Positions 1 through 22,554 of a DNA stretch of 22,554 bases are shown piece by piece; position 1 is the stretch's first letter; the number at the start of each line of letters is the position of its first letter. Made by a program: the position numbers and the translations under genes. A model generated the notes under the pieces. It saw nothing but the letters and a program-made list of their open reading frames with translations. It did not search any database and had not been told where the DNA came from. The stretch is taken from IMG/VR virus record IMGVR_UViG_3300021090_000110, positions 1 through 22,554 of that record. One strand, given 5' to 3'. The stretch is from a virus.

Positions 1-345
1 CCATTTTATAAAGCCAATCATGGATTGAATGCCCTGGTCTTTACGAAACTTGACCGCAAATTCAGCAAGGGCGATGGCGATCCGCGAGGCGTTGGGATGG
101 TCGAAGCCCTCCTGACGCCTCAGCTCATCAAAAACAATCTGGCATTGCTTGATCTCGTCGGGGGTGATCCCACCGACTTTCTTTACGAGGGTATCTATTT
201 TGAATTGCATTATGTTCTCCTCTTTATCATGACTATGGGTACATTCCCATGCTCTTATGAGCAGGTTGTATTCAAGCGGCTTGTCGCAGATGCGACAAGT
301 TTTTTCATCCCCAAAGGGGTCGGATGGCGGATCGTATTTGCTCAT
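1..345 (-). CDS. Small zinc-ribbon-like phage protein, 3' end outside window
   Basis: Open for 115 codons from ATG at 345 down to the window edge, so the C-terminus is missing. AAAAGGAAATAAAATG gives a good ribosome site. The N-terminus carries CRIC (about residues 18-21) and a later Cys-x-His-x2-His stretch (about 39-43) that could bind one zinc ion. The rest looks helical. A second in-frame ATG at 210 (residue 46) is preceded by GAGGAG six bases upstream. This could therefore be two fused or nested products: a zinc-knuckle head and a separate helical protein. It follows the next minus-strand gene by 15 bases and is the last visible gene of the leftward operon. Function is not recognised. 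Confidence 0.6.
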   Translation of the reverse strand, partial: MSKYDPPSDPFGDEKTCRICDKPLEYNLLIRAWECTHSHDKEENIMQFKIDTLVKKVGGITPDEIKQCQIVFDELRRQEGFDHPNASRIAIALAEFAVKFRKDQGIQSMIGFIKW

Positions 346-360
346 TTTATTTCCTTTTGG

Positions 361-642
361 TTAGAGTCCCGGATCAGCGTCGCTAATGCCGGCATCCGGG
401 TCAAGTTCAATGGATCGGGTGGGCGTAACCGCGTCCTCGCGGCACGATGCGTGTACGAGGACATGCGGCTCGCTTACTTTGTCCCGAATATCGTAAAAGA
501 GTCTTTCATATCCGATGGGCTTTCCACAGTACAGGCATTTTGTCTCTGCCATTGAGTGCGAAGCCTTGCAATCGGTGTGACTGCAATCAGCCGCGCAGGG
601 GCCTAATGGTGATCCTGGGGGTGCTATTCTTCCGGTGGCCAT
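361..642 (-). CDS. Small cysteine-rich (zinc-ribbon) protein
   Basis: A 93-residue protein starting at ATG 642 behind AGAGGACTCTAAC. It has two cysteine groups. One is near residues 16-25 (C-x3-C-x4-C) and the other is CLYCGKP at about 36-42 with a following H-x3-C at about 64-68. These suggest one or two structural zinc sites. An inner ATG (residue 31, just before the CLYC motif) lacks a good ribosome site, so the long form is preferred. It overlaps the 3' end of the 40-residue gene upstream by 19 bases. Such proteins in phage early operons are often nucleic-acid or host-protein binders. No function can be assigned. Confidence 0.6.
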   Translation of the reverse strand: MATGRIAPPGSPLGPCAADCSHTDCKASHSMAETKCLYCGKPIGYERLFYDIRDKVSEPHVLVHASCREDAVTPTRSIELDPDAGISDADPGL

Positions 643-746
643 GTTAGAGTCCTCTCAGATATTCGATCACAATAGGATTTAAGGTGGGGGTTGTCCTCGA
701 AAGCTGCGTTGTCCATTCTGATCGTGATGGTAATATCCAGTTGCAT
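624..746 (-). CDS. 40-residue conserved phage protein (MDNAAFED type)
   Basis: A 40-residue gene starting MQLDITITIRMDNAAFEDNP and ending in TAG. GGAG lies 7 bases upstream of the ATG, and the stop codon of the clamp-like gene is one base before the start. From memory, short phage proteins with a beta-strand start followed by M/C-DNAAFED and a helical R-rich end are common in tailed phages, usually of 40-60 residues and unknown function. This one is at the short end and ends in TWPPEE. The recognition rests on that motif. No biochemical role is known to me. Confidence 0.65.
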   Translation of the reverse strand: MQLDITITIRMDNAAFEDNPHLKSYCDRISERTLTWPPEE

Positions 747-747
747 T

Positions 748-1271
748 TTATTTGCTCCTGCCCCATGCGGGGCGTCTATATGATGGTCGTTGCGTTACCA
801 TCGCTGATAACGCAACGATTGAATTACACGTATCTGCCTCTGCCGGCGGAAATTCGTCCGCGTTCACGCACTTGAATTCAGTGCGTGAGTTTGTTCCCAC
901 TGTGACGATCAAGATTTCCTTCTTTGAATCGAAGTCAAGATACAGAGTTTCCTTATACGCTGCCGCGACTTTCAGCCAGTCCAGGAAGGGGTGAAATTCT
1001 CGCGTGGATTCCTTACTGCTTCTGTGAGGGCCCCAACAGCCCGTGACTTGAATGCTCATCGGGACACACGTGGCCCAACGCTGGAGTCTGCCTGAATAGC
1101 TGTAATCAATAACGGTGGTCGTGGGATCTTCGATGTCCGTGGTGGTGATCTTCATCCCATCCTTGGTAAGCGCGATCCGCGCATAGTTCAGGATGGGCAG
1201 ACTTCTAAACTTAATCCGCCTGACCTTCTTTACAGCGGCATACAGTTCTTGGCCGTCACGATCACAATCAT
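748..1271 (-). CDS. Solo sliding-clamp (DnaN domain I-like) protein, apparent frameshift
   Basis: The frame running down to 748 encodes a sequence resembling the first domain of the DNA polymerase III beta clamp. It has ELYAAVKKV followed by LPILNYARIALTKDGMKI, then a strand-rich segment and a C-terminal TEFKCVNADEFPPAE. In clamps the matching segments are the first helix with LPILSN, and the FPPL segment that closes domain I. Domains II and III are absent. The natural start is ATG 1271: ATGA overlap with the upstream stop, GGAGG seven bases before. In that frame translation stops after 13 codons, MIVIVTAK then out of frame. Reading back one base at 1248-1252 joins MIVIVTAK to ELYAAVKKV. This could be a one-base deletion, a sequencing error or a programmed -1 shift. 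A fallback in-frame start is ATG 1296. Confidence 0.6.
760..818 (-). promoter_or_regulatory. Two stem-loops at the 3' end of the clamp-like gene
   Basis: An 11-bp perfect stem (787-797 with 808-818, 10-base loop) and a GCCCC/GGGGC stem with a four-base loop (760-764 with 769-773) lie inside the last codons of the clamp-like gene. They sit just before the GGAG site of the next gene. No T-run follows, so an RNA-processing or translation-control role fits better than a terminator. Confidence 0.4.
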
Positions 1272-1729
1272 GGTAAACCTCCCGGCTTCCACTCATACAT
1301 GACTTTGATGATCTGCGGGTAGATGGTGTGCAGGTGGGAACGCCGCGCATCATCAAAGAATTCCATGTTGAGGTTGTTGGCTTTCATTAGCTCGGCCTGT
1401 CCTGTAAGCTGCATGACGGCGATACCTGCCTCAAACATATCGTGCTCGGCGGTGCGGAGCAGGTCGTAGGCTTCCCAATAGACATGTGCCACCTCCCAAG
1501 CGGACGTGATCTTTACATCCAGTTCGATTGCATTTTGCCACTCCTCGGTATTCTTGAGGGGTTCCTTTGCCAGCCGTGCAATGTTCGCATCGGAGGCAAG
1601 CGCGTCGAGATCGTTTTTCAGGAAATACGCCTTTTCCTGTTTTATCTTTTCAAACATCATCGACGAGAGGGTGTAGCACTCTTTCATTGTACGGAAATGA
1701 TCGAGCGCGTCTTTAAGTTCATTGGTCAT
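1268..1729 (-). CDS. Helical phage protein of unknown function
   Basis: A 153-residue protein beginning MTNELKDALDHFRTMKECY. AGGAGAAAATATT precedes ATG 1729, which fixes the start over longer upstream options. The sequence is rich in Glu, Lys, Leu and Ala and is probably almost all alpha-helical. No cysteine motif, signal peptide or membrane segment is visible. Its stop codon overlaps the start of the clamp-like gene as ATGA, so the two are likely coupled in translation. That pairing suggests a replication-related role, but this is only inference from position. Confidence 0.6.
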   Translation of the reverse strand: MTNELKDALDHFRTMKECYTLSSMMFEKIKQEKAYFLKNDLDALASDANIARLAKEPLKNTEEWQNAIELDVKITSAWEVAHVYWEAYDLLRTAEHDMFEAGIAVMQLTGQAELMKANNLNMEFFDDARRSHLHTIYPQIIKVMYEWKPGGLP

Positions 1730-1745
1730 AATATTTTCTCCTGAT

Positions 1746-2117
1746 CTATATGGGTGGTTTGGGTTGGTGGTTATCGGCGGTATCCGCCTCATGGGTGCCG
1801 GCCTCGAATGCTTTCCAGGCGCACTCATTACACATATGGACGTAGCGCACTGGAGGGGGAGTGTCCCGCTCAAAATTATTTACTGCCATATTCCAACAGG
1901 CAGGTTCATTTTCGCAGACCTCGCACGCCCCCATGTCAAAGAACGCGACGACTTGTCCGGTGACACAATCGTGGGTGCCAATGATGACACAGCCGTCGTG
2001 GTCAAGGAATTCCTGATACTTCTTGAGCAAACTTTCATGGGTGAATCGGTCAGGGCGGTAATACCGCCTGAGAAAATCCGAGAGGTTATCTGCTTGGACT
2101 GCATAGATTTCAAACAT
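1746..2117 (-). CDS. Small protein with C-terminal zinc ribbon
   Basis: A 123-residue protein starting MFEIYAVQADNLSDFLRRYY. The ATG at 2117 lies inside the end of the upstream gene (the stop is at 2112-2110), with GGAG eight bases before it. The N-terminal two thirds look like a mixed alpha/beta domain (helix DNLSDFLRRYY, strands GCVIIGTHD and QVVAFFDMG). The last third holds CEVC (about 74-77), a further Cys and CNEC (about 105-108), a likely zinc ribbon, followed by a short proline-rich tail. Function not recognised. Confidence 0.6.
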   Translation of the reverse strand: MFEIYAVQADNLSDFLRRYYRPDRFTHESLLKKYQEFLDHDGCVIIGTHDCVTGQVVAFFDMGACEVCENEPACWNMAVNNFERDTPPPVRYVHMCNECAWKAFEAGTHEADTADNHQPKPPI

Positions 2118-2475
2118 GGCCGCGCTCCATAAGTTTGACAGCACACTCTACGGCATTATCCTTGCTCTCGTCATAGCCGCAGGAAGCGCACGGAGGGTTG
2201 CCATCGTATTCCTTGTGGCAGACAGGACAGTGCCCCATATGATCTTCATCGTAGTCGACCATCACAAATCTAGGCTTGGTGATGCCATCGCCGGCGATGA
2301 CTTCCTTCACCACTCCACCTGCGCAAACGACAACCACGCGCAGGTATCTTTCAAAGGCTTCCAACTGTGTCCTTCCGAACACGGCACTATTGAGCATACA
2401 ACCGGGAGTTTGGCACCAGCTTCGTAATGTTGCGGTTGACCTCATGGGTTGTTTACAAATTGGACAAGGGTACAT
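2110..2475 (-). CDS. Double zinc-ribbon protein
   Basis: A 121-residue protein starting MYPCPICKQPM, with AAGGAG at the proper distance before ATG 2475. The first zinc module is CPIC with CQTPGC (about residues 4-30). The second is CPVC with CASC (about 85-103). Between them is a short strand-helix segment including VVVVCAGGVVKEV. The layout resembles small topoisomerase-like or transcription-related zinc ribbons, but no defining catalytic residue is present. It overlaps the next gene downstream by 8 bases, consistent with coupled translation. Confidence 0.6.
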   Translation of the reverse strand: MYPCPICKQPMRSTATLRSWCQTPGCMLNSAVFGRTQLEAFERYLRVVVVCAGGVVKEVIAGDGITKPRFVMVDYDEDHMGHCPVCHKEYDGNPPCASCGYDESKDNAVECAVKLMERGHV

Positions 2476-2488
2476 GATTGATCTCCTT

Positions 2489-2875
2489 TTATCCCGTGGG
2501 GTGCATGGGGGGCATGGTCTCGAACGTGCCTCCACACTGTTTGCAAGTGACCTTTTCCACCCACGAACTGACCTTATAATATTCCTGACACTCCGGGCAT
2601 ATCCATTCATAGCCCGATGCAACCATGTCAACAAATACCGTTTCATCTTCTGTGGTGTCAGGATCGTCGGTGTCTTGCCTGTCCTCTGCGGATGTTATTT
2701 CACGGCCCTCGGCGCAGTCATCACACTGATAGCCACGGTGGACATCCTCGACGGTCAATTTGTTTTTGCGCCGGCAAGTTGGGCATGGTTGATTTCGCAC
2801 GCCGGCCCGTAGCGCAGACTCACCACCGGGATCGTAAAACATGCTACGGTCATCTTCATCAAAAAAGTCATACAT
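2489..2875 (-). CDS. Acidic double zinc-ribbon protein
   Basis: A 128-residue protein starting MYDFFDEDDRSMFYD, with ACGGAG ahead of ATG 2875. It carries CPTC/CDDC (about residues 31-54) and CPEC/CKQC (about 93-113), two four-cysteine ribbons. They are joined by a very acidic linker rich in Asp, Glu and Thr (about 58-80). The shape is that of a nucleic-acid-binding or adaptor protein with a flexible acidic hinge. No known family is recognised. Confidence 0.6.
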   Translation of the reverse strand: MYDFFDEDDRSMFYDPGGESALRAGVRNQPCPTCRRKNKLTVEDVHRGYQCDDCAEGREITSAEDRQDTDDPDTTEDETVFVDMVASGYEWICPECQEYYKVSSWVEKVTCKQCGGTFETMPPMHPTG

Positions 2876-2904
2876 GATTATTTTCTCCGTTGTTGCAGCT
2901 TGTC

Positions 2905-3738
2905 TTATCCGCTAACGATTGGATAAACCCAAAGCAGAATCCAGACAAATGCCGCGATCCTTCTGTGGGTTGCACACAATAACGTAAAGGGGATCAACAA
3001 GGAATACATCCCAAAATAGGGAACTATACAGTAGGTGGAAAGAGCGGCCAGCAATTCCTGATCCGCCGGCCTATATTTCCACACATAGAAAATCAGGGCT
3101 AGTCCAACAGGTATCAGGAATGGGAAAATAGAAACATTCCAATCATCCAACCCGAAGGATTGCGCCTTGACATATCTAATATTTGTCAGCAAATCCACGG
3201 CCCAATTCCCCCAAAGAAGCCATGAGAGCAACAGGGTTGCCAGCCCAATCAGAAAGATCTCGATAGCCTTACTTTTCGTGGTCATCCATGTGAGAATGAC
3301 CAGAATTCCCGATTGCGGTTTTATCATCAACAAGGGCAGCGCCATTGAAGACTGCATAATAAAACCAAGCATCGGGAGCCATTCAATTTGTCCGTTTGCT
3401 ATGGTGGAAAGAAACGGGAAGGATGTAAAGATAAGCAATAGGGAATACGCATTTCCACTACGCCGGCTGATAAGCCAGGCGGTCATGAATAATGTGACTG
3501 CGGCATTGAATATCAAACTAATGGGTACTGGCACCAGTTGAAAGGGTGCAAGCAGAATGGAGGTCCAGGGCATCCCTATGAAGTTGGGCTGATCGTAGGG
3601 ACGCCCAAAGCGTATTTGTGAGAATGTCTCCCGCCAATCCACCGCATCAGGCGGACGTAGCGTGAAGATAATCAGACCCAACAGGAAGACCAGAAGTAGG
3701 AGCATCCTGTTCTGCGATCTTGTGACTGAAGTAAACAT
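2905..3738 (-). CDS. Multi-pass membrane protein, GT-C / GT87 (DUF2029)-like
   Basis: A 277-residue protein starting MFTSVTRSQNRMLLLLVFLL behind AAGGAGAAAATATA. It has about eight or nine hydrophobic segments spread along its length, so it is an inner-membrane protein. After the first membrane segment comes a polar loop with DAVDWRETF and GRPYDQPNFIGMPW, then a hydrophobic stretch. Later there is a KPQSG motif (about residues 141-145). This pattern resembles integral membrane GT-C glycosyltransferases of the GT87/DUF2029 group, which use lipid-linked sugars, but it is shorter than the usual 350-450 residues. In a phage it could alter host envelope glycans after infection. An alternative is an unrelated polytopic exclusion protein. 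Confidence 0.5.
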   Translation of the reverse strand: MFTSVTRSQNRMLLLLVFLLGLIIFTLRPPDAVDWRETFSQIRFGRPYDQPNFIGMPWTSILLAPFQLVPVPISLIFNAAVTLFMTAWLISRRSGNAYSLLLIFTSFPFLSTIANGQIEWLPMLGFIMQSSMALPLLMIKPQSGILVILTWMTTKSKAIEIFLIGLATLLLSWLLWGNWAVDLLTNIRYVKAQSFGLDDWNVSIFPFLIPVGLALIFYVWKYRPADQELLAALSTYCIVPYFGMYSLLIPFTLLCATHRRIAAFVWILLWVYPIVSG

Positions 3739-3760
3739 TATATTTTCTCCTTGGTAACGA

Positions 3761-3782
3761 GGCAGGCTGTGTGTTGCCTGCC
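3761..3782 (-). promoter_or_regulatory. Intercistronic stem-loop
   Basis: GGCAGGC and GCCTGCC form a perfect 7-bp stem with an 8-base loop. It lies in the gap between the stop at 3793 and the ribosome site of the membrane-protein gene. No T-run follows on either strand. It may set expression of the membrane protein or protect an RNA end. Confidence 0.35.
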
Positions 3783-3792
3783 ATTCAGGGAT

Positions 3793-4077
3793 TTATTGTT
3801 TGATGCCTTGGGCAAGATGCTTGAAAACATCCATAACATTGCCGTTGACATAATCAATTTTTACAAGTGTGATTTTTATTTGTGCTTGTAGCTGGGGGGA
3901 ACCACCCTTTATATTTTCGATCAAAGCAGTGAAGGGGATAACGTTTGAAATTCCAAACTTTTCATCCACATAGAAAAGCGTATCCATATCCAACCCTTTC
4001 TCGGAAATGAAGGTATCCAACCAACGGGCAAATTCTGTCACTTCCTTGTTGGAAGTGTTTGTCTGTATAGCTCTCAT
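3793..4077 (-). CDS. Small phage protein of unknown function
   Basis: A 94-residue protein starting MRAIQTNTSNKEVTEFARWL. CAGGAGAAATAAC fixes the start at ATG 4077 rather than an upstream ATG. It reads as a helix (EVTEFARWLDTFISEKG), a mixed middle part and a helical end (MDVFKHLAQGIKQ). It has no cysteines, unlike most of its neighbours. It lies 35 bases after the small zinc gene and ahead of the stem-loop and membrane-protein gene. Not recognised. Confidence 0.55.
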   Translation of the reverse strand: MRAIQTNTSNKEVTEFARWLDTFISEKGLDMDTLFYVDEKFGISNVIPFTALIENIKGGSPQLQAQIKITLVKIDYVNGNVMDVFKHLAQGIKQ

Positions 4078-4112
4078 GTTATTTCTCCTGCTTAGATGGT
4101 TTGTCATCATTA

Positions 4113-4304
4113 CTATTTAGGATTGGGGAACGAGATGTTGTACACCCATTTTGCAAGCGCCATCGGGATCACGTTCCAGATGAGTTGAAAGTGTGTAACA
4201 CAAAAGGCGACATTACCTTTGTCTGTGGCGACGACATGAGTCGCGGCGTTACCACAGATTTCACATTTGGTGAGGTCAGGAGGGGGAGTGGAAGAAGCGG
4301 TCAT
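4113..4304 (-). CDS. 63-residue single zinc-knuckle protein
   Basis: Begins MTASSTPPPDLTKCEICGN. CEIC (residues 14-17) and a following FCVTHF (about 34-39) give a likely C2-CH zinc site. A hydrophobic C-terminal helix LIWNVIPMALAKWVY follows and could pack on the ribbon or touch a membrane. The ATG at 4304 overlaps the upstream stop as ATGA, with GAGG seven bases before it. Unknown function. Confidence 0.55.
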   Translation of the reverse strand: MTASSTPPPDLTKCEICGNAATHVVATDKGNVAFCVTHFQLIWNVIPMALAKWVYNISFPNPK

Positions 4305-4453
4305 TTTGACCTCACGGTATAGGTATGGGTTTTTCCAAATATGGTGTTAAGCGACGTACATACCGAGTCGGCAATTGCTTTGAAATAATACTCATTGCCC
4401 GTGGTGGTGATCTTGTTGGTCTTTAGGTCTTTGCATTCGATGATGTAGATCAT
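4301..4453 (-). CDS. 50-residue first gene of the leftward operon
   Basis: Starts MIYIIECKDLKTNKITTTGN and ends HTYTVRSK. GGAGCAAATAAA precedes ATG 4453. It is the first gene after the leftward promoter, with a leader of about 60 bases, and its stop overlaps the next start as ATGA. The sequence suggests a small beta-rich fold (strand, turn, helix FKAIADSVCTSL, strand). Not recognised, but its position, ribosome site and overlap make it a convincing gene. Confidence 0.6.
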   Translation of the reverse strand: MIYIIECKDLKTNKITTTGNEYYFKAIADSVCTSLNTIFGKTHTYTVRSK

Positions 4454-4501
4454 TTTATTTGCTCCATTCTTGAATATTGTTGGGTCTTATTGATTAGTCC
4501 A

Positions 4502-4546
4502 TATACTGTTACAGTAACAGTATACCATACCGTAACATTACGTCAA
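4502..4546 (-). promoter_or_regulatory. Leftward early promoter with palindromic operator
   Basis: On the minus strand TTGACG (4546-4541), a 16-base spacer and TATACT (4524-4519) make a near-consensus sigma-70 promoter. A perfect 23-bp palindrome (4502-4524, half-site TATACTGTTAC around a central A) covers the -10 box and start point. A related GTAACAttac half-site lies in the spacer near 4532. A dimeric repressor bound here would shut off the whole leftward operon. No such repressor gene is evident in the window. Confidence 0.75.
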
Positions 4547-4556
4547 GAATATTGCA

Positions 4557-4587
4557 TTACAATTTCGTAAGCCATCTTTGGTATAAT
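4557..4587 (+). promoter_or_regulatory. Possible rightward promoter for the packaging genes
   Basis: TATAAT at 4582-4587 with TTACAA at 4557-4562 (19-base spacer). The -10 is perfect and the -35 is weak and slightly far. It would give a leader of about 105 bases before the small terminase gene. It lies back-to-back with the leftward promoter in an AT-rich gap of about 245 bases. Confidence 0.4.
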
Positions 4588-4699
4588 GCTTCCGAAACCT
4601 ACAAAGCGTGTAGTCATTTTGTGATATTATGAATAACCCGAAAGAATAAAAATAACTTTGTTCTTCTCTAACAAATAAAATAACAGGTAAAAACAAGAC

Positions 4700-5257
4700 A
4701 TGGCAAAAGACCGTAAACCAGCAGAAATTGAGCGCGACCGCAGGAACATATCCAGGCTTTATTTGCAGGGGAAGATACAGGCGGAAATCGCAGTCGAATT
4801 AAAGCTGTCACAATCCACAATTAGCCGTGAATTAAAGCTATTGCAAGGTGAATGGAAACAGGAACGGGTATATGATATTAACGAAGCCAAAGCGCGGGAA
4901 CTGGCTAAGTTGGACAACCTGGAATTGGAATATTGGGAGGCGTGGAAACGAAGTCAGAAAAATTCGATCACAAATATAGACAGCACAGGTCCACTGGGTA
5001 GAACAAAAACAATGAAAGACGAAAATCAGTTTGGTGATTCTCGCTTTCTCGATGGCGTTATGGATTGCATAAAACAACGATGTGCCATTCTTGGTGTTGA
5101 GGCACCAAAGAAAATTTCTTCTGATCCACAAGCTAATATCAATATTGATTGGGACGAACTATCTCCCGATCAGATTTTACGGATTCGCAATGGGGAGGAT
5201 ATTGCCAGCATAAAGAGTGAAATTGATGAGCAACACAATAAGAGCGCAAAAAAATAA
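4700..5257 (+). CDS. Phage terminase small subunit, putative
   Basis: A 185-residue protein placed directly ahead of the large terminase, with a 32-base overlap. The N-terminus has a clear helix-turn-helix (about residues 14-47: RRNISRLYLQGKIQAEIAVE, then LSQSTISRELKLL) of the kind small terminases use to bind the packaging site. A coiled-coil-like acidic/basic helix follows (about 48-85), then an Arg/Lys-rich middle and an acidic C-terminus that may contact the large subunit. The start is supported by ACAGGTAAAAACAAGACATG, a modest ribosome site. A transcription regulator is the alternative, but position and length favour terminase. Confidence 0.7.
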   Translation: MAKDRKPAEIERDRRNISRLYLQGKIQAEIAVELKLSQSTISRELKLLQGEWKQERVYDINEAKARELAKLDNLELEYWEAWKRSQKNSITNIDSTGPLGRTKTMKDENQFGDSRFLDGVMDCIKQRCAILGVEAPKKISSDPQANINIDWDELSPDQILRIRNGEDIASIKSEIDEQHNKSAKK

Positions 5258-6860
5258 ATGGCAATTACGAGCTGAGGCTGAATTGCAACTTCGGGCGCGT
5301 CGGGGAGACAAGGGAATCGCGCCCTATATTCGTGGATACACAACCTACCAGAATGACCCCATAGGGTTTTGTCAAGATCATTTAAAATCCACCTTCACGG
5401 ATGAGATTAAAAAGGTAATTGAAAGTGTAAGGGATAACCCGGTGACTATTGCTGTTTCAGCCAATGGAGTAGGTAAGAGTTTTGCCGCCGCCAGGACCGC
5501 TGTTTGGTTCTACAAAGCCTTTCCACAATCTCAAGTTTATACATCTGCTGCGCCACCCGAAAAAAATCTTAAGAAGATATTATGGGGGCAAATTGGTTCA
5601 CTTGTCCATGATTTGCCTTTTGTGTTTACAGAAGATAAAATAAACGAAGACATGAACATCCAGAGGGAATCAAAATCCTTTATCACTGGTGTTATTATTC
5701 CATCATCGGGCACACCTGAACAACGGGAGGCTAAGTTCAGTGGCCGGCACGCGCCTTATCTATTTTTTATTGTGGACGAAGCTGACGCGGTGCCACCCGA
5801 AGTGTTCAAGGGAATCGAGTCTTGCATGTCGGGTGGTCATGCACGATTATTGATTATGTTCAATCCTCGCGCCGATAGGGGAGTAGTTGCAAATATGGTA
5901 AAGAACAAACAAGGGCATGTGATCCATCTATCCGCTTTTGACCATCCAAATGTTTTGACCGGAAAAGACCTTATTCCGGGCGCGGTCACACGCCAAAAGA
6001 CTGTCGAACGGATCAATGAAATGTCGGATGCGCTTGCACCTGGGGAAAAAAGGAGCATCGAATGTTTTGAGGTTCCAAACTTCCTTGTCGATTCCGTCGC
6101 TATTGACAAGGCCGGTAAGCCATACCCGCCATTATCCCCAGGATGGAGGCATGTTAGAAACCCCGAATTTTTTTACAAGGTGCTTGGTATATATCCACCA
6201 CAATCCGAAACCCAACTAATTTCACGTGCTTGGACGGACGCGGCAGTTAGCCGTTGGACTTCCTATGTTGCCAGATATGGCGAAGTTCCGCCCCCAACCA
6301 CGCTACCTGTTTTAGGACTGGATGTTGCCGACATGGGTGCGGATAAAAACAAACTTTTACAACGCTGGGGAGGATGGGTTCCTCGTCTACGAGGCTGGGG
6401 CGGCGTCGATCCAGATATGACAGCGATCAAGGCGGTTGAGATTATCAAGGAACTAAATGTCCCACTCCATGCCATCAACGTATTTGTGGATGGCACGGGA
6501 GTCGGCGCGGGTGTTGCCCCAAGAATGAATCGCCTTGGAATACCAAATGCGACAAGAGTCATGGTTGCATCTTCGCCAACTTACAAAACAGAGATGGGTG
6601 AGTTTTACCAACTACGAGATCAGTTATGGTGGTCAGCTATGTTATGGTTAAAAAATGATCCCGGTGCAATGCTGCCTCCTAATGATGAGTTGATTGATGA
6701 ACTTCTTGCTCCTACCTATTGGACCGGTGAGAGGGATGGTAAACTAAGGGTATCGAGCAAGGAAACAATGATTGAATCCCTTGGACGTTCCCCTGATTCT
6801 GCCGAGGCTTTAGTGCTATCCTTTGCGCCGGCCATGCCCGTCGCTGGAGCATTCCGATGA
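5226..6860 (+). CDS. Terminase large subunit
   Basis: The packaging motor: an ATPase that pumps DNA into the prohead and a nuclease that cuts the concatemer. Numbered from ATG 5226 (544 residues), the Walker A motif is SANGVGKS at 78-85. Walker B is LFFIVDEAD at about 179-187. A coupling FNP motif is at about 212-214. The RNase H-like nuclease carries aspartates in LGLDVADMG (about D366), VDGTGVG (about D422) and SPDSAEALVLSF (about D524). All key residues are present and the length is normal. A GTG at 5217 gives three more residues but has no better ribosome site. The gene overlaps the small terminase and ends in an ATGA overlap with the next gene. Confidence 0.93.
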   Translation: MSNTIRAQKNKWQLRAEAELQLRARRGDKGIAPYIRGYTTYQNDPIGFCQDHLKSTFTDEIKKVIESVRDNPVTIAVSANGVGKSFAAARTAVWFYKAFPQSQVYTSAAPPEKNLKKILWGQIGSLVHDLPFVFTEDKINEDMNIQRESKSFITGVIIPSSGTPEQREAKFSGRHAPYLFFIVDEADAVPPEVFKGIESCMSGGHARLLIMFNPRADRGVVANMVKNKQGHVIHLSAFDHPNVLTGKDLIPGAVTRQKTVERINEMSDALAPGEKRSIECFEVPNFLVDSVAIDKAGKPYPPLSPGWRHVRNPEFFYKVLGIYPPQSETQLISRAWTDAAVSRWTSYVARYGEVPPPTTLPVLGLDVADMGADKNKLLQRWGGWVPRLRGWGGVDPDMTAIKAVEIIKELNVPLHAINVFVDGTGVGAGVAPRMNRLGIPNATRVMVASSPTYKTEMGEFYQLRDQLWWSAMLWLKNDPGAMLPPNDELIDELLAPTYWTGERDGKLRVSSKETMIESLGRSPDSAEALVLSFAPAMPVAGAFR

Positions 6861-7048
6861 TCTGTAAAAATTGTGATGACGGGTTGGTGCTGAGAACATT
6901 AGCTCATAGAAAAGATGGTGATGTAACTATCACACTCGATCCCGTTGCCTGTGACTGTTGTGGGGGCTTCTTTGAGCACTGTGAGAACTGCGAAGCAGGC
7001 CGGCGTGTTATTGAGTGGATTGATGATGACACTGATTCCGTGATATAG
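6857..7048 (+). CDS. 63-residue zinc-knuckle protein
   Basis: Begins MICKNCDDGLVLRTLAHRKD. It has C-x2-C at residues 3-6, C-x-C-C at about 32-35 and C-x2-C at about 42-45, in a layout close to the DnaJ-type zinc centre or a double knuckle. The start overlaps the terminase stop as ATGA, so it is probably coupled to the terminase. Its stop lies inside the -10 box of the next promoter. It could help the motor or host interaction, but nothing in the sequence proves this. Confidence 0.6.
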   Translation: MICKNCDDGLVLRTLAHRKDGDVTITLDPVACDCCGGFFEHCENCEAGRRVIEWIDDDTDSVI

Positions 7049-7049
7049 T
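7020..7049 (+). promoter_or_regulatory. Promoter ahead of the portal gene
   Basis: TTGATG (7020-7025), an 18-base spacer and TATAGT (7044-7049). The block after it, ending TTCGGTAGAATTT, is closely similar to the block after the promoter-like site at 17125-17154, which also has an 18-base spacer and TATAGT. The recurrence supports a phage-specific late promoter/leader element. Confidence 0.5.
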
Positions 7050-7098
7050 ACAGAGTAATTCGGTAGAATTTTTCTACTACATCCTGTCCCGAAGTTTT

Positions 7099-7136
7099 GC
7101 GAAAGGCCATGAGCATAAGCACTCATGGCCTTTCGC
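7099..7136 (+). promoter_or_regulatory. Strong stem-loop in the portal leader
   Basis: GCGAAAGGCCATGAG (7099-7113) pairs perfectly over 15 bp with 7122-7136 around an 8-base loop. A smaller perfect hairpin, GTAGAA-TTT-TTCTAC, lies at about 7064-7078. No T-run follows, so it is not a classic terminator. It sits between the promoter at 7020-7049 and the portal start at 7163 and may control leader RNA processing or elongation. Confidence 0.6.
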
Positions 7137-7162
7137 GTTCACTACGTTCACAAGGAATTACC

Positions 7163-8617
7163 ATGACCACAAAATCACGCATACCCCTGCCGCCTGTGCC
7201 AACCACACGGATGACCAAGAATCAAATCATCCAAACCTATCAAAACGTAATGGCCGTCTTCGAGCGTACTGCGCTGGCCGGCAGCCTCGGCCAAACATTC
7301 GGAGGGGATCGTGACATGTACCAAATACTAGGGTGGAAAAAGCGGCTTGAATTTCAGGACTATCTTGATCTGTATGATCGCAACGGCATGGCCGCGAGAG
7401 TCGTGGATGCGCTGGCCGACGAAAGCTGGCGGCTTGCGCCTGAAATGACGGATGGTGATATTCAGAGTGGTGATGAGGACGAGGACAAGCTGACTGAATT
7501 CCTGACATCATGGAATGAAATGGCGGAGCGGCTTGATCTGTGGAGTATCTTCAATGATCTGGATACCGCGCTGGGCATCAGCCGCTATGCCGTGATCCTG
7601 CTGGGCGCGCCCGGCAAACTTGACTCACCCCTCGCCCGTGCAGTGACTATCAACTATCTGCAAGTGTATGATGAGGGACAGGCAAAAATTTCCACAACAG
7701 ATCGGGATATAAACTCACGACGCTATGGAATGCCCACCATGTACAACATTACCTTTGAGGATGGCGGGCAAAGCCGGCCAGTGCATTTCACACGGGTCAT
7801 CCACTGCAAGGAAGGGCGCGGACGATCCAGAGTCTATGGCATTCCACGACTGAAGAAGTCCTATAACTATCTCTCCGATCTGGAGAAAGTGGTCGGCTCA
7901 TCGAGCGAGGCGTTCTGGTTGTTGATCCGCAAGGGTCTTATCATCTCCGCGAAAGAGGGGATGCAGTTGCCCACCAAGGGATCACCCGACTATGAGGATA
8001 TGCAGGCCGAGATCAGTGAATGGGAACATCAATTACGGCGCGTCATGCGCGTGAAAGGCATGGATGTGACAGACCTGGGAGCGCAGGTGGTGGATGGCAA
8101 GGCGCAACACGACCTGCTCATCACGGATATAGCCGGCACCAACGGAATGCCACAAAGAGTCCTGGTCGGGTCCGAGCGCGGCGAACTTGCATCTACACAG
8201 GATGACTCAAATTGGGCCGGCGTGGTCGCAGCCCGCCAGCATCAGGAATGTGAAAAGTGGGTCAAGGACTATGCACGCACCCTGATTGCATTAGGCACAT
8301 TACCCAAGCCCAACGGTAAAATGGGGGTAAAATGGCAGGAGCTGTTCAAGTTGACAGCGATGGATCGCGCTATTATTGCAGATAAGGTTGCGGCCACAAT
8401 TGTACACATCACCAATGGGGCACCAGAAACAGCAGTGGACATTGCCGAATTCATGAAGGAGCATTTCAATTACATCCTTCCAAAGAACGCGACCACGCCC
8501 AAAGCAACCGCACCTGTTGTCATCAAAAAAATTCCCAACTCGACGCCTCCCGGTAGTAATGGCGGCGGGTTGAAGGGCAAACAAACCTCACAATTGATTG
8601 AGGACGCCATAGGATAA
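7163..8617 (+). CDS. Portal protein, DUF1073 family
   Basis: A 484-residue protein forming the dodecameric DNA gate at the capsid vertex. The match is to the DUF1073 portal group. Evidence includes an early Tyr/Arg-rich segment (LDLYDRNGMAARVVDALAD), a central VHFTRVIHC strand, then SYNYLSDLEKVVGSSSEAFW and later NGMPQRVLVGSERGELAST, the loop typical of these portals. AAGGAATTACC sets the start at 7163. An upstream ATG (7097) falls inside the leader stem-loop and is rejected. Some DUF1073 proteins are fused to an Acb1-like phosphoesterase. Here the C-terminus is a short Pro/Gly-rich tail and has no such domain. Confidence 0.85.
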   Translation: MTTKSRIPLPPVPTTRMTKNQIIQTYQNVMAVFERTALAGSLGQTFGGDRDMYQILGWKKRLEFQDYLDLYDRNGMAARVVDALADESWRLAPEMTDGDIQSGDEDEDKLTEFLTSWNEMAERLDLWSIFNDLDTALGISRYAVILLGAPGKLDSPLARAVTINYLQVYDEGQAKISTTDRDINSRRYGMPTMYNITFEDGGQSRPVHFTRVIHCKEGRGRSRVYGIPRLKKSYNYLSDLEKVVGSSSEAFWLLIRKGLIISAKEGMQLPTKGSPDYEDMQAEISEWEHQLRRVMRVKGMDVTDLGAQVVDGKAQHDLLITDIAGTNGMPQRVLVGSERGELASTQDDSNWAGVVAARQHQECEKWVKDYARTLIALGTLPKPNGKMGVKWQELFKLTAMDRAIIADKVAATIVHITNGAPETAVDIAEFMKEHFNYILPKNATTPKATAPVVIKKIPNSTPPGSNGGGLKGKQTSQLIEDAIG

Positions 8618-8627
8618 GGAGTCTGGC

Positions 8628-8903
8628 ATGGCTGGTGTTAATACTATCATTCGTGAATGGGTCAATAGCAGGGCAAAGCCTGATGAGAGTCGCGGGCACT
8701 TCCAATGCCCCGTGTGCATGGATACCTGGCAGATTGGTGAGGCAAGCCGGCACACAATTGAGTGTTGGGTGCCATTGTTGCAGGCCGACATCCCCGCTCA
8801 TGCTGATGTCAGTAAGGTTGGTGAGGGCGGTGATATTAAGCCAATCACTGACGGTAAGAAAGTCAAGGCAAAAGGCAAGGCTAGGGCAAAGGCTACACTG
8901 TAA
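8628..8903 (+). CDS. Small zinc-finger-like protein with basic tail
   Basis: A 91-residue protein starting MAGVNTIIREWVNSRAKPDE behind AAGGAGTCTGGC. CPVC (about residues 27-30) with RHTIEC (about 41-46) forms a likely C2HC zinc site. The last 18 residues are Lys/Ala-rich (KKVKAKGKARAKATL), a pattern suited to binding nucleic acid. It lies 10 bases after the portal gene. No family recognised. Confidence 0.6.
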   Translation: MAGVNTIIREWVNSRAKPDESRGHFQCPVCMDTWQIGEASRHTIECWVPLLQADIPAHADVSKVGEGGDIKPITDGKKVKAKGKARAKATL

Positions 8904-8912
8904 GGAGTCACC

Positions 8913-9353
8913 ATGCACTGTGCATATTGTCATAACGAATGGACGCCGGCCAAGTATCACCCAAAGACCTGTGCTTTTTGTGGTGCCACCAAGTCTGAAA
9001 AGGATTACGAGAAAAGTGACCCATTCTATTATACCGGCTACATCGTATGGAGTTTGCGAAGCACCGCCGGCGCATGGTGGGAATTCGTTTTTTATAAAGG
9101 TATCACCCATATTGGCACAGTGCGTTGGAGTCTACGGCGCATGATACAGTATGAGGAAGGTACGGACATCATGCCCTTCGTCTTGAGGGAACTGGAGTAC
9201 GACCTGGGTATTACGCAAACCCCTGTGATCGAGATCGACCTATCCAATCAAATTCACTTCGTTATGGATACAACGCGAATCGCCTTATTGGACAAGGATG
9301 GCATTGCCGATGAGATTGACAGGCTCATGGCAGACACATTCGGGAGGCTCTAA
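8913..9353 (+). CDS. Zinc-ribbon protein of unknown function
   Basis: A 146-residue protein starting MHCAYCHNEWTPAKYHPKTC. CAYC (3-6) and CAFC (20-23) form an N-terminal zinc ribbon of about 25 residues. The rest looks alpha/beta, with Trp-rich strands (YIVWSLRSTAGAWWEFVFY), an LEYDLG segment and a helical end. AAGGAGTCACC precedes ATG 8913, and the stop overlaps the next start as TAATG. Function unknown. Placed among structural genes but not recognisable as virion protein. Confidence 0.6.
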   Translation: MHCAYCHNEWTPAKYHPKTCAFCGATKSEKDYEKSDPFYYTGYIVWSLRSTAGAWWEFVFYKGITHIGTVRWSLRRMIQYEEGTDIMPFVLRELEYDLGITQTPVIEIDLSNQIHFVMDTTRIALLDKDGIADEIDRLMADTFGRL

Positions 9354-9853
9354 TGCGTCACTGTCTTCCCGATCCAGAAGCCCTTGAGAATCTAGGGTCA
9401 CATGTTACCGCCGCATATTCGTGCGAATATGATGACGGGAAACGGGTGAGAACAGAATTTGTCAGGCTGGGGGAGGATGGGAAAATATTCTTTATGTTCT
9501 GCGATTCATGCAAGGCGCAGATGAACGCGCAGGTACTTGAACCAATGGTCATGGGAGTCTTAAGTAATCGTCTGCCATCTATTGTAGAGCGCATCCTATC
9601 TGAAAAGATCACGCAGGTCGCGCAGAATGAAAAATTGATACAGGGCAATGGTGAACAAATGGTGTACCGCGATTTCATTCTTACCTGCCGGCCCGGTTTT
9701 GAAATGCCCCCAGTGGGTAGCGAGAACTACGTGAATCTACTCAATGAGATCGACAATTATATTGAGCATACCGGGAAAGTGTTGAGATTGCGGGGGCTGC
9801 AAATAGAAAAACTACAATCAGTTGTACCCCTAAAATCAGTGGATCTCTCATGA
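9353..9853 (+). CDS. Unknown phage protein with one CxxC
   Basis: A 166-residue protein starting MRHCLPDPEALENLGSHVTA, overlapping the previous stop (TAATG) and ending in an ATGA overlap. It has strands around KIFFMFCDSCKAQMNAQ (one CxxC near residue 50), then a helix-rich middle (RLPSIVERILSEKITQVAQN) and a C-terminal helical segment ending in LQSVVPLKSVDLS. There is no signal peptide or membrane helix. No family recognised. Confidence 0.55.
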   Translation: MRHCLPDPEALENLGSHVTAAYSCEYDDGKRVRTEFVRLGEDGKIFFMFCDSCKAQMNAQVLEPMVMGVLSNRLPSIVERILSEKITQVAQNEKLIQGNGEQMVYRDFILTCRPGFEMPPVGSENYVNLLNEIDNYIEHTGKVLRLRGLQIEKLQSVVPLKSVDLS

Positions 9854-10050
9854 CAGTCAAATTCATTGACGGCCCACTGGACGGTCAGTTACTTGTCATT
9901 CCCCCCAATTATGATGTGTGGAGGGTATCTGAAGTTCTGCTCGATATAAACGCGTGGGCATCCGCCCCGATCCCCATCAAACTCCATTACTATCACAGGG
10001 CTTTTGAAGGCTCTGTTTATTTCAAATATCAGGGAACTGTGTTGTCATGA
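9850..10050 (+). CDS. Small phage protein with FIDGPLDG start
   Basis: A 66-residue protein starting MTVKFIDGPLDGQLLVIPPN. Short phage proteins beginning with F/V-x-G-G-P-L-D-G and then a strand-rich Tyr-containing body are common in many tailed phages, and this one fits that pattern. It is probably a small beta-barrel. It is coupled on both sides by ATGA overlaps. No function is known to me for the group. Confidence 0.6.
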   Translation: MTVKFIDGPLDGQLLVIPPNYDVWRVSEVLLDINAWASAPIPIKLHYYHRAFEGSVYFKYQGTVLS

Positions 10051-10865
10051 AGAAGCCGGCCAACTGGCAACACTTCCCATTTCCAACCCGCACTGAAACC
10101 TACATCTTCATTCACGGGGACACGCCTGCATGGGAATACCTGGCGATTGAATTGTGGAATAAATCATCTGGCTACGCCGGCCTGCTCGGAGCGCGTCCCG
10201 TTGCCAGTGCGACCATTCATAGGGGAAAGGGGGAGACGGATTATGTCTATGACCCCATCCTCAAACAATATCACAATATGCGGACAGGCAAAGTGATTTC
10301 ATCAACCGATATACGCATGGCCGTGGCAAGAGTCAGTAATGATGTGCAGAAGCAGATGCGTGAACAGACTCACCAACTTCTAGCCGGCACGCTCATGTTC
10401 CTGATCTGGTACAACCGTTCCCGCGACTTGCTGTGGGCGCTTTATAAAGCTGTCTTCATTGTGAACGTCGGCGGCTTTCTGTTTGACAATCAGGCCATGC
10501 GAGACCTGTTTTATTTGTTGATCCTCGCACAGTTTGAACGCTTCGATGAATTTGCCATGCACCTCGGCAACATCCCTGAATTCACTGGTCATGAAATCGC
10601 ACGCGCCGGCTCGTATGGAAGATATGGAAACCCATTCAATCAAAATATCATCCTTGAACTTGGGGCAATGGATGGGGACGATCAGGCCAAGCGTATCCTT
10701 GGCCCCAACGAGAATCACTGCACCGATGCAAAGGAAATACGCGGCTGTGTCGAATTGGCCGGCCTTGGATGGATTCCAATACGGCAAATGACACCCCTTG
10801 GAGGTGCTGTCTGCCGTGCTCATTGTCTTTGTTCAATCATCACCCGCAAGAGTTTTGCCCCTTAG
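10047..10865 (+). CDS. Putative minor head protein (SPP1 gp7 / Mu gpF-like C-terminus)
   Basis: A 272-residue protein. The long helical middle (about 85-175) and the C-terminal part GPNENHCTDAKEIRGC with ELAGLGWIPI and CRAHCLCSI (Cys 225, 234, 256, 260, 262) match the general form of phage head-morphogenesis proteins. Those end in a Cys-rich block with ALAGxGWxPI and CRTNCxCSI. Such proteins are found beside the portal, join the prohead and may enter the capsid. The N-terminal third is not recognised and the usual family name may not apply to the whole chain. Start at ATG 10047 by ATGA overlap. Confidence 0.55.
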   Translation: MKKPANWQHFPFPTRTETYIFIHGDTPAWEYLAIELWNKSSGYAGLLGARPVASATIHRGKGETDYVYDPILKQYHNMRTGKVISSTDIRMAVARVSNDVQKQMREQTHQLLAGTLMFLIWYNRSRDLLWALYKAVFIVNVGGFLFDNQAMRDLFYLLILAQFERFDEFAMHLGNIPEFTGHEIARAGSYGRYGNPFNQNIILELGAMDGDDQAKRILGPNENHCTDAKEIRGCVELAGLGWIPIRQMTPLGGAVCRAHCLCSIITRKSFAP

Positions 10866-10876
10866 AGAGGTAGACA

Positions 10877-11116
10877 ATGAAAACATTTGAACCTGACAAG
10901 CGTAAGATACAAGTGCGTGGGCAGGGGGAGCGAAGCCCATTCTTATTCCTGTTCGACCCGAACAGACAGGAGATCGAGATCAAACACAGGGGCGTCACGT
11001 ATTGTCTGAAAGTACATGACCTGATCGAGTTCTCCAAGGGGGAACGCCTAGTCTTCCATGCGCCGGCTGGATTGGAAACCAGTGATGATGAGCCTATGCG
11101 CGGGTTGTTTGAATGA
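10877..11116 (+). CDS. 79-residue protein of unknown function
   Basis: Starts MKTFEPDKRKIQVRGQGERS behind AGAGAGGTAGACA and ends in an ATGA overlap with the DUF115-like gene. Predicted mostly beta-strand: FLFLFDPNRQEIEI, VTYCLKVHDLIEF and RLVFHAPAGLE. It may be a small beta-barrel partner of the following protein, judging only from the coupling. Confidence 0.5.
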   Translation: MKTFEPDKRKIQVRGQGERSPFLFLFDPNRQEIEIKHRGVTYCLKVHDLIEFSKGERLVFHAPAGLETSDDEPMRGLFE

Positions 11117-11898
11117 GTGATCGGCTTGATGATCCGGTTGGAGTCATGGCGCACGCCGGCAGGTATGCGGGTGGAACAGCCCTGATCGTGCTGGGCGGGC
11201 CATCCGCAAAATATTGGCAGGATATCTATGATGCCCTGCGTCCCGATGTACTGTTGGGAGTCAATGGGGTCAACTCCATAATCCCAATGTTGGACTATTG
11301 GCTATGTATCGAGAACATGCTTCGCACGGCTCGTCGTGCAAACCATGACCTGCGTGCCAAAGAATTCATGGAAATGCTCCAACGAACAGGTGCAAATGTG
11401 CGCTTGGTAAACCGCAAAAACATGCCCCTGATGAGAAATCGCAACGATGTCATTGCTGTGCAAAGGCGCGGGCCTTTCGAGGCAGATCAAGTGCCGGCAG
11501 ATTTCTCCTTCCGTGAGTATGGACCGGGGTTGATAAAAGGCGCGTTAATGAAAGATAGGAAAGCCATTGGAAATTTGAAATTACCCGTGGGAACAGTCGG
11601 CTTGCAAGCTATCCACATGGCCGGCATATTGGGATGTGCCCACGTGCACACCATCGGCTTCGATCTTTGCTTCAAAGAGGGAAATCACCATGCGTTCAAA
11701 TACCCACAATATGAGCCTAATAATTATTTCCTACCGGCCAACTTCACCAACTATGAGGGTCTCGTAACGATGCGGTTTTGGGTCGAGTCAGCGGAGTATC
11801 TGCTTGCCATAAAACCAATGATGGATAAAGTCGGCCTAGAGTGGACGGACCACTCCGATGGGTTGTTAGCTCTCATGAGGAGTCAGGTGGAGCAATGA
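11113..11898 (+). CDS. DUF115 / MptE-like Rossmann-fold protein
   Basis: A 261-residue protein. Near the N-terminus ALIVLGGPSAKYW (about 23-35) resembles the GxGPS nucleotide-binding loop of DUF115 (6-hydroxymethylpterin pyrophosphokinase MptE-like) proteins and of GT42 sialyltransferases. VLLGVNGVNSI follows as the next strand. The second hallmark is LPVGTVGLQAIHMAGILGCA then VHTIGFDLCF (about 157-187), the region that in both groups reads TSG..A..LG...I...G.D. The fold assignment is fair, but the exact substrate is not. With the two GT-B-like genes after it, a sugar- or nucleotide-sugar-related role is likely. It is coupled to its neighbours by ATGA overlaps. Confidence 0.6.
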   Translation: MSDRLDDPVGVMAHAGRYAGGTALIVLGGPSAKYWQDIYDALRPDVLLGVNGVNSIIPMLDYWLCIENMLRTARRANHDLRAKEFMEMLQRTGANVRLVNRKNMPLMRNRNDVIAVQRRGPFEADQVPADFSFREYGPGLIKGALMKDRKAIGNLKLPVGTVGLQAIHMAGILGCAHVHTIGFDLCFKEGNHHAFKYPQYEPNNYFLPANFTNYEGLVTMRFWVESAEYLLAIKPMMDKVGLEWTDHSDGLLALMRSQVEQ

Positions 11899-12176
11899 GA
11901 TTACCAATTAAAGCACTCAAGGAACTTTCTAAAACATACGGATATTCCCATGTGGTGATTTATGTGTATGACCAGGCCGGCAACATGTCACACGTCGCAA
12001 CCTATGGCCGCACCCTCCGAGAGTGCGATCAAGCCGCACAATTAGGAGACATGCTAAAAGATGCGCTCAAGTGGCCTGAAACACTACATGCCGTTCCTAA
12101 TAGAGTTAAGAAGTTGCAGGACAGGATCAAGGAATTGGAACAGGAACTCAGATCATATGAGATCACAGATGGGTAA
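11895..12176 (+). CDS. Small conserved phage protein (LPIKA-type)
   Basis: A 93-residue protein starting MRLPIKALKELSKTYGYSHV. It resembles a widespread phage family that opens with LPIKAAKEIAxKYGYxQVIIIA, continues with a G-x-HV-x-TYG turn and then ARxGDxLK. Here these are YSHVVIYVYD, SHVATYGRTL and AAQLGDMLKD. The C-terminus adds a basic/acidic coiled coil (RVKKLQDRIKELEQELRS). The function of the family is unknown to me. Start ATG 11895 overlaps the upstream stop as ATGA. Confidence 0.65.
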   Translation: MRLPIKALKELSKTYGYSHVVIYVYDQAGNMSHVATYGRTLRECDQAAQLGDMLKDALKWPETLHAVPNRVKKLQDRIKELEQELRSYEITDG

Positions 12177-12180
12177 CAGC

Positions 12181-13086
12181 ATGAGAAAATTCCTCTGCAC
12201 GCGAAACAGGGACAGCGCAGATGCTTATGTCACCGCATTATTGAATGCCGGCTTTATGGAAACCAAGAATCCGACAGAAGCAGACTTCTGGTTGTACGAC
12301 TACGAGCGTGACCATTATAATAAGACCCTGAATCTATTCAAAGACAAGCCCAAATTTATCTATCCTCACGTGCCCTATGGATGGTGGGTATGGGATGGCA
12401 TCTGCGCCGTGGATGACGTGTCCTGCAACTTCGTGGTCAGCGAGGGAGCCAAACAGGGGATGCGGTTGTATGGGTATCCTCATCCCATTGAAGTGTGCGG
12501 ATTTCCAAGATGTGAGCTGAGGCCATTCCAGCCGACACAAGGCATGAAACTTTTATTTGCACCCTCGCATACCCTCGGCAAAAGTGGCAAGTATCCCACT
12601 CCTGAATGTGTTGACTATCACCGGGCGGCAATGCGTCACATCATCGCCCTGAAAGATCACTTCGAGAGTGTCACTGTCCGCTATGCCTATGACCTGACGA
12701 CCAGCGGCTTCACGGAATTCGCACATGAATCAGGCATCACCTTTACGCGGGCGGAAGCCTTGAGTGTTTCCGATTCATTGAAAGCCATTGAGCAGGCCGA
12801 CATCATCATATCCTGCGGAACGTTCGGCTATCTTTCGCTTGCCATTGGAAAGCCCACGATCCTGTATGGAAACAGGACTCCCGCCTCCCGCGCCGGCAAG
12901 GTGAAGCATTATGCAAGCTATAAGCACCTGATCGACTTCCCCAAGCCCTTCGAGTCCCTGACCTTCGATGATGTGGCGAATGTCGGCCTGCAACCGGATC
13001 CCGAGGTGGAGCAGTGGAAAAGCCTTATGCTGGGCCAGCCTTTCAATGCAGAGAAGTTTATTTCAGTGGTAAGGGAGTTTGTATGA
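12181..13086 (+). CDS. GT-B-like glycosyltransferase, paralogue 1
   Basis: A 301-residue protein. The C-terminal half reads LKAIEQADIIISCGTFGYLS then LAIGKPTILYGNRTPASRAG (about 200-239). This is the layout of GT-B enzymes, where an Asp-Ile-Ile strand, a Ser/Thr turn and a G-K-P-T/V-I strand form the nucleotide-sugar site. The N-terminal half has a YPHVPYGWWVWDG loop, a SEGAKQGMRLYGYP segment and LLFAPSH at about 124-130. It shares these with the protein at 13365 (YPHAARPFVGWDG, AEGHIDVIRAYGY, ILFAPIH), so the two are tandem paralogues. An alternative start at 12169 adds four residues. Sugar and acceptor unknown. The stop forms ATGA with the next gene. Confidence 0.6.
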   Translation: MRKFLCTRNRDSADAYVTALLNAGFMETKNPTEADFWLYDYERDHYNKTLNLFKDKPKFIYPHVPYGWWVWDGICAVDDVSCNFVVSEGAKQGMRLYGYPHPIEVCGFPRCELRPFQPTQGMKLLFAPSHTLGKSGKYPTPECVDYHRAAMRHIIALKDHFESVTVRYAYDLTTSGFTEFAHESGITFTRAEALSVSDSLKAIEQADIIISCGTFGYLSLAIGKPTILYGNRTPASRAGKVKHYASYKHLIDFPKPFESLTFDDVANVGLQPDPEVEQWKSLMLGQPFNAEKFISVVREFV

Positions 13087-13361
13087 CAAAAATTGCATCC
13101 CCTGAACAGGTAAAAAACTATACACTTGACCTCTGCCCCATTTGTGGTGGTAGGGTTACATACGCCTGCCGCTGTCTACTAAATGAAAGAACGTGCGACA
13201 ATGGTCATCATTGGCGCAGGTTGGATGATGGGAGGGCGATCATGTGCAATAAGAACCATACTGATGAACAGCCTGAGTCCCTAGAAGATGGTATGTATCA
13301 TGTGGAATGGATCGACGCAGACACGATTCGCCTGACAAAACCACCTTCACCGGAAAGTTGA
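13083..13361 (+). CDS. Small zinc-ribbon protein between the paralogues
   Basis: A 92-residue protein starting MTKIASPEQVKNYTLDLCPI, with GGGAG seven bases before ATG 13083. CPIC (about 18-21), CRC (about 29-31), then CDNGHHW (about 38-44) and a last Cys give one or two zinc sites. It lies between two related GT-B-like genes. The downstream one has its own N-terminal zinc ribbon, so this small gene may be a free-standing version of that accessory domain. That link is inference. Confidence 0.55.
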   Translation: MTKIASPEQVKNYTLDLCPICGGRVTYACRCLLNERTCDNGHHWRRLDDGRAIMCNKNHTDEQPESLEDGMYHVEWIDADTIRLTKPPSPES

Positions 13362-13364
13362 TCC

Positions 13365-14426
13365 ATGCCGGCTTGTCCTTTTTGTCCTAGCCGTTATGCG
13401 AGTCTTGTGCGGAAGATGACCAATGTGGATTGCTATCGCTGTGTAAAATGTGGTAGGGAATTCATGGTATCAAAACCATCAAAGACGATCATCAGGACAA
13501 TGGGTGCACCGGGCAAGGGCTATTACATCTACCGACATCAGGGAAAAGAAATCCCGTTTGAAGAAGCCCTGTGCAACGCCGGCTACTGGAACACGGGAGA
13601 TATTAGCAAGGCCAGAATTGTACTCATGGATGTGGACACCGCCGGCAGAGTCGCACACTTTCAAAAAGACAAGACAAAGCTGTTTGTTTATCCCCATGCC
13701 GCAAGACCTTTTGTGGGTTGGGATGGACTCTTCACATCATCACAACACACGTCCGCAGCTTTCGTGTTCGCCGAGGGACATATTGATGTGATCCGCGCAT
13801 ATGGGTACAAGAAGCCATTACATCCTGTCGGGTGGGCATACAGTGAGATCAAGCCATTTGTGCCGGCCAGTGACCCAAAGAAAATATTGTTTGCACCCAT
13901 CCATCCAAACCGCAACGGCTGGCTGTCGGCAATGGATAAGAATATCAACAAGCGCACATACAAAATTCTGCTGGACATGATCGATACGCACGACATGAGT
14001 CTGACAGTCAGACTCATCAGAGGTCTGGATGCAAACGGGCTATGGAAGGATAACCGAGTCTGTTATGTGGAAGGTCAGACCAACACGAAGCAGATGGATG
14101 ATCTTGCACGCGCCGACATTGGGGTGAGCCATCAAACATACGCATGGATTGGTGTGGCATTGGGCCGGCCAATGGTGATGATGGGGGAAGGGGAAGCGCC
14201 TCGTAATGGTGGTAGTGAGGCGGATTTCAAACAGGTGAAGTCCTGGGACTTGTATCGTCACCTATTAGCCTTTCCGCTGGACATATTGAACACGGAAGAC
14301 CCTTACGGTCTTCTCGTGCAGGCATGTGAGAGTGATGAGTGTATCCGTGATTGGAAATCCCGCATGATCGGCAGCGAGACCTTTGATCCAAAAAAATTTA
14401 TCAGCGCAATGGAGATGTATCTATGA
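13365..14426 (+). CDS. Zinc-ribbon plus GT-B-like protein, paralogue 2
   Basis: A 353-residue protein. Residues 1-35 form a four-Cys zinc ribbon (CPFC at 4-7, CYRCVKC at 23-29). From about residue 53 the chain matches the 12181 protein. YYIYRHQGKEIPFEEAL leads into the acidic VLMDVD strand, then YPHAARPFVGWDG, AEGHIDVIRAYGY, KKILFAPIHP and DLARADIGVSHQTYAWIGVA before LGRPMVMMGEGEAP. Both proteins end in a WKSxMxG..F..KKFIS block. This fusion is absent from paralogue 1. GGAAAGTTGATCC precedes the ATG. Likely a sugar transferase with an added nucleic-acid- or protein-binding head. Acceptor unknown. Confidence 0.6.
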   Translation: MPACPFCPSRYASLVRKMTNVDCYRCVKCGREFMVSKPSKTIIRTMGAPGKGYYIYRHQGKEIPFEEALCNAGYWNTGDISKARIVLMDVDTAGRVAHFQKDKTKLFVYPHAARPFVGWDGLFTSSQHTSAAFVFAEGHIDVIRAYGYKKPLHPVGWAYSEIKPFVPASDPKKILFAPIHPNRNGWLSAMDKNINKRTYKILLDMIDTHDMSLTVRLIRGLDANGLWKDNRVCYVEGQTNTKQMDDLARADIGVSHQTYAWIGVALGRPMVMMGEGEAPRNGGSEADFKQVKSWDLYRHLLAFPLDILNTEDPYGLLVQACESDECIRDWKSRMIGSETFDPKKFISAMEMYL

Positions 14427-14674
14427 AACAACCAAAAAAAATGAACGTCATTATGGTCAACACCCCCATCCATGATTGGTTTGAGATATCCTATGCACAC
14501 TACCTAACCATCCCGCGCCTGGTGATGGAGTCCATGCCGGCTGAATGGCAGGAGAAGATGGTTGCGCTCTTGCAGGAAATGGATGACACCTTTGTTCGGC
14601 GGCTTCTAAGATTGCGCGGAGTTCTTCGATTGTGTAATCTCCGCTCAAATAGATTTCTCCGCTTTCACGAATGA
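14423..14674 (+). pseudogene. Phage gene truncated by the foreign insert
   Basis: Begins MKQPKKMNVIMVNTPIHDWF with an ATGA overlap to the GT-like gene. The N-terminal 57 residues (through QEMDDTF, base 14593) resemble a small phage family with VNTPxxxWFxxSYAxYLxxP and ESMPxEWQ, seen in many tailed phages and of unknown function to me. From 14594 the frame runs antisense through a minus-strand gene and gives an Arg/Leu-rich tail (VRRLLRLRGVLRLCN) unlike the rest. The break falls exactly at GTTCGGCGGC, so the native C-terminus was probably lost by insertion. I see no clear remnant of that C-terminus to the right of the insert. Confidence 0.65.
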
Positions 14675-14747
14675 CAGCAAACGGTTCGTCGCTCATTAGG
14701 TGTTTGCCACCCATGCGGCTTGTGTGTTCTTCAAAAATAATTGGCAT
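14457..14747 (-). CDS. Cassette-type small protein with chimeric C-terminus
   Basis: A 96-residue frame starting MPIIFEEHTSRMGGKHLMSD behind AAGGAAATAAC. The native part runs through SDEPFAVIRESGEIYLSG, a strand-rich segment, and the helix TIEELRAILEAAEQR (to about base 14594). Beyond that the frame enters antisense phage DNA and yields an Ala/Pro/Ser-rich tail that is not expected to be native. It may be a fusion product made by the insertion. Function not recognised. Its compact size and place before an attC-like box are typical of integron-cassette genes. Confidence 0.5.
   Translation of the reverse strand: MPIIFEEHTSRMGGKHLMSDEPFAVIRESGEIYLSGDYTIEELRAILEAAEQRCHPFPARAQPSSPAIQPAWTPSPGAGWLGSVHRISQTNHGWGC
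14594..14603 (-). repeat. attC-like core box at the left junction
   Basis: GTTCGGCGGC on the plus strand (GCCGCCGAAC on the minus strand). The same 10-mer occurs as GTTCGGCGGC at 15141-15150 and inverted as GCCGCCGAAC at 14767-14776 and 15370-15379. Here only the core box remains, followed directly by phage sequence. Confidence 0.55.
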
Positions 14748-14766
14748 GTTATTTCCTTCTCGGCGT

Positions 14767-14826
14767 GCCGCCGAACGGTCATGCTTTAGCGGCTTTGCGA
14801 CCCACACAGAAGTGGTACGCAAAGTT
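14767..14826 (-). repeat. Partial attC-like site 3
   Basis: GCCGCCGAAC (14767-14776) is followed by GGTCATGC, close to the GGTTATGC next to the AAC box of site 2. An adjacent stem CTTTGCG/CGCAAAG with inner CCAC/GTGG pairs completes an imperfect hairpin. The stop codon of the gene ending at 14779 lies inside it. The second core box is missing, so the site is degenerate or cut. Confidence 0.4.
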
Positions 14827-15030
14827 TGGTGCTGTTATGGGAGTATCACAATATTCGCACGACTCAAGCAAAGTCCGCTGCAAGCCGTGTTCTACCGCCT
14901 TCGCGCCTGGGCGAGTAAGTGCGTCGTAAGTTTCAAAATCAATTTCAGACCACAGACGGCCAGGACTATCTTCCGACGCAATGACGCGACCAGTATCATC
15001 ATTCATCCAGTACCTCAATTCATCTTCCAT
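14779..15030 (-). CDS. Cassette-type small protein, unknown
   Basis: An 83-residue protein starting MEDELRYWMNDDTGRVIASE behind AAGGAGTAAAA. The C-terminus has CEYC (about 60-63) and YHFC (about 73-76), a possible zinc site. The stop codon lies within attC-like site 3, as is usual for cassette genes whose reading frame ends in the recombination site. A longer upstream frame would run back through site 2 and is rejected because it lacks a ribosome site. Function unknown. Confidence 0.5.
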   Translation of the reverse strand: MEDELRYWMNDDTGRVIASEDSPGRLWSEIDFETYDALTRPGAKAVEHGLQRTLLESCEYCDTPITAPNFAYHFCVGRKAAKA

Positions 15031-15052
15031 TTTTACTCCTTGCCCGAAAGGG

Positions 15053-15150
15053 GCGGTAGAACGGTTATGCGTTACCAGCGGCAGGCACAACCAATTTTGA
15101 TTTTTTAGAGCCGCGCCCGCCTGCCGTCTGGTGCACGCGGTGTTCGGCGG
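15053..15150 (-). repeat. attC-like site 2 (full length)
   Basis: A roughly 98-bp imperfect palindrome. On the plus strand the arms are GCGT-T-ACCAGCGGCAGGC and GCCTGCCGTCTGGT-GC-ACGC. The stem is about 17 bp with one bulged T and a 1:2 internal loop, and the outer boxes are GTAGAAC (left) and GTTCGGC (right). The loop is about 30 bases. An imperfect stem with unpaired bases between two AAC/GTT boxes is the form that integron integrases recognise in folded attC sites. The 3' end of the gene at 15065 is inside it. Confidence 0.55.
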
Positions 15151-15340
15151 CTTTATAATTGCGCTCATCCTCATCTGACCATGTACCATTTGCTTTTTCA
15201 TTTTTACGGATCATGGCATAGGCTTTCATAAAATATGGTTCATGCTCCGCGATAACAAGAAAATTTTTGCGCTTGCTAATGAGCTTCATGGCGCGTGGGT
15301 GAAATTCTTCGTCGGTCTTGGGTCTTCGTTCAAGAAACAT
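15065..15340 (-). CDS. Cassette-type small basic protein ending in the attC-like site
   Basis: A 91-residue protein starting MFLERRPKTDEEFHPRAMKL behind AGAGAGGTACAAA. The first 63 residues (to about DERNYK) look like the real domain, basic and helical. The last part (AAEHRVHQTAGGRGSKKSK onward) is simply the translation of attC-like site 2, ending at a stop within the repeat. Such read-through tails are known for genes next to cassette recombination sites. Function not recognised. Confidence 0.5.
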   Translation of the reverse strand: MFLERRPKTDEEFHPRAMKLISKRKNFLVIAEHEPYFMKAYAMIRKNEKANGTWSDEDERNYKAAEHRVHQTAGGRGSKKSKLVVPAAGNA

Positions 15341-15369
15341 TTTGTACCTCTCTCTCGGCTGGCAAGGTA

Positions 15370-15426
15370 GCCGCCGAACGGCTGGCGTTAGCGGTGATGG
15401 GCGGGAGCTAGACCGCCACGCAAGCC
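15370..15426 (-). repeat. attC-like site 1
   Basis: A GCCGCCGAAC box followed by the hairpin GGCT-g-GCGT-ta-GCGGT with the opposite arm ACCGC-c-ACGC-a-AGCC (15380-15395 with 15412-15426). This gives 13 paired bases with one mismatch and a 2:1 bulge beside the GCGT/ACGC step. That is the same layout as site 2, although the inner sequences differ. It lies between the genes at 15065-15340 and 15431-15847. Confidence 0.55.
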
Positions 15427-15430
15427 ACGA

Positions 15431-15847
15431 TTATTTTTCAGACTCGTTTTTACGCACAGCATACCCATCATCCGCTGCACGCTGTGTTGGCTGTGTTTTT
15501 GCAGGACGACCAACAACACCAGGGCGCAATGATTCAATCTCGGATGGACGGAATAACCATTGCGCTGTATTTGGAACCTGAAACCCTATGCCGAATTGCT
15601 CATGTTTGATTTTAGCAATTGCGCGAACACGGCGAACACTGACGCCCAATTGCTCGGCAACATCGTCAACGGTGAGCAGGCTCAATAATGCGTAACTCTC
15701 GCCTGCTGAAAACGCGACCTGTGCCACCTGAGATAATGCTGTTCGCAATCTTGTTTCCGTCATCGTGCCTGCTCCGTTGGGGAGCAGGCTTTCGACCAGA
15801 TTGTTTATTCGTTGTTCATACAGTGATCGTGCTGATTTTTCATCCAT
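15431..15847 (-). CDS. HTH DNA-binding protein (MerR/excisionase-like)
   Basis: A 138-residue protein starting MDEKSARSLYEQRINNLVES. ATG 15847 overlaps the upstream stop, and the longer start at 15874 lies inside the previous gene without a ribosome site. The middle has a winged-helix type HTH (about 58-80: LLTVDDVAEQLGVSVRRVRA) followed by a wing-like KHEQFGIGFQVPNTAQWLF and FRPSEIESLRP. This matches the helix_turn_helix_17/excisionase pattern, where a strand and a helix place a Pro-Ser-Glu-Ile-like turn after the HTH. It may regulate the block or act in its movement. Confidence 0.6.
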   Translation of the reverse strand: MDEKSARSLYEQRINNLVESLLPNGAGTMTETRLRTALSQVAQVAFSAGESYALLSLLTVDDVAEQLGVSVRRVRAIAKIKHEQFGIGFQVPNTAQWLFRPSEIESLRPGVVGRPAKTQPTQRAADDGYAVRKNESEK

Positions 15848-16214
15848 GACAATTCTCGCAGAGTTCGCAGTCATTGCAGATGTCAGTTACTCGCCCACAT
15901 CGAGCGCACGCCTCATCGTAGCGCGTACCGCCCCACGAACACGATTGCTGAATTTCAGTTTCGATGATGTCTGAATTGATATTGAAATCATCACTGCCAA
16001 CGCCGCCAATACCTAATCCGCTGGAAATATCCATTGACTGATATTGTTTTTCAACGTGCAATTCCAATTCGTTTTCAGGATGCCAGATTGCAGGGCGTCC
16101 AGCGAAATCAACACGGTAGGCACATTTTTTATTTTCGTTGATTTCAATGATTGTGCCAACCTGCCCAGGGTGTGTGAATTTGTTTGTTACCTGATTACTA
16201 ATGTTGAATTTCAT
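15840..16214 (-). CDS. Protein with SH3-like start and C-terminal zinc cluster
   Basis: A 124-residue protein starting MKFNISNQVTNKFTHPGQVG, with AGGTGATGAA before ATG 16214. Residues 8-52 (HPGQVGTIIEINENKKCAYR, then VDFAG and WHPENELELH) look like a small SH3-like barrel. The C-terminus is Cys-rich (CARCGRVTDICNDCELCENC, about 103-122) and likely binds zinc. It is coupled to the HTH gene by an 8-base overlap. Function unknown. Confidence 0.5.
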   Translation of the reverse strand: MKFNISNQVTNKFTHPGQVGTIIEINENKKCAYRVDFAGRPAIWHPENELELHVEKQYQSMDISSGLGIGGVGSDDFNINSDIIETEIQQSCSWGGTRYDEACARCGRVTDICNDCELCENCHG

Positions 16215-16222
16215 TTCATCAC

Positions 16223-16570
16223 CTATCGAATTGTTTTGCCAGAGTGATTTTTGACGATACGGGCTGCGCTGTCATAGCCGTATTTGTTGATTAGGGCGTT
16301 GACGCCCTTGCGCCCGTTGGACTGATGGCGGCGGTGGTCTGCCATTTCAGCGAGTTTCTCGCGGCTCGTGCCAATCTCAAATTTGGCGGCGTCCAGATGT
16401 GTACCAAATTCAGCATTGACGCTATCCACCAGATTCAGGTGGGCTTCGATTTGCTCAATGGAGCAGGCGAGAATTCCAGTGAGTGCCATGCCCATTTTTG
16501 CATATTGCTGGCGGGTCGCGTTTGTGTCGTTCCAAATTTTCATTGCGCGTTCGTTGTTGTTTGTGTTCAT
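16223..16570 (-). CDS. Helical protein heading the minus-strand operon of the insert
   Basis: A 115-residue protein starting MNTNNNERAMKIWNDTNATR behind CAGGAGATAAAACG. Mostly alpha-helical (EQIEAHLNLVDSVNAEFGTH, SREKLAEMADHRRHQ), ending in a basic segment (RIVKNHSGKTIR). It is the first gene after the strong promoter at 16603-16631, which likely drives the genes down to 14457. No motif recognised. Confidence 0.5.
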   Translation of the reverse strand: MNTNNNERAMKIWNDTNATRQQYAKMGMALTGILACSIEQIEAHLNLVDSVNAEFGTHLDAAKFEIGTSREKLAEMADHRRHQSNGRKGVNALINKYGYDSAARIVKNHSGKTIR

Positions 16571-16602
16571 CGTTTTATCTCCTGTTGTTTGATTGTGACG
16601 TT

Positions 16603-16631
16603 ATTGTACCGACATCGGTATAGTTTGTCAA
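16603..16631 (-). promoter_or_regulatory. Strong insert promoter with embedded operator
   Basis: Minus strand: TTGACA (16631-16626), 17-base spacer, TACAAT (16608-16603). An inverted repeat TACCGA-CA-TCGGTA (16607-16620) sits between and over the boxes, suggesting repressor control. Another inverted repeat, GGGTAAA/TTTACCC (16632-16638 with 16651-16657), lies just upstream of the -35. Confidence 0.7.
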
Positions 16632-16719
16632 GGGTAAACAGAAAACTCGTTTTACCCGAAATCATGAACGCGGAGCAAACAGCCAACTATGATTTATACT
16701 GCAATATATGACTACAATA

Positions 16720-17031
16720 TCAAGACATACCCAATTTCGTCAATGCTCTTCGGACGGTTTCTGACTGTTGGCGCATAGGTAGAGATTGTAATGCGCTAAC
16801 CTGGCTCCTAAAAAGATAAAAGGGGCCAGCTCGTTTCATGCCTCTATTAGGAGCACCAACTCGTACAATGGAATAGGACTGTGATCCATCGGCTTTATCA
16901 TGAATGCAATACAGTGATTTCCTCGTACACGAATCACATAAAGAATAAAAGCGATTGTTATTCTTTATGGGGGGGCATAATGTTTTCTTCTTACAATCGT
17001 CATGAGGGCAGGGGGTGGTTAAATAGTTCAT
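16720..17031 (-). CDS. Small zinc-type protein from a leaderless promoter
   Basis: A 103-residue protein starting MNYLTTPCPHDDCKKKTLCP. Its early cysteines (C8, C13, C19), C32 and C35 (CDSC) and a later C42 could bind zinc. The C-terminal half is basic (MKRAGPFYLFRSQVSALQSL, then MRQQSETVRRALTKLG). The ATG lies six bases after a perfect TATAAT with TTGACA 16 bases upstream, so the RNA should start at or next to the ATG with no ribosome site. It is the first minus-strand gene of the block. Confidence 0.55.
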   Translation of the reverse strand: MNYLTTPCPHDDCKKKTLCPPIKNNNRFYSLCDSCTRKSLYCIHDKADGSQSYSIVRVGAPNRGMKRAGPFYLFRSQVSALQSLPMRQQSETVRRALTKLGMS

Positions 17032-17037
17032 AACTGT

Positions 17038-17065
17038 ATTATAGTCATATGTTGATGAGTGTCAA
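17038..17065 (-). promoter_or_regulatory. Consensus promoter giving a leaderless mRNA
   Basis: TTGACA (17065-17060), 16-base spacer, TATAAT (17043-17038), both perfect consensus. The expected start point, about seven bases past the -10, coincides with the ATG at 17031. Confidence 0.75.
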
Positions 17066-17112
17066 GGGAAACGAGACGCACAATTCATGCCCACAAAAGC
17101 CAGGAGCAACAG

Positions 17113-17154
17113 TTGACTAAACTATTGCCCAAATTCCACAAATTATGATATAGT
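17113..17154 (+). promoter_or_regulatory. Promoter-like element ahead of the protease gene
   Basis: TTGCCC (17125-17130), an 18-base spacer and TATAGT (17149-17154); a TTGACT lies at 17113-17118. The sequence after it, ending CTTCGGTAGATTT, matches the block after the promoter at 7020-7049. The same elements precede two late gene groups. Confidence 0.5.
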
Positions 17155-17205
17155 CTGAGCACTTCGGTAGATTTCAAAACCACATAAATGCCCGAACGGA
17201 TCAAA

Positions 17206-17245
17206 CGCCTAAGAGTGTATCGCTCTTTTCGGGCGTTTTGCTTTT
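17206..17245 (+). terminator. Stem-loop terminator 1
   Basis: AAGAG/CTCTT core with outer CGCC/GGGCG pairs, then TTTTGCTTTTT. A longer pairing, GCCCGAA (17190-17196) with TTCGGGC (17228-17234), is also possible. It lies in the leader of the protease gene. Confidence 0.55.
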
Positions 17246-17273
17246 TGCATAATCATCGAGAAGACCGATACAT

Positions 17274-17313
17274 GCCCCAAAGAGTGTCAACACTCTTTGG
17301 GGCTTTTTATTTT
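17274..17313 (+). terminator. Strong terminator 2 just before the protease gene
   Basis: A perfect 14-bp stem (GCCCCAAAGAGTGT, 17274-17287, with 17290-17303, two-base gap) followed by TTTTTATTTT. This is a textbook intrinsic terminator, placed only 17 bases before the TTG start of the next gene. It shares AAGAGTGT with terminator 1. Transcripts from upstream should end here unless modified. Confidence 0.85.
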
Positions 17314-17330
17314 CAGACAAGGATACCACC

Positions 17331-19322
17331 TTGAACATCCTGCTTTATGCAAATCAAAACCAGTTGGACTACGAGACACTGCGCGAGATTGACCATGATG
17401 GGCGCACGTGGCTGGTAATCAATGGTGTGCCAATTGTGGAAGGTGTGCTCGGCCAATTCCTCGTGCCCTATGAGGAATTCGGTGCGTTCCCTGCCGATTG
17501 GAATGATGTGCCCCTGGTACTCAATCATCCTGTGGAAAATAATGGGTCGGCAAGAGTCTCATCTCCAGACGTGCCCGTTATAGGACGCTTTCATAATGCC
17601 GGCCTCGATCCGCAGGGACGCCGGCTGACTGGTGAGTACTGGCTGGACAAGATCAATTTTCTTGCAACCGATGATGGGCCGGCCATGTACGAAAAGATGC
17701 GCCTCGGCCAGCCCATCGAAGTGTCAACAGGATACTTCGCGCCCGGCACTCAGTTCGTCAATGGCATATTCAAAGGCAAGCAATACACGGGAATACACAA
17801 AGGGATTCATCCCGATCACATAGCGATCCTACCATCAAACATTGGCAATTGTTCAGTAATGGATGGTTGTGGACTCAATCGCAACTCTGCGGATGGTATC
17901 TTTGCCAATTGTGGTGATAGTGCCAACTGCAACAAAGCCGACTGTCCCATGCGCGACAAGAATATGGGCATTGCTCCCATGCACAAGATGGAAGCCAACA
18001 TGACCGGGAGTCTGCCGGCCGGGGGCAAAAAGATTTATGAGCAGGTCTATAAAGAACTAATCAAAAAAGGGAAGTCCAAAGAATCTGCTTCAAAACAAGC
18101 CTGGGGCGCAGTCAAGGCCGCCGGCTGGCATATGGGCGAGGGTGGCAAGTGGATGATGCAGAACGAAGCATCTCCAGAAGACCACACCAACTCCGCCATG
18201 ATCTCGCTGATGATCCCCGATCAACTCAAAGCTGACCTGCAAAAAGCATACCCATTCATGGATGATGTGACACGTGACAACCTGCACATCACCATTTGTT
18301 ATTTGGGGGATGTGCGCACACTGGACAAGGAAGCAGCGGTCAAAGCCCTGCTCTATGCCGCATCGAACGTGCCTCCGATCAAAGCCAAACTGCAAGGGCT
18401 GGCACGCTTCGTCAATGGCGATGAGAAGGACCCGATTGTATTGACTTTCGACAGTCCACAACTCATGACGCTTTATCGCAAGATCAAGATGTCCCTGAAC
18501 GATCAAAAAATACCATATCACGATGAGCACGGCTTCATCCCGCACATGACTATCGGTTATGTGGGCAAGGATGAGAAGATGCCCATCGATACCATCGAAC
18601 CTCTGGAGATCAATTTCTCTGAGATGACACTGACAGCCGGCGCGACCATGATCCCTGCCACATTGAGTGGTTACACAGGTGGGGACAGCTATATAAATTC
18701 CAAGCAATCCGCGAACCAGCTACGAGGCTGGCTTGCTAATGCAACACATTTCACCAAGGAGTTTCTTATGAAAAATGCACAGTTAGCCGCATTCCTGAAA
18801 TCCATTGGCTTCAAGAACGTGAAGATCGAAGACAATGGAACTGATGGGCTTTCAGTGGAACTCGAAGGTCAAGGCAGTGAAACCGCTCTCGACGGGCTTG
18901 TACAACTCAATTCCGTTGTGCAGTCTGTGGGCGGCGCAACTGAATTCACCAAGACCTTCGAGGCATTGAAAGGCTTGCCGGAAATCCTGGCAAACATGCA
19001 AACGCAGATGAACGAAAAACTGGCAATCGTCCAGAACGTCGCGTCATTTGCGGAGTCCGTAGCCGAGAAAGAAAAGGCTACAAAGACGGCCCTGATCGCC
19101 GGGCTTGTCGCCAACAAAGCAAATCCGTTTGACGAAGCAGTGCTCAACACCATGTCGGTCACTGTCCTCGAAAAACTGAATGCGTCCTATCAGCCGGTTG
19201 ATTACTCTGGCCTGGGTGCCGGCGTGTTTAGCAATGTCGAGAGCAAGCCCTTAGCCGTGCCTCAAGGCTATCTCTCCCTGTTCCAGAATGCAGAAGGGAA
19301 CCAGACAAAGGATAAGGTGTAA
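17331..19322 (+). CDS. Prohead protease (DUF2213)-ChaB-2H phosphoesterase-scaffold fusion
   Basis: A 663-residue protein starting at TTG 17331 behind AAGGATACCACC. Residues about 25-180 match DUF2213 prohead-protease-like proteins: GVPIVEGVLG, LVLNHP (H66, a likely catalytic His), GRRLTGEYWLD, EVSTGY (S132, a likely nucleophile) and GNCSVMDGCG. Residues about 229-275 (KKIYEQVYKELIKKGKSKES then AWGAVKAAGW and GKWMM) resemble ChaB. Residues about 288-450 form a 2H phosphoesterase with HIT at 319-321 and HMT at 405-407, both followed by hydrophobic strands (CYLGD, GYVG). From about 478 the chain is scaffold-like. The 2H family hydrolyses cyclic or 2'-5' phosphodiesters and includes the anti-CBASS enzyme Acb1. 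No residue of either HxT motif is lost. Confidence 0.8.
   Translation: MNILLYANQNQLDYETLREIDHDGRTWLVINGVPIVEGVLGQFLVPYEEFGAFPADWNDVPLVLNHPVENNGSARVSSPDVPVIGRFHNAGLDPQGRRLTGEYWLDKINFLATDDGPAMYEKMRLGQPIEVSTGYFAPGTQFVNGIFKGKQYTGIHKGIHPDHIAILPSNIGNCSVMDGCGLNRNSADGIFANCGDSANCNKADCPMRDKNMGIAPMHKMEANMTGSLPAGGKKIYEQVYKELIKKGKSKESASKQAWGAVKAAGWHMGEGGKWMMQNEASPEDHTNSAMISLMIPDQLKADLQKAYPFMDDVTRDNLHITICYLGDVRTLDKEAAVKALLYAASNVPPIKAKLQGLARFVNGDEKDPIVLTFDSPQLMTLYRKIKMSLNDQKIPYHDEHGFIPHMTIGYVGKDEKMPIDTIEPLEINFSEMTLTAGATMIPATLSGYTGGDSYINSKQSANQLRGWLANATHFTKEFLMKNAQLAAFLKSIGFKNVKIEDNGTDGLSVELEGQGSETALDGLVQLNSVVQSVGGATEFTKTFEALKGLPEILANMQTQMNEKLAIVQNVASFAESVAEKEKATKTALIAGLVANKANPFDEAVLNTMSVTVLEKLNASYQPVDYSGLGAGVFSNVESKPLAVPQGYLSLFQNAEGNQTKDKV
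18768..19322 (+). CDS. Nested scaffold protein, internal start
   Basis: In the same frame as the fusion protein, AAGGAG (18756-18761) lies six bases before ATG 18768 (residue 480), giving a 184-residue product starting MKNAQLAAFLKSIGFKNVKI. It holds the helical, Ala/Glu/Lys-rich segment (LPEILANMQTQMNEKL, VASFAESVAEKEKATKT) expected of an internal scaffold. A protease gene with an internal in-frame scaffold start is the known lambda C/Nu3 arrangement. The start here sits just after the 2H domain, so the nested product would lack protease and phosphoesterase. Confidence 0.6.
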   Translation: MKNAQLAAFLKSIGFKNVKIEDNGTDGLSVELEGQGSETALDGLVQLNSVVQSVGGATEFTKTFEALKGLPEILANMQTQMNEKLAIVQNVASFAESVAEKEKATKTALIAGLVANKANPFDEAVLNTMSVTVLEKLNASYQPVDYSGLGAGVFSNVESKPLAVPQGYLSLFQNAEGNQTKDKV

Positions 19323-19324
19323 CA

Positions 19325-19789
19325 ATGGCATACAAAACCGCACCCTCGACAATTATCCTGAGTGGTGATCCGCAATATATGGAATTGCCGCTCGAACCGC
19401 TGGATGCCTATGGCGTCGGCGGGATTACCCCCGGCTTTCTGGTTGAACGCAATGCAAGCAACAAATATCAACCGCATAGTAGCGCCGCCGGAATAGCCTC
19501 TCCAATCTTCGCAGTCGAGAACATGCTTCTCGGTAAGGGGATCGATGATGCCTACATTGTGGACAATGAGGCCGTGCTTGCTCAATTCTGCAAGCCGGGC
19601 GACCACGTGTATGCCCTACTCGAAGCCGGCGGCGGCAACGTAACTGCAGTCGGCACACTCTTGAACTCAAACGGCGCGGGACTCTTGCAGGTTGGGGCCA
19701 CCCTGCCCGTTGCACGCGCCCTTGAAGTAGTCGATAACGACCCTGGCACGGATGGGGCTGCCATGCGCGTTCGCGTGGAGGTGATCTAA
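19325..19789 (+). CDS. Putative head decoration / capsid-stabilising protein
   Basis: A 154-residue protein between the protease/scaffold and the major capsid gene, the usual place for decoration or capsid-stabilising proteins (lambda gpD-like or DUF2190-like). It is Gly/Ala/Val-rich and strand-rich: ITPGFLVERNASN, IFAVENMLLGKGIDD, KPGDHVYALLEAGGGNV and NGAGLLQVGATLP. The start is two bases after the previous stop. The end overlaps the capsid start (TAATG), whose GGAGGTGAT ribosome site lies in this gene's last codons. Confidence 0.6.
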   Translation: MAYKTAPSTIILSGDPQYMELPLEPLDAYGVGGITPGFLVERNASNKYQPHSSAAGIASPIFAVENMLLGKGIDDAYIVDNEAVLAQFCKPGDHVYALLEAGGGNVTAVGTLLNSNGAGLLQVGATLPVARALEVVDNDPGTDGAAMRVRVEVI

Positions 19790-20835
19790 TGGACATGGCT
19801 CAAATTCTCAATAGTAATTTTGGGTATATGCCAATGCCCTCCCTTGTCGGCTCGATGCGCCCGTACATCAACGGACGCGGCGAGTTTGTGGTGAATATTG
19901 GCACACCCAGCAACCCACGTGAACGGGTGGTCGCCAATGCCCTGCTTCGCACAGATGAATGGGAGCAGATCGACTCTGCCGTGATGGATGTTGTTCGTCT
20001 GCCAAATATCGCCCTGAATGATTTCCTACGTCTTGGGTTGACCCAGCCGCTCGATGGAATGGGCGTGACGGTATCCATCTACGATCAATTGGGTGACATG
20101 ACCGGAGCCGACCTGAGCATGAACGGCGAGGTTCGCGGTGAGAAGGATCGGATTCCTCTCACTCCGCAATCCGTCCCTGTGCCCTTGATCTACAAGGATT
20201 TTCAAATCCCACTACGCTCCCTCGAATCATCCCGCCGGGGTGTGCGTGCCGCAGCGATACCGCTGGACACCACCTATGCCACTGTTGCCACCCGCAAGGT
20301 CCAGGACAAGGTGGATGATGTGATCTTCAATGGCGATGTGAAAGTGTTGGGAGGCACAGGCCCTATTTATGGCCTGACCAACAAGCCCCAGCGCATCCAG
20401 AAGACCTCCGCTCAGTGCGGGGGCGGCGATTTTGGCACTTCCGGAAATGCCTATAAGACCATCAACGGCGCGATCAATCTGCTCCATGCCGCCGGCTTCA
20501 ACGGCCCGTTCGGATGTTATCTGTCCACCACGCAGTACGGACAGATCAACCAACTGATTTCCAACACCGCTGTTTCCGAGTTAGCCGCGATTGTCGCGCA
20601 GATTCCAGACCTTGCCTTCCTCAAGCTCTCCACAAAACTTACCGATGGTGAAATGATCCTCTGGCAATTGACCAAGGATGTTGCGGACATCGCCATTGCA
20701 CAGGATGTCTCAACGGTCAATTGGGAATCGCTCGGCGGTTTCTTAATCGACTTCCGCATCTTCACGTGCCTGACTGTACGTGTCAAGCACGATTACAACG
20801 GTGCCTGTGGCGTGATCCACATCACAGGATGCTAA
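19789..20835 (+). CDS. Major capsid protein (HK97-fold)
   Basis: A 348-residue protein directly after the decoration-like gene, behind a near-perfect GGAGGTGAT ribosome site, the best in the window. It has the expected HK97-type order: an N-terminal region, then the E-loop/spine area around IPLTPQSVPVPLIYKDFQIP, and the spine helix with LDTTYATVATRKVQDKVDDV and IFNG. A P-domain/A-domain follows (TINGAINLLHAAGFNGPFGC, then LSTTQYGQI), with a C-terminal strand region ending in FRIFTCLTVRVKHDYNGACG. Sequence and length fit linocin/encapsulin-type and phage capsid proteins of this size. Gene order supports the call. Confidence 0.8.
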   Translation: MDMAQILNSNFGYMPMPSLVGSMRPYINGRGEFVVNIGTPSNPRERVVANALLRTDEWEQIDSAVMDVVRLPNIALNDFLRLGLTQPLDGMGVTVSIYDQLGDMTGADLSMNGEVRGEKDRIPLTPQSVPVPLIYKDFQIPLRSLESSRRGVRAAAIPLDTTYATVATRKVQDKVDDVIFNGDVKVLGGTGPIYGLTNKPQRIQKTSAQCGGGDFGTSGNAYKTINGAINLLHAAGFNGPFGCYLSTTQYGQINQLISNTAVSELAAIVAQIPDLAFLKLSTKLTDGEMILWQLTKDVADIAIAQDVSTVNWESLGGFLIDFRIFTCLTVRVKHDYNGACGVIHITGC

Positions 20836-20844
20836 TCAACTTAT

Positions 20845-20885
20845 CTGCATGGAAGATGGGCTTTCTCCTCCCGTCTTCCATGCAG
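20845..20885 (+). terminator. Strong stem-loop after the capsid gene
   Basis: CTGCATGGAAGA (20845-20856) pairs perfectly with 20874-20885, and GGG/CCC pairs extend it inside the loop. No T-run follows. It lies between the capsid stop and the AAGGAG site of the next gene. It may lower downstream transcription relative to capsid, or stabilise the capsid message. Confidence 0.55.
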
Positions 20886-20902
20886 GGTTATAAGGAGTCT
20901 GC

Positions 20903-21340
20903 ATGTACGGAACTGTAACCAACGTGGCAGTACTCGCATCTGTCTGGACGAAGAACGGGCAGTTTACCAATGCCGACGCTTATACCGTCGCCACCACACC
21001 CTCGCTGACACAGGTGGAAGCCTGGCTTGAGCAGATGTCGCAAACAATGGACTTTGCCATAAGCAGTGAAGGTTTTGCGACTCCGATCACGCATCCTACT
21101 GCAGTCGGTGCCATTGCCGGCGTGGTGGAGGGCGTGGTAGCTGACCTATGCCATGCCGCCCACAAATCAGGCCGCTTTTACACCAAGAAGGCTTTAGAGT
21201 CGGGATCATCCCCGCTTCTCACGATCCGCAAGGAATTGACGGATTGGGTGACGGCTCATGCGGTTTCCTTTCAAGCATTGGGTATTCCCACGGTCACGAA
21301 TGCCGTGGGTAACACCATGGCGACTTTTGATGTCCTATGA
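20903..21340 (+). CDS. Putative head-tail connector protein
   Basis: A 145-residue protein starting MYGTVTNVAVLASVWTKNGQ behind AAGGAGTCTGC. Position right after the capsid gene is typical of head-tail adaptor proteins of the gp6/gp15 type. The sequence has the usual mix of an early strand segment and helices (SLTQVEAWLEQMSQTMDFAI, ADLCHAAHKSGRFYTKKALE). No stronger family match is made by eye. ATGA overlap with the next gene. Confidence 0.5.
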   Translation: MYGTVTNVAVLASVWTKNGQFTNADAYTVATTPSLTQVEAWLEQMSQTMDFAISSEGFATPITHPTAVGAIAGVVEGVVADLCHAAHKSGRFYTKKALESGSSPLLTIRKELTDWVTAHAVSFQALGIPTVTNAVGNTMATFDVL

Positions 21341-21834
21341 CCCTGCGGCGCATTCCCAGCCTGCATGTGCAGCTAGGCAATAAAAGGCTGGTTGCTCAAG
21401 CGTTGACCCGTCTGATCCCTGACAGCGAGAAAGCCGCCAGGCTGGAATTCAAGGAAACCACTTTGAATATCCGTGACGCAATGGCAGTGCCAGGCAAGAA
21501 GGTGAGCTACCCGATTAATTGGGATAGTGAGAAGCAGCGCAGATTTGTCATGTGGTTACTGCGCTCCATGAACAACCTGCCCTATAAACGCATGGGCAAC
21601 TACATCGCGCACTGGATACAAAAGACCATACGCGGCGGCTATGAAGTGGCGAACCGCCTAAAGTTTGCCGGTTTCATTGCCGGCGACATTCGCGGACTTC
21701 GACAAAGCAACATCCACAAAGGACGCTGGCCTGTCTTCCGCAAGGTCTTTGATAAGGCATACAAATTGTTGCCGGCGCAAATACGCATTGGAATCAAGAA
21801 GGCAATCCGCGCCCTCGGATTCAAGGTCAACTAA
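21337..21834 (+). CDS. Putative head-closure/tail protein
   Basis: A 165-residue basic protein starting MTLRRIPSLHVQLGNKRLVA. It sits where HK97 gp10-type proteins lie. Arg/Lys-rich helices (FVMWLLRSMNNLPYKRMGNY, KAYKLLPAQIRIGIKKAIRA) suggest contact with DNA or acidic partners. The next gene starts directly after its stop. Call from position only. Confidence 0.45.
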   Translation: MTLRRIPSLHVQLGNKRLVAQALTRLIPDSEKAARLEFKETTLNIRDAMAVPGKKVSYPINWDSEKQRRFVMWLLRSMNNLPYKRMGNYIAHWIQKTIRGGYEVANRLKFAGFIAGDIRGLRQSNIHKGRWPVFRKVFDKAYKLLPAQIRIGIKKAIRALGFKVN

Positions 21835-22320
21835 ATGGCCGAACCTATTGATTATTTTGGTGAGATCGAAGATGCAGTGATTGCTCTCGTGAAGAATCAT
21901 CTTGACCACAAAGACACCTATTTTGATGCCCCTGATGAGCAGGTGGTCAAGTCCGATGATGACAAATTGAACGAAGGGCACGATTATTTTTTCTTCACCT
22001 TTCCCAGCGCGTTTCCCACGGTCTCGGCGGGAACGGACGTAGTGGAAACAATATGGATGATACGGATCGAGATTTTTACACGCTTTTCCACTCCCGAATC
22101 CACCTGGGCAAACTTCAAGGCATTTCGCTCAGACATCTTCAACTTATTTAACGTCAGGAACATTGGGCGCAATCTGAACCGCACTCCAAGAGTCGTCAGT
22201 GTTCTTTTATCTTCCGAAGGCGAACCCATATTTTACGGTGAAGAGTCAACGCCAAGTGATCCAGTATTTTATTCACAGGCCATGCAATTATCAGTTTCGA
22301 CTCATATCAATCGCACATAA
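21835..22320 (+). CDS. Putative tail-completion protein
   Basis: A 161-residue protein starting MAEPIDYFGEIEDAVIALVK. An N-terminal helix is followed by a strand-rich domain (YFFFTFPSAFPTV, TIWMIRIEIFTRF) and a C-terminal strand block (PRVVSVLLSSEGEPIFYG, MQLSVSTHINR). This shape and position fit the tail-terminator proteins that cap the tail tube. The next gene follows after 15 bases. Confidence 0.5.
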   Translation: MAEPIDYFGEIEDAVIALVKNHLDHKDTYFDAPDEQVVKSDDDKLNEGHDYFFFTFPSAFPTVSAGTDVVETIWMIRIEIFTRFSTPESTWANFKAFRSDIFNLFNVRNIGRNLNRTPRVVSVLLSSEGEPIFYGEESTPSDPVFYSQAMQLSVSTHINRT

Positions 22321-22335
22321 GCAAAGGAGTTTCAA

Positions 22336-22554
22336 ATGACAATTACAGATTTCGCGTATCACTATACCGGATTACAAAATGGGGTGGTCTACGAATCCAA
22401 TGCAAAAGGAAGACCCAAGGGAGTCAATGGCACCGCCTATGTTGGCTTTGACGTGTACGCGAGTAAAACGTACAGTCCCAGCCTGCCACAACCTCGAATT
22501 GTGCCTCACCCAGGCAATGATATACTCTTGCATACCCAGTCATTTCCAGGTCAG
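22336..22554 (+). CDS. Probable tail tube / major tail protein, 3' end outside window
   Basis: Only 73 residues are in the window, starting MTITDFAYHYTGLQNGVVYE behind AAAGGAGTTTCAA. They include many Gly, Tyr, Pro and Asn residues and likely strands (NGTAYVGFDVYAS). A major tail protein is the expected next gene after head-completion genes, but the visible part has no decisive motif. Confidence 0.45.
   Translation, partial: MTITDFAYHYTGLQNGVVYESNAKGRPKGVNGTAYVGFDVYASKTYSPSLPQPRIVPHPGNDILLHTQSFPGQ

Follow-up and report, generated by a model that had tools for sequence, protein, structure and literature searches.

Integrons are regarded as a bacterial system, of which phages now and then carry captured pieces. 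The IntI recombinase folds the bottom strand of an attC site into a hairpin, the extrahelical bases of which fix strand and polarity; it cuts at G/TT, and circular cassettes are excised or inserted. In phages, 17 integrase-free arrays have been reported, five of six tested phage attC sites were active with IntI1, and some of the arrays were read as pickups from host integrons (Qi et al. 2023, PMC9892861). The integrons of the temperate phages Vibrio anguillarum p16 and Shewanella M16-3 were also described as captured from hosts, the p16 array being a subset of the host integron (Qi et al. 2023, PMC9892861), and the M16-3 IntI was found to share 95.3% identity with the S. oneidensis IntI. An initial annotation of the DNA studied here considered phage cassette arrays to be rarely described, which the 17 published cases contradict; integrase-free phage arrays are already known (Qi et al. 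2023, PMC9892861), and it is the source of the present array that seems new.

This study revealed such an array within a viral metagenome record of 22,554 nucleotides (IMGVR_UViG_3300021090_000110), hereafter the window. Judging from its sequence, the stretch 14594-16687 is a true integron cassette array that lacks an integrase gene (CALIN) and comprises four cassettes and six genes, one cassette carrying three of them. We are highly confident that it is a four-cassette CALIN located among the head genes of a tailed phage with a probable Anaerolineae host; the recombination of its sites, an integrase acting in trans and an entry driven by IntI are the putative parts of this account. The initial annotation had placed seven minus-strand genes between 14594 and 17105. 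Small minus-strand genes do break up the plus-strand phage head operon, but the array ends at 16687 with six genes. Gene 7 (16720-17031) was tried as a further cassette and rejected, as it showed neither an attC match nor a complementary start. The hexamer GCCGGC is missing between 14536 and 17598, a gap of about 3.06 kb, in agreement with the 3 kb noted initially.

With regard to the cassettes, all of which lie on the minus strand, their boundaries follow from a rule of circular forms: the 5' end of a cassette is complementary to its own R'' box. A match of 9-11 bp was observed in each cassette, as required of a circular cassette, and most control cassettes showed 8-14 bp. Cassette A (15379..16686) starts with TTGGCTGT (9 bp) and contains a promoter followed by gene 6 (16570-16223), gene 5 (16214-15840) and gene 4 (15847-15431), the last of which encodes a helix-turn-helix protein. 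The sigma-70-like promoter, TTGACA-TACAAT, is found upstream of gene 6, which bears out the suggestion that the block has promoters of its own. Cassette B (15062..15378) starts with TTCGGCGGCT (11 bp) and holds gene 3 (15340-15065, 91 aa), and cassette C (14776..15061) starts with TTCTACCGCC, which pairs with its R'' box GGCGGTAGAAC over 11 bp, and holds gene 2 (15030-14779, about 83 aa). Cassette D (14594..14775) starts with TTCGGCGGC, which pairs with its R'' box GCCGCCGAAC over 10 bp, and carries gene 1 (from the ATG at 14747, about 52 aa). Cassettes A, B and C each combine an open reading frame with a 3' attC site on the same strand, and all attC sites lie on the coding strand of the cassette open reading frames. 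Of the attC of cassette D, only the R'' box (14603-14594) is present, the remainder is absent, and no attC was found by the covariance model at its 3' end. Each cassette consists of a gene and an attC, except that the attC of cassette A follows an operon of three genes that has a promoter of its own.

The attC sites were identified with a covariance model trained on 30 attC sites, none of them from the window, which makes this an independent test. Scanning of the 22.5 kb resulted in exactly three matches, all on the minus strand, inside 723 bp and with E-values from 1.4e-11 to 4.1e-9, and thus at least the two clustered sites by which a CALIN is recognized. They correspond to attC-A (15373..15492; 51.7 bits, E 2.7e-11) at the 3' end of cassette A, overlapping the 3' end of gene 4, attC-B (15056..15148; 43.1 bits, E 4.1e-9) at that of cassette B, and attC-C (14770..14895; 52.7 bits, E 1.4e-11) at that of cassette C. 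The stop codons of genes 4, 3 and 2 fall within attC-A, attC-B and attC-C, respectively; two of these, those of genes 3 and 2, had been pointed out initially. In four records used as negatives (L008, L009, L016 and L019), the same model yielded no match at E<=1. A strict-rule finder, the rules of which were set after the sites had been seen, gave a mean of 0.007 strict sites in 150 dinucleotide shuffles versus three in the window. The simple DNA folding energies of the sites were unexceptional relative to shuffles (z 0.1 to -1.7); plain folding is unsuited as a test of attC, and the covariance model was used instead. A search of this kind had been proposed in the initial annotation, and its recovery of three sites supports the attC reading.

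All three sites are imperfect hairpins with extrahelical L'' bases: two extra bases, six nucleotides apart, are present in the L'' arm and none in L', and this polarity is that of class 1 attC sites. The sequence GTTCGGCGGC occurs at 15379-15370 and 14776-14767 and its complement GCCGCCGAAC at 15151-15142 and 14603-14594, all on the minus strand. The description as attC-like hairpins with shared GTTCGGCGGC/GCCGCCGAAC boxes is consequently correct as to the hairpins, given the E-values of the external model, and as to the placement of these boxes, but the R'' boxes (GCCAAC, GCCGCCGAAC, GGCGGTAGAAC and GCCGCCGAAC) do not form a single GCCGCCGAAC family. The R boxes GTTCGGC, GTTCTAC and GTTCGGC depart from the consensus GTTRRRY / RYYYAAC and retain its GTT/AAC core; GTTCGGC recurs at R' among the other Anaerolineae-type arrays analyzed.

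No match to the integron integrase model TIGR02249 was found in the whole 22.5-kb record, which is a fragment; the surroundings of the array are integrase-free to that extent, as the initial annotation had it. The intI gene of a complete integron is thus missing from the window record and present in related phages. On the contigs of these phages, complete integrons are found whose own integrase gene lies next to the DNA-packaging gene. Over 102 bp, attC-B shares 92% identity with an attC that belongs to the complete phage integron G001/L017 and accompanies a different gene there; over 61 bp, it shares 98% identity with L018. The G001 IntI scored 405 bits (cut-off 265), and a large terminase subunit (TerL) and a major head protein are encoded on the same contig. 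This integrase belongs to a phage IntI clade of nine rows (support 100/100), which represents seven distinct integrons on nine contigs; TerL was detected on 9/9 contigs; as a terminase probe, phrog_9 worked on the relatives and phrog_2 did not. Within the clade, integrase and cassettes are co-directional, and the stop codon of intI is overlapped by attI. An attI-like TGGATAAGGATAG/TT is seen at this codon, and its G/TT is the start of the first cassette in L032, L033 and L150; the phage attI region is predicted to end GGATAAGGATAG/TT. Many more IMG/VR contigs encode other IntIs (34-53% identity); where scanned, their attC matches lie mostly opposite to intI, and these contigs were excluded from the analysis.

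Chloroflexota phages therefore appear to run and share a cassette-swapping system. We slightly favor the view that Anaerolineae phages keep their own integron lineage, with a monophyletic IntI by the terminase genes, attI in the intI stop codon and cassettes co-directional with intI, and that the window array belongs to a pool of cassettes, among them DNA methyltransferase, ASCH and PAPS-reductase/ParB ones, which moves between these phages independently of bacterial chromosomes. A rather unlikely alternative is that illegitimate or homologous recombination gave the phage a piece of a chromosomal (sedentary) Anaerolineae integron of its host, and that a phage-resident system played no part. 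Chromosomal Anaerolineae integrons show the same attC geometry, IntI is common in the class (above the cut-off in 98 of 396 sampled genomes), and some phage arrays have been explained in this way (Qi et al. 2023, PMC9892861). Nevertheless, within a limited sampling, attC-B and the leader of cassette A match phage integrons and not chromosomal arrays; over 73 bp, the leader shares 75% identity with the beginning of a multi-gene cassette of phage L031. Moreover, genes 4, 5 and 6 are related to genes of other phages: gene 6 has a 75% identical counterpart in L019, and gene 4 a 59% identical one in L009, adjoined by a relative of gene 5. Relatives of gene 4 were not found in genome_contigs or plasmids, and no viral relative of gene 1 was found by the search method used. 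The initial annotation had held that close phage relatives carrying the same genes without repeats would speak against attC sites; L009 and L019 hold only diverged (59-75%) genes of a single cassette, A, without its attC.

It is also conceivable, though we regard it as doubtful, that the phage has or had a complete phage-type integron of its own, the intI of which is unsequenced or lost, and that AATCATAG/TT at 16687 is an attI remnant. The record being a fragment, and the presence of complete integrons in phages sharing cassette parts, are compatible with this. Cassette A starts at G/TT 16687, where the circle rule places the crossover, and the right junction, AATCATAG/TTGG (16687..16700, minus strand), is a candidate attI-like or secondary site. 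It is similar to AATCATAAG/TTGG, which in L102 stands at the first cassette and overlaps the intI stop; this likeness is weak, spans about a dozen bases and was noticed post hoc. However, the window lacks the attI motif of the phage clade, and intI is absent beside both the array and the terminase gene (5217..6860, plus strand; phrog_2, E 2.8e-24).

On its left side, the array breaks off precisely at an R'' box, and a phage late-operon gene of the phrog_3527 family (14423..14593, plus strand) is truncated by it. Homologues of this gene align through residue 57 (DDTF = 14593), and their following ~35-40 residues were sought on both sides of the block and not found. At its C-terminus, the truncated frame showed an apparent NRF match, which was judged a coincidence because this stretch encodes gene 1 on the opposite strand. 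As the left junction lies within a 13-bp repeat, TGTTCGGCGGCTT (14593 and 15141), in a single metagenome contig, a local misassembly is possible there. This repeat and the missing last attC could indicate an assembly chimera, in which the cassette array of another molecule was joined to the phage, but the G/TT crossover at the right junction and the arrays found inside phage gene clusters on other phage contigs and on two Chloroflexota MAG contigs make this improbable. A plain convergent operon, in which small phage genes are separated by terminator-like palindromes and no recombination system is involved, can practically be dismissed, since the relatedness of genes 6, 5 and 4 to attC-less phage operons and the similar promoters are outweighed by the circle rule, the extra-base polarity, the covariance-model matches and an attC common to unrelated genes, none of which is expected of terminators.

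Returning to the CALIN, the phage host is probably a member of the Anaerolineae (Chloroflexota), as indicated by the attC type and the relatives; the window TerL gave weak matches only against 396 Anaerolineae genomes. Neither phage records similar to the region in DNA nor close relatives of the flanking 353-aa and 663-aa proteins were found, and hence no empty site is available; with the last attC missing as well, we can only infer the mode of entry. The array may have entered by IntI action, its left end being later eroded or rejoined at the R'' box. Its attC sites would be recombined by an IntI supplied in trans, possibly from the host chromosome, from another phage that co-infects or co-resides, or from a stretch of this genome that is unsequenced. 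A phage-resident IntI clade with an attI layout of its own, together with an attC that different phages carry on different genes, would give phages an active role in the exchange of cassettes and perhaps also in their formation. Genes 4, 5 and 6, with attC-less relatives in phages and a cassette here, offer a tractable setting for studying how cassettes arise, and the overlap of attI with the stop codon of intI is a concrete prediction that can be tested.

Compared with known systems, the window is closest to the CALINs of Tetrasphaera phage TJE1, Polaribacter phage P12002L and Pseudoalteromonas phage PH101 (PMC9892861), which are also intI-less arrays in tailed phages; the attC sites of TJE1 and PH101 are co-oriented, as in the window, and two sites were detected in TJE1 by the finder used here. 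In contrast to these, the window has attC sites of an Anaerolineae-like type, one operon-bearing cassette with phage relatives, and one attC in common with a phage-borne complete integron. Vibrio p16 and Shewanella M16-3 (PMC9892861) combine IntI and an attC array in a phage or prophage, as does the IntI clade described here, but the latter is separate, occurs on contigs with TerL and has co-directional cassettes. The chromosomal Anaerolineae integrons share the attC geometry of the window (3-nt spacer, GCGT-G stem, A bulge); their intI is divergent from the cassettes in 22/23 loci with attC sites, no TerL was found near them at the loci searched, and the phage-clade IntIs are 43-55% identical to the sampled chromosomal ones. 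Class 1 integrons have the attC architecture in common with the window, including two extra L'' bases six nucleotides apart, and differ from it in spacer lengths, R-box sequence, cassette content and the intI1 gene, which the window does not have. To the phage arrays of Qi et al. (PMC9892861), the present analysis adds a candidate natural phage integrase for such sites.

Three hairpin sites in the window were found to be, by sequence, attC sites. The window is a single IMG/VR record, a fragment of 22,554 bp, and carries a plus-strand head module of a tailed phage, comprising the terminase large subunit (5217-6860), portal (7097-8617), a head protease fusion (17331-19322), head decoration protein (19325-19789) and major head protein (19789-20835). 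This plus-strand order is interrupted by small minus-strand genes at 14594-16687; the initial annotation had stated such an interruption, with bounds of 14594-17105. A structural finder, which requires AAC, spacer, L'' arm, loop, L' arm, spacer and GTT, and which recovered attC sites with extra bases in the L'' arm in known resistance integrons, identified three strict sites on the minus strand, at 15373-15492, 15056-15148 and 14770-14895. Dinucleotide shuffles of the window gave a mean of 0.007 strict sites and a maximum of 1, against 3 real ones, under a rule fixed only after the sites had been seen. For this reason, a covariance model was trained on 30 attCs from other contigs. It matched exactly the same three sites, with 51.7 bits (E 2.7e-11), 43.1 bits (E 4.1e-9) and 52.7 bits (E 1.4e-11), respectively, which bears out the attC-like hairpins first noticed between the genes. 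No match at E<=1 was obtained in four phage loci without cassettes (L008, L009, L016 and L019).

In a circular cassette, the R'' box pairs with the first bases past G|TT. Such matches were observed between the start at 16687 and the R'' box at 15486 (9 bp), 15379 and 15142 (11 bp), 15062 and 14889 (11 bp), and 14776 and 14594 (10 bp); in control arrays, the match is 8-14 bp in most cassettes. These matches delimit four minus-strand cassettes: A (16686-15379; genes 6, 5 and 4 with a promoter), B (15378-15062; gene 3), C (15061-14776; gene 2) and D (14775-14594; gene 1). In a four-way permutation test of the pairing, 2 of the 24 assignments tie, as cassettes B and D share one start box and their swap is indistinguishable. 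Of the seven-gene block originally proposed, genes 1-6 are thus accommodated in four cassettes, and gene 7 falls outside the array.

Gene 7 (16720-17031) has its own TTGACA-TATAAT promoter, belongs to no cassette and lies between the arms of an 18-bp inverted repeat (16702-16719 and 17037-17054; 89% complementary). Gene and repeat may form a small mobile or regulatory unit of their own. At the left end, the base next to the R'' box of cassette D is part of a phage gene whose phrog_3527 homologues extend beyond the point where it meets the cassette. Nothing similar to the rest of this gene was found on the other side of the block, so the left end is not that of a clean single insertion.

Two other features of the phage backbone were observed. 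The 17331-19322 protein fuses a head-protease-like part to ChaB and a 2'-5' RNA ligase/Acb1-like phosphoesterase domain, the Acb1 match (26.7 bits) being slightly below cut-off; an anti-CBASS function embedded in this structural gene is possible. The adjacent plus-strand genes 12061-13086 and 13365-14426 resemble diverged copies of one another, with common DYERD/KFIYPH-like and GWxWDG-like motifs, as judged by eye.

The cassette B attC has a counterpart in contig G001 (L017), 92% identical over 102 bp and located behind a different gene, and a 61-bp piece of L018 is 98% identical to it. In cassette A, the leader, which runs from G|TT to the end of the promoter, shares 75% identity over 73 bp with the beginning of a multi-gene cassette of phage L031. 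Phage L019 has a gene 75% identical to gene 6, and phage L009 has one 59% identical to gene 4, adjoined by a gene-5-like gene; both phages lack attC, so cassette A consists of genes that occur outside cassettes in other phages. The window's cassette genes have no good match to any known family. Cassettes of the relatives encode D12-type and C5-type DNA methyltransferases, an ASCH protein and a PAPS-reductase/ParB pair. This cargo is consistent with roles against host defence, which for the window's genes would be a guess. The PAPS-reductase/DUF3440 and ParB-domain genes lie as a pair within a multi-gene cassette, and two phages have this pair in common (L031, 12415-14117; L146, 12302-14004).

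G001 is a phage contig in which a cassette array and an integron integrase gene (IntI; TIGR02249, 405 bits against a cut-off of 265) occur together with terminase and major head protein. This 67,683-bp contig (L024-L027) consists of two related phage units in tandem, with two phrog_9 terminases and paired homologous genes, and the integron is present only in the first, between early genes and TerS. In the viral and genome collections searched, close relatives of its IntI were found on IMG/VR contigs and two Chloroflexota MAG contigs, L032 (Chloroflexi bacterium CFX6) and L033 (Anaerolineales MAG_12). Nine contigs form one IntI clade (support 100/100; 100/99 in a tree with four members), representing seven distinct integrons, since the IntIs are identical within L148/L149 and within L150/L151. 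Across the four members aligned, the tyrosine recombinase catalytic residues (R, K, HxxR, H, Y) do not vary. All nine contigs carry a terminase large-subunit gene. In L031, L033, L148, L149, L150 and L151, intI follows this gene immediately or lies within about 0.5 kb of it; in L030, L032 and L146, intI is located a few kb upstream of the terminase gene. Within the fetched flanks of other Anaerolineae IntI loci (43-55% identity), no terminase was found, the flanks and terminase probes being limited. Dozens more IMG/VR contigs (L152-L224) carry integron integrases of 34-53% identity; some have attC-model matches, mostly divergent from intI, and in some the terminase is distant. These may be prophages adjacent to host integrons.

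Throughout the nine contigs of the phage clade, intI and attCs are co-directional; chromosomal loci with attCs are divergent in 22 of 23, the exception being L102, which adjoins phage-like genes (primase-like and DUF5131-like, judged by eye). Downstream of the phage-clade intI, and overlapping its stop codon, lies a conserved stretch, TGGATAAGGATAG|TT. It is very probably attI, because the first cassettes of L032, L033 and L150, placed by the R'' match, begin exactly at its G|TT. The motif is degenerate in L033, is followed by TAG instead of TT in L031, and is absent from the window. The window's right junction, AATCATAG|TTGG, is similar to the L102 site AATCATAAG|TTGG, a likeness that is suggestive only. 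L102 holds the second intI of Anaerolineales MAG_12, a distant phage-like gene (44% identity). This intI is co-directional with its cassettes, and the junction to the first of them, at AATCATAAG|TTGG, is overlapped by the intI stop codon; it may represent an independent phage-resident lineage.

Alongside the observed sites, boundaries, shared attC and phage IntI clade, integron biology would supply the mechanism: recombination via the folded bottom strand of attC, with cassettes excised and inserted at G|TT by an IntI presumably provided in trans. We infer an Anaerolineae host for the window's phage, because its attCs are of the type seen in sampled Anaerolineae integrons, 98 of 396 sampled Anaerolineae genomes have an IntI over cut-off, and Chloroflexota MAGs contain two members of the IntI clade.

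A 2025 study described a sul4 integron module that adjoins a Caudoviricetes prophage region and whose hosts include a Chloroflexota MAG (PMC12772301). The literature searched, which lacked most subscription papers, yielded no other report of Anaerolineae integrons or of integrons adjoining a terminase gene. In a screen of 10,705 phage genomes, Qi et al. 2023 (PMC9892861) identified 3 complete integrons, one In0 and 17 CALINs (attC clusters without integrase); when six attCs of virulent phages were tested, five recombined with attI1. The integrons of the IntI-bearing phages in that study are host-like.

Follow-up and report, generated by a model that had tools for sequence, protein, structure and literature searches.

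In the viral DNA analysed here (IMG/VR record IMGVR_UViG_3300021090_000110, 22,554 nucleotides, referred to below as the window) a 2H phosphoesterase domain lies inside the protein predicted to act as prohead protease and scaffold. The case had been presented in an earlier note on this DNA as exceptional; however, fusions of 2H domains with head proteases recur in several phage groups, and comparison of the sequences suggests that 2H is a mobile cargo domain of the head module. The architecture of the protein, the predicted folds of both protease and 2H enzyme, the conservation of the catalytic residues, the recurrence of fusions to inside-facing head proteins and the alternate placement of the enzyme on portal or protease are directly supported by the data given below. 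The best explanation, which is regarded as somewhat probable, is that a 2H enzyme carried on an inside-facing head protein is packaged as cargo, released by the protease and brought into the next host.

Fusion gene and head module

The fusion gene (17331-19322, plus strand) is a single uninterrupted ORF of 663 aa with the start codon TTG, preceded about 8 bases upstream by an AAGGA-like ribosome site. Domain matches and a structural model bear out the order given in the earlier note, in which prohead protease, ChaB-like, 2H phosphoesterase and scaffold parts follow one another in one continuous chain. According to Pfam and PHROG, the surrounding head module consists of terminase, portal, protease fusion, decoration and capsid genes in this order. 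The portal (Phage_portal_3/DUF1073; 7097-8617, alternative start 7163, plus strand) carries no 2H domain by Pfam and by comparison with relatives, as had been claimed before. The fusion gene is followed on the same strand by a head decoration protein (19325-19789, phrog_766) and a major capsid protein of the DUF6260/encapsulin-like type (19789-20835, phrog_771 and Pfam). The nearest terminases are those of Salinibacter phages (42%). The fusion thus has the features of a polyvalent effector, with several distinct domains in one chain among the head genes of a terminase-portal phage. An assembly artefact or a chance fusion was ruled out by an independent contig (L110) with identical architecture, and a chance fusion is also countered by DUF2213 fusions in other orders (L045, L058, L096, L175).

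Other features of the region were noticed by eye. Two terminator-like inverted repeats with T runs are located immediately upstream of the fusion gene (17212-17318). Between portal and protease there are two adjacent genes (12061-13086 and 13365-14426); their translated products appear to be diverged paralogues similar to glycosyl/glycerophosphate transferases, and Pfam gave no match for 12061-13086.

Protease, ChaB-like domain, linkers and scaffold

The model of the full-length fusion (pLDDT 77) comprises four ordered modules joined by low-confidence linkers at residues 172-215, about 278-283 and 448-460, and the low confidence on both sides of the 2H domain suggests that it is flanked by flexible linkers. 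Residues 16-171 (approximately; 17376-17843, plus strand) are predicted to form a prohead protease of the gp21/assemblin type, as this part of the full model matches T4 gp21 (5jbl_B) with Z 10.7 and rmsd 3.5 over 137 residues, and herpesvirus assemblin proteases with Z 6-7. Proteases of the gp21/assemblin type have a Ser/His active site. Residues H66, S132, D162 and H163 are invariant across 38 aligned relatives, which is what an active protease would be expected to show. PHROG 760, a group of DUF2213-like head proteins, matches residues 16-202 (E 2.3e-10); Pfam DUF2213 (PF09979) was not reported in the window protein at E <= 0.01, but exceeds its cut-off in two relatives (L020 and L110), the protease domains of which are about 50% identical to that of the window.

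The protease domain is followed by a predicted disordered linker (residues 172-215, 17844-17975, plus strand) and by a ChaB-like helical domain (residues 217-276, 17979-18158, plus strand), which is seen in the model and scores 23 bits against ChaB (PF06150), below the cut-off of 27; the L020 protein reaches 27.7. Past the protease domain a conserved Asn is present, the first N standing at offset 3-4 after a DGCG motif in 64 of 77 relatives. Its counterpart in the window is N185 (residues 182-186), in the predicted disordered region, a candidate self-cleavage site of DUF2213 proteases. In the linkers beside 2H an N-[ASE] motif (N before A, S or E) occurs; for the protease proteins it is weakly enriched (P 0.01-0.1) and as a cleavage motif it is a lead only. 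In the proteases of L110, L185 and L186 the linker after the protease domain carries the recurring motif 'HPWHKGRxGxVGGS' / 'GSGNFGHSGRPGKVGGS', and in another DUF2213 protease protein (L021:5827-7932) a different insert occupies the cargo position, ParB/sulfiredoxin-like by eye ('LDGNHRVAMAGEF').

Downstream of 2H, a second predicted disordered linker (residues 448-460, 18672-18710, plus strand; pLDDT of the block about 41) leads to the scaffold region (residues 461-645, 18711-19265, plus strand), which is composed of a small alpha/beta part (461-512), long helices (517-594) and a conserved C-terminal leucine motif.

2H domain

The 2H phosphoesterase domain, delimited by Pfam, alignment and fold model, covers residues 286-447 (18186-18671, plus strand). 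Its two HxT motifs are found where the earlier note had placed them, at residues 319-321 (18285-18293) and 405-407 (18543-18551), and their H, T, H and T are invariant in 70 diverse aligned 2H domains. The claim that the enzyme is complete also stood up to structural comparison: a model of residues 276-462 built from 70 sequences (pLDDT 90.6, pTM 0.85) matched two-lobed 2H enzymes in the PDB. The presence of both HxT motifs and of the modelled two-lobe fold places the domain in the 2H superfamily.

Within this superfamily, sequence and predicted fold indicate that the window domain is LigT/ThpR-like, with Acb1 more distant, so that the link to Acb1 proposed at first is weakened. Pfam 2_5_RNA_ligase2 (PF13563) matches residues 303-417 with E 2.6e-10 and 41 bits against a cut-off of 27, and LigT_PEase (PF02834) with E 3.3e-7 and 30.8 bits against 23.3, whereas Acb1 (PF23474) falls short by 0.3 bits (26.7 against 27). 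The best named match is the NCBIfam 2',3'-cyclic phosphodiesterase (E 8.9e-11); the ThpR equivalog TIGR02258 scores 42 bits, under its cut-off of 65.7. The best solved match of the model is drCPDase (Z 17.1, rmsd 3.6, 164 residues), and E. coli LigT gives Z of about 15, while Acb1 gives 10.1 and 9.5, with 133 residues aligned as against about 155-164 for LigT-type enzymes.

Relatives and partners of the 2H domain

When the whole fusion protein was used as a single query against viral contigs, no relative was returned. With a protease alignment 80 IMG/VR loci were collected, in four of which (L045, L058, L059, L096) 2H lies in the same ORF as the protease; in L096 and L175 it is N-terminal to it. 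The closest counterpart, L110 (record G009), repeats the order of DUF2213 protease, ChaB-like domain, 2H and scaffold, and its 2H falls in the same supported clade, but it shows only 37-50% identity to the window and a longer inter-domain linker. The nearest protease relative devoid of 2H (L020, protease about 50% identical) retains ChaB and has no 2H on its 23-kb fragment, hence the domain appears to be dispensable.

The 2H domain alone was also used as a query. An alignment of 16 diverse 2H domains proved too divergent for searching, and closer sets succeeded. The search of viral contigs returned 80 loci; four of its five seeds were stand-alone 2H genes, therefore the seeds do not account for the bias to head fusions. 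Among 62 distinct viral 2H ORFs the partners recognised by Pfam were portal families (about 28), head proteases (8), major capsid proteins (7) and MuF (5), these counts being approximate as one ORF may match more than one family. The head proteases belong to the Mu-like_Pro, S78_2, DUF2213 and S78 families. In seven loci (L118, L120, L130, L132, L134, L138, L169) a single ORF of 900-1170 aa encodes 2H followed by the major capsid protein, where by sequence the cargo appears to be fused to the shell protein itself. Some of the 62 ORFs also contain ADP-ribosyltransferase, Nudix or HipA-like domains, and one large protein combining 2H with an ADP-ribosyltransferase, Nudix or HipA-like kinase was seen in L114:2619-6179 (which additionally carries a Mu-type portal), L177:3678-6359, L168:2472-5600 and L129:4680-6560.

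Viral 2H ORFs are long, with 69 of 80 reaching at least 400 aa, 11 below 400 and a median of 745, whereas in the control set of cellular-genome matches 73 of 80 ORFs are shorter than 400 aa, seven are at least that long and the median is 192. Five of the seven long cellular ORFs, the top-scoring ones, come from Streptomyces and may be prophages. The cellular matches do not exceed 36% identity, are for the most part small stand-alone genes and probably encode ordinary LigT/YjcG-type proteins, and for these reasons prophage relatives in cellular genomes were set aside.

Portal or protease as the carrier

Each record was searched with both the protease fusion and the portal of the window. In G002, G005, G006 and G008 2H is carried by the portal (728-752 aa) and the protease ORF has none, and the same holds for G007, where the protease lies at the contig end. 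In the window (G000), G009, G013, G014, G015 and G016 2H is on the protease and the portal (469-543 aa) is free of it. In G011 and G012 it is on neither, and among the records checked none carries it on both. These records were chosen because most of them carry a 2H, and the set includes several fragments; the alternation should accordingly be read as a pattern and not as a statistic. In the portal-2H relatives the protease ORF stops shortly past ChaB, and in G002 the match to the scaffold part (query 567-632) is an ORF of its own with 206 aa.

The 2H of the window belongs to a clade of 12 members with support 100/100, in which ten domains are portal-borne (nine on Phage_portal_3, one on another portal family, L102) and two are protease-borne (window and L110). 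In the protease tree the window, G009 and G011 are set apart from the phages with a portal-borne 2H; the support for this is moderate (85/87 and 82/91). The simplest reading of these sequences is that 2H moved between portal and protease genes inside this phage group, in either direction. That the protease fusions of the window and of L110 go back to one event was neither demonstrated nor ruled out (p-AU 0.385). In Gordonia phages, 2H is either a separate gene overlapping the end of the protease gene (L011, YungMoney genes 18-19) or forms one ORF with the protease (L013/L014), which by sequence looks like fusion or fission inside one lineage.

Comparison with known systems

The fusion of 2H to MuF and portal proteins, with packaging and a counter-signalling role proposed, was published between 2017 and 2022 (Iyer et al. 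2017, PMC5512222; 2022, PMC9503650). Like the polyvalent effectors described there, the window protein, from a terminase-portal phage, joins 2H to a head protein that faces inwards; packaging and injection were predicted for such fusions, possibly to counter nucleotide signalling. The carrier here is a prohead protease-scaffold, whereas in the relevant sections of those papers the carriers named for 2H are MuF and portal only; a capsid-processing serine peptidase is named there as a partner of Nudix (PMC9503650). The literature searched contained no discussion of a 2H-prohead protease fusion. What the present data add is the protease as a carrier, the fact that such fusions recur in several protease families, the fusions to capsid proteins and the alternation between portal and protease.

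Protease-2H fusions of actinophages are already deposited in GenBank under mixed names, unremarked. Arthrobacter Laroyevirus gp18 and Microbacterium ValentiniPuff gp7, called 'capsid maturation protease', 'RNA ligase' or 'aldolase' in databases, combine 2H and a head maturation protease in one chain as the window does, but their 2H is N-terminal and on a separate tree branch, the protease is Peptidase_S78_2 (XkdF) and not DUF2213, and no ChaB domain was found in them. The LigT/ThpR RNA 2',3'-cyclic phosphodiesterases (5ldm, 5h7e) share the full two-lobe fold and the HxT/HxT tetrad with the window domain at about 18% identity; the latter, in contrast, rides on a head protein. The Acb1 anti-CBASS nuclease (7t26, 7t27), with the tetrad H44, T46, H113 and T115 (PMC9117128), belongs to the same superfamily and has the same catalytic tetrad, but it is further away in fold and sequence, and its solved chains are compact (about 140 residues).

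Possible role of the 2H domain

Packaging in the head is inferred as the best explanation, and it fits because the carriers in relatives, namely portals, proteases and capsid proteins, all contact the prohead interior. The 2H domain is predicted to be a catalytically competent, LigT/ThpR-like metal-independent phosphodiesterase, which the scaffold/protease part would carry into the prohead during assembly. The protease would then probably cleave the flexible linkers on both sides of it, by analogy with T4 gp21 and the internal proteins, and a free enzyme of about 18 kDa would be left in the head and enter the next host with the DNA. There it would likely act on RNA 2',3'-cyclic ends, 2'-5' linkages or a nucleotide signal; of these, RNA ends or 2'-5' linkages, cleaved by LigT-like chemistry, agree best with the modelled fold, and counter-defence would be a possible outcome. 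In T4, the internal proteins reach the core through a short targeting sequence. Like Alt, they are packaged and gp21 trims them, and one of them, IPI, is injected along with the DNA (PMC9958956); giant phages contain many processed ejection proteins (PMC5694885). Against the packaging of 2H as cargo it may be said that a cleaved fragment could leave the prohead via pores or be degraded together with the scaffold.

Alternatively, 2H could work late in the cytoplasm of the producing cell, on nucleotide signals or cleaved tRNA, and be fused merely for high co-expression with head proteins. Late head genes are strongly expressed, and stand-alone 2H genes are found next to head genes in Gordonia and Brevibacterium phages, for example gene 19 of Gordonia phage YungMoney directly 3' of the protease gene; however, the recognised fusion partners are proteins in contact with the prohead interior, of several families and in both orders, and co-expression would not demand exactly these, which makes late action rather unlikely, though a serious possibility. 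A somewhat less likely role is RNA repair, in which 2H would open the 2',3'-cyclic phosphates that anti-phage RNases of the host leave behind and an RNA ligase would then reseal the tRNA. The nearest folds (LigT, ThpR, drCPDase) act on such ends and the top named match points the same way, but ligases (PF09511, PF01139, PF09414) were found in only four of 20 2H records, all of about 100 kb or larger and none a near relative, although the records are possibly incomplete and the host might supply the ligase. This rarity disfavours a phage-encoded repair pathway. That the domain is an Acb1-type enzyme degrading CBASS cyclic oligonucleotides is improbable: the superfamily, the tetrad, a near-threshold Pfam score and Z of about 10 speak for it, but both the Pfam scores and the fold comparison favour LigT-type enzymes. 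A purely structural, inactive remnant serving assembly, as its position inside a scaffold protein might suggest, is very hard to believe, since none of the four active-site residues varies among 70 diverse domains and the domain is exchanged among unrelated head proteins and absent from some relatives.

A bolder form of the packaging proposal, to be treated as speculative and itself rather doubtful, assumes that tailed phages have a 'cargo slot' in the head, open to any inward-facing head protein as carrier, with 2H, a phosphodiesterase of nucleotide signals or RNA, hopping between portal, protease-scaffold and capsid, one per genome, being cut free by the protease and injected as a counter-defence of the first minutes, before phage expression.

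Implications

The phage countermeasures to nucleotide signalling known so far, T4 Acb1 among them, are produced once infection is under way. Delivery from the head would let an enzyme act sooner than these. The either/or placement on portal or protease provides natural pairs with the same cargo on different carriers, and thereby the packaging-and-delivery idea of 2017 becomes directly testable. It is also a warning that actinophage genes named 'RNA ligase' or 'capsid maturation protease' can encode proteins with two functions.
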